From NCBI GenBank assembly GCA_029259715.1, contig JAJDEP010000019.1:186001-250000 (forward strand): a stretch of 64,000 bases of DNA. The letters run 5' to 3'. The stretch comes from Planctomycetota bacterium. GTDB lineage: Bacteria > Planctomycetota > B15-G4. Position 1 is the first letter of the stretch, and each line of letters begins with the position of its first letter. The notes under the pieces are model-generated. The model did no database searches. It was not told the origin of the DNA and saw nothing but the letters and a program-made list of their open reading frames with translations. Positions 1 through 64,000 of the stretch are shown here, piece by piece. The position numbers and the translations under genes are program-made.

Positions 1-308
1 GGCTTGCCGCGGCGCAGCTGGCCGTCGTCCATGCACGGCAGGTCGTCGTGGAGCAGCGAGTAGGCGTGGATCATCTCGACGGCGGCGGCGGCGCCCAGGG
101 CGTCGTCGAACACGGAGGGCAGCGCACCCCCAACGTCGAGTGCCCCCGCCACCACGAGGGTCGGCCGCAGGCGCTTGCCCCCGGAGAAGACGATGTGGCG
201 CATGGCCGCGGCCAGATCGCCGGCGGCCGCCTCGTCGGGGAGCCAGCGCTCCAAGGCGTCGTCGACCTGCTCGCAGCAGGCCCGCTGGAACGACTCGAAG
301 TCGTTCAT
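1..308 (-). CDS. ispA: Polyprenyl (farnesyl/geranyl) diphosphate synthase, 3' end outside window
   Basis: The N-terminal ~102 residues of a short-chain trans-prenyltransferase, which condenses isopentenyl diphosphate with allylic diphosphates in the cytosol. The first Asp-rich motif is complete near the left edge (LLHDDLPCMDDG followed by LRRGKP), preceded by the family's GGKRLRP motif at about residues 47-53 and AVEMIHAYS. The C-terminal half with the second Asp-rich motif lies beyond the edge. The ATG start lies 22 bp after the stop of the coiled-coil gene upstream, so it is probably the last member seen of a minus-strand operon. IspA fits the motif spacing, but a longer-chain synthase of the same family cannot be excluded. 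Confidence 0.9.
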   Translation of the reverse strand, partial: MNDFESFQRACCEQVDDALERWLPDEAAAGDLAAAMRHIVFSGGKRLRPTLVVAGALDVGGALPSVFDDALGAAAAVEMIHAYSLLHDDLPCMDDGQLRRGK

Positions 309-330
309 GCCGCGTGGCCGTCCCGGTTCG

Positions 331-1860
331 TCATCCTCCCACCGCCAGGGCGGCCTGCCAGGCGCCGAAGTCGGCACGGGGCAGCGGCAGACGCATGACC
401 CCGCGGAAGAACGGACGGGACTCGCCGCCGATGACGGACTCGCCGTCCGTGAGTACGAGGGTCGGGCCCTCGGGGCTGACCTCGGCGCGCGCCGCCCACA
501 GCCGACGGCCCTCGCCCTCGATGACGACATCGAGCAGGGCCGGGCCATCGCGCCCCCCCAACTCGAGCAAGCGATGGTCGTGCAAGGCCAGCAGCTGCCC
601 GAAGGCCGAGCGCATGCCTTCGAGCGAGACGACGGCGGCCGGCACGTCGAGCCCTTCGAGAGCGAGCGCCGAGAGGTCGGCGTCGGCGAGGTCCATGCTC
701 AGGACCACGGCGGAGACCGGCGCGTCGACCCAGACCTCGAGTCGCGGGCCTTCGGGGCCGCCGACCACCACCGCCCGGTCGCCCGAGACGCTGTCGAGGG
801 GCAGGCCCTCGGCATCGAGGCGCACCATGATCACCTCGCGGACGGCGCCTTCACGGACCGCGCCGGCCTCGGCGAATCGCGCCGCCGCGGCGCCGCCCGA
901 CGCGAGCACGGCGTTGAGGCGCTCGGCCAGCGACTCGAAGCCGGAGTCGCTGCTCACGCCCACGACGGCGGAGACCGGCACGACCACGCTGCGCAGGCGC
1001 AGCTCTTCGAGGGTGGCGAGCAGCTCTTCCCGTTGCAGCTCCTGCTCGAGCGTCTTGTTGCGCAGGCGCGTCATCTCTCCGAGGTGCGAGAGGCGCTCGT
1101 CCCGCAGGCCCGCGATCTCGTGCTCGGCGGCCGAGAGGTCACCGGTCAACCCCACGATGCGTGCCGTCAGGTCGGCGGCCTTCACCTCCGCGCCGGTCAG
1201 ACGCTCCGCGAGGTGATCGCGCTCGGCCGTGAGGGCCGAGAGCTGGGCCCGCACGAGCTCGTCACGATGGTCGAGGTCGGTGCGCAGGCCCGCCAGCAGG
1301 GTCTGCCGTTCGGACTTGAGCCGCTCCTCGGTGAGGGCCGTCGATTGTTGCAGGGCGTCGGTCACCGCTTCTTCTTGCTGGACCTGCGCGGCCTGCAGCG
1401 CCACGAGCAGCTCATCGTTGTCGCCGCCGTCCGCCACGACGCCGGCCAGCCACCAGAAGGCGACGCCCAGCACGACGACGAGGCTGCCGACCGCCACCGC
1501 GAGCTGCATGCGCGAACGTCGCCGCATGCGGCGCACCTCGCGCGAGGCACTGCGCTGGCCGTCGCGCACATCGTCGAGGCGATCGTGGAAACGATCGATG
1601 GAGTCGACCAGCGAATCGTCGACGCCGCCCCCGCCCGCGCTCACCCGTCGCATGAGGTCGTCCTGCGTGCGCCGCATGCCCTCCAACGCCTGGGCCTGCA
1701 TGACGAGGGCCGTGGCCAGGCGCGCCTCGGGGGACATGTTCTCGATGTCCCGGCTCGTGGGCGCAGCCGGCGCGTGGCGCTCGGGCGCCTCCGCATAGGC
1801 GGAGTCGTCGAGGGTCAGCGGGATGATGTCGTCGGGTTGTTCGCGTCGGGGCTCGTTCAC
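331..1860 (-). CDS. Coiled-coil membrane protein of unknown function
   Basis: A 509-aa protein I do not recognise. An acidic, proline-containing N-terminal part (about 1-115) is followed by one membrane segment at about 119-142, then a long charged heptad-rich region (about 150-260) predicted as coiled coil, then a C-terminal mixed domain with the motif ELRLRSVVVPVSAVVG. The likely topology is a cytoplasmic N-terminus with the coiled coil on the other side of the membrane. The GTG start overlaps the stop of the DUF2062 gene as GTGA, implying translational coupling; a much longer in-frame extension upstream is just antisense to coding sequence and was rejected. The function is unknown, and the neighbours give only a weak link to the envelope. 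Confidence 0.75.
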   Translation of the reverse strand: MNEPRREQPDDIIPLTLDDSAYAEAPERHAPAAPTSRDIENMSPEARLATALVMQAQALEGMRRTQDDLMRRVSAGGGGVDDSLVDSIDRFHDRLDDVRDGQRSASREVRRMRRRSRMQLAVAVGSLVVVLGVAFWWLAGVVADGGDNDELLVALQAAQVQQEEAVTDALQQSTALTEERLKSERQTLLAGLRTDLDHRDELVRAQLSALTAERDHLAERLTGAEVKAADLTARIVGLTGDLSAAEHEIAGLRDERLSHLGEMTRLRNKTLEQELQREELLATLEELRLRSVVVPVSAVVGVSSDSGFESLAERLNAVLASGGAAAARFAEAGAVREGAVREVIMVRLDAEGLPLDSVSGDRAVVVGGPEGPRLEVWVDAPVSAVVLSMDLADADLSALALEGLDVPAAVVSLEGMRSAFGQLLALHDHRLLELGGRDGPALLDVVIEGEGRRLWAARAEVSPEGPTLVLTDGESVIGGESRPFFRGVMRLPLPRADFGAWQAALAVGG

Positions 1861-2483
1861 GTCTTGGTCACCGTTTCGGTCTCGTCGGCGCTCAACGCCG
1901 GTGCGGCTCCCCCTTCCGGCATGGCCGGGGGTCCGTCTTGGACGCCGGCGCCGGCGGCTTCTGCCTGCTGCCTGTTCTCGAAGTCCTGCTCCAGGCGCTG
2001 GGCCCGTCGGGTGGCCCAGAGCAGCGCGCCGTGATAGGCCGCGACCGCCAGGGCCGTCGCCATGATGAACGACCCCACCGCCATAGGCCAGACGACTTCG
2101 CTCCCCAGGAAGTCGAAGAGGCCCCGCAGGCCGGCCCACAGCCCCTGACCCTGCGCCGTCTCCCAAGCCAGATCGATCCGTTCACTCAGCACCGAGTAGT
2201 CGAGCGCCGGCTGCGCCAGCACCAACGTCCCCACCAGGTAGAAGGCGAAATACAGCGGCACCATGGTCACCGGGTTGCTCAGCCAGACCAGGGCCACGGC
2301 CACCGGGATGTTCGCCCTCAGCGGGATGCCCAGCACACCGACCACGAACATCTGGATACCCACCGTCGGCGTGAAGGCCACCCAGGTGCCCAGGGCCGCG
2401 CCACGAGCGATGGACATCGGCGAGCCGTGCGCATGGCGGAGCGGGCCGACGACGTGCTCGGAGAACAGCCCGGAGAGACTCAC
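1857..2483 (-). CDS. DUF2062 family membrane protein
   Basis: A 208-aa integral membrane protein. The N-terminal half has the DUF2062 signature: a glycine-rich first segment with ALGTWVAFTPTVGIQMFVVG (about 30-49), a second segment with NPVTMVPLYFAFYLVG, and a third near 140-160 (FIMATALAVAAYHGALLWAT). The C-terminal tail is charged and soluble. DUF2062 proteins are small inner-membrane proteins of unknown biochemical role. The GTG start overlaps the preceding gene's stop as GTGA, and the gene's own stop overlaps the next start in the same way, so three minus-strand genes are coupled. Confidence 0.85.
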   Translation of the reverse strand: MSLSGLFSEHVVGPLRHAHGSPMSIARGAALGTWVAFTPTVGIQMFVVGVLGIPLRANIPVAVALVWLSNPVTMVPLYFAFYLVGTLVLAQPALDYSVLSERIDLAWETAQGQGLWAGLRGLFDFLGSEVVWPMAVGSFIMATALAVAAYHGALLWATRRAQRLEQDFENRQQAEAAGAGVQDGPPAMPEGGAAPALSADETETVTKT

Positions 2484-3292
2484 CAGCCGTCCCTGCGTCC
2501 CTCGGCCGACAGCCAGCGGCCCCAGTCCTCGACGCTCTCGAAGCGCTGGCGCGTGAGCGCCCGCAGTGCGTCGTTGAACGGGTATTCGATGCGGGCGAAG
2601 GCCGTGCCCGCCGGCGTCTCCTCGTCGTCCTTCGCCTTGCGCGCCGCCTTCTCAGCCCGCTGGCGCAGCTTGTCGAAGGCCTCGTGCACCGCCTCGGCCG
2701 CCTCGCGCCGTACGCTCACGTCGGCCTCCGAGAGGCGGCTCAGCGCGCCGGCGGCCGCCACCATCACCGGCGCCTCGTCGTGATCGAGGTAGTCGGCGAA
2801 GAAGTCGAGCTGCTCGGGGTCGCGGCGATGTCCCAGCCCCTCGAGCAGGTTGGCCTGGACCTCGGGCCAGGTCTTGATGTGCGGCACCTTCAGCGCGTTG
2901 CGCAAGACCTTGTCGCCGCCGTCCTTGTCGAACACGAGGCCGATGGCCATGCGGTAACAATGCTGGATGCCGTCGAGGTCGGTGGTGCCGTCCGCGAGGT
3001 ATTCGTCCCGCGGCTTGAACCTGGAGAAGAGCTTGCCGACCCCCTTCAGGGCCTTGCCGGCCGTCTTGGGCGAGAGCTCGGCCCAGTTCGCGTCCAGGAC
3101 GCCCAGGGCCCCCTGCACGGTCTCGGGTTCGCGCGCCTTGATCCCGTCGCCGAGGTCTTCGAGGGCCAACAGCCCCCGGACTTCGGGGTCGATCACCAGG
3201 TCAAACGGGAGCTGCTGGGCCGCTGCTGTCACCCCGAGAGCCCCGAGCAGGCCGATCCCGAGGCAGGTCAGACGCAGAGCACGGCTCGACAC
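2480..3292 (-). CDS. Secreted helical (possibly HEAT-like) hypothetical protein
   Basis: A protein of about 270 aa with a signal peptide (LTCLGIGLLGALGVTAAAQQ) and a predominantly helical mature part. That part contains paired helices resembling HEAT repeats, e.g. around HIKTWPEVQANLLEGLGHRR and the DEAPVMVAAAGALSRLSEAD segment. I chose the GTG at 3292 because it has GAGGA about six bases upstream; a TTG nine codons further upstream is the other option. It is first in a minus-strand chain coupled through GTGA overlaps to DUF2062. The HEAT assignment rests only on helix pattern and is tentative. Confidence 0.7.
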   Translation of the reverse strand: MSSRALRLTCLGIGLLGALGVTAAAQQLPFDLVIDPEVRGLLALEDLGDGIKAREPETVQGALGVLDANWAELSPKTAGKALKGVGKLFSRFKPRDEYLADGTTDLDGIQHCYRMAIGLVFDKDGGDKVLRNALKVPHIKTWPEVQANLLEGLGHRRDPEQLDFFADYLDHDEAPVMVAAAGALSRLSEADVSVRREAAEAVHEAFDKLRQRAEKAARKAKDDEETPAGTAFARIEYPFNDALRALTRQRFESVEDWGRWLSAEGRRDGW

Positions 3293-3362
3293 GACGGTCC
3301 TCGGGGAGGTGGGGGGCAACCCTCATCGTAGGGCCGCACCCGGGGATCCGCAACGCGCTCGG

Positions 3363-3380
3363 AGGCCCGCTGACGGGCCT
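3363..3380 (-). terminator. Hairpin just downstream of pabC
   Basis: A perfect 7-bp stem AGGCCCG/CGGGCCT with a CTGA loop begins six bases after the pabC stop. No T-tract follows, so it is a weak intrinsic terminator or an mRNA 3'-end stabiliser. Confidence 0.4.
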
Positions 3381-3385
3381 GTCCG

Positions 3386-4267
3386 TCAGCCGCATTCGGT
3401 CCGCACGAGTGTGACGAAGGCCGCTGACAGCGCGTCCGTGACCGGTCGGTCGGGGCCGAACACCCGCCCGTCCAATTCGTCGACGGCCATCACGCCCTTG
3501 GCCGAACTGGTCAGGAAGCACTCGTCCGCTGCGGCCAGCTCGGTCACGAGCAGGTCACGCTCTTCCCATCGCACGCCGATGTCGTCCGCGATCTCGAGCA
3601 CGAGACCGCGGGTGATGCCCGGCAGGATTCCCATGCCCAGGGGTGGCGTGATCAGGGCGCCGTCGTGTACCGCGAAGACGTTGCTCACCGTCGCCTCGCT
3701 GACGCGCCCTTCGGGGTCGACCATGAGGTCGTCCACCCGACCGGCCCGCTGGGCCTCGTCGCGCAGCAGGTAGTGCAGCAGGTAGTTGGTCGACTTGATG
3801 CCCGAGAGCGGCGAGGTCACGTCCGGGATGGAATGGGCGATGCCCACCACCACTCGCCGGCCGGCGGGCCACGGGCCGAGGCTGCGCAGGAAGGCCAGCA
3901 CGTGTCCGCTCCCCTGCACCGAACCCGGCGCCGCACCCTCGTCGCCGGCCGTGATCGTCAGTCGACACAGCGCTTGCTGGACTCCGTTGCGTTGCGCCAA
4001 CGCGGGCAGGCCCTGTGCGAGGTCGGCGACCCCGTCCGGGACGTCCAGGCCCACCGCCTCGAGCGACCGGGCCAGGCGCGGCAGATGACGCGCGAGCATG
4101 AACGGACGTCCCGCCTCGATGCGCACCGTCTCGAAGGCGCCCAGGCCGTAGAGCAGCGTGCGGTCGAGCGCCGAGACCGTGGCCTCGGCGGCGGGCAGCA
4201 CCACCCCGTCGCGCCACACCCACGGCAGTACGCCGCCGGCGACCGTGACCAATCCCGGCGCACTCAT
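3386..4267 (-). CDS. pabC: Class IV aminotransferase, probable 4-amino-4-deoxychorismate lyase
   Basis: A 293-aa PLP enzyme of fold-type IV. Recognisable features are LLYGLGAFETVRI (about 38-50), the PLP-lysine context SGIKSTNYLL with Lys158, and the C-terminal EATVSNVFA and GITRGLVLEIA phosphate-binding motifs. It probably cleaves aminodeoxychorismate to p-aminobenzoate and pyruvate for folate synthesis. The start was chosen at MSAPGL, directly after pabB (10-nt gap), because residues upstream are antisense-like. The family also includes branched-chain and D-amino acid aminotransferases; adjacency to pabB is the argument for PabC. Confidence 0.85.
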   Translation of the reverse strand: MSAPGLVTVAGGVLPWVWRDGVVLPAAEATVSALDRTLLYGLGAFETVRIEAGRPFMLARHLPRLARSLEAVGLDVPDGVADLAQGLPALAQRNGVQQALCRLTITAGDEGAAPGSVQGSGHVLAFLRSLGPWPAGRRVVVGIAHSIPDVTSPLSGIKSTNYLLHYLLRDEAQRAGRVDDLMVDPEGRVSEATVSNVFAVHDGALITPPLGMGILPGITRGLVLEIADDIGVRWEERDLLVTELAAADECFLTSSAKGVMAVDELDGRVFGPDRPVTDALSAAFVTLVRTECG

Positions 4268-4277
4268 CGCAGGCTTC

Positions 4278-5687
4278 TCACGAGCAGGCATCCACGGCAG
4301 GCAAGGCAACCCCGAGGGCTTCGAAGGCGGCGCGCGCCTTGTGCAGCGTCTCTTCGTACTCGGCGGCCGGGTCGGACGCCAGGGTGATGCCCCCGCCCAC
4401 CGGCACCAGCAAGCGACCGGGCACCGCCGTCGCGATGCGGATGGCCACCGACAGATCGAAGTCGCCGCCGGCGCCGATCCAGCCCAGCGCGCCGGTGTAG
4501 ACATGCCGGCGCACCGGCTCGAGGGCGTCGATGATGTCGAGGGCGGCGATCTTGGGCGTGCCCGTCACCGACGCCGGCGGGAAGGCGGCCTCGATGATCG
4601 CGCCGGGCGACAGGCTCACCGGGACCCGCGCCGACACGGCCGCCACGCGATGGAACACGGTGGGCCAGGCGTCCGTCGCGAAAGGCAAGGCCACCTGCAC
4701 CGATCCGATCTGCGCCGACCGGCCCAGGTCGTTGCGCACGAGGTCGACGATCATGGCCAGCTCGGCCTGCTCCTTGGGGCTGGCCTCGAGCTCCGCCTGC
4801 AGGCGCGCGTCCTCGCCGGCGTCGGCGCCCCGGGGGCGCGTGCCCTTGATGGGCCGCGAGAGCAACCGCTCGCCGCGTCGCCGCAGGAACAGCTCCGGCG
4901 AGTTGGAGATGACCGCACCGTGCGGCGTGCGGATCAACGCACCGAACGGGGCCCGGGCACCGGCCCGCCAGGCGCGGTGCAGATCCACGGGGCGCCCCGA
5001 CCACTCCATCTCGAAGCGCTGGGCGAGGTTCACCTGGTAGACGTCGCCGTCGAGGATGTGCTCGCGCACGGCGTCCACGGCCGCCATGTAGGCCGCGCGA
5101 TCGAAGGTGGACGTCACGCGCCCCACCGACGCCGGCGCGGCCGTCGACGCCCGCGCCTCGCGTCCGAGCGCCCGCACCGTGTCGACACAGGCTCGCGCCG
5201 TCGCCGCGTCGCCGCGCCCCACCACGCGTCGACGGCCGCTCTCCCGCTCCTCGACGACGGCGAAGGCATAGATGCCCATGCAGAGGTCGGGCAGCTCGAC
5301 GTCGGGGCGCGCCCGCGCGGTCTGGCGCTCGAGTTGGCGGCCCAGGTCGTAGCCGAGCCAGCCCGCCGCGCAGCCGGCGAAGGGGGCGCGCGCCCCCGCG
5401 TCGTCGGCCGCGCCCGCCGGTGCCTGCGCCGCACCGGGGAAATGACGTGCGAGGGCGGCCGAGACCCGCTCCAGGGCCCGGGGACCGGGCTCGTCCCAGG
5501 CCGCTTCCACCACCTCGACCGGATCGAACAGCAGCAGGTCCCGCTCGGCAAAGTCGTCGGGTCCGGTGCCGCTGTCGAACAGCACCGGACGACGCGCGTC
5601 GGGCAGGGCGGCCGCGAGGTCCGCCAGGAGTGGTCCGGCCGGCAGGTCCTGCGAGAACAGCGCGCCCTCCACATTCATGCAGGGCAT
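4278..5687 (-). CDS. pabB: Aminodeoxychorismate synthase component I
   Basis: A 469-aa chorismate-utilising enzyme. It carries DGDVYQVNLAQRFE (about 213-226), SNSPELFLRR, the diagnostic PIKGTRPRG with Lys281 (anthranilate synthases usually have PIAGT), SVTGTPKIAALDIIDALEP, and a C-terminal YTGALGWIGAGGDFDLSVAI block. The Lys in PIKGT is the residue that forms the covalent intermediate in PabB, which argues against TrpE. It converts chorismate to aminodeoxychorismate with ammonia from a glutamine amidotransferase subunit (not seen here), for folate. The ATG at 5687 has AGGG about eight bases upstream. It is operonic with pabC. Confidence 0.92.
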   Translation of the reverse strand: MPCMNVEGALFSQDLPAGPLLADLAAALPDARRPVLFDSGTGPDDFAERDLLLFDPVEVVEAAWDEPGPRALERVSAALARHFPGAAQAPAGAADDAGARAPFAGCAAGWLGYDLGRQLERQTARARPDVELPDLCMGIYAFAVVEERESGRRRVVGRGDAATARACVDTVRALGREARASTAAPASVGRVTSTFDRAAYMAAVDAVREHILDGDVYQVNLAQRFEMEWSGRPVDLHRAWRAGARAPFGALIRTPHGAVISNSPELFLRRRGERLLSRPIKGTRPRGADAGEDARLQAELEASPKEQAELAMIVDLVRNDLGRSAQIGSVQVALPFATDAWPTVFHRVAAVSARVPVSLSPGAIIEAAFPPASVTGTPKIAALDIIDALEPVRRHVYTGALGWIGAGGDFDLSVAIRIATAVPGRLLVPVGGGITLASDPAAEYEETLHKARAAFEALGVALPAVDACS

Positions 5688-5774
5688 TCTAGAAACCCTG
5701 CGACGCGAGGCCGAGAATCGAGGCGTCCCGCCATCCCTCTCCGCAGACCTCCACCGAAGAATTGGGCGACCACG

Positions 5775-6653
5775 ATGCTGCAGGCCTGGCTCTCCACCAT
5801 GCAGCATTCACGGCAGGCCAGCCCGCATACGGTGCGCGCCTACCGCTCCGACCTCTCGGCGTTGTTGGGTTGGTGCACCGAGCAGGGCGTCGACGACCCG
5901 CGCCACATCGACACGCTGCTGCTGCGTGAGTACCTGGCGACCCTCGAGAACCCCAGCCGGTCGACCACGGCCCGCAAGCTCGCGGCCATGCGCGGGTTCT
6001 TCGGCTGGCTCCACACCATGGGCAAGATCGAGAGCGATCCCATGGGGCCCCTGCGGACGCCGCGTCGCGGGCGCCCCCTGCCCCGCGCCCTCGACGAGGA
6101 CGCCATGGGCAAGCTGCTGGCCACCCCCGACCGCACACCGGCCGGCGTGCGCGACCGGGCTGTGCTCGAGATGCTGTATTCCACGGGCATGCGCGTCGGC
6201 GAGTGCGAGGGCCTCGATCTCGCCGACATCGACCCCGACGCCGGGTCCGTGCGCGTGCTCGGCAAAGGCCGCAAGGAGCGCCTCACCTTCCTGGGCTCGC
6301 CGGCCCGCCGGGCCCTCGATGCCTGGCTCGTGGAGCGCGACGCGCTGCTCGGCAGGAAGCGCCGCCGCATCCAGACGGCCCTGTTCGTCAACGCCCGCGA
6401 CGGCGGCCGGCTCAGCTCACGCTCCATCGCTCGCATCGTGAAGCGCCACGCCGAGTCCGCAGGCTTGCCTTCCGACACGTCCCCGCACACCCTACGCCAC
6501 TCCTTCGCGACGCACCTGCTCGACCACGGTGCCGACCTGCGCGTCGTGCAGGAGATGCTGGGACACGAGAGCCTTTCGACCACCCAGGTCTACACCCACG
6601 TGTCGATCCACCGCATCAAGGAGGTCTACGAGCGCGCCCATCCCCGGGCCTGA
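5775..6653 (+). CDS. xerC: Tyrosine recombinase XerC/XerD type
   Basis: A 292-aa site-specific recombinase, the usual Xer length. The N-terminal SAM-like core-binding domain (about 1-90) has the TVRAYRSDL motif. The catalytic domain shows all expected residues: Arg140 (STGMRVGE), Lys164 (GKGRKER), His238 and Arg241 (HTLRHSFATH), His264 (LGHESLSTTQ) and the nucleophile Tyr273 (VYTHV). It would resolve chromosome dimers at dif with a partner Xer; XerC versus XerD cannot be decided from sequence alone. No mobile-element context is seen, which supports a housekeeping role. The ClC gene follows after seven bases. Confidence 0.92.
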   Translation: MLQAWLSTMQHSRQASPHTVRAYRSDLSALLGWCTEQGVDDPRHIDTLLLREYLATLENPSRSTTARKLAAMRGFFGWLHTMGKIESDPMGPLRTPRRGRPLPRALDEDAMGKLLATPDRTPAGVRDRAVLEMLYSTGMRVGECEGLDLADIDPDAGSVRVLGKGRKERLTFLGSPARRALDAWLVERDALLGRKRRRIQTALFVNARDGGRLSSRSIARIVKRHAESAGLPSDTSPHTLRHSFATHLLDHGADLRVVQEMLGHESLSTTQVYTHVSIHRIKEVYERAHPRA

Positions 6654-6660
6654 GTCCGCC

Positions 6661-8466
6661 ATGAGCGCCTACCGCCTCCGTCACCGACTTCGCCGCATGC
6701 TGCTCAAGGCGCTCGACCGGATCGAGCCCCTGGTCGGCGGCGAGGCCACAACGCTGGTCGCCCTCGGCGCGCTCATCGGTCTGGTGACGGGCGGACTCGC
6801 GGTGGTGTTCGTCTACCTGCTGCGCATCATCGACGGACTGGTGTGGGACCACAGCCTGCCGGACCTCCACCGCTTCTCCCACGAGTCGCCGCTCGCGGTC
6901 GCGGACGTCGACACGTTCACGCGTTTCTACCCGCTGGTCATCGTGCCGGTGGGCATGCTCCTGGTCGTGTGGTTCGTGCGGCGCTTCGCTCCATCGGCCG
7001 CCGGGCACGGCGTGCCCGAGGTGATGGAGGCAGTGGCCACGCGCTCGGGACGCATCAGCGGCCGCGTCGGTTGGGTCAAGCTGCTGGCCTCGTCGGCGAA
7101 CATCGGCATGGGCGGATCTCTCGGCAAGGAGGGCCCCGTCGTCCAGGTGGGCTCGGCCCTCGGGTCGGTGTTCGGGCAGTTCTTCTCGGTCAAGCGCACG
7201 CACATGCGCACGCTCGTGGGCTGCGGCGCGGCCGCCGGCATCGCGGCGGTGTTCAACGCGCCCATCGGCGGCGTGCTGTTCGCGCTCGAGATCATCATCG
7301 GCACCTACAGCCTGTCGTCCTTCTCGCCCATCGTGATCGCGTCGGTGGTGGGCGCCGTCACGGCCCGCAGCATCCTCGGCGACCAGCCGGCCTTCTTCAT
7401 CCCCGAGGCGCTGCACGACGTACTCACCGTGCTGACGCCCTGGGAGCTGGGCGCCTACGTCGTGCTGGGGCTCGGGGCGGGACTGCTCTCGGTGGGATTC
7501 ACGCGCCTGCTCTACGGCGTCGAGGACCTGTTCGACGGCTGGCGCACCCACTGGGCCCTGCGCGCCGGCACCGCCGGACTCATCGTGGGCGGCATGGGCG
7601 TCTACCTGCCGCAGATCCTCGGCGAGGGTCACGGGACCATGAGCGACCTGTTGCTGGGCACCGCCCTGCCCTGGACGCTGCTGCTCACGCTGGCCTTGCT
7701 CAAGACCCTCGCCACCGCCGTGACGCTGGGCGGCGGCGGATCCGGCGGCGTGTTCATGCCGTCGCTCTTCGTGGGCGCCATGGTGGGCGCGGCCTTCGGC
7801 CAGGGCATGGAGGCGCTGTTCCCGGGCGCCGTGGCCCCCACCGGCGCCTACGCCCTCGCCGGCATGGCGGCCCTGCTCGCGGGCACGGCCCACGCGCCGC
7901 TCACCGGCATCCTGCTGCTGTTCGAGATGAGCGACAACTACCTGCTGATCCTGCCGCTCATGACCGCGTCGGTGCTGGCCACCATGGTCTCGCGCGGGAT
8001 GCTGAAGGACTCGGTCTACACGCTCAAACTCTCGCGCCGCGGCATCTTCGTGAACGAGCGGCCCGACACGGCGTTGCTGCGCCGGCTGCACGTCGCCGAC
8101 GCCATGCGCCCGCCGGCGGAGACCATCCTCGAATCGGCGCGCTTCAACGAGATCGTCGAGCACCTGCTGGGATCGCGGCAGCACGACTTCCCTGTGGTGG
8201 ACGCCGACGACCACCTCATGGGCGCGCTCTCGCTCGACGACCTGCGCGAGTTCATCCGCGAGGAACACCTGCGCCAGATCCTCGTGGCCCGCGACTGCGT
8301 CCACCCCATCGACACCCTCGCGCCCCAGTCGACGCTGCTGGCCGCTTTCGAGACCTTCGAACGCGACAACGTCTACGAGGTGCCCGTCATCAGCCGCGGT
8401 CGGGTGGTGGGCTCGCTGCGCCGGCGCGACGTGCTCGCGGCGTACGGGCGCGCGCTCCGCAGCTGA
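6661..8466 (+). CDS. ClC-type chloride channel/antiporter with C-terminal CBS pair
   Basis: A 601-aa membrane transporter. The selectivity-filter motifs are present: GSLGKEGPVVQ (about 157-167), a GGGGSGGVFMPSLFVGA block after the second half begins, and a glycine-rich helix at AALLAGTAHAPLTGILLLFE. The Glu in GKEGP corresponds to the gating glutamate. After about residue 460 a soluble tail carries two CBS domains (VADAMRPPAETI and a second near DCVHPIDTLAPQSTLLAAF), which sense nucleotides in relatives. It starts seven bases after the Xer gene and may be cotranscribed with it. Confidence 0.93.
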   Translation: MSAYRLRHRLRRMLLKALDRIEPLVGGEATTLVALGALIGLVTGGLAVVFVYLLRIIDGLVWDHSLPDLHRFSHESPLAVADVDTFTRFYPLVIVPVGMLLVVWFVRRFAPSAAGHGVPEVMEAVATRSGRISGRVGWVKLLASSANIGMGGSLGKEGPVVQVGSALGSVFGQFFSVKRTHMRTLVGCGAAAGIAAVFNAPIGGVLFALEIIIGTYSLSSFSPIVIASVVGAVTARSILGDQPAFFIPEALHDVLTVLTPWELGAYVVLGLGAGLLSVGFTRLLYGVEDLFDGWRTHWALRAGTAGLIVGGMGVYLPQILGEGHGTMSDLLLGTALPWTLLLTLALLKTLATAVTLGGGGSGGVFMPSLFVGAMVGAAFGQGMEALFPGAVAPTGAYALAGMAALLAGTAHAPLTGILLLFEMSDNYLLILPLMTASVLATMVSRGMLKDSVYTLKLSRRGIFVNERPDTALLRRLHVADAMRPPAETILESARFNEIVEHLLGSRQHDFPVVDADDHLMGALSLDDLREFIREEHLRQILVARDCVHPIDTLAPQSTLLAAFETFERDNVYEVPVISRGRVVGSLRRRDVLAAYGRALRS

Positions 8467-8490
8467 GCCCGCGCCGGAGGACCCCAGGCG

Positions 8491-8539
8491 CGCTCAGGCC
8501 GCCCCGGAAGCGCTCAGGCCTCTCTCAGCCCGCTCAGGC
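8491..8539. repeat. Three direct repeats of CGCTCAGGC at an exact 20-bp period
   Basis: CGCTCAGGC occurs at 8491-8499, 8511-8519 and 8531-8539, between the convergent ClC and small membrane protein genes. The first two copies extend to an 11-mer (GCGCTCAGGCC). The third overlaps the stop codon of the small protein. The 20-bp spacing places the copies roughly two helical turns apart. Confidence 0.7.
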
Positions 8540-8701
8540 TGTCCCGGGCCGCTCCATCCACTTGCCGAGCATGAACACGAGGGCGCCCAGCGCGAGGCCG
8601 CCGAACTCGAACAGCATGTCGTCGATAGAGGTGAGGCTGGCGATCAGCACGAAGGTCACGACGAGCAGACCCAGCAGCTGCACCATGCGCGGGAATCCCA
8701 T
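8534..8701 (-). CDS. Small two-helix membrane protein (55 aa)
   Basis: A short gene easily missed. The translation is two hydrophobic helices separated by a short acidic turn: VQLLGLLVVTFVLIASLTSI (7-26), then DDMLFEFG, then GLALGALVFMLGKWMERPG. ATG at 8701, TGA at 8534. The hydrophobic/charged alternation, with KWMER at the cytoplasmic end, looks like a real small inner-membrane protein rather than chance, but no clear ribosome binding site is visible. It lies convergent to ClC and downstream of the TPR lipoprotein gene on the same strand (47-nt gap). Function unknown. Confidence 0.6.
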   Translation of the reverse strand: MGFPRMVQLLGLLVVTFVLIASLTSIDDMLFEFGGLALGALVFMLGKWMERPGTA

Positions 8702-8748
8702 GGCCCGATGTTAGCGAACCCCTCGGGCTCGCGCTCCGGGCAGGCGCC

Positions 8749-10281
8749 TCAGCGCCCGGACGCCAGCGCGGCATAGTCGTCGCGCAGGCGCAGGTATTCG
8801 GGCAGGCTCGGCGCGGCGGGATCGGCGCTCCCGATGGCCCGGTCCATGGCGGCCACCGCGTCGTCGAACTTGCCGGTCCCCGCGAGGGCTTCGGCCATCA
8901 GCTGCCACACGGCGGGCGAATCCGCGAGGTCGCCCACGACCAGGTCGTCGAGCAGTTCGATGGCGCGATCGCGATCGCGCAGTCCCGCCGCGGTGCAACG
9001 CACCAGGATGCGGGCGAGGTGGAAGGTCACCTGGGGCTCGCGATCGCGGGCCACGGCGAGCAGGTCGATGAGCCGGCGGACGTCGTCCGCCAGCCCGATC
9101 TCGTCGTAGATGAGGGCCAGGTGGGCCACAGCTCCCGGGCGCAACCCCGAGAGGTCGAGCGCCGACTCGAAGTGACCGCGGGCCTCGTCGCGGCGTCCCT
9201 TGTCGAAGGCGATCAGGCCCAGGGCCTCGTGGGCGACGCCCACGTCGGGGTCGAGGAACAGGGTCGTCTCGTACGCGTCGGCCGCCCCCTCGGCGTCGCC
9301 GAGTTGCTCGAGCACCCGGCCGAGGGCCAGGTTGATCCACGGCGCCCGGGGATCGTGCTCCGGCATGAGCGACAGCGACTGCTCGAATGCGCGACGGCTC
9401 TGCACGGGGCGGTCGGCCTCGAACAAGGCGGCGCCGAGGTTGCCGTGGCTGTCGGCGTCGTTCGGCGCCAGCTTCAGGGCGCGGCGATACCAGGGGAGCG
9501 ATTCCTCGGGGCGCCCCATGTCCCGCAGCACGTGACCCAGCCCGATGATCACGCCCAGGCTCTCGGGTTCGATCTCCACCGCGAGTCGGTACGCCCGCTC
9601 GGCCGAGTCCAGCTCGCCGATGGACGCGAAAAGCAACCCCAGGCCGCGGTGTCCGTCGAAGCAGGTCGCATCCAGTTCGACGGCGTCACGCAGCGCCGTG
9701 TAGGCCGCATCGAGCTGGCCCAGCTCGATGCTCACCAGGCCGAGGCTGGCCAGGTTCTGCGCGCTGTCGGGTTCGATGGTGCTCAGGTGTTTCAGGTGTC
9801 GCGCGGCCGACTCCGTCGCCCCCGCTTCGTACTCGGCGCGCGCGAGCACGGTGAGCGCCGCCGTGTCGTCGGGCTGCAACTCGACCGCCCGCCCGAGCAG
9901 CGACCGGGCCCTGTCGAGGTCGCCGAGGTGCATGTGGCAGACACCCTCGAGGAACAGGACGATGGCCGGCGGGTCGGGCTCGTCGAGGGCGGCGAGGAGC
10001 AGCAGCCCTTCCTCGGGGCGCCCCTCCGTGATCGCCTCGGCCGCCGCCCCGATGGCGTACATGGCCTCCAGCGAGGGTTCGCCGGGGGCCGGGGAGCCGA
10101 AGGACCGGCCGTCGGATCCGCGGCTCATCCAGGCCGCTCCGGCCTCGACTCCGCCGGCCTCCACCACCCCGGATTCCTCACCCGTGAGATCCCTGGCGCG
10201 CTCGCCTTCGATGGCAGCACAGGCGCAGAGGAGGCCCAGGAGGGCCGGCGCCAGGGGGAGAAGGACTCGGGTGCAGGACAT
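8749..10281 (-). CDS. TPR-repeat lipoprotein
   Basis: A 510-aa exported protein. The start at MSCTRVLLPLAPALLG gives a signal sequence ending in the lipobox LLCAC. The mature part is a run of tetratricopeptide repeats from about residue 75 to the end, with canonical positions such as GLVSIELGQLDAAYTALRDA, GLLFASIGELDSAERAYRLA and GHVLRDMGRPEESLPWYRRA. TPR arrays are protein-interaction scaffolds, so this is probably an envelope-anchored interaction or assembly protein. A longer in-frame N-terminal extension was rejected because it would bury the signal peptide. Confidence 0.88.
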   Translation of the reverse strand: MSCTRVLLPLAPALLGLLCACAAIEGERARDLTGEESGVVEAGGVEAGAAWMSRGSDGRSFGSPAPGEPSLEAMYAIGAAAEAITEGRPEEGLLLLAALDEPDPPAIVLFLEGVCHMHLGDLDRARSLLGRAVELQPDDTAALTVLARAEYEAGATESAARHLKHLSTIEPDSAQNLASLGLVSIELGQLDAAYTALRDAVELDATCFDGHRGLGLLFASIGELDSAERAYRLAVEIEPESLGVIIGLGHVLRDMGRPEESLPWYRRALKLAPNDADSHGNLGAALFEADRPVQSRRAFEQSLSLMPEHDPRAPWINLALGRVLEQLGDAEGAADAYETTLFLDPDVGVAHEALGLIAFDKGRRDEARGHFESALDLSGLRPGAVAHLALIYDEIGLADDVRRLIDLLAVARDREPQVTFHLARILVRCTAAGLRDRDRAIELLDDLVVGDLADSPAVWQLMAEALAGTGKFDDAVAAMDRAIGSADPAAPSLPEYLRLRDDYAALASGR

Positions 10282-10412
10282 GGGGTGTCTACCGGGGCCG
10301 ACCTTGGCTATCGGCCGGATCGGGGCTCCCGATGGAGGAAATCGGGTCCGGCAGGCCGTTCGGAGTGAGATCAGCCTCAAAGGGCGGGCGCTCCTCACCG
10401 ATAGAGAACCCT

Positions 10413-10622
10413 ATGGAGAGCCCGGCAACGGATCTGCGCAGCTACGACCATTGGCGTGAGGCGTTCAATCGCGAACTGAGCGTGATCGTCGTGGACGACG
10501 AGGGCCGCCGCCGCTGCGCGCGGGACCGGGGCCTCAACGAGCGGCTCTCCCGCGAGGACGCCGAGAGCTACTACATGCTCAACACGCTGCTGCGTCCGTC
10601 CGCCTGCAAGCCGCCGCGCTGA
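10413..10622 (+). CDS. Small conserved-looking hypothetical protein (69 aa)
   Basis: I do not recognise this protein. It is a compact, charged, probably soluble helical polypeptide (SYDHWREAFNRELSVIVVDD, then LSREDAESYYMLNTLLRP). The ATG at 10413 is preceded by weak GAGAA. It lies alone between the divergent TPR gene and the plus-strand regulatory-domain gene, 39 nt upstream of the latter. Codon use matches neighbours. Confidence 0.55.
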   Translation: MESPATDLRSYDHWREAFNRELSVIVVDDEGRRRCARDRGLNERLSREDAESYYMLNTLLRPSACKPPR

Positions 10623-10661
10623 AGCGGAGACCCGGCTTCGCCCTCTGGCTAGACTGATTCC

Positions 10662-12575
10662 GTGCGTTCATCCCGCTCCACACTCGTCGTCGTCGGTCTG
10701 GTGTCCGTCATCCTGGTCGCGCTCGCCGCCTGGGCGTTGCTCGACGACGGTGAGACCGGCGAGCGGCGGGGCCCCGACGTGGTGGCCCCCTCGGACGACG
10801 CCGGACGGGGCACCATCGAAGTCCCCGACCCGGTGGAACGCGAGGACGAGCGCGCCTCGGCCGTACCCATCGACGCCCGCCGCCCCACCGCGGCGGTGAC
10901 GGGCCGCATCGTGGGCGCCGGCGGGCGCCCCCTCGGCAACGCCTTCACGCATCTGTTCTTGGCAGACGACACGCTGCCCATGCGACCCCGCCCGAGTGCG
11001 GGGCTCACCGCCACCTCCGGGGCCGACGGCGTCTTCCTCATCGACGACATCCCCGTCGATCAGCCGCTGGGCGTCGAGGTCAACCACGCCGATCACGCGG
11101 CCCACCTGCAGGCCTCCTTCCAGGCGAGCGCCGGTGAGGTGGTCGACGTCGGCGACATCACGCTGAAGGCGGGCATGATCCTGCGGGGCACCATCCGCAC
11201 CATCGAGCGACACCCCATCCCGGGCGCGCAGGTGCAGCTCACCGATCTCACGGCCATGACCTTGCCGGGCTCCGACGAGCGCGGGTCGCGCACGGCGGTG
11301 TGCGATGGGGAGGGCCGTTACGAGTTCCGCAACCTGGCCATGCGGCGGCAGTATCGCGTGCAGGGCGCCGCCGACGGCTACGGCACGCAGCGCACCGTGA
11401 TCTCCTTCGTGCTGGCCTTGCCGGACAACTCGTGGACCCAGGACTTCTCGCTGCGCGCGGCGGACGTCGACCTCGGGGGCTGGGTGCTCGACGAGGACAG
11501 CCGGCCGGTGCCCGACGTGCAGTTGAAGATCGCCCAACGGCATCGGGGGCAGAACACCTACTTCGAGGCGGAGACGGTCACCGATGACGAGGGGTCGTTC
11601 TTCTTCGAGGCCTTGCCGCGCGACACCTACACGGTCTCGCTGTCGGCCGAGAACGCCTACCTGTCGAGCAAAACGGAGCTCGAATCGGGCCGCACCGACC
11701 ACACGCTGTGGGTCCTGCCGGCCCTCGCGGTGCGCTGCCGGCTGCTCTCGGCGCGGCCTCTCCCCGACCGATTCGACCTGATCATCAAGCCCGTGGGGGC
11801 CACCGGCGCCAACGTCATCCCCGGGGCGGGCCTCAAGCGCAGCTACGACGACCCCGACGACTTCCTCGTCGGCGGTCTGCTGCCCGGCAACTACCACTTC
11901 GAGCTGCGCGTCCCCGGCTTTGCCGTGACCAGCAGCCCCACGGTGATCATCGACGCTTCGAGCCGCAACGTCGTGCTCGACATCCCCCTCCACGACGGGG
12001 GCACCGTCTCGGGCCGGGTGCAGGGCGCCGGCAAGGGCGTGGCGGTGGAGCTGCGCGGGTCGCACTACGATCCCAAGCTGCCCATCGAAGGCGTCTTCCC
12101 GACCCACCCCGTGCACGGCCTGACGACGCGCACCGACGACGACGGCCGCTTCGCGTTGGCCCACGTGCCGGAGGAGTCCTACACGCTCACCGTCGCGCCG
12201 AAGGACGCCCCGCCCCTGCACGTGCGCGACGTGGAGGTCTTCGAGGGCGGCGTCACCGACCTCGGCGTGCTGAGCACGGAGGCGGGCGGCGCCGTGGGCG
12301 GCATCGTGCTCGACGAGTTCGGGAAGCCCGCGCCCTCGGTGCGCGTGACGCTCATGAGCGACGAGCACTACCGTCGCCTGATCACCGGTGACGACGGGCG
12401 CTTCGTGGCCCGCGGCCTGCCGGCCGGACGCTATGCCGTCACCGCCTCACCCACCACCTTCGAGCAGGCCTTGCGCCTGACGGCCACCGACAAGGTCGAG
12501 GTCACCGCGGGCGCCGAGTCGTCCGTGCAGCTCATGTTCGAGACGCACTACCCCCAGGGCCCCCGGGACGGCTAG
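10662..12575 (+). CDS. Membrane-anchored carboxypeptidase-regulatory-like domain protein
   Basis: A 637-aa protein. The GTG start gives an uncleaved N-terminal anchor (STLVVVGLVSVILVALAAWA) followed by a low-complexity linker and then at least five beta-sandwich repeats of the carboxypeptidase D regulatory-like type. Repeat signatures include AVTGRIVGAGGRPLGNA (about 76), ILRGTIRTIERHPIPGAQV, LGGWVLDEDSRPVPDVQL, VSGRVQGAGKGVAVEL and AVGGIVLDEFGKPAPSVRV, each followed by a DDxGxF-x-F-x-LPxGxY-like half. Such proteins are typically extracytoplasmic and adhesive or structural. No enzyme domain is seen. Its stop codon overlaps that of the convergent gene within CTAG. Confidence 0.88.
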   Translation: MRSSRSTLVVVGLVSVILVALAAWALLDDGETGERRGPDVVAPSDDAGRGTIEVPDPVEREDERASAVPIDARRPTAAVTGRIVGAGGRPLGNAFTHLFLADDTLPMRPRPSAGLTATSGADGVFLIDDIPVDQPLGVEVNHADHAAHLQASFQASAGEVVDVGDITLKAGMILRGTIRTIERHPIPGAQVQLTDLTAMTLPGSDERGSRTAVCDGEGRYEFRNLAMRRQYRVQGAADGYGTQRTVISFVLALPDNSWTQDFSLRAADVDLGGWVLDEDSRPVPDVQLKIAQRHRGQNTYFEAETVTDDEGSFFFEALPRDTYTVSLSAENAYLSSKTELESGRTDHTLWVLPALAVRCRLLSARPLPDRFDLIIKPVGATGANVIPGAGLKRSYDDPDDFLVGGLLPGNYHFELRVPGFAVTSSPTVIIDASSRNVVLDIPLHDGGTVSGRVQGAGKGVAVELRGSHYDPKLPIEGVFPTHPVHGLTTRTDDDGRFALAHVPEESYTLTVAPKDAPPLHVRDVEVFEGGVTDLGVLSTEAGGAVGGIVLDEFGKPAPSVRVTLMSDEHYRRLITGDDGRFVARGLPAGRYAVTASPTTFEQALRLTATDKVEVTAGAESSVQLMFETHYPQGPRDG

Positions 12576-12580
12576 CCGTC
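12567..12580. terminator. 14-bp perfect palindrome over two convergent stop codons
   Basis: GACGGCTAGCCGTC is self-complementary, and the central CTAG supplies the TAG stops of both convergent genes. It could form a short hairpin in either transcript. No T-tract is present, so a terminator role is possible but unproven. Confidence 0.35.
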
Positions 12581-12934
12581 GTCGGGCGCCGTCGGGGCGT
12601 CGGGCATGGCGCGGGTCAGATCGATGCTCTCGCCTCCCGCGGTCTCGAGCGTGTAGAGCGTCGCCTCGCCGCCCCCGGGGCCGGGCACCAGCGTCACGTG
12701 CCAGCGTCCGGCGCTCACCCCCACGGACATGCCCGGCTCCAGCTCCACGCTGTGCAGGCCGTCGCCGACGGTGGCGCCGGCCCAGCCGCTGTCCGCCGGC
12801 AGGATCGCCTGGGACACCGGCGCGCCCTCGACGCCGCCGGAGGCGAGCCACACGGCCGTGGCCACCAGCGCGACCACGCTGACCCAGAAGTACGTCCCCA
12901 TCGCGCCGCGGATGCTGCGCGCGCCGGGCTTCAC
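12572..12934 (-). CDS. Single-pass membrane hypothetical protein (120 aa)
   Basis: An N-terminal membrane helix (MGTYFWVSVVALVATAVWLA) is followed by a small beta-rich domain (HSVELEPGMSVGVSAGRWHV...). The GTG start at 12934 overlaps the stop of the preceding lipoprotein gene as GTGA, indicating coupling; the internal ATG 12 codons in is the alternative start. The extracytoplasmic domain has no motif I recognise. It is third in the order ptsI, lipoprotein, this gene, all on the minus strand with overlapping ends. Confidence 0.65.
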   Translation of the reverse strand: MKPGARSIRGAMGTYFWVSVVALVATAVWLASGGVEGAPVSQAILPADSGWAGATVGDGLHSVELEPGMSVGVSAGRWHVTLVPGPGGGEATLYTLETAGGESIDLTRAMPDAPTAPDDG

Positions 12935-13347
12935 TTCCGACCCGCCGCTCCCGCAGGCAGGCGCAGCAACACGTACACGCGGCGACCGTCGCCGAGGGGA
13001 TCGGAGCACTCGACCAGCTCCATCAGCTCGAGTCCGTCCAGGGCATCGGTGGGACCTTCCGCGGTCCAGGCTTCCACGAACAACCGCTCCTCCACGCGCA
13101 CTACCGAGAGGCGCGTCTCGACGTCGAGGCCCAGACCGTCGGCGATGGCCCGCGCGGCGCGGGTCAGAGCGATGTTGACGGCGTCGGCCTCCACGAACAC
13201 CTCGCCCGACTGCCCGACGCCGTAGAGGTAGGCCCCGTCGGAGGGCGTCGTGGCGGCCCAGCCCGGCGGACACGCCGCGCAGCCCGTCGCGAACGCCAGG
13301 CCCGCGGCGAGGACCACCGCAACGAGAAAGCGACGGGCTTGGGTCAT
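12931..13347 (-). CDS. LPP20-like lipoprotein
   Basis: A 138-aa lipoprotein. The signal sequence ends near AGLAFATGC. The mature part begins with a short Gly/Tyr-containing stretch (DGAYLYGVGQSGEVF), then an alanine-rich helix (ADAVNIALTRAARAIADGLG) and a beta segment (VETRLSVVRVEERLFVEAWT). This order resembles the LPP20 lipoprotein family, whose role is poorly known. Start and stop overlap the neighbours: ATGA with ptsI upstream and GTGA with the membrane protein downstream. Confidence 0.65.
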   Translation of the reverse strand: MTQARRFLVAVVLAAGLAFATGCAACPPGWAATTPSDGAYLYGVGQSGEVFVEADAVNIALTRAARAIADGLGLDVETRLSVVRVEERLFVEAWTAEGPTDALDGLELMELVECSDPLGDGRRVYVLLRLPAGAAGRK

Positions 13348-15134
13348 CGGTCGGACTCCATCAGCGATCTCAGGTCGGGGGCCACCTCGAGCGTGGCGGC
13401 CCGCAGGTGCGCGCGGATGTCCGCGATGTCCACCAACTCGAAGGCCTGGGTGGCCACCTTGCGCGCATAGGCGAGGTCGGTGGCGGCCACCACGCGCTTG
13501 ACCATGGGGATGTCGTAGGCCGACATGCTGAAGCTGCGCAGGCCGAGGCCCAGCAGCAGCAGCGTCGCCTCGGGGTTGCCCGCCAGCTCGCCGCAGACGC
13601 AGAGGGGCACCTCGGCTCGGCCGGCCTGCCCGATGGTGTCGCGCAGCAGGCGCAGCAGTCCCGGGTGGAATTGCTGGTAGAGGTCGGCGACCCGGGAGTT
13701 GTTGCGGTCGACCGCCAGGGCGTACTGCGAGAGGTCGTTGGTCCCCACCGAGATGAAGTCGCACTCGCGGGCGATGAGGCCCGTGGCCAGGGCCGCCGCA
13801 GGGATCTCGATCATCATCCCCACCGGCATGTCGGGATCGAAGGGGATGTCGTGCTGCTTCAGGTCCGATTGGATCTCGCGCACGATGGCGACCACCCGTC
13901 GGGTCTCCTCCACCGTCGTGACCATGGGCGCGAGCACCCGCATGCGCCCGTGGGCCGACGCCCGCAACAACGCCCGCAGCTGGCTGTAGAGCATGTCCGG
14001 CCATTCCAATGACAGCCGGATTCCGCGCCACCCGAGCACCGGGTTGGGCTCGTGGGGCACCGACAGGTAGGGCAGCGGCTTGTCGCCGCCCACATCGATG
14101 GTGCGGAAGGTCACCTCGCGGTCGCCCACCTTGCGCAACACATCGCAGTAGTGCCGGTACTGCTCGGCCTCGCTCGGGAAGAACGGGCGGTTCATGTAGA
14201 GGAATTCGGTGCGGTAGAGGCCGACCCCGTTGAGCGACTCGAGGCTCTCGGGCGTCAGGTCGTCCGCCACGTCGATGTTGAGCATCAGCTCGACAGCCAC
14301 GTCGTCCTTGGTCCGCGCGAAGTCCCGGGTCTCGGCTTCGAGGGCCGCGCGGAATTCCCGGTAGTCGCGGCTGCGCGCCTCGGCCTCGGCGATCTCCACA
14401 TCAGTGGGATTGACGATCACCTGCCCGCTGTTGCCGTCGACGATCCAGCGCCGGCCGTGGTGCGGCAGACCGGTGGCCTCCACGAAGGTCACCGACGGGA
14501 TGCCCAGGCTGCGGGCGAGGATGGCCGCGTGGGAGGCCACGCCGCCGGACACGGTGACGATGGCCGCCAGCTGTGCGCGATCGATGTTGGCGGCGTCCGA
14601 GGGCAGGAATTCCTCGGCCACCATGATCAGCCGCTCGATGCCGTCGCCCTCGACCGGGACCTGGCGGGGCTTGCCCGCCAGCACCCGCAGCACCTGCCGA
14701 CCGACGTCGCGCAGGTCGGCGCCCGGGTCGCGCTCGCTCTCGGCCGACAGACCGCGCAGGCGACGACTCCACTCGTCGACCTCGTCGCGCACCGCGACCT
14801 CGGCGTTGACCAGGTCCCGCCGCACGCGGTTGCGCATCGACTTGCGGAACTCGGGGTCGTCCAGGAGCAGCCCCTGCACGGCGAAGATGCGCGCGTCGCG
14901 CTCGCCCACCTCCTGCGCGAGGTTCTTCTCGAGCGCGGCGAGGTGACGCTTGGTCGTGCGCAGTGCCGCCGAGAGCCGCTTCAGCTCCTCGCCGACGTCG
15001 TCCTCGCTGATGGCCAGGATGGGGATGTCCACGTCACTCTCGTGGAACACCGCCTGGCCCCAGGCCACCCCGGGGGCCACCGCCACGCCGCGCACGACGA
15101 TGCGCTCGTTCATGCGGTCGCTGTAGGGCGTCAT
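13344..15134 (-). CDS. ptsI: Phosphoenolpyruvate-protein phosphotransferase (enzyme I)
   Basis: A 596-aa PTS enzyme I, close to the usual length. The N-terminal swivelling domain holds the phosphohistidine at about His202 in SGGVASHAAILARSLGIP. The C-terminal PEP-binding barrel shows YRTEFLYMNRPFFPSEAEQ, NPVLGWRGIRLSL, VGMMIEIPAA, FISVGTNDLSQYALAVDRNN and a catalytic Cys in LCVCGELAGNP. It passes phosphate from PEP to HPr. No HPr, HPr kinase or sugar permease is seen in the window, so it may serve regulation instead of transport. Its 3' end overlaps the LPP20-like gene by ATGA; glyQS lies 37 nt upstream. Confidence 0.93.
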   Translation of the reverse strand: MTPYSDRMNERIVVRGVAVAPGVAWGQAVFHESDVDIPILAISEDDVGEELKRLSAALRTTKRHLAALEKNLAQEVGERDARIFAVQGLLLDDPEFRKSMRNRVRRDLVNAEVAVRDEVDEWSRRLRGLSAESERDPGADLRDVGRQVLRVLAGKPRQVPVEGDGIERLIMVAEEFLPSDAANIDRAQLAAIVTVSGGVASHAAILARSLGIPSVTFVEATGLPHHGRRWIVDGNSGQVIVNPTDVEIAEAEARSRDYREFRAALEAETRDFARTKDDVAVELMLNIDVADDLTPESLESLNGVGLYRTEFLYMNRPFFPSEAEQYRHYCDVLRKVGDREVTFRTIDVGGDKPLPYLSVPHEPNPVLGWRGIRLSLEWPDMLYSQLRALLRASAHGRMRVLAPMVTTVEETRRVVAIVREIQSDLKQHDIPFDPDMPVGMMIEIPAAALATGLIARECDFISVGTNDLSQYALAVDRNNSRVADLYQQFHPGLLRLLRDTIGQAGRAEVPLCVCGELAGNPEATLLLLGLGLRSFSMSAYDIPMVKRVVAATDLAYARKVATQAFELVDIADIRAHLRAATLEVAPDLRSLMESDR

Positions 15135-15171
15135 CGTGCCGGTCCCGCGACGGATGTCGGGCGGACGCGAG

Positions 15172-16503
15172 TCACCCGGCCAGACGCTCCGAGATCAGCG
15201 CGCCCAGCTCGGCGGCCGGCACGCGGGTCTGCTCCATCGAGTCGCGCTCGCGCAGGGTCACGGTACCGTCGGACAGGGTCTCGCCGTCGATGGTGATGCA
15301 CCACGGGGTGCCCACCTCATCCTGCCGCCGGTAGCGACGCCCGATGGCGCCCGACTGGTCGTAGAAGGTGGAGATGCCCCGGGCCAGCAGCTGCCCCTCG
15401 ATCTCGGCCGCCTTCTCGGGCATGCCGTCCTTCTTCACCAGCGGGAACACGGCCACCTTGATGGGCGCCAGCCGCGGGTGCAGGCGCAGCACGGTGCGCT
15501 TGTCGCCGTCGACCTCCTCCTCGTCGTACGCCTCCACGAGGAAGCAGAGCATGGCCCGGTCGACCCCGGCGGCCGGTTCGATGACCCATGGCACGTAACG
15601 CTCGCGGGTCTGGCCGTCGAAGTACTCGAGGGTCTTGCCCGAACCCTTGGTGTGGGCGTTCAGGTCGAAGTCCGAGCGGCAGGCCACGCCCTCCAGCTCC
15701 TTCCAGCCGATGGGCAACTCGTACTCGATGTCCGCCGTGGCCTTGGCGTAGTGGGCCAGCTCGGTGCCCTCGTGGTCGCGCCAACGCAGTCGCTCGGGCG
15801 ACAGCCCGAGGTCGAGGTACCACTGCATGCGCTGTTCCTTCCAGAACGCGTACCACTGCTCCCACTCGTCGGGCGGGCAGAAGAACTCCATCTCCATCTG
15901 CTCGAACTCGCGGGTGCGGAAGATGAAGTTGCCCGGCGTGATCTCGTTGCGGAACGACTTGCCGATCTGCGCGATGCCGAAGGGCGGCTTGAGGCGACCG
16001 GTGGTCTGCACGTTGAGGTAGTTGGTGAAGATGCCCTGGGCCGTCTCGGGCCGCAGGTAGGCCAGGCTGCCCTCGTCCTGCACCGGGCCGAGGTGCGTCT
16101 GGAACATCAGGTTGAACTCGCGCGGCTCGGTGAAGTGGCTCTTGCACTCGTCGTTGAGGGCCACGTTGTTGCGCACGGGGCAGGTGGCGCTCTCGAGGTC
16201 GTCGGCCCGGAAGCGCGCCTTGCACTTCTTGCAGTCGACGAGCGGGTCGCTGAAACCGTCGACGTGGCCCGAGGCCCGCCACACACCCGGGTGCTGCAGG
16301 ATGGCCGAGTCGAGGCCCACCACATTGCGACGGGTGTGCACCATGAAGCGCCACCACTCATCCTTGACGTTGCGCTTGAGCTCGGCCCCCAGCGGCCCGT
16401 AGTCCCAGCACGAATTGAGGCCGCCGTAGATCTCGCTGGCGGGATAGACGTAGCCCCGGCGCTTGGCCAGGTTGACGATCTGATCGATGCTCGTGGCGGG
16501 CAC
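15172..16503 (-). CDS. glyQS: Glycyl-tRNA synthetase, homodimeric class II type
   Basis: A 443-aa synthetase of the single-chain (alpha-2) type. It begins IDQIVNLAKRRGYVYPASEI with the GLNSCWDYGPLGAELKRN substrate-binding segment. Class II motifs follow: motif 2 around QIGKSFRNEITPGNFIFRTREF and EQMEMEFFC, and motif 3 in AAGVDRAMLCFLVEAYD. The C-terminal anticodon-binding domain starts near LAPIKVAVFPLVKKDGMPEK. A CKKC-containing insertion near residue 92 is typical. It charges tRNA-Gly. No T-box or other leader was recognised in the 164-bp divergent region upstream. Confidence 0.96.
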   Translation of the reverse strand: MPATSIDQIVNLAKRRGYVYPASEIYGGLNSCWDYGPLGAELKRNVKDEWWRFMVHTRRNVVGLDSAILQHPGVWRASGHVDGFSDPLVDCKKCKARFRADDLESATCPVRNNVALNDECKSHFTEPREFNLMFQTHLGPVQDEGSLAYLRPETAQGIFTNYLNVQTTGRLKPPFGIAQIGKSFRNEITPGNFIFRTREFEQMEMEFFCPPDEWEQWYAFWKEQRMQWYLDLGLSPERLRWRDHEGTELAHYAKATADIEYELPIGWKELEGVACRSDFDLNAHTKGSGKTLEYFDGQTRERYVPWVIEPAAGVDRAMLCFLVEAYDEEEVDGDKRTVLRLHPRLAPIKVAVFPLVKKDGMPEKAAEIEGQLLARGISTFYDQSGAIGRRYRRQDEVGTPWCITIDGETLSDGTVTLRERDSMEQTRVPAAELGALISERLAG

Positions 16504-16667
16504 GGAAGGGCCTCGGCGCTGGGCGCCCCGGAGGGGGCACGAAGGGTGCGGCGGCGGGTGCGGCCCCCGAGGAGCCGCCGACGCGCCGTCGGCGAACGGC
16601 GCATTGTCGGGAGGTGGCCCTATGCGATCAAGGCGAGTCGATCGGGCCCTGTGATAGCTTCTTGCCG

Positions 16668-18362
16668 ATGCGGCTCTGGAAGCGCCTCGCTCTGTTCCTC
16701 GCCGTGCTGGCCGTCGTCGGGATCCTGGCCGAGGTGGTCATGCAGGTCCTGTGGGCCGACGGCGAGGAATTCGAGTTCCGCTTCCGCACCGGCACCGAAG
16801 TGGGCGCGAACGCCTCGACCCCCTTCCGACTCCACCACGAGCGCTTCTACACGCTCAAGAGCCACAACCGCGCCTCGGACGCGCACGCCGGCCCCTTCGC
16901 CACCGATGCGTGGCCCTTCCGGGGCCGGGTGGGAACACCGCTCCCCGACTGGATGCCGCGGGTCGCTCTGGTGGGCGACAGTTGCGTCTACGGCGTGGGC
17001 CTGCGACCCGCCGAGACCCTGGCGGCCCAGGTCGCCGAGGCGCTGAAGGACCGGGGACTGCCCCCCGATCGCGTCGCCGTGCTCAACTTCGGCGTCACCG
17101 GCTACTCCACCGTTCAGATCCTGGCCCTGCTGCGGGAGGCCATCGAGCGGGTCGGCCCCGACGCGGTCGTCCTCTATCCAGGGGCGTGGAACGACCAGAT
17201 GGCCGCGATCCTCGAGCCCGACCACGTGATGCTCGAGCGGCGGAAGAATCCGACGGCGTGGCAGCAGGTCGTGCAGAGCTCGCGCATCCTCACGTCGCTG
17301 CAGTTCTTCACCGAGTCGATCCCCACCGAGGAGATCATCGCGGCCTGGGAGGCCGGCGAGCCCTTGCGGGGCTGGCGCGTCCCGGCGGCCTTGCTCGATG
17401 CGAACGTGCGCACCATGGTCGCGCTGGCCGGCGAACACGGCGCGCCCACGGTGGTCATCGTGCCGCACCAGCCGGCCATCACCCGCACGACCTATCCGCG
17501 CACCCTCGCCGATGCGGACGCCGTGCGCGCCGCCGCGCGGGAGGCCGGCGCCACCCTCGTCGACGGCCCGCGGGTGCTGACGGCGGACGGCCGCAGCGAC
17601 GACGACAACTTCGTCGACTTCGTGCACCCGGGAGCCGAGGCCGTGGCGCGCCTCGCCGCCGCCGTCGCCGAGGCCGTCGCGCCCGCGCTCGCCGAGGCGG
17701 TGGGCACCCGGGGCCCCCGCCCCGCGAGCCCCCTCGCCATCGAAGCCGTGACACCCGCACGCACGGCGGCTTTCGGCGACGTCCCGCTCACGGTGACCCT
17801 GGCCGGCTGGTCGCAGGATGCCCCCCTGCCCGCGGTGACGGTGGGGCACGCGCCGTTGCTCGACCTGCGCGCCTCGGGCCCCCACACCGTGACGGGCCTC
17901 CTGGGCGCCAACGCCGGCGGCACCCATGACGTGGTCGTGCAGACCGCCGCGGACGCCGCCGTCCTGTCGGACGCGTTGCGCAGCGAGGCCCCGACCCTGG
18001 CCGTGGAGCCGCTCGACGGCGGGGCCCAGGCGGTGGTCACGTCCCGGCCCGGCGATCACGTGCGCTTCTTCGGCTCACCCATCCCGCGCGCGGCGCCCAA
18101 GGCCACGAGCATCGGCACATGGCACCTGCCCGGGAGCTGGTCGAAGCCCGACGACCCGGCCATCTTCGCCTTCGACGTCGAGGTCGGCGACGACGGGCGC
18201 GCCGTGGCGGCCCTCCCGCCGGCCGCGCTCGCCGCGGACGAAGCCGAGCCCTTCCACCTGCAGGCCCGGGTCGCGCCGCGCGGGGAGAGCCTGGACGACG
18301 GCGCCACGGTGGTGGCCACGCCGCGGGTGCGTTGGCCGTCCCCCCCCGCGGACGGCCGCTGA
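16668..18362 (+). CDS. SGNH/GDSL-type hydrolase with C-terminal beta domain
   Basis: A 564-aa protein. An N-terminal membrane helix (LALFLAVLAVVGILAEVVMQ) is followed by an SGNH hydrolase domain: block I GDSCVYG with Ser105, a downstream Gly in FGVTGYSTVQ, block III-like GAWND, and the block V Asp-His pair in DFVHPGAEAV. This is consistent with an extracytoplasmic esterase or acyl hydrolase acting on a sugar or lipid. The C-terminal ~200 residues are beta-rich repeats without catalytic motifs. The start was chosen at MRLWKRLAL so the anchor is N-terminal; an extra 18 residues in frame look random. Confidence 0.85.
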   Translation: MRLWKRLALFLAVLAVVGILAEVVMQVLWADGEEFEFRFRTGTEVGANASTPFRLHHERFYTLKSHNRASDAHAGPFATDAWPFRGRVGTPLPDWMPRVALVGDSCVYGVGLRPAETLAAQVAEALKDRGLPPDRVAVLNFGVTGYSTVQILALLREAIERVGPDAVVLYPGAWNDQMAAILEPDHVMLERRKNPTAWQQVVQSSRILTSLQFFTESIPTEEIIAAWEAGEPLRGWRVPAALLDANVRTMVALAGEHGAPTVVIVPHQPAITRTTYPRTLADADAVRAAAREAGATLVDGPRVLTADGRSDDDNFVDFVHPGAEAVARLAAAVAEAVAPALAEAVGTRGPRPASPLAIEAVTPARTAAFGDVPLTVTLAGWSQDAPLPAVTVGHAPLLDLRASGPHTVTGLLGANAGGTHDVVVQTAADAAVLSDALRSEAPTLAVEPLDGGAQAVVTSRPGDHVRFFGSPIPRAAPKATSIGTWHLPGSWSKPDDPAIFAFDVEVGDDGRAVAALPPAALAADEAEPFHLQARVAPRGESLDDGATVVATPRVRWPSPPADGR

Positions 18363-18409
18363 GCCGGGCCGGGTCCGCCTGGTCCGACCGGTCAGCGAGA
18401 TCGCCCGGC
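18363..18409. terminator. GC-rich inverted repeat between convergent genes
   Basis: GCCGGGC at 18363-18369 pairs with GCCCGGC at 18403-18409, immediately after the SGNH stop and before the convergent gene's stop. The loop is long (33 nt) and no T-tract follows, so terminator function is uncertain. Confidence 0.3.
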
Positions 18410-18426
18410 CGGCTCGGTCAGCGCGG

Positions 18427-19806
18427 TCAGCGTGGGGCGCGCGGTGACGCCAACCACGGGGCGTCGTAGACGTCGATGAAAGCCGGCGCCACACCGGAGC
18501 CCGTGTCGCCGTCCTCGACGAGCGTGAACAGGAAGCCCAGCGGGCTCGGGCCGGCATCATCGCCCCGTGCATTGAACGGGCTGCGCCCCCAGCGCACGCC
18601 ATGGGCCTGAAGCTCGAAGGCGACGAACTCGCCCCGTTCGAGGTCGTACGTCGCGTGACCGAGGAGCTGGCTCAGCAGACCCCGGGGCCAGGGCCGGTCG
18701 GGCTTCCAGTCGTTGTCGCCCAGGCGCCAGACGCCGTCGGCCACCGCGCGGCTCTTGCCCTCGATGACGATCTCGACCCGGGCGCCGACGACGGCCACCA
18801 CCCGGCTGTGCAGGTGCGAGCCCTGCACCTCCTCGCGCGCGTAGGGCATGCCCTGCCCGATGACCGCATCGACGAGATGAAAACGCGCCAGACGCTCGGT
18901 CACGGCGAGCGGCAGCGGGTGCACCGCGCCGACCTCCAGGGTCTCGGGCAGCCAGGCCCGCGCCTCCTCCCGCGAGAACCAGGCGTGGTCCCGGTTCCAC
19001 TTGGTGCCGCGCGGGTCGGTGGGATCGAGGGACGTCGGCAGGTCGCGCAGGGTCACCCGTAGGACCAGGCCGCCCTCGGGACGATTCCATTCCCAGCGGT
19101 GGGCCGGCACCGGATGCTCGGCGCCCGCTTCGCGGGGTGCGGTCACCGGCGGCGCCGAACGCTCGGACGCCTCGAGGGCATCCCAGGTCGCCAGCCCCTC
19201 GCGCAGCATCTGCGCCACCGCCTCGGCGTTCAGCGAGTTGATCGACGCCAGCAGACGCCCGCCCGGGGTCGCCAGGTAGATGCCCTGTCGCGTGCCGCCC
19301 TTGCCACTGTAGTGGCCGCCGTCCGCCATGCTTTGGAAGGCGAGGCTCTCGCCGTCGTCACCCCGCTGCAGCTTCCACACCTCGTCGGCGCACGGCACGG
19401 TGCGACGCACGAGGGCGCGCACCGCCGGGTCCGACCAGACGAGCTCACGGCCCGCCACGCCGTTGCCTCAGGTACACCCCAGCGGGTGTCCGTTCATGCC
19501 CCACATGAGCAACGGCCGCTCCTGCTCGGCGGCCGCCGCGAGACCGGCCGCGAACGACGGGAGCCACGGGATGGTCTCGAAGGCACGCTCGTCGGCATCG
19601 GCCGCGATGTGCAGACGCCAGGCGTCGAAGTTCTCAAGGAACAGGTTGGTGGCGAGCACCGGTTCGGTGGCGACGCCGCTGCTGCGCGGGGCCGGGGTGG
19701 CATCGGCGCGGGCATCGGCGGGTCCGGCCTCGGCGCAGGCGCCGGTCAGCGCCAGGGCCGCGAGCGTCATCGACAGCGCCAGCAATTGCTTCACTCTGAG
19801 CATCAT
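18427..19806 (-). CDS. Probable selenoprotein, thioredoxin-like, C-x-U motif (in-frame TGA)
   Basis: Two same-frame reading segments are joined by a single TGA at 19468-19470. Read as selenocysteine they give one 459-aa protein. It has an N-terminal signal sequence (LLALSMTLAALALTGAC), a short linker, and a beta strand then RPLLMWGMNGHPLGC, with Cys111-Thr112-Sec113. The sequence continues GNGVAGRELVWSDPAVRALV without interruption. The placement after a hydrophobic strand and before a helix is that of thioredoxin-fold active sites. The start has GGAGGAG five bases upstream. C-terminal residues 200-459 form a second, unrecognised beta-rich domain. phoA lies 75 nt upstream on the same strand. 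A conventional annotation would call a truncated 5' protein plus a 343-aa hypothetical starting at an internal GTG. The alternative is a nonsense mutation, but the downstream half is long and intact. Confidence 0.75.
19447..19470 (-). promoter_or_regulatory. Candidate SECIS hairpin just after the TGA (weak)
   Basis: Starting five bases after the TGA (minus strand) there is ACGGC/GCCGT with a 7-nt loop GTGGCGG. The loop begins with G, as in bacterial SECIS elements, but lies nearer the TGA than is typical. An alternative pairing GGCC/GGTC slightly further downstream gives a 12-nt G-starting loop. RNA folding would be needed to choose. Confidence 0.35.
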
Positions 19807-19881
19807 CCCCGCTCCTCCCGCGAAGCCGGCTCCCCCTGAAGACCGGCTGGCCGCCATGCTAGCAACGCACCGTGCCAGTGG

Positions 19882-21255
19882 TCAGGGAAGCTCGGTCGGC
19901 AGCGGTGGCGGTGGCGGAGGCGACTCCGGAGGCGGCGGTGTCCCGATCTCCAGTCCCAGCCAGGCGGCCAGTGCCGCCCCGATGTGCGTATTCGGGTGCA
20001 CGCCTTCAAAGGCCTCGGCGCCGGGGCCCACGGCATGCACAGGCACCTCGACCGCCGTATGACCGCGCGTCGTCCAGGCCAGGCGCGTGCGGGCTGTGAC
20101 GATGTCGATCAGCGCGCCGTAGGCCCGACCGAGGCGGGCGCGCTCGGGCCCCTCCAACGCCGCGGCCAGCGCGGCGATCTCTGCGTCTTCCGGGGTCGCG
20201 AAGCCGAGCTGATCGGTGAGGGCCTCCCGGGGCTGCACGGCGCCCGACACGAGGTCGGCGGCGAGCAATGGGAAGGAGGTCGTCGCGCTGCGCAGCGGCT
20301 CGAGGTCGAGGTCGTGGAAGGCCGCGCCCGTGGGCGCCCAACCCAGGGCCAGCCCCCCCGTCTCGTGATCCGCCGTGGCGACCACCAGTACCTGTCCCCG
20401 GGCCCGGGCCCGTTCGACGACGGCCGCGAACGTCGCGTCGAAGGCGAGCGACTCGTGCACCTGGGCGGCGGCGTCGTTGTTGTGGCCGGCGTGGTCGATC
20501 TTGCCGCCCTCGACGACGAGCAGGAAGCCGTCGTCGTCGTCCTCCAACCGGTCGAGGGCCGCGAGGGTCATCTCCGCCAGGCTGGGTTCGCTCGCGGCGA
20601 TGGCCTCGTCGTGATCGATGACGTAGGACATGTGGTCTTCGTGGAACAGGCCGAGCACCGGCGTGCCGGCCGCGGCCAGGCCTTCGCGATCGAAGACGAC
20701 CTCGCCCCCCGCCGCCGTCCATTCGTCGATCAGGTTGCGACCGTCGACGCGCCGACCGCCGAGGTCAAACGGCACGAACTCGCGCGCACCGCCTCCCAAC
20801 AGCACCTCGGCGCCGCTCAGGATCTGCTGCGCCGCGATGTCCGCCTCGAGCGAGCGATTCGGCACGTGGGCGGTGAAGGCCGCCGGCGTGGCATGGGACA
20901 AGCGCGTGTTGGTGACCACGCCGGTGGCGAGCCCGCGCGCCTCGGCGGCCTCGAGCAGGGTGATCAACCGGGCGAACTCCGCGTCGACGCCGATGGCCTC
21001 GTTGACCGAGTTGACGCCCGTCGCCATGGCCGTGGCCGTGGCGGCCGAGTCGGGGGTTACGGCCCCCACCGGCGCGACGGTGATCGCACCCAATCGGGCC
21101 GCGTCGAGGGCCAGGGGCTCGCCGGCGTAGGCCCGCGCCAGGCCCACGGCCGAGGTGCCGAAGCCATCGCCGATCATGAGCACGACGCCCCGCGCGGGGG
21201 CCCGGCAGCCGGAGGCCAGGACGAAGGCGGCGAGGATCAGGATCCGGGCGGACAT
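19882..21255 (-). CDS. phoA: Alkaline phosphatase family lipoprotein
   Basis: A 457-aa phosphomonoesterase. Signal sequence with lipobox LASGC; the metal-binding start GVVLMIGDGFG; nucleophile Ser in the TPDSAATATAMATG motif; FHEDHMSYVIDHD; a metal-ligand block VEGGKIDHAGHNND; and the late His motif TADHETGGLALGW. All main PhoA catalytic positions are visible, so it should be active in the envelope. The C-terminus ends in a proline-rich tail (GTPPPPESPPPPPPLPTELP), unusual for the family and possibly a wall or surface linker. It is divergent from mqnC; the probable selenoprotein follows 75 nt downstream. No PhoB box was recognised. Confidence 0.9.
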   Translation of the reverse strand: MSARILILAAFVLASGCRAPARGVVLMIGDGFGTSAVGLARAYAGEPLALDAARLGAITVAPVGAVTPDSAATATAMATGVNSVNEAIGVDAEFARLITLLEAAEARGLATGVVTNTRLSHATPAAFTAHVPNRSLEADIAAQQILSGAEVLLGGGAREFVPFDLGGRRVDGRNLIDEWTAAGGEVVFDREGLAAAGTPVLGLFHEDHMSYVIDHDEAIAASEPSLAEMTLAALDRLEDDDDGFLLVVEGGKIDHAGHNNDAAAQVHESLAFDATFAAVVERARARGQVLVVATADHETGGLALGWAPTGAAFHDLDLEPLRSATTSFPLLAADLVSGAVQPREALTDQLGFATPEDAEIAALAAALEGPERARLGRAYGALIDIVTARTRLAWTTRGHTAVEVPVHAVGPGAEAFEGVHPNTHIGAALAAWLGLEIGTPPPPESPPPPPPLPTELP

Positions 21256-21351
21256 GAGCGCGCCATGGTCCCATCGGGGCTGCCCCGGTGCGAGTGTTCC
21301 CCGGTCCCCGAGTGCGGCGTCCCCTGCGCCGAAATGCTAGAAACGGCGTCG

Positions 21352-22542
21352 ATGAATGACCCCGCATTCGCCTCCATCGCCGCGAAAGTGGCGGACGGCG
21401 TCCGGCTCGACGAGGCCGACGCCCTGTTCCTGCTGCGGCACCCCGACCTGCCCGCCATCGGCCGGCTGGCCGACCGCGTGCGCGCCCGGCGCCATCCGGC
21501 CCGCGAGGTCACCTACATCGTCGACCGCAACATCAATTACACCAACGTGTGCGTGACACTGTGCAAGTTCTGCGCGTTCTACCGACGGCCGGGCGACGCC
21601 GAGGGCTATGACCACCCGCTCGAAGTGATCTACGAGAAGATCCGCGAGACCAAGGAGTTGGGCGGCACCCAGATCCTGCTCCAGGGCGGCCACCACCCCG
21701 AATACGGCATCGAGCGCTACGAGGCGCTGTTCCGGGGCATCAAGGACAACGAGTCGATCCACATCCACGGCCTGTCGCCCAGCGAGATCCTGCACTGCGG
21801 CAAGGTCAGCAAGCTGCCGCTGGCCGACGTGATCCGGCGCATGCGCGCAGCGGGCCTCGATTCGGTGCCCGGCGGCGGCGCCGAGATCCTGGTCGACCGC
21901 GTGCGCAAGATCATCTCGCCGCTCAAGACCATGAGCGACGAGTGGCTGGGCGTCATGCGCGAGTGCCACCACCAGGGCCTGCGCACCACGGCCACCATGA
22001 TGTTCGGCCACGTCGAGACCCTCGAGGAGCGGGTCGAACACATGCGCCGCACCCGCGAACTGCAGGACGAGACCGGCGGCTTCACCGCCTTCATCTCGTG
22101 GACCTTCCAGGCCCCCCACACCGAGATGACCGACGTCGCCATGGTGGGCGGCTTCGATTACCTGCGCACCGCCGCCGTCTCGCGCCTCTACATCGACAAC
22201 ATCGAGAACTTCCAGGCCAGCTTCGTGACCCAGGGCATCGACGTGGCCGGCGTGGCGCTCAACTTCGGCATGAACGACATCGGCTCGGTGATGATCGAGG
22301 AGAACGTCGTCTCCGCCGCGAATTGCGAGTGCCTCGCCAACATCGAGGAACTCGAGAAGACCGCCCGGGCGGCCGGATTCACGCCGCGCCGGCGCAACAT
22401 GTTCTACGACCGCGTCGACGAGCAGGGGCGCGTGGCCGAGCGCCATCACGATCCGTACTGGGTCGAGCGCAGCGGCCACGCCGATGCCCGCCCCGCCGCC
22501 ATCGAACGCGAGTTCGCGGCGTTGGAGACGGCGGCCGGCTGA
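21352..22542 (+). CDS. mqnC: Cyclic dehypoxanthinyl futalosine synthase (radical SAM)
   Basis: A 396-aa radical SAM enzyme of the futalosine menaquinone pathway. The signature YIVDRNINYTNVCVTLCKFC carries the CxxxCxxC cluster ligands, followed by AFYRRPGDAEGY. Further family blocks are ILLQGGHHPEYGIERYE, IHIHGLSPSEI, DSVPGGGAEIL, TTATMMFGHVET and GGFTAFISWTFQAP. It converts dehypoxanthine futalosine to the cyclic intermediate. The ATG at 21352 gives MNDPAF; longer in-frame sequence upstream is antisense to phoA. It is divergent from phoA; the next plus-strand genes are an inactive S9-like gene and mqnE, so the menaquinone genes are close but not contiguous. Confidence 0.94.
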   Translation: MNDPAFASIAAKVADGVRLDEADALFLLRHPDLPAIGRLADRVRARRHPAREVTYIVDRNINYTNVCVTLCKFCAFYRRPGDAEGYDHPLEVIYEKIRETKELGGTQILLQGGHHPEYGIERYEALFRGIKDNESIHIHGLSPSEILHCGKVSKLPLADVIRRMRAAGLDSVPGGGAEILVDRVRKIISPLKTMSDEWLGVMRECHHQGLRTTATMMFGHVETLEERVEHMRRTRELQDETGGFTAFISWTFQAPHTEMTDVAMVGGFDYLRTAAVSRLYIDNIENFQASFVTQGIDVAGVALNFGMNDIGSVMIEENVVSAANCECLANIEELEKTARAAGFTPRRRNMFYDRVDEQGRVAERHHDPYWVERSGHADARPAAIEREFAALETAAG

Positions 22543-22554
22543 GCGGCGGTATGG

Positions 22555-22597
22555 CTCGCGCGAGGAGCTGAGGCTCCGGCGAGGACTCGATGAGTCC
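22555..22597. repeat. Three consecutive short inverted repeats after mqnC
   Basis: Directly downstream of mqnC: CTCGCGCGAG (palindrome, 22555-22564), GGAGC-TGAG-GCTCC (22564-22577) and GGACTC-GAT-GAGTCC (22583-22597). The last two are each followed by GGC. No T-tract follows. They may act as an mRNA 3' structure or weak terminator. Further on, a 6-bp hairpin CTGCGG/CCGCAG (22697-22713) sits in the 5' leader of the S9-like gene. Confidence 0.5.
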
Positions 22598-22799
22598 GGC
22601 ATGAATCGGCCGCACTCACAAGACCGTCAGGAAATCCGGGGGTAGACTCGTCTAGGGTCCGCTGGCCTCCCGAACCCGAATCGGTCGGCGCCCCTGCTGC
22701 GGTCTCGCCGCAGTTCTCCTCAGCACACTCCCCCCTTCATCCGAAGACGAAGTCGCCTCCCCCGAAATCGGGCGGCTTCGCCAGAAAAGGAGTGCAGCC

Positions 22800-25223
22800 A
22801 TGCTGCGCGCCTCCAAGCATTCTCCATCCCCTCATGGGCGTGGTCCGTCCCTGCTGCTCGCTGCCGCCCTCCTCGTCGCGGCGGGCGACGCCACGGAATC
22901 CGACGCCCTCGTCGCGCCGCCCGCGGTCGCACCGGTGCTCCCGCCTGCGGCCACCGATCCTCCGACGCTCACCGACAACGAGACGGCAGCCCCCGCCGAC
23001 GACGACACGCTCGCCGACCTCGGCGGCATGCCCGCCATCTGGCGGCGCAACGATGGGATCCTGCTCGAGGACATCCCGTTGATCCCCGAGCGGGTGTACC
23101 GGCAACGCTGGACCTATGAGCGCATCGGCCGCGCGACCTCTCCGCGCTGGATGGCCGACGGCGGGATGCTCTACGACCTCCAGCCCCTCGACGAGGGCGA
23201 CGGCAGCCGACTGCAGCTGGCCCACATCGACCGCTTCAACGGCGACACCGACCTGATCACGCTCGATGGCGAGTTCATCGTCTACGACTCGATCCGCCCC
23301 CACCCGCTGCGCAACGGTTTCCTATACATCCGCTGGCGCGCCCTCAATGAGCAGGAGCTCGCCGAGGAGCTGGCCCGCGCCGAAGAGCAGGCCCGCACCG
23401 ACGACGGGTCCGCGGACGCCCTCGACAACGTCGAGGCCGGCACGGAGACCGACGACGACGCGCGTGCGGCCGCAGCTGAGTCATCCCTCGGCGACGCCCC
23501 CTCCGACCCCCGCGGCGTGCTCGAGCTGCTGTGGCACGACCTCGAGCTCGACAGCTCGCTCGTGCTGGCCGACCACCTCGCGCCCAACGCCCGCCCGATC
23601 TTCACCCGCGACGGCCGTTGCGCCCTCTTCTCCCGGGAGAAGCCGGGGTCCGAGGAGCAGACCTCCCCGCGCAGCGAGCTGTTCATCGTGCCCCTGAGCG
23701 CGCCGTTCGACTTCAAGCCGGTGCCGGCGGACGTCGACTTCCTGCACCCGCGGGCGTGGTTCCCCGACGGTCGGCGCCTGCTCGTGCAGCACCCCTACCA
23801 CCTCGACACGTGGGTCTCGATCCTCGACACGGAGACCGGTGAGCTGCACCCGCTCGAGTCCGTCGGCGACCCGCACTTCTCGCACCAGGCCGTGCCCTCT
23901 CCCGACGGCACCCGGGTCTACTTCGTCTCCACCCGCGACGCCCGCCAGCGGCGCCTGTGGGAGTACGACATCCTGACCGGCAAGCGGCGCGCGGTGAGCG
24001 CCGACATCCCCTGGGACGTCGACACCTTCGCCCTCTCGCCGGACGGACGGCACCTCGCCCTCAGCGTCAACGAGGACGGCTACGGCGTCCTGCACGCATT
24101 CGACCTCGAGACGGGCAACCCGTTGCCCGTGCCTCCGCTGCCCGAGGGCGTGGTCGGCGACCTCTCCTTCCACCCCTTCACCAGCGAGCTGGCCGTCACC
24201 GTGGACGCGCCCATGGCTCCGGCCGACGTCTGGTCGATCAACCTGCGCACCACGACCCGTCGCCGCTGGACCGAGACCGACCTGGACGGCCTCACGCCCG
24301 ACGACTTCATCGCCCCCGAGCTGGTGAGCTTCCCGACCTACGACAGCGACGGCGATGCACCCCGGCAGATCCCGGCCTTCGTGTGCAAGCCGGAGGGCAT
24401 GGGTCCGTTCGCCGTGCTCATCACCCTGCATGGCGGGCCCGAGGCCCAGTATCGGCCCTACTTCAGCTCCGGTGTGCAGCACCTGGTGAACGCGCTGGGC
24501 GTGGCCGTCGTGGCCCCCAACGTGCGCGGGTCCAGCGGCTACGGCGCCGGCTACGCCTCACTCGACGACCGCCAGCGGCGCGGCACGGCCATCAAGGACA
24601 TCGGCGCCCTGCTCGACTGGATCGAGACGCGCCCCGACCTCGACGCCCGCCGCGTGGCCGTCTCCGGCGCCGACTACGGCGGATGGCTGGCCCTCGCGTC
24701 CCTCGACCGCTACGGCGACCGGCTGCTCGGCGGCATCGCCGTGCGCCCCATCACCGACTGGACCACCTATCTCGCAAAGTCCGACGTGAAGGAACGCCGC
24801 ATCCTGCGGCACGAGTTCGGCGACCTCGACACGCCCCAGCTGCGCCTCGAGCTCGAACGCCTCTCGCCCCTGCCCAAGGCCCACCGCCTGCAGCGCCCCC
24901 TGCTGCTCGCCGCCGACGACACCGACCCCCGCCGTCCGGCCACCGAGGTGCGCATGCTGGCCAAGCGCGTGCGGCGCAACGACGCCACCGTGTGGCTGAT
25001 GCTGGCCGAGGACGAGCGCGGCGTCTTCGAGCGGGAGCGGAACAAGCCCCTGCTGGGTGTGGTCACGACCCAGTTCCTCAAGCACGTGCTGCTCGGCAAC
25101 GGCGATCCGGGGCCCGAGAGCGCCCCCGTCGCGGCGACCCCGGAGCCACTCACCCCGACCATCCCGCCCACCGAGGCCCCGCCCGTGGCCGCCAGCCTCC
25201 TGGCCGATTCCGGCGGCGGCTAG
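22800..25223 (+). CDS. S9 prolyl-oligopeptidase-like protein, catalytic residues lost
   Basis: An 807-aa secreted protein with AAAAGGAG as ribosome site. Signal-like N-terminus, an Asp/Glu-rich insertion near residues 180-235 (e.g. ARTDDGSADALDNVEAGTET), a beta-propeller region (HFSHQAVPSPDGTRVYFVST, FALSPDGRHLALSVNED), then an alpha/beta-hydrolase domain (LHGGPEAQYRPYF, APNVRGSSGYGAGYASLDD). The nucleophile elbow, normally GxSxGG, reads GADYGGW with Asp625 in place of Ser. The His region, normally like DEGHGF, reads AEDERGVFERERNK with no His. The enzyme therefore should not act as a serine peptidase. It lies between mqnC and mqnE, 21 nt from the latter. A binding or scaffold role is inference. 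Confidence 0.88.
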   Translation: MLRASKHSPSPHGRGPSLLLAAALLVAAGDATESDALVAPPAVAPVLPPAATDPPTLTDNETAAPADDDTLADLGGMPAIWRRNDGILLEDIPLIPERVYRQRWTYERIGRATSPRWMADGGMLYDLQPLDEGDGSRLQLAHIDRFNGDTDLITLDGEFIVYDSIRPHPLRNGFLYIRWRALNEQELAEELARAEEQARTDDGSADALDNVEAGTETDDDARAAAAESSLGDAPSDPRGVLELLWHDLELDSSLVLADHLAPNARPIFTRDGRCALFSREKPGSEEQTSPRSELFIVPLSAPFDFKPVPADVDFLHPRAWFPDGRRLLVQHPYHLDTWVSILDTETGELHPLESVGDPHFSHQAVPSPDGTRVYFVSTRDARQRRLWEYDILTGKRRAVSADIPWDVDTFALSPDGRHLALSVNEDGYGVLHAFDLETGNPLPVPPLPEGVVGDLSFHPFTSELAVTVDAPMAPADVWSINLRTTTRRRWTETDLDGLTPDDFIAPELVSFPTYDSDGDAPRQIPAFVCKPEGMGPFAVLITLHGGPEAQYRPYFSSGVQHLVNALGVAVVAPNVRGSSGYGAGYASLDDRQRRGTAIKDIGALLDWIETRPDLDARRVAVSGADYGGWLALASLDRYGDRLLGGIAVRPITDWTTYLAKSDVKERRILRHEFGDLDTPQLRLELERLSPLPKAHRLQRPLLLAADDTDPRRPATEVRMLAKRVRRNDATVWLMLAEDERGVFERERNKPLLGVVTTQFLKHVLLGNGDPGPESAPVAATPEPLTPTIPPTEAPPVAASLLADSGGG

Positions 25224-25244
25224 GGGATCGCTATAACGGGTGCC

Positions 25245-26444
25245 ATGAGCACCCTCGAACTGCCCCTCGACGCGGCCGGCGTCCCCTGTTCGCCCTACCC
25301 GCGGCGCCCGTCCAACCCCGGACCCACGGACGGATTCGTGCCGTCCACGGCCGCCCTCGCCGATCTGAGCGGCGACCTCGCCACCATCCGCGACAAGGTC
25401 CTGGCCGGCGAGCGCCTCACCTTCGAGGACGGGCAGACGCTGTTCGCCACGCCCGACCTCAACGGCCTCGGCGCCCTGGCCAACTACGCCAACGAGACGC
25501 GCAACGGCAACCGCACCACCTTCACCTACAACCGGCACCTCAACTACACCAACGTCTGCGCGTACCGCTGCATGTTCTGCGCCTTCCGCCGCACCGGCGA
25601 CGAGGACGACGCCGTCACCATGGACCCCGCGTTTGTGGCCGACAAGCTGCGCACCGAGTTCACCGACACCATGAAGGAGGTGCACGTCGTCGGGGGCATC
25701 AACCCCGCGCTGCCCTACGAGTACTACCTCGAGCTGCTGCGCACGATCCGCAAGACGAGGCCCAACCTGCACATCAAGGGCTTCACCATGATCGAGCTGA
25801 ACCAGATGGCGGAGGTGGCCGGCAAGCCCCTGCCGGAGGTGCTCGAAGACCTGAAGCAAGCAGGCCTGGGCTCTTGCCCCGGCGGCGGCGCCGAGGTGCT
25901 GTCACCGCGCGTCCACCGCAAGCTCTACAACGGCAAGCTGCCGCCCGAGGAGTGGATCGCCGCCGTGCGCCAGGTCCATGCCGCGGGCTTCAAGACCAAC
26001 GCCACCATGCTCTTCGGCCACATCGAGACGACCGACGAGCGACTCGAACACATGGTGCAACTGCGCGAGGTGCAGGACGACACGGGCGGCTTCATGCAGT
26101 TCATCCCCCTCGTCTTCCACCCCGACAACACGCCCTTGCAACGCCTCGGCAAGACCACCGGCCACGATGCTCTACGAACCATTGCGACCGCGCGGCTGAT
26201 GCTCGACAACATCCCCCACGTGAAGGCCTACTGGATCATGCTGGGCCTCAAGATCGCCCAGATCGCCCTGCACTTCGGCGCCGACGACATCGACGGCACC
26301 GTCATCGAGGAGCACATCACCCACGACGCGGGCGCCACCACGCCGCAGGGGCTGACGACGGAGACGCTTGCGGGGTTGATCCGCGAGGCCGGCCGCGTGC
26401 CGGTGCTGCGCGACACGCTGTACGAAGAGTTGGTGACGGTTTGA
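25245..26444 (+). CDS. mqnE: Aminodeoxyfutalosine synthase (radical SAM)
   Basis: A 399-aa radical SAM enzyme of the futalosine route. Signature YNRHLNYTNVCAYRCMFCAF with CxxxCxxC, then RRTGDEDD; further blocks EVHVVGGINPALPYEYYLE, HIKGFTMIELNQMAE, GSCPGGGAEVLSPRVH, TNATMLFGHIETTDERLEH and FMQFIPLVFHPDNTP. It joins S-adenosylmethionine to an enolpyruvyl-benzoate derived from chorismate to give aminofutalosine. It is distinguished from mqnC by the long N-terminal part before the cluster and by HVVGGINP. No strong ribosome site is visible; 21 nt after the S9-like gene, so probably cotranscribed. Confidence 0.93.
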   Translation: MSTLELPLDAAGVPCSPYPRRPSNPGPTDGFVPSTAALADLSGDLATIRDKVLAGERLTFEDGQTLFATPDLNGLGALANYANETRNGNRTTFTYNRHLNYTNVCAYRCMFCAFRRTGDEDDAVTMDPAFVADKLRTEFTDTMKEVHVVGGINPALPYEYYLELLRTIRKTRPNLHIKGFTMIELNQMAEVAGKPLPEVLEDLKQAGLGSCPGGGAEVLSPRVHRKLYNGKLPPEEWIAAVRQVHAAGFKTNATMLFGHIETTDERLEHMVQLREVQDDTGGFMQFIPLVFHPDNTPLQRLGKTTGHDALRTIATARLMLDNIPHVKAYWIMLGLKIAQIALHFGADDIDGTVIEEHITHDAGATTPQGLTTETLAGLIREAGRVPVLRDTLYEELVTV

Positions 26445-26459
26445 TTTGCGGTCGGGCAC

Positions 26460-27596
26460 CTACCCCTTCACCAGGTCCAGCCCCGCGAGCTTGACCACGT
26501 AGTCCATGCGGTTGGCATAGGTGTGATCGACACCGTTGGTGTCGGCGCCGCCGGCGAAGAGTAGGCCGCGGGCGTAGTTGTCCTCGTCGAAGATGACGGA
26601 GCCTGAGTCGCCGTGGGCGCTGAAGGCCTTGTTCTCGTCGACGTGGCGCACCTCGAATTGGTCGCTGAAGAGGGCGATGGCGGGAGCGCCGGCCTCACCC
26701 ATGTCGACCTTCACATGGTCGGCCCCCACCGCAGTGATGGTGCCTTCGGTGAAGCCTGTGCCCTTACCCATCTTCCACACCTTGCGGCCGATGTCCTCGA
26801 AGCCGATGGGCTTGTAGCCCTTGATCTTCTCGTGGGCGTCCATGGCGATGGAGTGCAGCACCTCGTGTTGGACGGTGTCGAGCACGTGGGCCACCGCGCA
26901 GTCGACCAGGTTGGCGCGGATGAACGAGATCGGCACGAAGCGGTCGAGCACGCCCACCAGGAACTTCACGTAGTTGATCGTCGGACCGCCGGCGTCGATG
27001 GGCCCCGGCTGGATGATCGGAGAGCCGGGCTGCTCCTTGTTCACGTCGGCGAAGATGTGGTTGTTGCTGAGCATGGCCACGCTGTTCAGGTCGGGCAGCA
27101 CCATGCCGATGGTGCCGGCATTGATGCCGAGGCACCCCACCGACAGCCCGGAGGTGACCGGGCGCTGCAGGCTCTGGACCCAGCCCGTGCCCGGCGGATT
27201 GGCCATGGGCCGCTTGGCGATCCTGGGGATGATGCGCACGTCCACCGGCGCCTTGCCCGTGGCCGTCGCGGAGACATGCCGGTGGATGGCCAGGGCCTCG
27301 TCGCCCTCGGCGTGGATGCGCACCGACAGGGCGAAGGTGCCCGCCTGCAGCCCCGCGACCACGCCCATGGAATAGTTGACCGTGTCGACAGGACGGGTGT
27401 GGGCCGCGTCGGCCGCGTCGGTGAGCTCTGCCAGGTCGGGGTGCGGCGTGCTCATCTCCATGGTGCCCGCGCCCGGCGTCGTCACCGTGCGCGTCGTCGT
27501 GGGCGGCCCCCCCAGCACCCGCTCTGCCCACAGCGGATGTCTCGACTTCTCCTTCAGCTCCTTCTTCAGCAACAGCACGTCATCGAGATTCATCAC
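26460..27596 (-). CDS. S1-like serine protease (chymotrypsin fold)
   Basis: A 378-aa protein with the trypsin-type triad in order: His in SVAMLSNNHIFADVN, Asp in ANLVDCAVAHV, and Ser in AFSAHGDSGSVIFDED. The layout, including the QPGPIDAGGPTINYVKFL loop, resembles bacterial relatives of NAL1-type serine proteases. No signal peptide is seen: the protein begins NLDDVLLLKKELKEKSRHP, so it is probably cytoplasmic or exported by an unconventional route. It is convergent with mqnE (15 nt between stops). The substrate is unknown. Confidence 0.8.
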   Translation of the reverse strand: MMNLDDVLLLKKELKEKSRHPLWAERVLGGPPTTTRTVTTPGAGTMEMSTPHPDLAELTDAADAAHTRPVDTVNYSMGVVAGLQAGTFALSVRIHAEGDEALAIHRHVSATATGKAPVDVRIIPRIAKRPMANPPGTGWVQSLQRPVTSGLSVGCLGINAGTIGMVLPDLNSVAMLSNNHIFADVNKEQPGSPIIQPGPIDAGGPTINYVKFLVGVLDRFVPISFIRANLVDCAVAHVLDTVQHEVLHSIAMDAHEKIKGYKPIGFEDIGRKVWKMGKGTGFTEGTITAVGADHVKVDMGEAGAPAIALFSDQFEVRHVDENKAFSAHGDSGSVIFDEDNYARGLLFAGGADTNGVDHTYANRMDYVVKLAGLDLVKG

Positions 27597-27723
27597 CGTC
27601 CTCCACGGATTCCCGGTCGACGCACGGCCCTGCGGGGCTGCCCCATGCGTCCGACACCGATCCCGCTACCATAGGACCCGCGTCGCATCCTGTTGAGGGG
27701 AAGCGGACGGAAGAGGGAAGCCC

Positions 27724-27975
27724 GTGGATTCGCCCGACTATCAGGCCTGCAAGGACCGCCTGTTCGAGCTGGTGTCCGAGGAGGAGTGGCTGCGCGGCCT
27801 CTCCGTGGGCCTCATCGGCGAGGCCGCGGACGGCGTCGTCGGGCTGATCCTCATGGTCGAGCCCGAGGGCGCCGAAGCAGCGAGGGCCCTCGTCGAGGCG
27901 GCCAACCTCGATGTGCGCGTCGAGGTGCGCGCCATGGGGTCCATCGACCCGCGCGCACCGGGCACCCACGACTAA
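27724..27975 (+). CDS. Small hypothetical protein (83 aa)
   Basis: A compact alpha/beta-looking protein that I do not recognise (YQACKDRLFELVSEEEWLRG, then GLILMVEPEGAEAARALVEA). The GTG start has GAGGGAAG upstream. It is divergent from the S1-like protease and followed by a 6-bp hairpin, suggesting a monocistronic unit. The ferredoxin-like strand/helix alternation (VGLIGEAADGVVGLILMVE... DVRVEVRAMG) hints at a small sensory or regulatory domain, but this is not demonstrable. Confidence 0.65.
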   Translation: MDSPDYQACKDRLFELVSEEEWLRGLSVGLIGEAADGVVGLILMVEPEGAEAARALVEAANLDVRVEVRAMGSIDPRAPGTHD

Positions 27976-27981
27976 CCCCAT

Positions 27982-27996
27982 CGTCAGTCGCTGACG
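27982..27996 (+). terminator. Hairpin after the 83-aa gene
   Basis: CGTCAG-TCG-CTGACG, a perfect 6-bp stem six nt after the stop codon. No T-tract; a weak terminator candidate. Confidence 0.35.
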
Positions 27997-28045
27997 GCGC
28001 CTGCTTCGCCGACTCTGCCTGCTTCCCCCTGCCCGGAGTCCGGAC

Positions 28046-28729
28046 ATGCTCAAGCTTCGTCGCCTCGTCTTCCTGATCGCCCTCTTCGGAGTCGCGATGT
28101 TCGTCAATGCAAAGACCTACGCCCAGGACACACGCGGCGGCGGTCTGCTCGACCGCGCCCAGCAGGAAGCCGAGCGCGCCAAGGGCGCGGCCGAAGAGGT
28201 CCGCAACGCCGCCGGCGAACGTGCCGGTGAAGCCGTCGCCGTCGACCCGCGGGCACCCAAGACCGAACGGCCGGACACGGCTCGCACCGGTCGCCACAAG
28301 TTCGCCCTCGAAGAGCGCAAGCACCGTGAGCGCACGGCCAAGATCCAGCGCCTGCGCCAGCTCGCCGAGGAAAAGGGTCAGACCGAACGCCTCGCCGCGC
28401 TGAAGCGGCTCGAGGACAAGGAGCTCATGCGCCACGACCGTTCGCGGGCCCGCGTGCGCAAGGCCCTCGGCGACGCCGACTTCGAAGCCGCGGACGGCCA
28501 ACTGAGCAAGACCCGCCAGCGCCGCATGCGCTCCAAGGACGGTGTGCCCGCGCGGACCGGCGGCGCCCGCCCCGAGGGCAAGCGCCCCGCCGGAAAGCGT
28601 GAAGGCACCCGGCGCCCCGCCGGCCAGCGCGAAGAGAAGCCCGCCGAGCGCACCGGTGGCACCCGCACGGGCGGTGGCACCCGCACGGGCGACGGCGAAC
28701 GCGGCAAGCGTGACGGCCGACGTTCGTAA
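28046..28729 (+). CDS. Secreted, highly charged helical protein with Arg/Gly-rich tail
   Basis: A 227-aa protein. A signal sequence (LVFLIALFGVAMFVNAKTYA) is followed by an alanine/glutamate/lysine-rich helical middle (EERKHRERTAKIQRLRQLAE, EKGQTERLAALKRLEDKELM) and a basic low-complexity tail with repeats of RPAG, TGGTRTGGG and GKR. The tail could bind nucleic acid or acidic polymer. I do not recognise a family. A 59-nt gap separates it from the downstream lipoprotein gene on the same strand. Confidence 0.65.
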   Translation: MLKLRRLVFLIALFGVAMFVNAKTYAQDTRGGGLLDRAQQEAERAKGAAEEVRNAAGERAGEAVAVDPRAPKTERPDTARTGRHKFALEERKHRERTAKIQRLRQLAEEKGQTERLAALKRLEDKELMRHDRSRARVRKALGDADFEAADGQLSKTRQRRMRSKDGVPARTGGARPEGKRPAGKREGTRRPAGQREEKPAERTGGTRTGGGTRTGDGERGKRDGRRS

Positions 28730-28788
28730 CGGCCGGCGCCCCTGCCTCCTCCTCCCCCGCATCCCACGCAACAGCAAGGACAACCCCC

Positions 28789-29544
28789 ATGCTCCGTAAC
28801 ACTTTCTCCACGGCCCTCGCCACAGCCCTGCTCGTCGGGCTGACGGCCTGCTCCGACGCGACCAGCTCCGACGTCTCCGCTTCGGCGGCCGCCAAGTCCA
28901 AGGACCTGGCCTCCCAGGCCGGATCCCTCGGCGACGGTCTGGCCGCCAAGGCCGGTGACCTCAGCGACGACCTCACCGCCAAGGCTGGTGCGCTCGGTGA
29001 CGACCTCACGGCACAGGCCGCATCGATCACTGACGACATCGCCGCCAAGACCGAAGGCCTCGCCGCCAAAGTGAAGGATGCACAAGCCGTGGTCGGCGAC
29101 TCGGTCGGCAAGATGACCGCCGGTGCGCAGACCGCGCTCGCCGACGCCCAACAGTCCGCTGCCGACCTGGCGGCGAAGATCCCCACGGGCGACGTCAAGG
29201 CTCAGCTGGGTCAGGTCACCGAAGGACTCGGCGGCCTGGGTGACATGGGCGCCACCACCGAGCTCGATGGCGGTCTCGCTGGCCTGGGCGCATCCACGGG
29301 CCTCGAAGACGGTCTCGCTGACCTGGGCGCGTCCACCGGTCTCGGTGGCGGACTCGACGGCCTGCTCGAGCAGGGCCAGGACGCCCTGGCGTCCGGCTTC
29401 AACTTCGAGGACGTGTATGTCCCGTCGCAGGACGAGGCGGACATGGCCGCGCAGGAGAGCATCGACGCGAGCAACGCCGACAGCGTCTTCGAGCAGCTCA
29501 TGGCCGAGATCGAGGCCGAAGACGCCGCCGACGGCGAGGGCTGA
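28789..29544 (+). CDS. Repeat-rich lipoprotein (LEA/apolipoprotein-like helices)
   Basis: A 251-aa lipoprotein with lipobox GLTAC. After it comes an amphipathic helix built of about 11-residue units of the form AAKAGDLSDDLT / AKAGALGDDLTAQA / IAAKTEGLAAKV, then a second repeat LGASTGLEDGLAD / LGASTGLGGGLDG, and an acidic C-terminus. The pattern resembles late-embryogenesis-abundant-type or apolipoprotein-like stretches; true homology is uncertain. The repeats are also near-identical at nucleotide level (about 29280-29370), implying recent internal duplication. It is followed by a strong hairpin. Confidence 0.7.
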   Translation: MLRNTFSTALATALLVGLTACSDATSSDVSASAAAKSKDLASQAGSLGDGLAAKAGDLSDDLTAKAGALGDDLTAQAASITDDIAAKTEGLAAKVKDAQAVVGDSVGKMTAGAQTALADAQQSAADLAAKIPTGDVKAQLGQVTEGLGGLGDMGATTELDGGLAGLGASTGLEDGLADLGASTGLGGGLDGLLEQGQDALASGFNFEDVYVPSQDEADMAAQESIDASNADSVFEQLMAEIEAEDAADGEG

Positions 29545-29581
29545 TTCCGCAGGCTGCCCACACACTCTTCGCCTTCGATTC

Positions 29582-29630
29582 ACGGCCGCGGCTCCGGCGT
29601 GCACAGGTTGCGCGTCGGAGCCGCGGTCGT
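29582..29630 (+). terminator. 15-bp hairpin downstream of the repeat lipoprotein gene
   Basis: ACGGCCGCGGCTCCG at 29582-29596 pairs with 29616-29630 over 15 bp with one G-T wobble; the loop is 19 nt. It starts 38 nt after the stop. No T-tract follows, but stem strength makes it a good terminator or 3'-end element candidate. Confidence 0.55.
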
Positions 29631-29826
29631 TGCCGTGCGACGTCACCCGTTCGCCCCCCGCTCGTCCCACCATCGGCCGCCCGTGCACCCGCCGCGCATC
29701 GGCTTTGTTGCAACCTGATTACGCCTCGCGCCGACCCGCGACTTGCCCGATGACGCTCGTTTCTTGAGTTGAATCGGCCAATTGCGGGCGCGAAACTTGT
29801 CCCCGGCGATGGCCGATGGGAGGGGC

Positions 29827-31215
29827 ATGAACAAGCGCACGATCCGAGACGTTCGGGGAGTCCTCGACCAGCACGCCGAGCGGCGCTCACTGAAGGACTA
29901 CGCGCGGGCCGGCAAGCAAACCGTGCGCGCCATCTCCGAGGAGAAGTTGCTCGGCCTGCTCGAGGCCGTGGTCGACGAAGCCATCAGCAGCGAGGCCGGC
30001 GCCGTCGCCAAGCGCGACCGCGGACGCATCGTCGCAGCCGCGCGCGACCAGCTCGGCAAGGTCATGAAGACCCAGGGCGACCTCTCCGCCAAGATCGAGC
30101 GGCAAGCCGCCACCATCGACGAGTCGAACACGCGCATCGACGCCCTCGTCGCCGAGCGCGACGCGTTGCAGGCGCTCATCGACCAGAGCAAGCAGGCCGA
30201 GGAGAAGGCCACTCAGCAGACGGCCGAGGCTCAGCGCAAGGCCGAGCAGGCCACCGCCCGCGCCGACGAATCCGCCCGCGCCGCAGAGGAAGCGCAGCGC
30301 GCGGCGCAAGCGGCCGACACCCGTGCCGAGCAGGCCGAGCGCGAAGCCGCCGAGGCGACCCAGCAGGCCGAGCAGGCCTCCCGCGAGCGCGACTTGCTGC
30401 GGACCGAGACACTGGCCGCGGTGAAGGCCGCCGAGGCCGCCACCGAGAAGCAGCGCCAGGCCGCCTCGGAAAACCTGCGCATGTCCGACGAGACCATCGC
30501 CAAGCTCGAGGGCGAGTTGGGCGCCGTGCGCTCCGACCGTCGTCGCGACAAGGACCGGACGGCGGCGCTGCAGACCGAGGTACGCGAGCGGGATGAGAAG
30601 TTCGCCCAGCTCAAGGGCGAGTTCGGCGAGCTGCGCGCCCGGCTCGAGGAGCGCACCGCTGCGCTCGCCGCGGCCCGCGAGGAGCTGGCGCGGCAGTCCC
30701 AGGAGTTGAGGGTCGCCCAGGAACTCTCGCGCGAGGCCGTCGCGGCCCAGGAGACAGCCCGGCACCACGACTCCGAGCAGGCGCAGACGGCCATCGCCGC
30801 GTTGCAGCGCGAGCTGCACGCCATGCAGGGCACCCTCGGCGCCATGGCCGAACAGCGCGGGCCGGACGACTCCACCGTCGAGGCCATCGTGGCGCGCCTC
30901 TCCCATCAGGAGCAGGCGGCGGCCCGCGACCTCGAGAAGCGCTTCGACGAGACGTTGGGGCGCGCGCTGAGCGAGGTCGAGCGGTCGCTGCGGCGCGTGA
31001 GCGCGCGGCCCGTGGACCACCCCGTCGAGGCCACCGACGCTCTGGTGAGCAAGATCTTCGACCAGGGCGCCGCCGCCAGCAACTACGACCAGCTCGGCAT
31101 CGAGGTGCGCCGCTCGCCGCGCCGCATCGGCAACAGCATCGAGCAACTCCGGGCCCTGCGCGGCAAGCGTGCCCCGTCGCCCGACTCCCCCCCGCCCTCC
31201 GAAACACCCTCCTAG
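29827..31215 (+). CDS. Long coiled-coil protein, first gene of an actin-like operon
   Basis: A 462-aa soluble protein with no signal or membrane segment. A short N-terminal domain (RTIRDVRGVLDQHAERRSLK, about 1-75) precedes a long alanine/glutamate/glutamine-rich coiled coil (about 75-400, e.g. AEQAEREAAEATQQAEQASR). A conserved-looking C-terminal domain contains VSKIFDQGAAASNYDQLGI and SPRRIGNSIEQLRAL, and a Pro/Ser tail ends the protein. The start has GGGAGGGG upstream. It is followed after 13 nt by an actin-like ATPase gene, itself with AGAGGAG at its start. A filament-binding or adaptor role for the actin-like protein is inferred from the context only. Confidence 0.8.
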   Translation: MNKRTIRDVRGVLDQHAERRSLKDYARAGKQTVRAISEEKLLGLLEAVVDEAISSEAGAVAKRDRGRIVAAARDQLGKVMKTQGDLSAKIERQAATIDESNTRIDALVAERDALQALIDQSKQAEEKATQQTAEAQRKAEQATARADESARAAEEAQRAAQAADTRAEQAEREAAEATQQAEQASRERDLLRTETLAAVKAAEAATEKQRQAASENLRMSDETIAKLEGELGAVRSDRRRDKDRTAALQTEVRERDEKFAQLKGEFGELRARLEERTAALAAAREELARQSQELRVAQELSREAVAAQETARHHDSEQAQTAIAALQRELHAMQGTLGAMAEQRGPDDSTVEAIVARLSHQEQAAARDLEKRFDETLGRALSEVERSLRRVSARPVDHPVEATDALVSKIFDQGAAASNYDQLGIEVRRSPRRIGNSIEQLRALRGKRAPSPDSPPPSETPS

Positions 31216-31228
31216 AGGAGCCGTCACC

Positions 31229-32407
31229 ATGGCCGCGGACACCGACTCGGTGAAGGTCCCCGAAAACTCGTCCCCTGAGCACCCGGCGACCCCCAGCGCC
31301 CAGGGCAAGTCAGACACCAAGGGCAACGGCCCCACCAAGGGCATGGCGGCCACCCAGGGCGCGTCCGGCAACGTCTCCCCCACCGACGACATCGTGGCCC
31401 TCGGCCGCGGGCTCGACGTGGGCACGGCGAACCTGCTGTCGGCGGCCCAGGTCGGCGACGGCGAGCCGGTGGTGCGGGCCGAGCGCAACGCCTTCCTGCA
31501 GCTGCCCAAGGAGTTCACGGTCAACCGGCAGATGCTGACCAACCTCAAGGTGCCCTACGTCGCCTACGAAGACCGGCTCTACGTGCTCGGCAACTCGTCC
31601 TTCGACCTGGCCAACCTGCTCAGCAACGAAGTCCGGCGCCCCATGCTGGGCGGCTTCCTCTCGCCCAACGAGCGGGACGCCATCCCCATGATCCGTTTCA
31701 TGCTCGAGCGGCTGCTGGGCGAGCCCAACGAGCCGGGCGAGGCCTGCTGGTACAGCCTGCCGGCGCCGTCCATCGACTCCGACAACGACACCGTCTACCA
31801 CGAGGGCGTCGTCTCCAGCCTGCTCAACAAGCTGGGCTTCACGCCGCGCCCGATCAACGAAGGCCACGCCATCGTCTACAGCGAGCTGGGCGACTCCGAC
31901 TTCACCGGCATCACGGTGAGCTGCGGCGGCGGCATGTTCAACGTGTGCGTCGCCTACCGCGCCATCCCGGCGGTCACCTTCTCGGTGTCCCGCGGCGGCG
32001 ACTGGATCGACGAGCACGTGGCCCGGGTCATGGGCATCCCGCGCACCCGCGCCACGGCCATCAAGGAGGGCTCCACCTCCGAGGGCCGCGGGCTCAACCT
32101 GGCCGCCCCCCAGACCCGCGAGGAGGAGGCCGTGGTGCTTTACTACCGCAGCCTGATCTCCTACGTCCTGCAGAACCTCAAGCAGCGCTTCGAGCTGGCC
32201 CAGGACGTGCCCCAGTTCAGCGAACCGGTCGAGGTGGTGGTCGCCGGTGGAACCAGCCTGGTGGGCGGATTCACCGAGATCTTCGCCGAAGAGCTGCGAT
32301 CGGTTTCCCTGCCCATCCCCATCAAGGGTGTGCGCCGGGCCGACGATGCCTTTACTTCGGTGGTGCGCGGCTGCCTCATCGCGGCAGCCCTCGACGAGCA
32401 GGGTTGA
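31229..32407 (+). CDS. Actin/MreB-fold ATPase, divergent
   Basis: A 392-aa protein. The first ~55 residues are disordered and Lys/Ser/Pro-rich. The actin-fold core follows: phosphate-1 loop GRGLDVGTANLLSAA (about 60-74), a connect-1-like Glu in INEGHAIVYSELG, phosphate-2-like ITVSCGGGMFNVCVAY, and adenosine motif VVVAGGTSLVGGFTEIF. The phosphate-2 loop lacks the usual Asp (DIGGGT-like becomes SCGGGM), so hydrolysis may be altered. No membrane-binding hydrophobic N-terminus is seen. It lies 13 nt after a coiled-coil gene and 58 nt before a 141-aa gene. MreB proper, ParM or MamK are not matched closely. Confidence 0.8.
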   Translation: MAADTDSVKVPENSSPEHPATPSAQGKSDTKGNGPTKGMAATQGASGNVSPTDDIVALGRGLDVGTANLLSAAQVGDGEPVVRAERNAFLQLPKEFTVNRQMLTNLKVPYVAYEDRLYVLGNSSFDLANLLSNEVRRPMLGGFLSPNERDAIPMIRFMLERLLGEPNEPGEACWYSLPAPSIDSDNDTVYHEGVVSSLLNKLGFTPRPINEGHAIVYSELGDSDFTGITVSCGGGMFNVCVAYRAIPAVTFSVSRGGDWIDEHVARVMGIPRTRATAIKEGSTSEGRGLNLAAPQTREEEAVVLYYRSLISYVLQNLKQRFELAQDVPQFSEPVEVVVAGGTSLVGGFTEIFAEELRSVSLPIPIKGVRRADDAFTSVVRGCLIAAALDEQG

Positions 32408-32465
32408 CCGGCAGTATCGTTCGGGTCCCCTCTGACCCGGAGCCCGCCCCGCGCGGGACACTGCC

Positions 32466-32891
32466 ATGGCCGACAAGCCCGACGCCCAGGACGGCGACTT
32501 CATCCTCAGGCTCTACGAAATGCGCCGCGAGCCGGTGCTGCGTGAGATGCGCGACCGCCTGAACTTCGAGTTCTGGCCCAAGAGCATCGACGACATCGTC
32601 GCCGTGCAGCAGGACATGGGCAGCCCCATGAACACCGCCTGGCGCCAGGTGCCCAGCTACTGGGAGATGGTCTACGGCATGGGGTCGTCCGGCATCGTGA
32701 ACGCCGAGTACCTGGTGCAGAACAACGGCGAGGGCCTGCTGACCTGGTGCAAGGTCGCACCTCACCTCGACAAGCTGCGCGATGACAACCCGCGCGCATT
32801 CCTCAACACCGAGTGGGCCGCCACCAAGACCGACATCGGCCGCCAGTACGTCGAGCTGCTCCAGCAGCGCTTCGGCGAGCAGTTGGCCTGA
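32466..32891 (+). CDS. Small soluble helical protein, third gene of the actin-like operon
   Basis: A 141-aa protein I do not recognise. No signal peptide. Mostly helical with conserved-looking aromatic/acidic blocks: LYEMRREPVLREMRDRLNFE, then WRQVPSYWEMVYGMGSSGIV, and a C-terminal helix GRQYVELLQQRFGEQL. It lies 58 nt after the actin-like ATPase gene and 77 nt before the redoxin gene. By position it could be a regulator or cargo of the filament, but no direct evidence exists. Confidence 0.72.
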   Translation: MADKPDAQDGDFILRLYEMRREPVLREMRDRLNFEFWPKSIDDIVAVQQDMGSPMNTAWRQVPSYWEMVYGMGSSGIVNAEYLVQNNGEGLLTWCKVAPHLDKLRDDNPRAFLNTEWAATKTDIGRQYVELLQQRFGEQLA

Positions 32892-32968
32892 CCGCCGCTG
32901 GGCGGCCGATTCCACGAAACGGCGGGAGCACCGGTCGCATCGGAGCCCTCGTCCCCAGGAGCACCCCC

Positions 32969-34228
32969 ATGACCACCGCACTCCTTCGCATGTTGGCAGC
33001 CCTCGCCCTGGCGCTCGGCATGACGCCCGACGCGTCCGCCCAGGACGACCGGGCCCCGGACGAAAGCGTCGACGCCGAGCTGCCCGGCTACTACCGCTTC
33101 TACAAGAAGGCCGGCGACCAGACCGTGCTGCCCGCCGAGGCCCGCCGGGACGGCGCGCTCTCGGACGGCGAGCCGGCCACGCTGAAGGTCGAGTACCCGC
33201 TGCCCGACCTGGCCCTGCCCGACGTCGACGGCACCCTCGTGGGCCTGCGCGACTGGGTGGGCAAGAAGAACCTGGTCATCGTCAACTACCGCACCTGGTG
33301 GTGACTGTATTGCCTCCGGCAGCTCGTCGAGCTGCAAGACCACTACGACGCGTTCGCAGCTCTCGACACCGAGCTGCTGGCCGTCGCCCAACTCGAGCGT
33401 GATCCGGCCCTGCTCGCGCGCATCAACGGCTTCGTCAAGAACGACTTCCCCAACGTGGCCGACCGCGACGAGGTCATGGGCGAACACTTCAGCGTCTTCG
33501 ACATCTACGTGGCCGACACCGAGGGCGTCGTGCGACGTCACCTGAAGGGCAGCAAGGAAGCACGCCCGCGGCTCGACCATGTCCTCGAAGCCGTGGCCGA
33601 GGTCGCCGGGAAGCGCGCGCCGCGCATGCACAGCGAGTTCGGGAAGATCGTGGTGGAGCCCTCCCGTGGCGTGAAGGCCGCGCGACGCGCCGCCGCCGAG
33701 GCCATCACCGCCGGGACGGCCGCACCGGCCGACGTCTTCGCGGCGCCCGGCCGTGGCGCGGGCGACGCTCATGCGCCGGCCGTGCTCGACGCCCGCTGGA
33801 TGTGGTCGCACCCCGAGACCCGCCCCGGCGACACGCTCAAGCTGGCGCTCATGCCACGGGTGGCCCACGGCTTCCACGTCTACGCTCACGACGAGGGGCG
33901 CATGTCGCCGTTCACGGTGGAGGTCGACCTCCCCGACGGTCTCGAGCTGGCGCAGCCCATACGCCACCCCGCGGGCACCACGACCCGTGACCCGGTGCTC
34001 GACATCGACCTGTCCATGCACTCCGGCGACATCCCCTTGCCGGCCCTCGTGCTGCGGGCCTTCGACGACGTCGAACCCGGTGAGCTCGAGGTGGTCGTGC
34101 GCTTCTCCTACCAGGCTTGCAACGACGCCATCTGTCTCGCACCGGCGACGCAGGAGCTGCGCCTGACGGTGCCCATCGTCGCGGCGGGCACCGAACGCGG
34201 GCAGGTCTTCGGCTGGCAGGGCTGGTGA
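32969..34228 (+). CDS. Probable selenoprotein: redoxin fused to DsbD-alpha-like domain (in-frame TGA)
   Basis: A single TGA at 33302-33304 interrupts a 419-aa reading frame. Read as Sec it gives a U-x-x-C active site: NLVIVNYRTWW, Sec112, LYC with Cys115, then LRQLVELQDHYDAFAALDTE. This is the AhpC/TlpA-type thioredoxin active site after the beta strand. Signal peptide: LLRMLAALALALGMTPDASA. The C-terminal half (about 270-415) matches the DsbD N-terminal alpha domain: RVAHGFHVYAHDEG, and YQACNDAICLAPATQEL with a Cys pair. The start has AGGAG seven bases upstream. The end overlaps the next gene as GTGA. An exported thiol/selenol oxidoreductase with an on-board thiol-donor domain is inferred. 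A conventional call would be two broken genes. Confidence 0.8.
33302..33335 (+). promoter_or_regulatory. Candidate bacterial SECIS element
   Basis: After the TGA come 14 unpaired bases, then GCAGCTC (33319-33325), a GTC loop (33326-33328) and GAGCTGC (33329-33335): a perfect 7-bp stem. The loop begins with G and lies 21 nt after the TGA. This fits the known bacterial SECIS layout, with a G near the start of the apical loop at this distance. Opening the closing C-G pair would give a 5-nt loop CGTCG. Confidence 0.6.
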
Positions 34229-36873
34229 GGTCGACGGCGGCAGTCGCCCTGACCCTGCTGCTGGTCGCGGGCGCCTGCTCCGCTCCGGGCGGTCCGGGCG
34301 GCGCCGCGACTTCCGGCCATGCGGACGACACTGCCGGCGGCGCTGCTGCGGCCGACGACGGCCTGCCGTCCATCGCCGAGAAGACCGCCGGCTGGGAACG
34401 TCGGGACGGCCTGCTCACCACCTGGATCGATGCCGACGGCGGCGCGGTGTGGCTGCAACTGCCGCCGCCCGACGGCCCCCGCGGCGAGTGCGCCCGGGTG
34501 CTGGCGTACGACGGCCTGCGCACCGGGCTCGGCAGCAACCCCGTGGGCCTCGACCGCGGACGCCTGGGCGAGTCGCGCCTGCTCGTGTTGCGTCGCTTCG
34601 GCCCCAAGGTCTTGTTCGAGCAGCCCAACCTGCGCTTCCGGGCGAGCAGCGATCGGGACGTCGAGGTCACGGCCGCCGAGGAGTCCTTCGCCACGTCGGT
34701 CATCTGGGGCGCCGAGATCGCCGCCCTCGACGACGACGGGGGCGCTCTCGTCGACCTCACGTCGTTCCTGGTGCGCGACGCCCACGGGGCCGCCGCCACC
34801 CTGACGGCCACCGGCCAGGGCCCCTGGCAGCTCGACCCGGCCCGTTCGGCCCTGCTCCCCGACGCCTGCCTGGCCTTCCCCGACAACCTCGAGTTCGAGG
34901 CGCTGCTCACCTTCGCGGGCAGCGCCCCCGGGGGCCACGTGGCCTCCACGGCGCCCGACGCCCGGGCGGTCACGCTGCGCACGCATCAGTCGCTGGTGCG
35001 GCTGCCCGACGACGCCTTCCGCACCCGCGACTTCGATCCCCGGGCCGGCGGCGCCTCGTACTACGGCGCGGACTTCCTCGACTACTCGGCGCCCCTCGGG
35101 ACGCCCCTCGAACGTCAGTTCGCCGTGCGGCACCGCCTGCAGCGCACCGAACCCACGGCCCCGGTCTCCCGCGTGGTCGAGCCCATCGTCTACTACGTCG
35201 ACCGCGGCGTGCCCGAGCCCGTCCGCAGCGCCTTGCTGGACGGGGCGCGCTGGTGGGAGCAGGCCTTCGAGGAGGCCGGGTTCGTCGACGCCTACCGCGT
35301 CGAGCTGCTGCCCGAGGGCGTCCACCCCCTTGACGTGCGCTACCACGTGATCACCTGGGTGCACCGCTCGACCCGCGGCTGGTCCTACGGCGGCGCCGTG
35401 GCCGACCCGCGCACCGGCGAGATCGTCAAGGGTCACGTGTCGCTGGGATCGCTGCGCGTGCGCCAGGATGAGCTGCTCTTCGAAGGCCTGCTCGGCGTGG
35501 CGAACACCGGCAGCGGGCGCCCCGACGACCCCATCGAGCTGGCCCTCGCGCGCATCCGCCAGCTCGCCGCCCACGAGGTGGGCCACACGCTCGGGCTGTC
35601 GCACAACTTCGCGGCGAGCACCTACGCCGGGCGCGCCTCGGTGATGGACTACCCGGCGCCACTGATCGAGCTCGATCAGCGCGGGGAGCTCGACGTGAGC
35701 CGGGCCTACGCCCAGGGACTCGGCGCCTGGGACCGCTTCGCCATCCTGCACCTGTACGGACAGCCGCCCGGCGGCGACCCGGCCGACGAGGCGGCGTGGC
35801 TGAACGGCCTGGTCGAGCGCTCCGTGGCCGACGGGATGCTCTACCTCTCGGATGCCGACGCCCGGCCCGCCGGCGCCGCCCACCCCCTCGCCAACCTGTG
35901 GGACAACGGCGCCGACCCCGCCGAAGCCCTGCGCACGGCGCTCGACGTCCGCCGTGTGGCGCTGAGCCGCTTCGGCATGGGCAACCTCGCCCCAGGGCGC
36001 CCCCTGGCCCGACTGCACGAGGTCTTCGTGCCGGTCTACTTCCATCACCGCTATCAGCTGGAGGCGGCGATCAAGATCGTGGGCGGCGTCGAGTACGGCT
36101 TCGCAACGGTCGGGGGCCCCCTCACCGCCGACGGCCGCCCGGCCTCGCGCCCCACCGATCCCGAGTGGCAGCTGCGCGCACTGGACCTCATCCTCGATGC
36201 CCTCGAGCCGGCTCACCTCGACATCTCCGACGAGATCTCGGCCCTGCTTCTGCCCCGGCCGCCGGGTCACCCGCCCCACCGCGAGCTCCTCGACGGCCAC
36301 ACCGACCCGGTCTTCGACCCGCTGGCCGCCGCCGCCACGGCCGCGCGTCTGGTCGTCGCGGGACTGCTGCAGCCCGAGCGCTGCGCCCGGGTGCTCGACC
36401 ACGCCCGCCGCGACGAGAACTTCCCGTCGCTGAGCACGGTCCTCGACGCCCTGTGGGGCCGGGCGTTCCCCCGCATGCCGTCACAGACACTCGACGAGAT
36501 GACGGGGGGTGAACCCGAGCGACTCGCGGCCACCCGCCGCGCCGTGCAACGCGTCGTGGTCGACGGGCTCATCGCCCTGGCCCGCGACACCCGGGCCGCG
36601 CCAGCCGTGCGCGCCGAAGTGGAGGCGCGCCTCATGACGAGCGAGCGGCTCCTGAGGGGAGCGGTTGACCGCGGGAGCATGGGGCCGGACTACCAGCACC
36701 TCTTGGTCCTGCGCCACATGCGGGCGCTGAGCGACGACATCCGCCGTCACCTCGAGCGACAGGGCGACCTTCCCGCCGCGCCCTCGACCGCCGCCCCGCC
36801 GCCGCCCGGAAGCCCCATCGGCGCCGGCGCCCGCACCGACCTCTGCTCGTGGATTTCCTCGGAGTCGCCATGA
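34225..36873 (+). CDS. Zinc metallopeptidase lipoprotein, DUF5117/DUF4953 type
   Basis: An 882-aa exported peptidase. Lipobox VAGAC. The DUF5117-like N-terminal half is followed by a metzincin-like zinc motif AAHEVGHTLGLSHNFAAS and, shortly after, the Met-turn-like VMDYPAP. Zinc ligands are the three His of HExxHxxGxxH. The GTG start overlaps the redoxin gene's stop (GTGA), so the two should be coupled; the M28 peptidase gene then overlaps by ATGA. Relatives are large secreted zinc proteases of poorly known substrate. The alternative long in-frame N-terminus was rejected because it is redoxin coding sequence in another frame. Confidence 0.88.
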   Translation: MRSTAAVALTLLLVAGACSAPGGPGGAATSGHADDTAGGAAAADDGLPSIAEKTAGWERRDGLLTTWIDADGGAVWLQLPPPDGPRGECARVLAYDGLRTGLGSNPVGLDRGRLGESRLLVLRRFGPKVLFEQPNLRFRASSDRDVEVTAAEESFATSVIWGAEIAALDDDGGALVDLTSFLVRDAHGAAATLTATGQGPWQLDPARSALLPDACLAFPDNLEFEALLTFAGSAPGGHVASTAPDARAVTLRTHQSLVRLPDDAFRTRDFDPRAGGASYYGADFLDYSAPLGTPLERQFAVRHRLQRTEPTAPVSRVVEPIVYYVDRGVPEPVRSALLDGARWWEQAFEEAGFVDAYRVELLPEGVHPLDVRYHVITWVHRSTRGWSYGGAVADPRTGEIVKGHVSLGSLRVRQDELLFEGLLGVANTGSGRPDDPIELALARIRQLAAHEVGHTLGLSHNFAASTYAGRASVMDYPAPLIELDQRGELDVSRAYAQGLGAWDRFAILHLYGQPPGGDPADEAAWLNGLVERSVADGMLYLSDADARPAGAAHPLANLWDNGADPAEALRTALDVRRVALSRFGMGNLAPGRPLARLHEVFVPVYFHHRYQLEAAIKIVGGVEYGFATVGGPLTADGRPASRPTDPEWQLRALDLILDALEPAHLDISDEISALLLPRPPGHPPHRELLDGHTDPVFDPLAAAATAARLVVAGLLQPERCARVLDHARRDENFPSLSTVLDALWGRAFPRMPSQTLDEMTGGEPERLAATRRAVQRVVVDGLIALARDTRAAPAVRAEVEARLMTSERLLRGAVDRGSMGPDYQHLLVLRHMRALSDDIRRHLERQGDLPAAPSTAAPPPPGSPIGAGARTDLCSWISSESP

Positions 36874-38282
36874 CCGCACCCGCGCCTCGCACCACCGCCC
36901 TTTCCACCGTCACGCGCCGAGGTCTCGGCGCCGCCCTGCTGCTCGCCGTCGCGAGCCTCTCCGGTGGCTGTCACGCCGCCGCCTTCGGCCACGGCTATGG
37001 CGGCCTCGTCATCGACGACTCCCTCGCCCGACAGGCCGCCGACCGCGTGAACGAGTACAACCTGCGCACCGACCTGACCGCCCTCGTGAGCTTCGGCACG
37101 CGCCACACCCGCAGCGAGACGGAGAGCGACAGCCACGGTATCGGTGCCGCCCGCCGCTGGCTGCACGCGCGCCTCGAGGACATCGCGGCCGAGACGGGCG
37201 ACCGCCTCGTGGTCGAGTCCCAGAGCCACCGCATCCCGGCGGGCCGACGCATGCCTGTCGAGACCGAGGTGGTCAACGTCGTGGCCACGCTGCCGGGCAG
37301 CGATGCGGGGCGGGTGCTCATCGTCAGCGGCCACTACGACTCCCGCAACGGCAGCGACGACGACATCACCGGCCCGGCTCCGGGCGCCAACGACGACGGG
37401 TCGGGCACGGTGGCCGTGCTCGAGATGGCCCGGGCCATCACCGCGACCCTGGGCGGCCGCATGCCCCGGGCCTCGATCCGCTTCGCCTGCGTGGCGGGCG
37501 AGGAGCAGGGCCTCTACGGCTCCCGGGCCATGGCCGCCGTCGACCGGGACGCGGGCACCGACGTGGTGGCCATGCTCACCAACGACATCGTGGGCGGCGT
37601 GGGCGGCGGCAACGGCAAGGCCAACCGCGGTCGCATCCGACTCTTTTCTGAGGGCGTGCCGAGCAGCGACGCGGTCGAGCCCCCGCTGGGCAGCGACAAC
37701 GACGCGACGTCACGCCAGGTGGCCCGTTACATCAAGGAGGTCGGGGCGGCGGCGGTTCCCCAGCTGTCCGTGGAGCTGGTCCTGCGCCAGGACCGTTACC
37801 TGCGCGGCGGCGACCACAAGGCCTACAACGAGCAGGGCTACGCGGGGGTCCGCTTCACCGACATGCACGAGCACTTCGATCGCCAGCACCAGGACGTGCG
37901 CACCGAGGGCGGCCGCGAGTACGGCGACACCCTCGAGCACATCGACTTCGCCAATCTTGCCGACGTGACCCGGCTCAACGCGGCCGCGCTGGTCTCCCTG
38001 GCGTTGGCCCCGCCGTCACCGAGCAACGTGCGCATGGACATCAGCGGCCTGTCCAACGACACCCGGCTCATGTGGGACGACCCGGAAGATCCCGCGGTGG
38101 CCGGCTACCGCATCCGCGCCCGCGTCACCGCGAGCCCCGTGTGGCAGCAGTCCCGGGACGTGGGCCTGGTCCACGAGCACGTGCTCGAAGGGCTCAGCAA
38201 GGACGACATGATCTTCGCGGTGGAGGCCTACGACCACGACGGTCGCCCGAGCCTGCCGGTGTATCCGCGCCCGGGTCGCTGA
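36870..38282 (+). CDS. M28 family zinc aminopeptidase lipoprotein
   Basis: A 470-aa exported aminopeptidase. Lipobox LSGGC. M28 metal ligands in order: VSGHYDSRNG (His, Asp), GANDDGSGTVAVLEMARA, AGEEQGLYGS (catalytic Glu), and VRFTDMHEHF late. After the catalytic domain come about 100 residues with a fibronectin-like beta stretch (IRARVTASPVW...). The ATG overlaps the previous stop (ATGA). With the upstream metallopeptidase it makes a two-peptidase set coupled to the probable selenoprotein gene. Confidence 0.88.
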   Translation: MTAPAPRTTALSTVTRRGLGAALLLAVASLSGGCHAAAFGHGYGGLVIDDSLARQAADRVNEYNLRTDLTALVSFGTRHTRSETESDSHGIGAARRWLHARLEDIAAETGDRLVVESQSHRIPAGRRMPVETEVVNVVATLPGSDAGRVLIVSGHYDSRNGSDDDITGPAPGANDDGSGTVAVLEMARAITATLGGRMPRASIRFACVAGEEQGLYGSRAMAAVDRDAGTDVVAMLTNDIVGGVGGGNGKANRGRIRLFSEGVPSSDAVEPPLGSDNDATSRQVARYIKEVGAAAVPQLSVELVLRQDRYLRGGDHKAYNEQGYAGVRFTDMHEHFDRQHQDVRTEGGREYGDTLEHIDFANLADVTRLNAAALVSLALAPPSPSNVRMDISGLSNDTRLMWDDPEDPAVAGYRIRARVTASPVWQQSRDVGLVHEHVLEGLSKDDMIFAVEAYDHDGRPSLPVYPRPGR

Positions 38283-38325
38283 ACGGGTCGGCCCCCGCCC
38301 GGTGCGCCAGACCCTCCTGCGAGCG

Positions 38326-39264
38326 TCAATCCTCACCGAAGTCGAAGCGGATCCGGCGGGCACGTTGGTCGAAGGTCAGACGGGCTTCACCCAGCAGGCC
38401 GTGGCCGATGAGGGGTCGGTCGAAGCCCTCGACGTAGATCGCCTGCACCGCCGGGAAGCGGCGCCCCGCGACGATCACGTCGCCTTCCAGCTCGCCGGCC
38501 CAGACGGGCAGCACGTTGTTCACGGTCTGGGCCGAGCCCGCGCGGACCACCTCGCCGCAATGGCGGAAGCGCTGCTTGTCGGCGCCCGGTAGGAGCAGGG
38601 CGTCTCGGGTACCCGTGTCGATCAAGACCTCGAGCGTCTGTCCGCCCACGTCGATGGCGATGACCGGACCGGCCTGGCCGAGATCGGGCACCACGTGCGG
38701 GCCGCTCTCGTCCGCCAAGGAGCCGCGCTCGAGACGGATACGGTCGTCGCCGTGATCGATGGTCAGCAGCAGGTCCTTGAACAGCAGCCAGCCCAGCAGT
38801 CCCCACACCCGCTCTTCGCCCGCGCCCGCGATCCAGCGATAGTCGTCGCCGAGGGCCACCACGTCGGTGAACTCCGCGCCCCCGAGGCGCACGGAGTCCA
38901 CACGGTGCAACAGCAGCGTGCGCTCCGAGCGGCCCGAGCTGTCGCCGTTGCGCGTGGTGCCGATGCTCGGCAATTCCAGCCGCTCCACGAGTTCGAGGTC
39001 GAGGGTCAGGGCGATGGATGCGCCGGTGTCGAGGTTGAAACGCAGCGGCCGCGGGTCGTCCCCGAACGTGACGCTCACGGCGAGATGCCGGTTGGTGTCG
39101 TCCATGGGCACCACGACGACGTCGTCGCTCAGCACCGACTCGTGGTCGGAGAGAGACACGGCGCCCGTTACGGATCGCAGCAGGGTCGTGCAGGCCGGCG
39201 CGGCCGGAACCAGCAAGGCCGCCGACAGCAGCAGCGGGAGCATGATCTTGCGGCATGCGGACAT
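38326..39264 (-). CDS. Retropepsin/pepsin-like aspartic protease, two DTG motifs
   Basis: A 312-aa exported protein. The signal sequence (IMLPLLLSAALLVPAAPAC) can give a lipidated Cys. Two lobes each carry an aspartic-protease motif: FNLDTGASIALTL and VLIDTGTRDALLL. Each lobe has the hydrophobic-Gly follower (LLGWLLFKDLLLTIDHG; GHGLLGEARLTFDQ). Retropepsin-like relatives are single-domain dimers; two fused lobes imply a self-contained enzyme. It is convergent with M28 (43 nt). Substrate unknown. Confidence 0.78.
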   Translation of the reverse strand: MSACRKIMLPLLLSAALLVPAAPACTTLLRSVTGAVSLSDHESVLSDDVVVVPMDDTNRHLAVSVTFGDDPRPLRFNLDTGASIALTLDLELVERLELPSIGTTRNGDSSGRSERTLLLHRVDSVRLGGAEFTDVVALGDDYRWIAGAGEERVWGLLGWLLFKDLLLTIDHGDDRIRLERGSLADESGPHVVPDLGQAGPVIAIDVGGQTLEVLIDTGTRDALLLPGADKQRFRHCGEVVRAGSAQTVNNVLPVWAGELEGDVIVAGRRFPAVQAIYVEGFDRPLIGHGLLGEARLTFDQRARRIRFDFGED

Positions 39265-39356
39265 GGACCCGGTGTACGTCCTGGGCCCGCGCCGTGCGAA
39301 CCGCGTGTCGCGCCATCCCCCGACCGGACAGCCCTGCGGAGGCTCCTCTCGCATGC

Positions 39357-40571
39357 TCAAGCCTCGGATGTCATCGCCTGGAAGCTCGCGCGGTAGGTCT
39401 GGTGGCTGAGCACGGCCATGATCGGCAGGGCGAATCCGCCGAGACCGGGGATCAGCTGCCCGAGGATCAGCAGCACGAAGATGACCCGGATCAACAAGCG
39501 CAGCACGAAGGTGCGCCCCCGCGGCAGGTGCCGCCGATAGGGCCCCACGAGCTGCATGCGGTAGTAGATCACGCCCGGGATCAGACCCAGCACGGGCACG
39601 AGGCTGAACAGGAACGCGATGCCCATGACCCGCGGCAGGCGGGCGGAGATGCGCGCGACGTAGGCATCCCGGAAGGCAGGGTCGGTGAACACGGGGTGGC
39701 CGCAGGTGGTGCAGCCCCGACGCGGGTCGCGCTCGGCGAGCCGGCTCGCGCAGCGGGGACAGCGCCCCTTCTCCGTCAACCGGTACGGATGGTCGGCGAC
39801 GTCCGCCACGGGTTCGGACAGCGACCGGCCCAGCCACGACACACCGCACGGCTGCTCGACCCCGGCGCCGCACTGACCGCAGGCGACGGCGCAGACGTAA
39901 GTCAGCTCACCGCACTGGCGGCAGGGGACCCGCGACTGCTCCTCGCGGGTCTCGGCCCGCTTGCGCGCGAGCCACAGCCCGCCCGTGACCAGGCCCAGCA
40001 CGGCGAGCATGACCACCGGGTAGAGGATCAACAGCCAGGGTCCGATGCCGGCCCACAGGTCCTCGGCCCAGCTCATCAACCCCTGCACCCCGGCGTCGTC
40101 GTCGGCGTCGGCATCGACGAACAGCCGCAGCACCGAGGCGCGCAGCAGCGCCAACCACCACACGCCGCCGGCGACGAGCAACGCGAAGGCCGAGTCGAGG
40201 GAGAGCAGGTCGCCGCGCTTGAGCGTCTCTTCGACAAAGGCCACGTCGCTGACACCGAGCATCCCCAGTGTCGTCAGGCCCGCCATGACCGGCTTGACGT
40301 AACCGTCGATCTCGAGCAGCAGGGCCTTTGCGTCAGGGCTCTTGTCGGCCAGCAATTCGATCAGCGCGAGCAGGCCCATGACGCCGATGGCGAGGTCGCT
40401 GGTGAACCAATGCGGCGCCTCTCCCACCGCCTGGGCGAAGCCGGTGTCCTCCAGCCAGCTCCACTGCTGACCCCAACGCAGCGACACGGCCGCCATGAAG
40501 GCCGGCAGGAAGGCCCGTGAGGTGAAGAACCCCATCGAGCCGAGTCCGTACAGCAGGACGGCGAGGGACAT
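39357..40571 (-). CDS. DUF4126-like membrane protein with zinc ribbons
   Basis: A 404-aa multi-pass protein. The N-terminal ~190 residues resemble DUF4126: SRAFLPAFMAAV, and GLLALIELLADKSPDAKALL. After a membrane segment near WLLILYPVVMLAVLGLV come two zinc-ribbon-like Cys clusters (CRQCGELTYVCAVACGQCGA; CPRCASRLAERDPRRGCTTC). Three hydrophobic segments at the C-terminus follow (VMGIAFLFSLVPVLGLIPGV). The fusion of a transporter-like domain and cytoplasmic zinc ribbons is unusual. Function unknown. Confidence 0.75.
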   Translation of the reverse strand: MSLAVLLYGLGSMGFFTSRAFLPAFMAAVSLRWGQQWSWLEDTGFAQAVGEAPHWFTSDLAIGVMGLLALIELLADKSPDAKALLLEIDGYVKPVMAGLTTLGMLGVSDVAFVEETLKRGDLLSLDSAFALLVAGGVWWLALLRASVLRLFVDADADDDAGVQGLMSWAEDLWAGIGPWLLILYPVVMLAVLGLVTGGLWLARKRAETREEQSRVPCRQCGELTYVCAVACGQCGAGVEQPCGVSWLGRSLSEPVADVADHPYRLTEKGRCPRCASRLAERDPRRGCTTCGHPVFTDPAFRDAYVARISARLPRVMGIAFLFSLVPVLGLIPGVIYYRMQLVGPYRRHLPRGRTFVLRLLIRVIFVLLILGQLIPGLGGFALPIMAVLSHQTYRASFQAMTSEA

Positions 40572-40610
40572 CAGCGACCTCGGCGCGGGACGGAGACGGA
40601 CATGGAATCA

Positions 40611-40652
40611 GACGGGCGAGGGGATGCGCGCTGCGCACCGCCCTCGCCCGTC
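40611..40652 (-). terminator. Strong 12-bp hairpin downstream of the GlsB-like gene
   Basis: GACGGGCGAGGG (40611-40622) pairs perfectly with CCCTCGCCCGTC (40641-40652); inside, TGCGC-GCT-GCGCA adds a second stem. It lies 15 nt after the GlsB-like stop (minus strand) and is followed by TGATTCC. Best terminator candidate in the window. Confidence 0.7.
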
Positions 40653-40667
40653 ATCATTGGGGATGCG

Positions 40668-40919
40668 CTAGCCCTTCTTGCCCTTGAACAGGCCGATCAG
40701 GAAGAGCAGCACCACGGCGCCAACGAACGAGACAATCAGGCGACCGACAATGCTGCCATCGGTGCCGAGGCCGAGCAGCCCGAACACGATGCCGCCGAGC
40801 CACCCACCGATGATGCCGATGATGATGTTCCCGAGGATGCCGAAGCCGCCCCCCTTCATGAAGTTGCCGGCCAACCAGCCGGCAGCACCACCGATCAAAA
40901 GAGTCCAAACCAGTTCCAT
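40668..40919 (-). CDS. GlsB/YeaQ/YmgE-family small membrane protein
   Basis: An 83-aa protein with the family's three glycine-rich helices: WTLLIGGAAGWLAGNFM, FGILGNIIIGIIGGWLGGIVFG and GRLIVSFVGAVVLLFLIGLF, ending in KGKKG. The family (annotated as transglycosylase-associated) is common in stress-responsive small membrane proteins; its molecular role is not established. It stands alone, followed by a strong terminator-like hairpin. Confidence 0.92.
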   Translation of the reverse strand: MELVWTLLIGGAAGWLAGNFMKGGGFGILGNIIIGIIGGWLGGIVFGLLGLGTDGSIVGRLIVSFVGAVVLLFLIGLFKGKKG

Positions 40920-41087
40920 GAGACGCCCTCCGGACCGCAGGGCTACGCCGACGGGAAGACTCCCGTGACCGACCGCCCTGCTCCTTGGTGAGATGAGGCT
41001 CCATCCTCTGCGGGGGTGCTTTCAAGGGTCTACTGACGATTGCTTTAGGATGTCGCGCTCGACACGCCCGCACCGAGGAGAAAACCC

Positions 41088-42455
41088 ATGCGTTCGCCGC
41101 CGTCTGCCGTCTGCCTCGCTGCCCTGGCCACACTCTTGGCGGCCCTCGCGCCCGCCCCCGTGCCGACGGCGACGACGTCGCCCACACCCGTACCCGCGCT
41201 CGATCCGACACCCTTCGCCTCGCCGGTGACGGACGAACACGCCACCGATGACGACGCACCCACCATCGTGGTGCGCGCCGCGCGACTGCTCGACGTCGTT
41301 GCCGGCAACATGATCGCAGGGGCCGAGATCGTCGTCCGCGGCGACCGCATCGTCGCCGTCAACCCGGCCCGCCTGCCCGCCGACGCCGAGGTGCTCGACC
41401 TCGGCGACGTCACGCTCATGCCCGGCCTGATGGACATGCACACCCACCTCTGCTTCGACCTCGAGGGCGACTGGGAACACCGCGGCATCAAGGAGAACGC
41501 CGCCGCCTGGGCCCTGCGCGGCGCCCGCAACGCGCGCATCACCTTGCACGCCGGCTTCACCACCGTGCGCGATGTGGGCGCCGGGGGCTTCGCCGACATC
41601 GCCCTCATGCGCGCCATCGACGACGGCTTCGTGCCGGGCCCGCGCATCGTCCCCGCCGGTCACAGCCTCGGCATTACGGGCGGACATTGCGATGTCACGG
41701 GCTACGCCCCCGGCATCGCCGAGCAGGACTGGAAGAGCGGCGTCGCCGACGGTACCGACGAGGTGCTCAAGGCCGTGCGCTACCAGATCAAGCACGGCGC
41801 CAAGGTGATCAAGACCTGCGCCACCGCCGGCGTGCTCAGCCACGAGGAAACGGTGGGCGCGCAGCAGTACTCCGACGACGAGCTGGCCGTCATGGTGCAG
41901 GAGGCCGAGCGCCACGGCCTGCGCGTGGCCGCCCACGCTCACGGCACCCAGGGCATCATCGCCGCCTCCAACGCGGGCGTGGCCTCCATCGAGCACGGCT
42001 CGATCCTCGACGACGAGGCCATCGAAACGCTCATCCGCAACGGCACCTACCTCGTGCCCACCACGCACCTGGCCGACGTGCTCGACCTCGACAACCTGCC
42101 GCCGGAGATCCGCGCCAAGGCCGAGTCGGTGCTGCCCATCGCCAAGGACAGCCTGCGCCGCGCCATCGCCGCCGGCGTGAAGATCGCCTTCGGCACCGAC
42201 GCCGCCGTGTATCCCCATGGCGACAACGCCAAGGAGCTGGCCGCGCTCGTCGACCGGGGCATGACGCCCCTCGCCGCCATCCGCTCAGCCACCCTGGCCG
42301 CCGCCGACCTGCTCGGCGTCGACGACCGGGGCGTCATCGCTCCGGGCAAGCTGGCCGATCTCATCGCCGTGCCCGGCAATCCGTTGGACGACATCTCCGT
42401 GACCGAGCACGTGGCCTTTGTCATGAAGGGCGGCGCGGTGGCCGTTCGCTTCTGA
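41088..42455 (+). CDS. Secreted amidohydrolase, imidazolonepropionase-like
   Basis: A 455-aa metal-dependent hydrolase. Signal peptide ending in the ALAPAPVPTATTS region. Metal ligands in order: HxH in DMHTHLCFD, the Lys in GAKVIKTCATAG, His in VAAHAHGTQG and SIEHGSILDD, and Asp in FGTDAAVYPHG. Arrangement and length match exported imidazolonepropionase-like amidohydrolases, many of which act as dipeptidases or peptide hydrolases. Catalytic positions are complete. The ribosome site GAGGAGAAA precedes the ATG. Confidence 0.9.
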   Translation: MRSPPSAVCLAALATLLAALAPAPVPTATTSPTPVPALDPTPFASPVTDEHATDDDAPTIVVRAARLLDVVAGNMIAGAEIVVRGDRIVAVNPARLPADAEVLDLGDVTLMPGLMDMHTHLCFDLEGDWEHRGIKENAAAWALRGARNARITLHAGFTTVRDVGAGGFADIALMRAIDDGFVPGPRIVPAGHSLGITGGHCDVTGYAPGIAEQDWKSGVADGTDEVLKAVRYQIKHGAKVIKTCATAGVLSHEETVGAQQYSDDELAVMVQEAERHGLRVAAHAHGTQGIIAASNAGVASIEHGSILDDEAIETLIRNGTYLVPTTHLADVLDLDNLPPEIRAKAESVLPIAKDSLRRAIAAGVKIAFGTDAAVYPHGDNAKELAALVDRGMTPLAAIRSATLAAADLLGVDDRGVIAPGKLADLIAVPGNPLDDISVTEHVAFVMKGGAVAVRF

Positions 42456-42465
42456 ACGGGCGGTC

Positions 42466-42999
42466 CTAGTTGGGGCGGCGGAAGGTGAAGACCTCGCTCT
42501 TGCCCCGGTACTGCACGGCAATCTTGTGCTCGTCCTCGGACGTGGCCAGGACGTGAATGCCGAGCGGGCGGTTGCGGCGGTCGTTGTTCGTCGGGCGCGA
42601 GCGCAGCTGAGTGGACCCGCCCGTCCCGACCCGGTTGCGCACCTCGACCTTGCGGTTGCTCCCGTCGTCGAAGATCGAGAGGACGTGCTCGCTGTCGGCG
42701 CTGATGGGATAGTCGATGTGTTGCCCGCCGGGCAGGGCCGAGACCAGGGTCCAGTCGTCACGGGCCTCGACGTAGACCTTCACCTCGTCGACGACCAGCG
42801 CCTGGGTCGGGTTGATGGAGAGGATCATCGACGGCTCGACGGTGCCGAGCACGATGGGGCACTGCCCGAATTCGAGCTCGGTGGAGCCGGCGTCAAAGGC
42901 GGCTTCACTCGACGTGCCCGCCGTGAGGGCGCCGAGCGCCAGCAGCGTGGCCGAGGCCAGCGACACGAACAGCGGGGAACGATACGAAGAAGTCGACAT
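42466..42999 (-). CDS. Exported hypothetical beta-rich protein (177 aa)
   Basis: A signal peptide (LFVSLASATLLALGALTAGT) precedes a beta-rich domain with no recognised motif (MILSINPTQALVVDEVKVYV, IGIHVLATSEDEHKIAVQY-type strands). It is convergent with the amidohydrolase (10 nt between stops). The single Cys in ELEFGQCPIV might be unpaired. I cannot name a family. Confidence 0.65.
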   Translation of the reverse strand: MSTSSYRSPLFVSLASATLLALGALTAGTSSEAAFDAGSTELEFGQCPIVLGTVEPSMILSINPTQALVVDEVKVYVEARDDWTLVSALPGGQHIDYPISADSEHVLSIFDDGSNRKVEVRNRVGTGGSTQLRSRPTNNDRRNRPLGIHVLATSEDEHKIAVQYRGKSEVFTFRRPN

Positions 43000-43086
43000 G
43001 GCTCGGGCTCCGGGTGGTTCGTCGGTGCCGGCCATCCTGCCCACGGCGTCGGGCCATTCTCAAGCGTGAGGGCTCACGCCCCGCGG

Positions 43087-46000
43087 CTAGCGATCGAGAG
43101 GACGCGCCGGGCGGACGCCCAAAGTGCCGTAGCGTTTGTCCGGGCCGAGGCTGTAGCGCTGCGCCACGCGGAGCGTGTGCGGCGACTCGCCGAAGCCGCC
43201 GCCGCGAAAACTCCGATTCCACCAGTACTCGGGCTCGATCAGCCCGGTCCCATCCGTCGCAAACTCGGACTCGGCGTAGGAGCCGTACCAGTCCGCGCAC
43301 CACTCCGACACGTTGCCGAGCATGTGGTGAAAGCCCCAGGCATTGGGGCGCTTGGTGTCCACCGGGGCGTGGACGGCCCAGCCGTCATCCCAAGGCATGG
43401 TCGCGGGACCCAGGTCACGAGCCCGCTCGAAGGCGCGGTCCTGGAAGTTGGCCGCTTCGACGCCGGCCTCGATCGCATCGCCCCACCAGCGGACCGTATC
43501 GGTGCCGGCCCGGGCCGCGTATTCCCACTGGGCCTCGGTGGGCAGCACCAGGCTCCAGAGCGCGAGACGCGCCGCCGACTCCTCCCAGCTCACGTTCTCG
43601 ACCGGGTGCGTCCGCGTCACGCGCGCCGACCACATCGGGTCGCGAGCCGCGAAGAACTCGCTCGGGTTGCGGCCCGCGAGTCGCGTCCATTGGGCCTGGG
43701 TCAGCTCGTGCTTCGCCAGGAAGAACGGGTCGAGGACGCCCGGCGACTGGACCGGCCGTTCGCTGCCCGACGCGCCGGGGTCGTAGTAGGGCTTTGCGGG
43801 ATCCGACTGGGCGCCCATGACGGCCTCGCCACCCGGCACGAGCACGAGCACCAACCCCGTCTCCGGGGTGACGCGCAGGTCGCCCGCCCGGTCGAACACC
43901 GGCGCTTCGCCCGACAGCACGTGCTGGAATTCCCACAAGCCCGTGTGCGGGTCCTGCCGCAGAGGCAGCAGGCCGATCTGCTCGCCGATGACCAGACCAC
44001 CGTAGAGCGGGCTGGCCTCCGCGTCGGCGATGGACGCGATCGCGGTGCGCCAGAGCTCCCGGTGGGCATCGACGGACTCGGTCACGAGGGCCAGTGACCG
44101 GTCCCGCCGCCGGCTGACCTCGTCGATGAGGCCGCCTCCATCACGCTCCAAGCGCAGGGCGTGGCCCGCAAGGGTCGCCAGAAAGTCGTGCTGCTCCTGG
44201 ATCTCGCTGTCGTCGAACGGCCAGGTGCGCCGCTTCTCCACCTGGCCGGAGAGGCGTTCGATACGCGCGTCGAGCGCCTCGATCTCGGCCGGCAGGATCG
44301 CGCGCGCCTGCCGCACCCATTGCATCCACCACTCCGCGCTCGAGAGCGAGGCCAGGCGCGCGAGTTCCTCGCCCCGCGTGCGCTCCTCCGGCAGGGGGCG
44401 GATGTCGACGACCCGCTCGGCCCAGTGTTGCATCCAGTCCGGCTGCCGGGCGGCCTCTTCGAGGGACCGCGCGTCCTGCAGCTGTTGCGCGAATTCCTTG
44501 CGCATGTTGCGCGCAAGATCCAGCGCGATGCGATCGGGGTGGCTCCGGCGGTCCCGGCGGGCGTCCTCGTCCGAGTACGGTCGGGCGGAGCGGCGCAGGT
44601 GCGCCAGTTTCTGCTCGAGGTCGTCGGGCAAGGATGCCACGAGAGCCTCGGCCCGGCCGATCCAGTCCGCCATCGCCTCGGCATGATCGGGGTGGACCGG
44701 CCACGACGCCTCGGCCTGGGCGATGAGCTCGGCGGCCGCGCCGCTCGCGCGCTCCTCGGCCAGGCGCGCGGCGGACCGGGCCGCGTCGCGCTGCGCGAGA
44801 GCGTAGAGCGATCCCGCGCCGAGCACGACCACCACCAGGGCCGCGAGCGCCACGGCAAAAGGCCGGTTGCGCTGCACCCAGCTCTTGAACTCGGCCACGG
44901 GGCCGGTGCGGTAGGCACGCACGACGCGGTTCTCGAGGTACGCGCGCAGGTCGTCCGCCATGGTCTCCATGCTCGCGTAACGTCGCGACGGCTCGCGCGC
45001 CATGGAGCGCTCGCAGATGGCCACGAGCGGCGGCGGGATGTCGCGGTCGATGCGCGCGAGGGGCTCGGGCGGTCCGGCCAGGACCCGGCGCCAGATGTCC
45101 TGCGGCGTCGGCGTCTCGAGCCGCGACGTGTAGGGCATGCGCCCGGCGAGCAGCTCGTACAGGATCGCGCCGACGCTGTAGACGTCCGAGGCCGGACCGA
45201 CGAGGTCCATCTCGCCGCGGGCCTGCTCGGGCGACATGTAGGCGGGGGTGCCGACGACGTCGCCCTCCATGGTGTTGAGCGGGCTGTCGGGCAGGGCCTC
45301 CCCCCGCTCCTGCCGTTCGGTCATCACCCGCGACGTTTCGCCCAAATCTGCGTCCTGGTCGCCGTCCCGGTCGGCGTCCCGGCCGTCGCCCACGCCCGAG
45401 GGTTCGCTGTCACCCGCGCCGACAGATTCGCCGTCGCGTCGCAGCACCCGCGCGAGCCCCCAGTCCATCACGTAGGTCTCACCGAAGCGCCCCACCATGA
45501 TGTTGCTGGGCTTCAGGTCGCGGTGCACCACCCCCTTGCTGTGCGCGTAGGCCGTCGCCTCGCACACCCTCAGGATCACGCCGAGGGCGCGAGTGAGACT
45601 CCAGCCGCCGGCGCCGCTGGCCACGTCGACGAAAAGCGCGCGCAGGTCGCGCCCCTCCACGAGTTGCATGGTGAAGTAGAGCTTGCCGAGTCGATCGACG
45701 CCCAGCTCGTGCACCGGCACGATGCCCGGATGCTCGAGCTGCGCCGAGACCTGCGCCTCCTCGAGGAAGCGCCCGACCATGCGGTCCTCGCTGGTCGCGT
45801 CCCGGGCCGCCGTGCCGCGCTCGTCCGCCGACAGCAGCACCTTCTTGGCCAAGGCCCGCCGCAGGTGCTGGTCCCACACCTTGACGATGGCGCCCATGCC
45901 GCCCCGCGCCACCTCGCCCTTGTAGAGGTAACGGTCCTCCTCGCGGCGGGTCGCACCCAGCCGGTCGATGAGATCGTTCCAGGCCGGTCCCTCGGACGCC

Positions 46001-46284
46001 TCGGGATTGGTGTCGAGGCTGAACTCATCGATGCCCTGCGCCCGGCGTTCGGCGCGCAGCAGGTCCGCAAAAGTCGACGAGTTGGGCGTGTCGGTGCCGC
46101 GCACCGTTTCGATGCACTTCCAGTCGTCGAAGACCCGGCGCAGGGGCACCTGCAGGTCGGCGGCCTTGGTGGCACAGAATTCGGAGAACGACAGGGCCTC
46201 GCCCGACTCGATGCGGTCGAGGTATTCGGCGAAGGCCGCGGCCACGTCCTGGAAGGCAGGGGGCCATCCGTCGGATGAAGTCAT
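43087..46284 (-). CDS. Ser/Thr protein kinase with formylglycine-generating-enzyme-like domain
   Basis: A 1065-aa membrane receptor kinase. Kinase domain about 118-440: glycine loop GEVARGGMGAIVKVWD, catalytic Lys in RRALAKKVLL, VVHRDLKPSN (His254-Arg-Asp), and DWG at 274-276 instead of DFG, common in planctomycete kinases. A transmembrane helix (PFAVALAALVVVVLGAGSLY) follows. The extracytoplasmic part has a long coiled region, then a C-terminal FGE/SUMF1-like domain: GSERPVQSPGVLDPFFLAKH, LPTEAQWEYAARAG, MLGNVSEWCADWYG and SFRGGGFGESPHTLRVAQR. The FGE-type region lacks an obvious active-site Cys pair and is probably a binding fold. GGGAGG precedes the start. Divergent from an amidase. Confidence 0.9.
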   Translation of the reverse strand: MTSSDGWPPAFQDVAAAFAEYLDRIESGEALSFSEFCATKAADLQVPLRRVFDDWKCIETVRGTDTPNSSTFADLLRAERRAQGIDEFSLDTNPEASEGPAWNDLIDRLGATRREEDRYLYKGEVARGGMGAIVKVWDQHLRRALAKKVLLSADERGTAARDATSEDRMVGRFLEEAQVSAQLEHPGIVPVHELGVDRLGKLYFTMQLVEGRDLRALFVDVASGAGGWSLTRALGVILRVCEATAYAHSKGVVHRDLKPSNIMVGRFGETYVMDWGLARVLRRDGESVGAGDSEPSGVGDGRDADRDGDQDADLGETSRVMTERQERGEALPDSPLNTMEGDVVGTPAYMSPEQARGEMDLVGPASDVYSVGAILYELLAGRMPYTSRLETPTPQDIWRRVLAGPPEPLARIDRDIPPPLVAICERSMAREPSRRYASMETMADDLRAYLENRVVRAYRTGPVAEFKSWVQRNRPFAVALAALVVVVLGAGSLYALAQRDAARSAARLAEERASGAAAELIAQAEASWPVHPDHAEAMADWIGRAEALVASLPDDLEQKLAHLRRSARPYSDEDARRDRRSHPDRIALDLARNMRKEFAQQLQDARSLEEAARQPDWMQHWAERVVDIRPLPEERTRGEELARLASLSSAEWWMQWVRQARAILPAEIEALDARIERLSGQVEKRRTWPFDDSEIQEQHDFLATLAGHALRLERDGGGLIDEVSRRRDRSLALVTESVDAHRELWRTAIASIADAEASPLYGGLVIGEQIGLLPLRQDPHTGLWEFQHVLSGEAPVFDRAGDLRVTPETGLVLVLVPGGEAVMGAQSDPAKPYYDPGASGSERPVQSPGVLDPFFLAKHELTQAQWTRLAGRNPSEFFAARDPMWSARVTRTHPVENVSWEESAARLALWSLVLPTEAQWEYAARAGTDTVRWWGDAIEAGVEAANFQDRAFERARDLGPATMPWDDGWAVHAPVDTKRPNAWGFHHMLGNVSEWCADWYGSYAESEFATDGTGLIEPEYWWNRSFRGGGFGESPHTLRVAQRYSLGPDKRYGTLGVRPARPLDR

Positions 46285-46516
46285 GCCGTCCTCCCGTTGC
46301 CGATGCCCCGGCTACGCCGGCCCTCCGGGAGGCCTTCCCTCCGGATCGCCGGCGTGCGATTGTAGTCGGTTCACCCAGCAATCAGAGGCTTCGATGAGCT
46401 CCGACACCTCTCTTCCGACCCGCGACACACGAAGCCTCGCCCTGCGTGGAGAGCCCTCCATGGGCGCGGGTCCCGACCGACTCGCGGACAAGCTCGCGGA
46501 CGGCTGAGTCAGCCTC

Positions 46517-48250
46517 GTGCGCCGCTGCCTGCTCGCCACCTCGTTCCTCTTCGTCCTGGGCTGGTGCGGCCCGGCCGCCATGACCCAGCAACCACTGCCA
46601 CCCACTGATCCAACTGATCCGGCGGATCCGACCGATCCGGTCGAGCCGCAGGGCCCGCCGCCGCCGCCCCGTGCTGATCGCGACGCGGTCGCCGCCGCCG
46701 GCAGCCTCGCGGGACTCGACTTCAGCGCCGACGAGCTCGACCTGATGCTCGCCGACGTGGCCGCCAACCTGGCGTCCTACGAAGCGCTGCGCGCCCGGCC
46801 GCTCGACAACTCCGTGCCGCCGGCCCTCGCCTTCACGCCGCTGCAGGCCGGCATCGAGGTCGAGCCCTGGCTGCCGCCGGACACGCCGCTCGTGCTGCCC
46901 GATGCGGTGCGTCCCGACGACCTCGAGCAGCTCGCCTTCGCCGACATCCCCACCCTGGCCGCGTTGATCCGCGCCCGGGAGGTGAGCTGCGTCGAGCTGA
47001 CGACGATGTTCCTCGCGCGCCTGCGGCGCCTGGACGAGACGTTGCACTGCGTGATCACCTACACCGACGAGCGCGCCCTCGCCCAGGCCGCCGAGCGGGA
47101 TGCCGAGCTGGCCGCCGGGCAATGGCGCGGCCCGCTGCACGGCATCCCCTGGGGCGCCAAGGACCTGCTCGCCACCAAGGGTTACCGCACCACCTGGGGC
47201 GCCAAGCCCTTCGAGGACCAGGTCCTCGATGTCGATGCGACGGTCGTGCAACGACTCGACGAAGCCGGCGCCGTCCTCATCGCCAAGCTGACCCTCGGCG
47301 CCCTCGCCTGGGGCGACGTGTGGTTCGGCGAGACCACCCGCAACCCCTGGGACCCGTCGCGGGGGAGCAGCGGCTCGTCGGCCGGCCCGGCCTCGGCCGT
47401 CGTCGCGGGCGGCGTTGTCTTCGCCATCGGCAGCGAGACCCTGGGCTCGATCATCTCGCCCTCGGAGATCTGCGGCGCCAGCTCGCTGCGCCCCACCTTC
47501 GGGCGGGTGAGCCGGCACGGCGCCATGGCCCTCTCGTGGTCGATGGACAAGCTGGGCCCCCTGTGCCGCTCGGCCGGCGACGCGGCCCTCGTCTTCGCAG
47601 CCCTGCACGGCCCGGACGGCCACGACCTGACCGTCGTCGATCAGCCCTATCGCGTGCCCGGCCCCACCGACGTATCCGGCTGGAAAGTCGGCGTGCTCGA
47701 GGCGCCCTTCGAGGGCCAACCCCACCTGCAACCGGTGCTCGTCGACCTGATGGAGCTGGGCGTCGAGCTCGTGCCGGTGCGTTTGCCCGACTATCCCGTC
47801 GAGGCCATGCTGATCACCCTCACGGCGGAGGCGGCCACGGCCTTCGACGACCTCACCCGCGACGGACGCGACGACGCGCTCGTGCGCCAGGTCAACCAGG
47901 CCTGGCCCAACGTATTCCGGGTGGCGCGGCTGATCCCCGCCGTCGAGTACCTGCGCGCCAACCGACTGCGCACGCGCCTGTGCCAGGACATGGACACGCT
48001 CATGCAGGACGTCGTGGCCATCGTCCATCCCAGCTTCGGTTCGTCGGCGCTGGAGCTGGCCAACCTGACCGGACACCCGGCGGCGATCATGCCGGCGGGC
48101 TTCCGCGGTGACGGCACGCCCTATGGCGTGACCTTCACCGGGCGCCTCTTCGACGAGGCCCGCCTGCTCGCCCTCGCTCAGGCCTGGCAGGACCGCAACG
48201 CGTACCATCGCCGCCACCCCGATGTGCCTCTCACCGGAGACACCCGATGA
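46517..48250 (+). CDS. Secreted amidase-signature hydrolase
   Basis: A 577-aa member of the amidase signature family. GTG start with a signal sequence (LLATSFLFVLGWCGPAAM), then a Pro-rich linker. The Ser-cisSer-Lys triad is present: Lys in IPWGAKDLLATKGYRT, and the double-serine block SRGSSGSSAGPASAVVAGGV. GatA-like sequence follows, but no GatB/C neighbours and a signal peptide argue against tRNA amidation; an extracytoplasmic amidase is likelier. It is coupled by ATGA to a YtcJ-type amidohydrolase. Confidence 0.87.
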   Translation: MRRCLLATSFLFVLGWCGPAAMTQQPLPPTDPTDPADPTDPVEPQGPPPPPRADRDAVAAAGSLAGLDFSADELDLMLADVAANLASYEALRARPLDNSVPPALAFTPLQAGIEVEPWLPPDTPLVLPDAVRPDDLEQLAFADIPTLAALIRAREVSCVELTTMFLARLRRLDETLHCVITYTDERALAQAAERDAELAAGQWRGPLHGIPWGAKDLLATKGYRTTWGAKPFEDQVLDVDATVVQRLDEAGAVLIAKLTLGALAWGDVWFGETTRNPWDPSRGSSGSSAGPASAVVAGGVVFAIGSETLGSIISPSEICGASSLRPTFGRVSRHGAMALSWSMDKLGPLCRSAGDAALVFAALHGPDGHDLTVVDQPYRVPGPTDVSGWKVGVLEAPFEGQPHLQPVLVDLMELGVELVPVRLPDYPVEAMLITLTAEAATAFDDLTRDGRDDALVRQVNQAWPNVFRVARLIPAVEYLRANRLRTRLCQDMDTLMQDVVAIVHPSFGSSALELANLTGHPAAIMPAGFRGDGTPYGVTFTGRLFDEARLLALAQAWQDRNAYHRRHPDVPLTGDTR

Positions 48251-50124
48251 CCGCCGCCCGTCCGCGCCCCGTCTGCCTGCGTCGCCCCCGCCGCCCGGCC
48301 GCTCCGCTGTGTCTGGTGGCGGCACTGCTCGCCCTGTGCGCCTGCTCGACCGCCGCCGACATGGTGCTCACCGGCGGCCGCATCTACACCCTCGACGAGC
48401 GCGCGCCGGTGGTCGAGGCCGTCGCCATCCGTAACGGTTTCGTGGTCGCCACGGGCAGCGACGCCGACATCGAGGCCTTCGTGGGCGCGTCAACGCAGGT
48501 GCTGTCCCTCGGCGGGCGGACCGCCGTCCCCGGCTTCGCCGACAGCCACCTGCACCTGATGGGCCTCGGTGAGAGCCTGAGCAACGTCGACCTCGTGGGC
48601 ACGACCAGCTTCGACGAGGTGGTGGCCCGGGTCTCCGAGCGGGCCGCCCAACTGCCCGCCGGCAGCTGGGTGCGCGGTCGCGGCTGGGACCAGAACGACT
48701 GGCGCGACACCGCCTTCCCGCGCCACGAGCGCCTGAGCGGCGCGGTGCCGCGCCATCCGGTGGTGCTCGAGCGCATCGACGGTCACGCCGTGCTCGCCAA
48801 CGCCGAGGCCATGCGCCTCGCCGGCGTCGGCCCCGACACCAAGGCCCCCGCGGGCGGGTCGATCCTGCGCGACGGCAACGGCTCACCCACCGGAGTCTTC
48901 ATCGACAACGCCTGCGCCCTCATCGAGCACGCCGCCCCGGCCGCGGACGTCGAGGCCCGACGCGAGGCCGTGCGCCGTGCCCAGGCGTTGCTGCACAGTC
49001 GCGGTGTCACATCCGTCCACGATGCCGGCGTCGACGAGGCGACCCTCGACCTCTACGTCGCCATGGCCAAGACGGGCGACTTCTCCCTGCGCAACTACGT
49101 CATGGTGCAACCCGACGGGTTCCGCCGCGACACCCAGGGCAACGTCGAAATGCAGCGCGTGCGCTGGCTGACCCCCATGGTCAACCTCGACGGACGCGGG
49201 CGCATCGACAAGCGCGCCATCAAGCTCTCCGCCGACGGCGCCCTGGGCTCACGCGGTGCGGCGCTGATCGAAGCGTACGACGACGACCCGGGCAACCACG
49301 GTCTCAACCTCGTGTCTCAGAGGGACATCACCGCCTTCGCCGCCGAGGCGCTGCGCCGGGGCATGCAGCTGTGCGTCCACGCCATCGGCGACCGCGCCAA
49401 CCGCGCCGTGCTCGACGCCTTCGAACAGGCCTTGCGGCAGGTCGAACCGCGCCGCCGCGGCATGGCCAGCTACGCCAGCGGCGACCGGGACCTCCAGACG
49501 GCCTACGGCCGCAAGTGGGGCGTGCACGACGAGATCTTCGGCCGCCACGGGACCAACGGCAACAGCAATGAACTCCTCGGGCCGGTGCCTCAGGAGCACC
49601 GCTTCCGCATCGAACACGCGCAGGTCCTGCAGCGCGCGGAGATCGACCGCTTCTCGGAGCTGGGCGTGATCCCGTCCATGCAGGCGCAGCACCAGACCTC
49701 GGACATGCCCTGGGCCGACGAGCGCATCGGGAAACGTACGGTGGGGGCGTATGCGTGGCGCAGCCTGCTCGACACCGGCGTGATCATCGCCGGTGGCAGC
49801 GACGCGCCCGTCGAGCGCCCCGACCCGCTAGTGGACTTCCACGCCGCCGTGACGCGCAGCGACGCGTCCGGGCAGCCGCTCGGCGGGTGGCATCCGGAGC
49901 AGCGCATGACCCGCGAGGAGGCGCTCAAGCACCTGACCCTGTGGCCGGCCATCGCCTCCCACAACGAACTGCGCATGGGCCGCATCGCGCCGGCCATGGT
50001 GGCCGACATCGCCATCCTCAGCGGCGACCCGATGCAGGTCCCCGAGGCCGCGCTGCTCGACCTGCGCGTCGACGTGACCATCTTCGACGGCCAGGTCGTC
50101 TACCAGCGTTCGGGCGCCCCGTAG
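48247..50124 (+). CDS. YtcJ-family amidohydrolase lipoprotein
   Basis: A 625-aa exported metal-dependent hydrolase. Lipobox LLALCAC. The HxH metal site ADSHLHLMGLGESL, then the long YtcJ-type insertion (WVRGRGWDQNDWRDT), the conserved Lys/His region AIKLSADGALGSRG and CVHAIGDRANRAVLDAFE, His in RIEHAQVLQ, and the terminal Asp in AGGSDAPVERPDP. YtcJ-like proteins hydrolyse amides of unknown physiological substrate. The ATG overlaps the amidase stop. The 3' end overlaps the convergent fusion gene by 25 nt. Confidence 0.9.
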   Translation: MTAARPRPVCLRRPRRPAAPLCLVAALLALCACSTAADMVLTGGRIYTLDERAPVVEAVAIRNGFVVATGSDADIEAFVGASTQVLSLGGRTAVPGFADSHLHLMGLGESLSNVDLVGTTSFDEVVARVSERAAQLPAGSWVRGRGWDQNDWRDTAFPRHERLSGAVPRHPVVLERIDGHAVLANAEAMRLAGVGPDTKAPAGGSILRDGNGSPTGVFIDNACALIEHAAPAADVEARREAVRRAQALLHSRGVTSVHDAGVDEATLDLYVAMAKTGDFSLRNYVMVQPDGFRRDTQGNVEMQRVRWLTPMVNLDGRGRIDKRAIKLSADGALGSRGAALIEAYDDDPGNHGLNLVSQRDITAFAAEALRRGMQLCVHAIGDRANRAVLDAFEQALRQVEPRRRGMASYASGDRDLQTAYGRKWGVHDEIFGRHGTNGNSNELLGPVPQEHRFRIEHAQVLQRAEIDRFSELGVIPSMQAQHQTSDMPWADERIGKRTVGAYAWRSLLDTGVIIAGGSDAPVERPDPLVDFHAAVTRSDASGQPLGGWHPEQRMTREEALKHLTLWPAIASHNELRMGRIAPAMVADIAILSGDPMQVPEAALLDLRVDVTIFDGQVVYQRSGAP

Positions 50125-52037
50125 ACCGACTGCCAGCGCGTGTAGAACTCGATATCGGCCGGACCGTGCTCCGGCGGCCCCACCCCCGAAGCGCCCCAGC
50201 CGCCGAACGGCGCCGCGGCCTCGGCGCCGGCCGTGGCCGCGTCGAACTTCAGCAGTCCGGCCTGGACCGAGGTCAGGAACCGTTCGCGGCAGGCCTCGTC
50301 GCCACCGAAGAGGGCCGCCACGAGTTGCTGGCGCACGCTGCCGACAAGCTGCAGGGCGTGCTCGAAGTCATCGGCCCGCTGGACGACCAACACGGGACCG
50401 AAGGTCTCTTCCCGGACGATTTCATCGATGCCTGCCGCTTCATCCCCGCCGTCCGCGGCGCCGCCCGGGCCGTCCACGAGCAGGGCAGGTGCGAAGTCTG
50501 CGGGGCCTGAGGGCGCCGCCGTCGCGGCCGGAGACTCGAGGTGGGGACGGAGCACGCGCCAGCCGCGGCGACGAGCCCGCTCCACCATGGCGTGGACCCG
50601 ATCGCGGGCCCCGGCATTCACCAAGGGGCCGACCACCGTCGCAGGATCCTCGGGCCGCCCCCAGGCCAGGGCCGCCGTCTCGGCAACCAGCAGCGCGACG
50701 AAGGCGTCGTGATCCTCGCTGCGCACGATGACCCGGCGATTCGCCGTGCAGCGCTGCCCGGCGTCGCCGAAGGCGCCCCGGACGATGCGCGCCGCGGCGA
50801 CCGTGAGGTCGGCGCCGGTCCACACCACGGCCGCATTGTTCCCGCCCAACTCGGCCTGCAACGGGATGCGACGGCGGGCGCAGGCTTCTCGCGCGACCTC
50901 GCCGGCGGCTTCCGATCCGGTCAGTGTCACGGCCGCGATGGGCGCAGCGTCCATGAGCGTTGCGCCGACCACGCCATCCCCCTCCACGACCGAGACCAGT
51001 CCCGGAGGAAAGCCTGCCTGCTCCAGCAAGAGCAGCACGCGTGCGGCCACACCCGCGGCCAGAGGCGAGGGCTTCCAGACCACGGCGTTGCCGTGGAGCA
51101 GAGCGGGTGCGAGCTTGCCGATCGCAATGGCGAGGGGGTTGTTGAAGGGCGAGAGCACGGCGACGACGCCGAGCGGCACCCGGCGCACGACGACATCGCC
51201 CGCCGTCCGCGTCGCCGCGCAAGGACCCGCTGCAAGGGCTCCTCGGAGGAATCCGAGCGCGAGATCGTGCTCGGCCTCGGCCGACTTCACCGGCTTGCCC
51301 ACCTCAGCGACGATCGTCGCCACGAGCTCGTCGCGCGACTCGGTCAGCGCGTTCGCGCAGCTCTCCAGCAGCGTCATGCGCGCCCGCGGCTCCCGTCGTG
51401 ACCACTCCGCCTGGGCTTTCACGGCCGCGGCGCAGGCACGCTCCACAGCGTCCTTGCCGCCGTCACCCCCCGCCCCGAGGGGGCCTCCGCTGAGCAGTGA
51501 CGCCCGGTCAGCTGCCGTGGCGACTTCAACGAAGCGCCGCACGAGCCAACGCCGAGCCGACGCCGCCCCCACCGCATCATCGCTCCCGACGGCGTCATCG
51601 GCCAAGACAACCCGCAAACCCCGGGCATGGGCATCGACCAGCGTCTCCCGCACGCACGCGTGCAGATGCACGCCGCCCACGATCAGCGTGTCGACGTCGA
51701 GGCCGTCCAGCAGCCGATCGAGCGCGCCCGTCGAGAACGCGCTGTAGTGCTGCTTGTGAATGATCGACTCGTCGGGCTGCGGCACCAATTCGTCCGGCGT
51801 CCGATGGCCCCGGGTCCCTTCCTCGCACGACCAGCGGCCCTCACGGCGCCAGTGAGACATGCGGCGGTCGTCCGCGCGATTCACGCTGGTCCACACGTGG
51901 ATCACCGGCGCCTGTGCCTGCCGGAAGGCCTGCAACCAACCACACGCCCCCGACACGATGGACGCGGCCGCCGGCATCACGTTCGGCGAATCCAGGAAGT
52001 CCGCCTGGAGATCGACGAGCAGCAACGCGGGCTTCAA
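50100..52037 (-). CDS. Fusion: isochorismatase-like hydrolase plus aldehyde dehydrogenase
   Basis: A 645-aa natural fusion. Residues 1-175 are an isochorismatase/nicotinamidase-like cysteine hydrolase with the triad Asp9 (LLLVDLQADF), Lys95 (IIHKQHYSAF) and Cys128 (VGGVHLHACVRETLVDA). Residues about 195-645 are an NAD(P)-dependent aldehyde dehydrogenase: SPFNNPLAIA, WKPSP with Lys322, TLTGSEAAGE, general-base Glu396 in ELGGNNAAVVW, nucleophile Cys430 in GQRCTANRR, and a C-terminal EETFGPVLVVQ block. Both active sites look intact. It is operonic (ATGA) with the dehydrogenase gene upstream. The combined reaction is unknown; amide or ester hydrolysis followed by acid/aldehyde redox is one reading. 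Confidence 0.9.
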   Translation of the reverse strand: MKPALLLVDLQADFLDSPNVMPAAASIVSGACGWLQAFRQAQAPVIHVWTSVNRADDRRMSHWRREGRWSCEEGTRGHRTPDELVPQPDESIIHKQHYSAFSTGALDRLLDGLDVDTLIVGGVHLHACVRETLVDAHARGLRVVLADDAVGSDDAVGAASARRWLVRRFVEVATAADRASLLSGGPLGAGGDGGKDAVERACAAAVKAQAEWSRREPRARMTLLESCANALTESRDELVATIVAEVGKPVKSAEAEHDLALGFLRGALAAGPCAATRTAGDVVVRRVPLGVVAVLSPFNNPLAIAIGKLAPALLHGNAVVWKPSPLAAGVAARVLLLLEQAGFPPGLVSVVEGDGVVGATLMDAAPIAAVTLTGSEAAGEVAREACARRRIPLQAELGGNNAAVVWTGADLTVAAARIVRGAFGDAGQRCTANRRVIVRSEDHDAFVALLVAETAALAWGRPEDPATVVGPLVNAGARDRVHAMVERARRRGWRVLRPHLESPAATAAPSGPADFAPALLVDGPGGAADGGDEAAGIDEIVREETFGPVLVVQRADDFEHALQLVGSVRQQLVAALFGGDEACRERFLTSVQAGLLKFDAATAGAEAAAPFGGWGASGVGPPEHGPADIEFYTRWQSVYGAPERW

Positions 52038-53320
52038 GACTCGTTTCGCGCGCCCACCCGGACCGCGAGAGCCTCCGCGACCCGGTCGCCGAATTCCCGG
52101 GTTCCGACCACACGTGCGTCGGACACGCCGCCCCCGGCCCCTCCGACTTCAGCCACGTCGAGCGTGCGATAGCCGGCTGCCCAGGCATCCCGCAGGGCGT
52201 GATCGATCAAGGCCGCTTCGGTCTCGAGGCCGAAGCACTCGTGCAACATGAGACCCAAGGCGGCGATCTGCCCGGCAGGGTTGGCCACATCCTGTCCCGC
52301 GAGGTCATAGGCCGCCCCATGGTTGGTCTGGAAGATCGAGCACCCCTCGGGGGTGAAACTGAAGGCGGGGCTGACGCCACGCGAGCCCATCAACACGGCG
52401 CCGAGGTCGGACAGGATGTCCCCGCACATGTTCGGCGCCACGACCACGTCGAGCTCACGGGCATGCTGGATCACCGAGTAGCAGGCCAGGTCGACATCGA
52501 TCATGCGCCAATCGATGCCATGGCGCCGGGAGACGTCCGCCGTGATGTCCGCCCACAGACGGCTGATGCTGGGCACGCCGGATTCCTTGTGGACGACGAT
52601 CATGCGGCCGCTGCGGACGGCCGCCAACCGCGCGCCCACCTCGACCACTCGCAGGACTTCGGATTCCTTGTACTCGAACGTCTGCCGGCACAGGCGGCCC
52701 TCGTCGACGACGATCTCATCCGTCCATGAACCCTGGTAGATGCCGCTGGCGTTGTCGCGCACCATCAGGATGTCGACCTCGTCCAGTGCGTCGGGCCGCA
52801 GACGACCGGCGCCCACCAGTTCCGGATAGGGTCGGATGGGGGTCAACTTGAGGAACAGGTCGAACTCCCGCCGCATGTCGTAGACGAAGCGCCCGCCGCC
52901 CGCCCCCGCCAGGAGCGCGCCGCCCTGCTCGAAGATCTCGGAACAGAAGCGGGTCACGGCGTTCGAGAGAGGCTGCCCGCATTGGTGCTCGGCATCACGT
53001 CCGATGGGTCCGCCGAATCGGACGTCGAAGCGAATCCCGGAACACTCCTCGAGGATCGGGAGCAATCGCAGGGCCGTCGCGACGATCTGGGGCCCGACGC
53101 CTTCACCCTCGAGCACGCCGATGACCACGGCCCCCAGAGGGGGTGCCGGAGCGGGCAGATCCAGGGCGATGCGGCTCCAGGCCGCAACCGAAGCGCGCGC
53201 ACTCGGCAGCGACGAGGCGGGAGGGATGGTGATCTCTTCGCTCGCCATCGAGTGCTCAGCCGCCCCCATGCTGTCTGCCGTCTGCGTGCCACGCAAGTGG
53301 ATCGAGAGCGTTCCGCCCAC
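52034..53320 (-). CDS. Isocitrate/isopropylmalate-type decarboxylating dehydrogenase
   Basis: A 428-aa (or about 404-aa) member of the metal-dependent beta-decarboxylating dehydrogenases. Blocks include IGVLEGEGVGPQIVATAL, FLKLTPIRPYPELVG, MVRDNASGIYQGSW, SRLWADITADVSR, the DVVVAPNMCGDILSDLGAVL Mg-binding motif and QTNHGAAYDLAGQDVANPAG, the family's coenzyme-binding HGxAxxxAGxxxANP-like signature. Leucine operon neighbours are absent, so it is probably not LeuB. It overlaps the isochorismatase-ALDH fusion by ATGA, making a two-gene unit of unknown pathway. Start: GTG at 53320 with CTGGAG close upstream; in-frame ATGs at 53269 and 53248 are alternatives. Confidence 0.85.
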   Translation of the reverse strand: MGGTLSIHLRGTQTADSMGAAEHSMASEEITIPPASSLPSARASVAAWSRIALDLPAPAPPLGAVVIGVLEGEGVGPQIVATALRLLPILEECSGIRFDVRFGGPIGRDAEHQCGQPLSNAVTRFCSEIFEQGGALLAGAGGGRFVYDMRREFDLFLKLTPIRPYPELVGAGRLRPDALDEVDILMVRDNASGIYQGSWTDEIVVDEGRLCRQTFEYKESEVLRVVEVGARLAAVRSGRMIVVHKESGVPSISRLWADITADVSRRHGIDWRMIDVDLACYSVIQHARELDVVVAPNMCGDILSDLGAVLMGSRGVSPAFSFTPEGCSIFQTNHGAAYDLAGQDVANPAGQIAALGLMLHECFGLETEAALIDHALRDAWAAGYRTLDVAEVGGAGGGVSDARVVGTREFGDRVAEALAVRVGARNES

Positions 53321-53340
53321 TCCAGAAGCTAGGTGGCCGG

Positions 53341-53370
53341 CCGAGCGCCGTCAACCGAGTTGACGCTCGG
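53341..53370 (-). terminator. Two-step hairpin between the M14 and dehydrogenase genes
   Basis: CCGAGC pairs with GCTCGG and inside it GTCAAC pairs with GTTGAC around CGA, with a 3-nt bulge. It lies 23 nt after the M14 stop on the minus strand; a terminator is plausible, though no T-tract follows. Confidence 0.45.
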
Positions 53371-53393
53371 GACCCCGCGACGGGACCGGCCGT

Positions 53394-55868
53394 CTAGCGT
53401 AGCAGCATCGACCGGAACAAGAGTTGGAACGCGCCCTGCGACCAACTGCGGTACTGGGGTCGGAAGCCGAACAGGAACACGCGCCCCTGCCCCACCTCCG
53501 CCGTGACCCAGGCGGCCTTGCCCTCGATGGCGTCCTCGCCGCGGATCCATCCCGAGAGCAGCACCCGGGTGGGCGCGTAACGCATCAGCACGTCCACGGT
53601 CGGCACGTCTTCGGCCTTCTCGTCGACCTCCCACGCGGCGGAGCTCGAGAAGAACACGGCCATGGACCCCGGCAGGCCCGCGGTGAAGCGGCTCTCTTCG
53701 GGGACGGCGCGCAGCACGCTGCCGGGGCAGGAGAAGTTCTTCGCCTCGTCGCCCCGGGTCGTGTCGGTGAGCGGCAGCTCGAACAGGTCCACGGCCCAGC
53801 TGCTGCTGCCGCCGAGGGTGACCAGCGTGCCGCCGCCGCGCACGAAGGCGTCGATGGCCACGGCCCCCTCGGGATCGAGGCCGCCCGCGAACTCGGGGTG
53901 CACCGTACCGCTGCGGCGCCCGCCCTCAAGCTGTCCGGCCCACACCGACGGAACGATCAGCACGTCGAGGATGCGATCGAGCTCGCCCGCGCGGATCATC
54001 TCGTTGCGCACGCGTGTGAACGGCACCTCCCAGCGATCGAGCACCCAGCGCAGCCAGCCCTCGTCCATGGACCCCGACCACGGCGCGTAGACGCCGATGC
54101 GCGGCATGCCCTCGATGGTGACGGGCGATTCACTCTTCGTCCCGCGGGTGGTGGTGAAGAAGCCGGCATCCTCCCCCTCCGTGACGAGTTTGGTCGGCAC
54201 GCCCGCGGCGAGTGACCGCATCAGCTGGCGCCACTCGTCGCCGTTGCGCGTGTCGCCTCCGCGTGCCTGGCCCGTCGTCGGGAAGGCCTCGACCGCCTGC
54301 TCGGGCGTGCGCGCCCGCTGCAGCGATCCCACCGCGTCGGTGTCCAGGGCGTTCACCACCTCGACGCGATGCACGCCCATGAGCAGCGGCAGGGTCCAGC
54401 CGGCCACGTCGTAGGGCGGATCGCCATCGGGGTAGCGCTGCACCTCGAACAGGTCCTTCACGTGATCGCCGTAGGGCTGCTCACGCAGGATCACCACCGA
54501 GCCGGCGGGCCACTCGCGTCCGTCGGCCTGCAGCGCACCCGGCGAAGTGTGCACCTCGACACCGCCGAGTAGCAGCGTGTCGAGCAGGCGCCGGACGGCC
54601 GCCGTGTCCCGGTTGTCGCTGGGGATGATCCAGGCCCGCGGCGGCTCCTGGCGACCCTGGGCGATGTTCCGCACAGAGATGTCCAAGGCATTGCCGAGCC
54701 ACTGGTCGCGCTCGCGGGCCAGGCTCCCCAGCAGCGACCGTGCGAAGCCCAGCTCGTAGTCGATGATGTCGCGCAAGCGCCACCAGCCTCCCGGCCACGG
54801 GGCGACGAAGCGCATCGACGGCGCGTAGGCCGGCAGCCCGCGCGGCGGTTGCAGCTCGTCGAGGGGCAACCACACGGGCGACGCGATGTTGACCGAGGCC
54901 GCCTCGGTGAGCAGTCCGATGATGTTGTGACGCACGGGCACGTTGCGGTTGCCGCCGTTCCACCACATGTCGTAGGTCACGCCGGTGGAGACGCCGGTGA
55001 AGCCCTCGCGGGTCAGGTCGAACAGGGCCCGCGAGCCCAGCGCGTCGATGCCGGACATGACGGACGGGTCGAGGTTGGGGTTGAGCGGATCACGGAATGG
55101 CGGCACGAACAGCCGCTCGCGCGAGCGCCCCTGCTGGTGCACGTCCCAGTAGACCTGCGGGCGCCAGACCGAGTAGAGCTGCTCGGTGACGATGCGCGTC
55201 TCGTCCAGCGAGAGCATGAACCAATCGCGGTTGTTGTCGTGGCCGGCGTAGTGCTGGTAGAGCTCGAGCAACCCGGTGCCCTCGTAGGGCGTGCCCACCG
55301 TCTCGCGATACCACGACACCACCCGGTCGAGGCCGTCGGGGTTCGTGCACGGCAGGACCACGACCACGCACTCGTCGCGCACCGACGTCCAGGGCTCTTC
55401 CTGCGAGGTCGCGAGCCTGTGCACCAGCTCGAGGCCGAATTGCGGGCCGGCCGTCTCCGTCGAGTGCATCGCCAAGGAGACCAGGATCACCACGCGCCCG
55501 TCGCGGATCAGGCCCGCGCGCTCCTCCGGCGCGAGACCCCGCGGGTCGGCGAGCCGCGCCGAGATGGCCTTGATCTCATCCAGACGCGCCAGGTTGGCCT
55601 CGCTCGAGATGATCGTCGTGAGGAACTCGCGCCCCTCCGTGGTGGTGCCGACGTGTTCGACCTGCACCCGCGGACTCTCTTGGGCCAGCAGGCGGTGGTA
55701 GCCCGAGACCTCGGTCCAGTCGGCCAGCTCGAAGTCGACGCCCACCGGGCGTCCCAGGTGCTGCTCCGGTGTGGTCACCGTCTGGGCGTGAAGGCTGGGC
55801 GCCCAGCACGCGAACCACGAGACGAACAAGGCTGCGGGCCAGGCCGCAAGGCGCGGGAAGTCACTCAA
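53394..55868 (-). CDS. M14-family zinc carboxypeptidase-like exported protein
   Basis: An 824-aa exported protein. Signal sequence ends near ACWAPSLHAQ. M14 core: VSLAMHSTETAGPQFG (His-x-x-Glu metal site), VVVVLPCTNPDGLDRVV, and YWDVHQQGRSRERL (third metal His). The rest is a large beta-rich C-terminal portion (about 400-824) with a glutamine-amidotransferase-like fold hint (VRGGGTLVTLGGSSSWAVDL). Size and architecture resemble large M14 proteins of planctomycetes and gemmatimonads. It stands alone. A peptidase or peptide-binding role is likely. Confidence 0.85.
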   Translation of the reverse strand: MSDFPRLAAWPAALFVSWFACWAPSLHAQTVTTPEQHLGRPVGVDFELADWTEVSGYHRLLAQESPRVQVEHVGTTTEGREFLTTIISSEANLARLDEIKAISARLADPRGLAPEERAGLIRDGRVVILVSLAMHSTETAGPQFGLELVHRLATSQEEPWTSVRDECVVVVLPCTNPDGLDRVVSWYRETVGTPYEGTGLLELYQHYAGHDNNRDWFMLSLDETRIVTEQLYSVWRPQVYWDVHQQGRSRERLFVPPFRDPLNPNLDPSVMSGIDALGSRALFDLTREGFTGVSTGVTYDMWWNGGNRNVPVRHNIIGLLTEAASVNIASPVWLPLDELQPPRGLPAYAPSMRFVAPWPGGWWRLRDIIDYELGFARSLLGSLARERDQWLGNALDISVRNIAQGRQEPPRAWIIPSDNRDTAAVRRLLDTLLLGGVEVHTSPGALQADGREWPAGSVVILREQPYGDHVKDLFEVQRYPDGDPPYDVAGWTLPLLMGVHRVEVVNALDTDAVGSLQRARTPEQAVEAFPTTGQARGGDTRNGDEWRQLMRSLAAGVPTKLVTEGEDAGFFTTTRGTKSESPVTIEGMPRIGVYAPWSGSMDEGWLRWVLDRWEVPFTRVRNEMIRAGELDRILDVLIVPSVWAGQLEGGRRSGTVHPEFAGGLDPEGAVAIDAFVRGGGTLVTLGGSSSWAVDLFELPLTDTTRGDEAKNFSCPGSVLRAVPEESRFTAGLPGSMAVFFSSSAAWEVDEKAEDVPTVDVLMRYAPTRVLLSGWIRGEDAIEGKAAWVTAEVGQGRVFLFGFRPQYRSWSQGAFQLLFRSMLLR

Positions 55869-55968
55869 CGTTCAGGTCTCCTCGGAGCGGGGCGACAGTG
55901 TAGCCAGCCCGCGCCGGCGGCGCTCGTTCGCCCCCCCCCGTTCGACCACCCCCGTACGGCCGCTCGGA

Positions 55969-56403
55969 TCAGCGATCGCTCCCCGCCGGGCCCGCGTCCG
56001 GCCGGTCCCCGATCAGGATGCCACCCGTCGAGAAGTCGACCTGCTGCGTCCAGGGCTCCCACTCGGCAGGGAGCTGCGCTTGCAGTTGCTCCACTACGTC
56101 GGGCCAGTCGCTTCCGTCGGTGATGGACCCGCTCCAGCGGATCGTCTGCTCCCCGGAGTCCACGACGATCTTCTGCTCGGTCGTGCTCTCCAACGCCCCG
56201 AACGCCTCGACGCCCGCGGCGATGGACGACGCCTCGGCGGGCATCCCGGGCGCCTTCCACGTCACCGTCAGGCGAGGCCCCTCCACTGTGATCTGGAGGG
56301 CATCGAGAACTTCCGGCAGGTACCCCGACGACACGACGGACACGCCGAGGCCGACGATGACGAGCACCGCCACGAGCAGGACCATGGTCACTTTCCCGTC
56401 CAT
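55969..56403 (-). CDS. Membrane-anchored hypothetical protein (144 aa)
   Basis: An N-terminal membrane helix (MVLLVAVLVIVGLGVSVVSS) is followed by a beta-rich domain (LQITVEGPRLTVTWKA...). No motif is recognised. It is divergent from the IDH-family gene and upstream of the M14 gene on the same strand. Start at MDGKVT; an in-frame GTG six codons upstream is the alternative. Confidence 0.6.
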   Translation of the reverse strand: MDGKVTMVLLVAVLVIVGLGVSVVSSGYLPEVLDALQITVEGPRLTVTWKAPGMPAEASSIAAGVEAFGALESTTEQKIVVDSGEQTIRWSGSITDGSDWPDVVEQLQAQLPAEWEPWTQQVDFSTGGILIGDRPDAGPAGSDR

Positions 56404-56572
56404 GGGGCCTACCGTATCCACGCGCGGAGGCCCGGCGAGGCCTCACGCCCCCACGTCACCGAAACGTCGAATCCAGCGCCGCAGCGGCCCTCGGGACGGG
56501 TCTGGTCACGGGGCGACCGGCATAGGACAATGGCTGGTTCGCATCCGATGTCCGCGGAGCAGCACTGAGGCG

Positions 56573-57634
56573 ATGCCGACCATGACCGACCAGAAACGGA
56601 CGGGCGAGAAGTCGAAGACCATCGAGCTGACCGAGTTGGCCGGCGACGGGATCGGTCCCGAGCTGCGGAAGGCCGTGCACCGGGTGGCCGACGCCCTCCC
56701 CATCGACTTCGAGTTCCGGCCCATCGATTGGTCCGTGAAGACGCGCGAGGACCGCGGCGACGCGTCCATCGACGAGGCGGTCGAGTCGATGGAGCAGACG
56801 CATCTGGCGCTCAAGTACCCCACGGTCACCAGGACCCGCAGCCCCAATGCGCTGCTGCGACGCCGCTGCAACTTCAGCGTGATCTACCGGCCGGCCATCT
56901 CCATCGCCGGCATGGCCAGCAACTTCAAGGAGAACGTGAACCTGCACATCGTGCGGGTGGCCACCGGCGGCACCTACGACGACCCGGGCCAGACGGTGGG
57001 CAAGGACGCGGCCGTCTCGATCCGCATGGTCGAGCGCGAGCCCTGCGCGCAGGCCGCCACCTTCGCCTTTGAACTGGCGCGCCAGAAGGAGATGTGCGTC
57101 ACCAGCTCGTCCAAGCACACGATCCAGAAGGTCACCGACGGCCTGTTCGAGTCGGTGGTCACCGACATCCACCAGAACTACAAGGACGTCAAGCTCAACA
57201 GCGAGCTCTTCGATGCCTTGCTGGGCAAGATCATCCTCACGCCTGAGCAGTATCAGATCGTGCTGGTGCTCAACGAGTACGGCGACTTCCTGTCCGACAT
57301 GGCCTCAGGCCTGGTGGGCAGCCTCGGTACCGGGGCGAGCGGCAACTTCGCCTTCGACGCCCAGCGCCAGGTGACCATCGCCATGTTCGACCCGGCCGGC
57401 GGCACGGCCCCGGACATCGCCGGGCGGAACATGGCCAACCCCACGGCCATGTTGCTGGCCTTCGGCATGCTGCTCGACCACGTCGATCGTTACGACATCG
57501 GGCACGCCCTGCGCATGAGCCTGCTCGGCGCCATCCGCGACGGTGAGTGCACCGCCGACATCGGCGGCAAATTGAGCAGCTCGGGCTTCACCCAGGTCGT
57601 CATCGACCGCCTGGCCGACCACCTCCCCCGGTAG
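56573..57634 (+). CDS. NAD-type isocitrate dehydrogenase family enzyme
   Basis: A 353-aa beta-decarboxylating dehydrogenase of isocitrate/isopropylmalate type. Blocks: LTELAGDGIGPELRKAV at the N-terminus, LKYPTVTRTRSPNALLRR (substrate Arg/Ser region), VRVATGGTYDDPGQTV, the NEYGDFLSDMASGLVGSLG metal-binding motif, and MFDPAGGTAPDIAGRNMANP (coenzyme site). It is shorter than and only distantly similar to the paralogue at 52-53.3 kb. GAGG precedes the ATG. Isocitrate is the likely substrate, but homoisocitrate and tartrate relatives share these motifs. Confidence 0.85.
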   Translation: MPTMTDQKRTGEKSKTIELTELAGDGIGPELRKAVHRVADALPIDFEFRPIDWSVKTREDRGDASIDEAVESMEQTHLALKYPTVTRTRSPNALLRRRCNFSVIYRPAISIAGMASNFKENVNLHIVRVATGGTYDDPGQTVGKDAAVSIRMVEREPCAQAATFAFELARQKEMCVTSSSKHTIQKVTDGLFESVVTDIHQNYKDVKLNSELFDALLGKIILTPEQYQIVLVLNEYGDFLSDMASGLVGSLGTGASGNFAFDAQRQVTIAMFDPAGGTAPDIAGRNMANPTAMLLAFGMLLDHVDRYDIGHALRMSLLGAIRDGECTADIGGKLSSSGFTQVVIDRLADHLPR

Positions 57635-57667
57635 GCACAGAGGCCCCACCGGGACTGTGAGGCAGGG

Positions 57668-57708
57668 ACCGCCGGGCCCCATTGGCAGGGCTCACCGGCC
57701 CCGGCGGT
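57668..57708. terminator. Bidirectional terminator-like hairpin between convergent genes
   Basis: ACCGCCGGG (57668-57676) pairs with CCCGGCGGT (57700-57708) around a 23-nt loop, between the stops of the IDH-family gene (plus) and the pseudopilin gene (minus). Suited to ending transcription from either side. Confidence 0.55.
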
Positions 57709-57728
57709 CGGCGCCCGCGCGGCGCGGG

Positions 57729-58211
57729 TTACTCGACGAGCACGAAGTAGAAGCGGCCGTCGCCCAGCTTGCGGAAGGCCCCGGTGGACAACACACCGTC
57801 GTCGAGCAGCGCGTCGACCTCGCCCATATAGGTGTCGTCCTTCGGCGTATCGGTGAGGTAGTGCACGCCGATGGCGGACGTCACGCCGGTGTCGTTGAGC
57901 TCGGTGTCCCAGACCCCGCCCACGGGCGTCGGGCGCTCGAAGTCGTCGGCGCGGATGTAGCTGTCGAAGCCGGTGGGGATCGTGCCCGAGCTGCTGTCCG
58001 GGACGTCGTCGCCGGTCTTCTGCTTGTACAGATCCGCAGCCTGGATCAGCGTCTGCATCATCGTGGCGAATTGCGACTGCTGCGCCTCACGCGATGCATT
58101 CTGCGCCGAAGGGATCACGATGGCGGCCAGGATGCCCAGGATCACCACCACGATCAGCAGCTCCACGAGCGTGAAGCCGGACGTTCGGCGATGGCGGGAG
58201 GGCTTGCTCAT
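57729..58211 (-). CDS. Type II secretion pseudopilin, PulG/GspG type
   Basis: A 160-aa pseudopilin. The type-III prepilin signal RTSGFTLVELLIVVVILGIL is present: cleavage after Gly12, N-methylated Phe13, and Glu at mature position 5. A helix (YKQKTGDDVPD region) and a C-terminal beta region (WDTELNDTGVTSAIGVHYL) follow. Fits GspG or a planctomycete-type exported pilin-like subunit. No other secretion genes are nearby, so the partner system lies elsewhere. Confidence 0.88.
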   Translation of the reverse strand: MSKPSRHRRTSGFTLVELLIVVVILGILAAIVIPSAQNASREAQQSQFATMMQTLIQAADLYKQKTGDDVPDSSSGTIPTGFDSYIRADDFERPTPVGGVWDTELNDTGVTSAIGVHYLTDTPKDDTYMGEVDALLDDGVLSTGAFRKLGDGRFYFVLVE

Positions 58212-58307
58212 GACTTTGCGATCGAGCCTGGGCGCCCCCCGAGGACGGCTCGCGACCGAGTTCCTTGCGCCCCCGTCATCGGCCGCGCGCGCGGGTGACT
58301 GGAACCG

Positions 58308-61211
58308 CTAGGGCAGCGACGTGACGGGCACCACTTCGAGGTCCTCGAGGCCGCCGTTGTCGACGACCTGGAAGATCCAGTTCCAGTCGTTGGCGCCGAG
58401 CTGCGTGCCCACCGGGAGGTTCAGCGAGTAGTTGCCGGGACTCGTCTCGGGCAGCACCAGGAAGATCAGGAAGGTGAAGTCGCCGGTGAAGAAGAAGGCG
58501 CGTACGCTGGCGATGTCGTCGAGCCCGTTGGGGTCGTCCACCACCGCCACCACGCGCATGGTCGTGTTGGCAGTGAGCGGATTCGGGTTGATGCCGGCGG
58601 ACACAATCAAGGGCGGAGCATTCACCGCCGGCAAAGCGCGGAGCAGCACCGCCCAATCGAGTCCGGGGGACGAGGGTGGCGCCCCGAGGCCGACCACGCC
58701 GCCGCCGATGACATGCGTGACCGTCGACGTCTGCAGGTCGCCGCCCAGGCGCGGGTCGAACCAGTGCACTTCGTACTCGGCGGCGTCACCCGTGAGGTTC
58801 AGCTGCGGTGTGCCGCCGTCCTTCAGAAAGACGGCATAGGCTTCGCCGGGCTTGGCCAGGCACCAACCGGACGCCCCGGAGACCAGGCTGTCGTCGGCCA
58901 CCATGGAGTCGAAGGGCAGGTAGGCCTCGAAGAAGTCGAGGGCGTGCCGCGACATCGCCCACATGTTCGCCCGCGAGCGCCAGTCCTCGCAGTCGAGGTC
59001 GTTGTGGGCGTGGTTGTAGCCGAAGTACCACTCGCATCCGGCTCCGCCGGCCATGAGGTTTCCCCACAGGCCGTTGATGCGGATGTTGTCGTGCCAGAAG
59101 TCTTCGGCGTCCGGCTCGACACCATCCGCCGCCGGGCCGAACTCGTCGAGCGAGACCGCCCAGGGCTTGCCGTGTGACTTCGACTCCGAGCGCCACAGCA
59201 ACGTCTCGGCGTGGGCGCCGCCGACGCTCGATGTCTGGAGGGAGGCGCCCTCCAGCAACTGCCGGTCGAGCATCGGGTCGTACTTGTCGGCGATCTGCCA
59301 CGGGAAGGTGTGCAGGACGATCGGGTGATCGTCGGCATCGATGGCCTTGAAGTAGTCGTAGAACTCCTCGAGGTCGTCGGTCTGGTTGCTGTTCTCCTCG
59401 CCCAGGTTCCACTGCACCGCGAGGTGGTGGCCGAAGCGCGCCACGAGCTCGCGATAGTAGAGCTTGCGCTCGATGCCGAGGTTGCCGATGTCGAGGCCGG
59501 AGTTGCCGTCGTCGTTCTCGGTCTCCTGGGTGACGACGTGCAGCATGAGCCCGAGCTCGTCCATGTGCGTGAACACGATCTCCCACTGCGCCAGCTTGCT
59601 GACGTCGAAGCGCTCGCGCTCGACCTTGGTGGTCCACGGCCAGACGTCGTCGCCGTCACCGGCCACGTTGAAGGTCAGGAAGTACACCGAGTTCATGCCG
59701 GTGCCGGCCAGGTAGTTCATCGCGCCGATCAGCTCGCGACCGCGATCGTTCTTCCACTGCGGGTCGCCCGGCTGCCAGTCACCCGCGTGGGGTGCGTAGA
59801 AGTGCGTCGGCGTGGTCTGATCGAAGTCGGCGTAGGCGAGCAGGTTCTCGGGGCTGTTGGCGCCTGCCTTGAGGAACGGTCGGCCCGAGCCCTGGAAGCG
59901 CAGGAAGTGCTCGTCGGCGTTGATCAGCCGTCCCTCAGCGAGGAAGCCGGGCGCCGCCGGATCCGTGGGGCCCACCGTGAAGAAGCCCGTCGAGTTGTCG
60001 AACGACGTGGGCGTCCCGGCGCTGGCCACCAGGCTCACGGCGACGTCGGCACCGGTGCGGAAGGAGGCCTGGTAGATCCAGTCGCCGGCCTCATCGGGCG
60101 TGAAGCGGACGCGCCAGACGTTGCCCGCGGCAGCGCTGGTCTCGGCCGCGTTGCCGTCCGCCGCGAAGAAGCCCGGCACCGTGTAGACCTTGCCCGAGGC
60201 CAGATGCGCGAAGTAGACGTTGAGGCGATAGTCGCGGAACGGATTCGGCGTGGACGCCTCGCTCGTGGTCGGGCCGGTGAAGTCCACCGTCAGGCTCTGC
60301 CATCGGACCAGCGGGCCACTCACGCTCCCGCCGGGCACGCCGGACGCGAGCACCATCAACTGGGCACGGTCGGTGTCCGTCGCGCCCTGGTCATCGGTGA
60401 CCGTCAATTCGAATTCGTAGGGCGTGGTCGTGAGCAAGCCGGAGACCGTGAGGTTCGCCGTGCTCGCTCCCAGCAGACCGGCCGGCGGGCCGACGACCTG
60501 CGTCCATGCATACGAGACCACGGTGCCGTCGACGTCGTTGCCCGAGCCGTTCAGCGTGGCGAAGGTGTCGGGCAACTGCACGATCAGGTCGGGGCCGGCG
60601 TCGGCGACGGGCGCGATGTTGCCGCCCACCTGCCCGGTGGCCAGGTGCGACGCCGGGATGATCTGCTCGCTCATCCCGGGGCCCGAGAACAGCAGCTGGA
60701 TCACGACGCCGCCATTCTTCTGGAAGTGTTCGAGCGTGATCGGGTGCCAACCGGCCGCGAGGTTGACGACCCCTGTGTTCGCGGTGGCGGCGTGGAGGGT
60801 CCAGTTGTTGATGATCTGCGTGTTGTCCACCCACAGGCGCACGCCGTCGTTGGAGATGGTCTTGAAGGTCCAGTTGCCGGCCGTGGGCGCGTGGACGAAT
60901 CCGGTCCAGCGCTCGGAGTAGCGGCTGTCGGCCGCCACGCTCGTGCCCGTCGGCGCAGCCCCCCAGTTCGTGAAGTCGATCACCGGATCGACGCGGCTCT
61001 CGACGAAGACCGTCAGCGACTCGTCGTCGTAGTAGTCGCCGATCAGGCCGTCCTGGGCCCGGGCAGCCGGGACCGCGACCAGCCATGCGAGCGCGAGAGC
61101 CGCACTGAAGCGGGCGAACAATGCGCGTCGGGCGATCGGGCGAGCCACGATCGTGCCGGACGGATTGTCGGACGGAGTCTCGTCCGTCGCTGGTGAGGGG
61201 GGGGCCAGCAT
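58308..61211 (-). CDS. PA14/PKD/DUF5060 glycoside-hydrolase-like secreted protein
   Basis: A 967-aa exported protein. Signal peptide (FSAALALAWLVAVPAARAQ), then a PA14 domain (GLIGDYYDDESLTVF ... TISNDGVRLWVDNTQIIN), a PKD-like domain (PVADAGPDLIVQLPDTFATL ... FELTVTDDQGATDTD), DUF5060 (RWQSLTVDFTGPTTSEA), and a TIM-barrel hydrolase-like region with NLGEENSNQTDDLEEFYDYF and SLDEFGPAADGVEP; the C-terminus ends with a collagen-binding-like beta domain. Candidate acid residues (Glu in NLGEEN, Glu in SLDEFGP) suggest an active glycosidase. PA14 and PKD commonly bind carbohydrate. Polysaccharide degradation outside the cell is inferred. Confidence 0.85.
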   Translation of the reverse strand: MLAPPSPATDETPSDNPSGTIVARPIARRALFARFSAALALAWLVAVPAARAQDGLIGDYYDDESLTVFVESRVDPVIDFTNWGAAPTGTSVAADSRYSERWTGFVHAPTAGNWTFKTISNDGVRLWVDNTQIINNWTLHAATANTGVVNLAAGWHPITLEHFQKNGGVVIQLLFSGPGMSEQIIPASHLATGQVGGNIAPVADAGPDLIVQLPDTFATLNGSGNDVDGTVVSYAWTQVVGPPAGLLGASTANLTVSGLLTTTPYEFELTVTDDQGATDTDRAQLMVLASGVPGGSVSGPLVRWQSLTVDFTGPTTSEASTPNPFRDYRLNVYFAHLASGKVYTVPGFFAADGNAAETSAAAGNVWRVRFTPDEAGDWIYQASFRTGADVAVSLVASAGTPTSFDNSTGFFTVGPTDPAAPGFLAEGRLINADEHFLRFQGSGRPFLKAGANSPENLLAYADFDQTTPTHFYAPHAGDWQPGDPQWKNDRGRELIGAMNYLAGTGMNSVYFLTFNVAGDGDDVWPWTTKVERERFDVSKLAQWEIVFTHMDELGLMLHVVTQETENDDGNSGLDIGNLGIERKLYYRELVARFGHHLAVQWNLGEENSNQTDDLEEFYDYFKAIDADDHPIVLHTFPWQIADKYDPMLDRQLLEGASLQTSSVGGAHAETLLWRSESKSHGKPWAVSLDEFGPAADGVEPDAEDFWHDNIRINGLWGNLMAGGAGCEWYFGYNHAHNDLDCEDWRSRANMWAMSRHALDFFEAYLPFDSMVADDSLVSGASGWCLAKPGEAYAVFLKDGGTPQLNLTGDAAEYEVHWFDPRLGGDLQTSTVTHVIGGGVVGLGAPPSSPGLDWAVLLRALPAVNAPPLIVSAGINPNPLTANTTMRVVAVVDDPNGLDDIASVRAFFFTGDFTFLIFLVLPETSPGNYSLNLPVGTQLGANDWNWIFQVVDNGGLEDLEVVPVTSLP

Positions 61212-61591
61212 GAGTCGAAGGAGTTGATCGTGGTGTGAGGGGGACGAGTTGAGTGACCGTCCTCGAAGACGCTCAGGCCGTGAGAGGGTGGACCAAGCCG
61301 GACACGAGGGTGGAGTCCTCGTGTGAGTGTCCGGGTCGGGGGAATTCCGCCATCTCTCTTGCTGCCCAAGCCTTTCCGCAGAGATCCTCCGGAAGGACGA
61401 GTCTCCTGGAGCTTATCCGACAGTCCGGGAAGATTGGCTGACGAAAGCTTCACTCCGGTTGAGCTCTTCCCTTTCGATTGCATCCCACAGCACGAAAGCC
61501 TCCGCGACCGCAAACGCTCCGAAGGTGTTCCCCGCGCTCACGAGGCACACGGAAAGCGCCTGCAGTCTCCTCGCGCGAGACCCTCCCTGCA
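61212..61591. other. 380-bp intergenic region with inverted repeats, no gene seen
   Basis: This is the largest gap in the window. It lies upstream of the glycosidase gene and downstream of the regulator gene and is visibly less GC-rich. It holds an 8-bp inverted repeat (61302-61324) and a possible closing helix GCCTC (61500-61504) / GAGGC (61544-61548). No reading frame with a believable start, ribosome site and composition was found, and no known riboswitch pattern. Confidence 0.6.
61302..61324. repeat. 8-bp perfect inverted repeat upstream of the glycosidase gene
   Basis: ACACGAGG (61302-61309), 7-nt spacer, CCTCGTGT (61317-61324), about 90 bp upstream of the glycosidase start. The layout suits a regulator-binding site or a leader hairpin. 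Confidence 0.5.
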
Positions 61592-61927
61592 TCAGGCGTC
61601 GGCTTGCCCCAGCAGGTCGTTGAGCCCTCTGGCATGGGACTTGAGCGCCGACCGCCCCTTCCGCGTCAAGCGGTACCAGGAGATCGGCTTGCGCTCGACA
61701 AATTCCTTCTTCACGGAGAGATAGTCAGCCTCTTCGAGCTTCCGCAGGTGGGCCCCGAGACTGCCGTCGGTCTCGTCCAACAGGTCCTTCAGGCGTCGAA
61801 ACGACATGCGGTCGTAACGCGAGAGGAGCACGCAGACCGCCAGACGGACGCGGTGCTCGAGCAGTCGGTCGAGCCCCGCCCACCCGGTGAGTTGTTGCTC
61901 AGGCTGCGGGCGCATGCGACGGGCCAC
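61592..61927 (-). CDS. Winged-helix transcriptional regulator (HTH_34/ArsR-like)
   Basis: A 111-aa DNA-binding protein of the compact winged-helix type. RVRLAVCVLLSRYDRMSFRR (about 26-45) leads into the recognition region LKDLLDETDGSLGAHLRKLE and the wing YLSVKKEFVERKPISWYRLT. This is characteristic of small regulators encoded beside membrane proteins. The GTG start lies 29 nt inside the upstream membrane protein gene, so both are translated from one transcript. It likely binds the palindrome upstream of that gene. Confidence 0.87.
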   Translation of the reverse strand: MARRMRPQPEQQLTGWAGLDRLLEHRVRLAVCVLLSRYDRMSFRRLKDLLDETDGSLGAHLRKLEEADYLSVKKEFVERKPISWYRLTRKGRSALKSHARGLNDLLGQADA

Positions 61928-62474
61928 CGCGTCTCCCCACCAGTGACGAGGCCACCAACCCGGCCGCCACCATGGCGCCCACGATCGTCCAACTGAAAGC
62001 CGGCTCGAAGAGCAGCACCACGTACCCCCCCACCATGAGCAGGCCCGGCCACACCAGGCGTCGGTCGAGGTGCAGGGCGGCCAGGATGTAGGCCAGGCTC
62101 ACCGACAGGAGCACGGTCGGCCCCAGGCTCTGCCACGGGATCAGGCCGCGGGCGGGCAGGAGCGCCGCCAGGCCCACGAAGCCGAACATGATCAGCCAGT
62201 GCACCGCGTGCTGCCTGCAGAGGCGATTGTCGGCCTGGCCCAGACTCTTGCTGTGCCGGCGCGCAAGCCAACCGCTGAACAGCCACCCGACGGGGAAGAC
62301 CACCATCCAGTAGGTCCCCACGCTGTCGGGACGCAGGTCGATGAGCGCGAACCCCACCAGCGTGGCCGCCGCCCAGAACAGATAGATGCCCGCCGGGCCT
62401 GTGGGTGCGTCGGCGTGCTCCACCACATCGCGGACGTAACGGATGTCCCGCCCCAGATCTCGATCGTCACTCAT
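61899..62474 (-). CDS. Multi-pass membrane protein paired with the regulator
   Basis: A 191-aa protein with a short acidic N-terminus (MSDDRDLGRDIRYVRDVVEH) and about five hydrophobic segments (GIYLFWAAATLVGFALIDL, VVFPVGWLFSGWLA, VHWLIMFGFVGLAALLPA, TVLLSVSLAYILAALHL, SWTIVGAMVAAGLVASSL). No catalytic motif is seen. GGGAGG precedes the ATG. Its promoter region carries the palindrome CAGAGTACTCTG. Membrane protein plus winged-helix pairs are common, and their function is poorly known. Confidence 0.82.
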   Translation of the reverse strand: MSDDRDLGRDIRYVRDVVEHADAPTGPAGIYLFWAAATLVGFALIDLRPDSVGTYWMVVFPVGWLFSGWLARRHSKSLGQADNRLCRQHAVHWLIMFGFVGLAALLPARGLIPWQSLGPTVLLSVSLAYILAALHLDRRLVWPGLLMVGGYVVLLFEPAFSWTIVGAMVAAGLVASSLVGRRGGPSHAPAA

Positions 62475-62524
62475 CTTTGCCTCCCTGACCCGCCCCAGCC
62501 TTTGGGACCGGTCTCGGCTGATTA

Positions 62525-62551
62525 ACTCTGGTTTTCAGAGTACTCTGCCAA
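62525..62551 (-). promoter_or_regulatory. Probable promoter with palindromic operator
   Basis: CAGAGTACTCTG (62536-62547) is a perfect 12-bp palindrome, followed on the minus strand by AAAAC and a further half-site CAGAGT. A -35-like TTGGCA (62546-62551) overlaps one end; a -10-like GTTAAT lies 19 bp on. It is about 50 bp upstream of the membrane protein start, in an AT-richer island. The likely ligand is the winged-helix protein encoded in the same operon. Confidence 0.6.
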
Positions 62552-62611
62552 TGGCTCGGCGACAAGCCCCTGGGCGTGACGGGTCGGTGACGGCGGCGCC
62601 GCGGAGCGCGC

Positions 62612-64000
62612 CTACCAGATCTGGACGCGCTCCCCTTCGGGGAGCCACATGGCGTCCCCGGGCGCGACGCCGAACGCCGCGTGGAACTCGGGCATGTTGC
62701 GCAGCGGCCCCAACACCCGGAAGCGCGCCGGCGCGTGCGGATTGGTGCGGACCATCACCTGCAGGCTCTCGTCGCGCATCTTGTTGCGCCAGGCCTGAGC
62801 CCAGCCCATGAACACCCGCTGCTCGTCGGTGAAGCCGTCGATGGGCGCGATCGGCCCCTTGCCGCGTCGCGACCGCTTGTAACCGTGGTAGGCGATGGTC
62901 AGGCCGCCGAAGTCCCCGATGTTCTCACCCAGGGTCAGCCGACCGTTCACGTTCAGACCGGGCAAGGCCTCCATGGCGTCGAACTGGGCGACGAGCCGGT
63001 CCGCGCGCGCGTCGAATTCGGCACGGTCCGCGTCGGTCCACCAATTCTTGAGGTTGCCCTCGGCGTCGTACTGGCTGCCCTGGTCGTCGAAGCCGTGGCT
63101 GATCTCGTGACCGATGACCGCCCCCATGGCGCCGTAGTTGACGGCGTCGTCGAAGCTCTCGGAGAAGAACGGCGGCTGCATGATGCCCGCCGGGAACACG
63201 ATCTCGTTCAGGCCCGGGTTGTAGTAGGCGTTCACCATCTGGGGCGTCATGCCCCACTCGCCGCGGTCGGGCGGGTTGCCCACCTTGTCGAGGTTGAAGC
63301 GCTTCGAGAAGACCCGCGCCGCCAGGGCGTTGCGGCCATAGGCGTCCGGCTCGACCTCCAGCCCGGCGTAATCGCGCCATTCATCCGGGTAGCCGATCTT
63401 GGTCGTGAAGGCGTCGAGCTTCTGGTGGGCCCGGAGACGTGTCTCCTCGCTCATCCACTCGCGCGAGTCGAGGCGTTCGCGGAAGGCGGCCATGATGTTG
63501 TCGACCATCTGCTGGGCCCGGGTCCGGGCCGCCGGGCTGAAGGTACGCGCGACGAATTCCTCGCCCAGGGCCTCTCCCAGCGCCTGCCCCGTGGCCGCGA
63601 CGCAGCGCTTCCAGCGCGGCCGCTGCTCCTCGACGCCCCGCAGGCGGCGGCTGAAGAAGTCGAAGTCGGCCGCCACCAACTCGGAGCCTAGCGTCGGCGC
63701 CGCCGCGTCCACCAGGTGCCAGGTCAGGTAGACCTTCCAGTCCTCCAGCGGCACCTCTTCGAGCATGGCGCTCAGCTCGGCGAAGAACTCGGGTTGAGCC
63801 ATGTTGAAGCGGTCCCTCACCGGCACGTCGAGGGCGCGGAAGTATTCCTGCCAGCCGATGGCGGGCGTCGCCTCGGAAGCCGCGCCCACGCTCATCGGAT
63901 GGTGGATCGCATAGGGGTCGCGCATCTCGACGCGGATCATCGAGCGAGAGGCCAGGCGTGTCTCGAGGGCCATCACGGTGGCCGCCCCGCGGACCGGGTC
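62612..64000 (-). CDS. M13 (neprilysin-like) metallopeptidase, N-terminus outside window
   Basis: The C-terminal ~462 residues of an M13 peptidase; the frame runs open through the right edge, so the apparent internal starts are not the real start. The zinc site is complete: GHEISHGFDDQGSQYD (HExxH) and the Glu ligand in LTLGENIGDFGG. Other family blocks: YNPGLNEIVFPAGIMQPPFF upstream, MGWAQAWRNKMRDE, and the closing NMPEFHAAFGVAPGDAMWLP. Family members act in the envelope on oligopeptides; the missing N-terminus should hold the export signal. Confidence 0.92.
   Translation of the reverse strand, partial: DPVRGAATVMALETRLASRSMIRVEMRDPYAIHHPMSVGAASEATPAIGWQEYFRALDVPVRDRFNMAQPEFFAELSAMLEEVPLEDWKVYLTWHLVDAAAPTLGSELVAADFDFFSRRLRGVEEQRPRWKRCVAATGQALGEALGEEFVARTFSPAARTRAQQMVDNIMAAFRERLDSREWMSEETRLRAHQKLDAFTTKIGYPDEWRDYAGLEVEPDAYGRNALAARVFSKRFNLDKVGNPPDRGEWGMTPQMVNAYYNPGLNEIVFPAGIMQPPFFSESFDDAVNYGAMGAVIGHEISHGFDDQGSQYDAEGNLKNWWTDADRAEFDARADRLVAQFDAMEALPGLNVNGRLTLGENIGDFGGLTIAYHGYKRSRRGKGPIAPIDGFTDEQRVFMGWAQAWRNKMRDESLQVMVRTNPHAPARFRVLGPLRNMPEFHAAFGVAPGDAMWLPEGERVQIW

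Follow-up and report, generated by a model that had tools for sequence, protein, structure and literature searches.

A candidate exported selenoprotein combining a selenocysteine redoxin with a DsbD-alpha-like domain in a planctomycete genome

The window analysed here, a 64,000-nucleotide stretch of DNA, corresponds to positions 186001–250000 of contig C11 in a Planctomycetota genome of 4.23 Mb (20 contigs, 92% complete). On its forward strand, the reading frame at 32969–34228 contains a sole internal TGA (33302–33304, residue 112, in the context RTWW-U-LYC) and closes with the terminal stop TGA at 34226–34228 (residue position 420). Along the product, an apparent signal peptide, recognised by eye, is followed by a redoxin domain of the AhpC-TSA type, which a linker connects to a DsbD_N domain; the only Cys-type residues of the whole chain are U112, C115, C384, and C389. 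The start of the next gene, also placed by eye, overlaps the stop of the selenoprotein gene as GTGA. The features of the locus are as follows.

32957..32961, + strand: AGGAG, a Shine-Dalgarno-like sequence 7 nt upstream of the ATG (sequence reading)
32969..34228, + strand: predicted selenoprotein gene encoding 419 residues, residue 112 being Sec; full-length members in five further genomes
32969..33043, + strand: probable signal peptide, residues about 1–25 (judged by eye)
33194..33535, + strand: redoxin domain (AhpC-TSA), residues 76–189 (Pfam PF00578, 3.4e-11; model resembles Prx, BCP, and ResA structures)
33302..33304, + strand: TGA predicted to be read as selenocysteine, U112 of UxxC (opposite the first active-site Cys in ResA by the family profile; Cys in nine control relatives)
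33311..33313, + strand: Cys115 of UxxC, presumed resolving residue (sequence and family alignment)
33319..33335, + strand: putative SECIS hairpin, 7-bp stem with loop GUC (folding, model limits, covariation)
33824..34162, + strand: domain like DsbD_N (nDsbD, DsbD alpha), residues 286–398 (Pfam PF11412, Foldseek, hhalign with the host DsbD)
34118..34120, + strand: Cys384, first Cys of C-x4-C (sequence, hhalign with the host DsbD)
34133..34135, + strand: Cys389, second Cys of C-x4-C (sequence, hhalign with the host DsbD)
34225..36873, + strand: downstream gene with DUF5117 and Met-zincin DUF4953 (Pfam; GTG start judged by eye)

On the best reading of this sequence, the window protein would be an exported selenoprotein in which a Sec redoxin and a DsbD-alpha-like domain share one chain.

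The redoxin domain matched AhpC-TSA at 43.6 bits against a cut-off of 26, and one other member of the fusion family (L025) stayed below that cut-off at 22.9 bits. A fold search with the redoxin model returned Prx, BCP, and ResA structures. The redoxin family profile matched 102 PDB sequences at E≤0.001 with ResA at the top of the best 60 of these 102; by this profile alignment, the UxxC occupies the CxxC position of ResA, consistent with the TlpA/ResA family. That family is further marked by a cis-Pro before the next strand, and inspection by eye of 14 rows from the fusion and sister clades revealed no such thioredoxin-fold Pro. No NCBIfam model reached its cut-off for the three fusion members scanned. 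Compared with PxxxTxxC(U), given as the classical Prx active-site motif (PMC13188914), the window sequence VNYRTWW-U has Thr at −3 and no Pro at −7.

The in-frame TGA is found at the same codon in all six full-length members of the family, the window included, which come from six different genomes; four of the others were recovered among 294 genomes of the phylum and the fifth in a scan of genome contigs. Mean pairwise identity among the fusion members reached 35% upstream (residues 53–111) and 47% downstream (113–213) of the TGA, 23% in the linker (214–272), and 36% in the C-terminal domain (273–403). This conservation on both flanks of a TGA shared by six genomes argues against taking the TGA for a genuine stop or for an error, and the halves for a pseudogene or a pair of genes; we regard that reading as extremely improbable. 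A wider search of 392 Planctomycetota genomes with the redoxin alignment produced 60 matches in 50 genomes, with one in-frame TGA in 28 matches and none in 32. The TGA redoxins consist of 26 UxxC proteins, one UxxS protein (L079), and one Bcp-like protein (L077). Nine of the 32 TGA-free matches served as controls, two more (L073 and L075) being displayed only, and all nine carry Cys at the U position. A Cys version of the fusion itself was seen neither among five relatives from the genome-contig scan nor in the 392 phylum and 14 class genomes, about 20 TGA-free redoxin matches aside.

The host genome contains the full Sec machinery, with SelA (446.5 bits, cut-off 267.9), SelB (335.9 bits, cut-off 242.25), SelD (336.3 bits, cut-off 125), which carries an in-frame TGA of its own, and tRNA-Sec (70.9 bits, cut-off 47; ARAGORN verdict tRNA-SeC), a second tRNA-Sec match also lying above the cut-off at 49.5 bits. 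SelA, SelD, and tRNA-Sec are found within 6 kb on contig C15. SelA scored above its cut-off in 5/6 fusion genomes and in 21 of the 23 TGA-redoxin genomes searched, compared to 3/9 Cys-control genomes, with G188 left out of the comparison. The TGA-redoxin genomes with no SelA match, G135 and G164, are each 84% complete; G306, G121, and G338 combine a Cys redoxin with SelA above the cut-off, the latter two barely so.

Downstream of the TGA, the stem strands GCAGCTC (33319–33325) and GAGCTGC (33329–33335) enclose the loop GTC (33326–33328), whose G lies 21 nt past the TGA. With a 3-nt loop opening on G then U and a 7-bp stem, the hairpin falls inside the published limits for bacterial SECIS elements, namely a loop of 3–9 nt, a stem of 4–16 bp, G in loop position 1 or 2, and a distance of 16–37 nt from the UGA (PMC13188914). 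As a single sequence, its folding energy is unexceptional (z −1.63; 15/200 shuffles equally good), a point in favour of a true stop; because single-sequence folding was indecisive, we relied on covariation and on a synonymous-codon null. Across the 21 TGA genes sharing one hairpin register, pairing held in 97.3% of 147 cells, and two-sided changes occurred in five of the seven pairs. The covariation score of 0.339, compared with 0.010–0.071 for slid versions of the hairpin, was reached by 0/500 shuffles; the less extreme measures, pairs with two-sided changes and further pair types, were reached by 1/500 and 18/500, respectively. The pair count thus took in 21 of the 28 TGA sequences: L069, L071, L082, L084, L085, and L086 were excluded with a hairpin 3 nt later, and L077 was omitted from the pair count, the codon null, and the tree alike. 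The stem is almost invariant when the fusion genes are taken by themselves, so the covariation derives from the family at large. Under the codon null, which 27/28 TGA sequences entered and which strictly required a 3-nt loop with G in first place, the stem was significant at P≤0.05 in 4/6 fusion genes, 9/21 other TGA redoxins, and 0/9 Cys controls. L040, L050, and L055 fail the strict definition and carry GCAGCT-CGTGC-AGCTGC. A search with Rfam returned no SECIS match at the gathering cut-off and none at E 10.

Taken together, the covarying hairpin and the full Sec machinery speak further against a true stop, and the TGA at 33302–33304 is almost certainly read as Sec, a residue that we predict in the protein from its gene. 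The preliminary description, drawn from the letters alone, had placed this TGA at the first position of a UxxC in a redoxin and had judged the 7-bp hairpin with a G-first loop 21 nt downstream to fit a SECIS; both assignments held up, and the Cys relatives and Sec machinery whose absence it had named as refuting were found.

The C-terminal domain of the window protein matched DsbD_N (PF11412) at 27.8 bits over a cut-off of 25 (2.8e-6), so that the HMM comparison proposed in the preliminary description upheld its DsbD N-terminal-like domain with a Cys pair, here Cys384 and Cys389. With whole proteins, the match exceeded the cut-off in 3/6 members (window, L023, and L038); L022 reached 24.0 bits, and L024 and L025 gave no match. 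When the C-terminal domains were searched alone, 4/6 matched DsbD_N at E≤1 and two were not recognised by Pfam. The model of the window C-terminal domain (pLDDT 88, pTM 0.82; full-length model, pLDDT 76.9, pTM 0.74) matched eight PDB structures at E≤0.001, all of them nDsbD of Neisseria meningitidis, at modest TM values of 0.37–0.42 by query. A profile of the domain found no match among PDB sequences. The host also encodes a separate complete DsbD of 643 aa, with C-x4-C in its N-domain, a membrane part (PF02683), and a C-terminal CxxC, and hhalign aligned Cys384 and Cys389 with the Cys pair of this protein (96%, E 4.2e-9). A clear D-E-F-Y-G-like cap-loop motif, taken from E. coli nDsbD (PMC7347389), was not evident by eye in the domain.

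The C-x4-C pair is kept in 5/6 members. The exception, L024 (= L041) of genome G135, retains the TGA and the hairpin, and its loss of the pair indicates that the domain can persist without it. Such persistence, together with Pfam recognising only four of the six C-terminal domains, would suit a protein in which the Sec redoxin is real and the DsbD_N-like domain is a mere beta-sandwich serving in binding, stability, or placement, while direct reduction of the redoxin falls to DsbD or another partner. The same arrangement is favoured by the sister Sec redoxins described below, which carry an N-terminal domain of another kind, lacking a conserved Cys pair. However, the Cys pair in five of six members, spaced as in the host DsbD, and nDsbD as the best fold match both weigh against it, as does the sister domain, whose relation to DsbD_N was not supported (hhalign probability 6.5%, E 0.0056). 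We consider a purely structural domain rather unlikely, yet the most serious of the alternatives.

A phylogenetic tree built from 36 redoxin domains placed all six fusion genes in a single clade (99/97), joined (90/86) by a sister clade of eight Sec redoxins (98/88) that have the different N-terminal domain. An arrangement resembling the fusion in separate genes was found in Salinibacter ruber, where tlpA lies directly upstream of dsbD. The fusion aligned colinearly with the pair of genes, at E 3e-7 when the collection was searched and at E 5e-16 when just two sequences were compared. This was the single record among 72,556 in the plasmid collection search, and the phage search gave none. The adjacency in this one record hints at a possible origin of the fusion.

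cDsbD supplies electrons to nDsbD, from which they go on to DsbC, CcmG, and DsbG (PMC7347389), and nDsbD also reduces the thioredoxin-like domain of PilB (PMC6210582). Since nDsbD thus reduces thioredoxin-fold partners, the fused domain should by analogy reduce a selenenylsulfide in the redoxin and be recharged by DsbD. In the mechanism that we propose, UGA-112 would be decoded as Sec with the aid of the bacterial SECIS hairpin, and Sec112 would attack an oxidised substrate outside the cytoplasm, which may be a protein disulfide, a sulfenic acid, or a peroxide. Cys115 would then close a selenenylsulfide with U112, which Cys384 and Cys389 of the fused DsbD-alpha-like domain would reduce within the chain, and the C-terminal thioredoxin domain of the separate membrane DsbD of the host would in turn recharge the alpha-like domain. 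We judge this explanation as a whole, a Sec redoxin re-reduced in chain by its own DsbD-alpha-like Cys pair and fed by DsbD, to be reasonably probable, and we put the intrachain transfer from the Cys pair to the redoxin, which our analysis suggests, at very nearly the same level. The preliminary description had proposed donor and acceptor domains in one chain; the two domains do lie in one frame, and their joint working, with the Cys pair lost in L041, is a matter of inference.

The more specific picture of an exported selenoenzyme with its own copy of DsbD alpha, tied to the DsbD line as a one-chain relay and possibly acting as a peroxide or sulfenic-acid reductase, is a tentative one, somewhat short of an even chance. 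The enzyme is described as a possible reductase of this kind because it has neither the Pro of the Prx motif nor the cis-Pro of the thioredoxin fold. Against a relay stand the absence of the Cys pair in one of six members, the two of six C-terminal domains that escape Pfam, and the differing neighbours: no shared operon partner appeared in a set of 13 window ORFs and 10 ORFs at the loci of relatives, and the downstream genes in two relatives encode other hydrolases, an S9 peptidase (L038) and a sulfatase (L040).

Electrons might also run the other way or bypass the proposed route, from DsbD to the redoxin, on to the alpha-like domain and to further exported targets, or the protein might act as an oxidase or isomerase. 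Thiol exchange is reversible, which favours a reversed flow, and Sec usually marks a catalytic residue, which disfavours it. That nDsbD serves several partners is also in keeping with such a flow, whereas the order in DsbD is from cDsbD to nDsbD to the thioredoxin-fold partner (PMC7347389). We consider this reversed or bypassing flow improbable and retain the relay from the alpha-like domain to the redoxin.

To our knowledge, the electron supply of exported selenoenzymes is poorly known. Its union with a DsbD-alpha-like domain suggests that this Sec redoxin draws its electrons from DsbD, and, if true, the one-chain relay would plug selenium catalysis outside the cytoplasm directly into the DsbD reductant line. 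The fusion is a compact system that would let Sec, the Cys pair, and the domain be tested separately, and it belongs to a wider planctomycete set, in which nearly half of the redoxin matches carry an in-frame TGA and the one-register hairpins covary.

Prx-like selenoproteins with UxxC have long been known (PMC1088965, PMC2398784, PMC13188914), as have proteins in which a Sec Prx-like domain is fused to one bearing Cys (PMC2398784). The Prx-like thiol:disulfide oxidoreductase selenoproteins (Prx-like 1, GOS survey) share PF00578, UxxC, and a bacterial SECIS with the window protein (PMC13188914, PMC9312934, PMC2398784); their table entries name no DsbD_N, and the window protein differs in its two domains and its apparent export. 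The Sec Prx-like and Trx-like fusions of PMC2398784 are likewise joined to a further domain, in which conserved Cys are usual. Going by its description there, Unknown_3 has three Cys including a CxxC, in contrast to the one C-x4-C within DsbD_N of the window protein, which may coincide with Unknown_1 or Unknown_2 of the same paper. TsoB (NF045694, UxxxxU), labelled as rhodanese/DsbD fusion-like in one table entry, is also a selenoprotein with a DsbD-like label and differs in its rhodanese partner and two Sec; NF045694 was absent among the seven NCBIfam families that matched the window protein to E 1.

The C-terminal domain shares the Pfam match, the best fold, and the Cys pair with nDsbD (PF11412). 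Unlike DsbD, however, the window chain has no membrane part and no C-terminal Trx, and its domain follows a Sec redoxin. The tlpA and dsbD genes of Salinibacter ruber plasmid pSR116 have the same domain order, but they are separate genes encoding a Cys redoxin (WCDPC) and a full-size DsbD. PilB of Neisseria meningitidis likewise holds a Trx-like donor and reductase domains in one chain recharged via nDsbD, whereas the account of it in PMC6210582 names no Sec, and PilB has no DsbD_N of its own. In the main-text portions of the literature searched, we found no report of a Sec redoxin fused to DsbD_N (PMC13188914, PMC9312934, PMC5029168, PMC2398784, PMC1088965, PMC4807772), and PMC12013277 made no mention of terms for such a fusion. 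Of the earlier suggestion that no characterised protein was known to have this layout, the combination of Sec redoxin and DsbD_N stands as one for which no report was found, and the UxxC Prx-like selenoproteins and some related fusions were already known.

Several relatives merit separate mention. The host genome carries a second Sec redoxin, L078 (G000:C11:410095-410523, − strand), which falls in the sister clade with its extra N-terminal domain and has U-G-R-C and a 7-bp hairpin with loop GGA. The sister-clade redoxin with UxxS in place of UxxC (L079, G192:C41) also has a 7-bp hairpin. The Bcp-like L077 (G188) has its in-frame TGA at TPGU-TRE and a best stem of just 4 bp. In L068 (G020), a WUPPC redoxin with its TGA at 1435, a CxxCH haem-binding-like motif (ERTCTSCHAWG) lies upstream in frame, so that this gene possibly encodes a fusion of cytochrome c and a Sec redoxin. 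Three Cys redoxins of one genus (L061, L062, and L063) have a 7-bp stem with a G-first 3-nt loop at the SECIS place; under codon choice this hairpin had P 0.20–0.25, and it is possibly a relic of lost Sec or a product of chance. Within the window, upstream of the selenoprotein gene, the frame at 31169–32404 (+ strand) gave a strong Pfam match to Volactin (2e-84). Volactin is known from archaea; here its gene is followed by a DUF4760 gene at 32466–32891.
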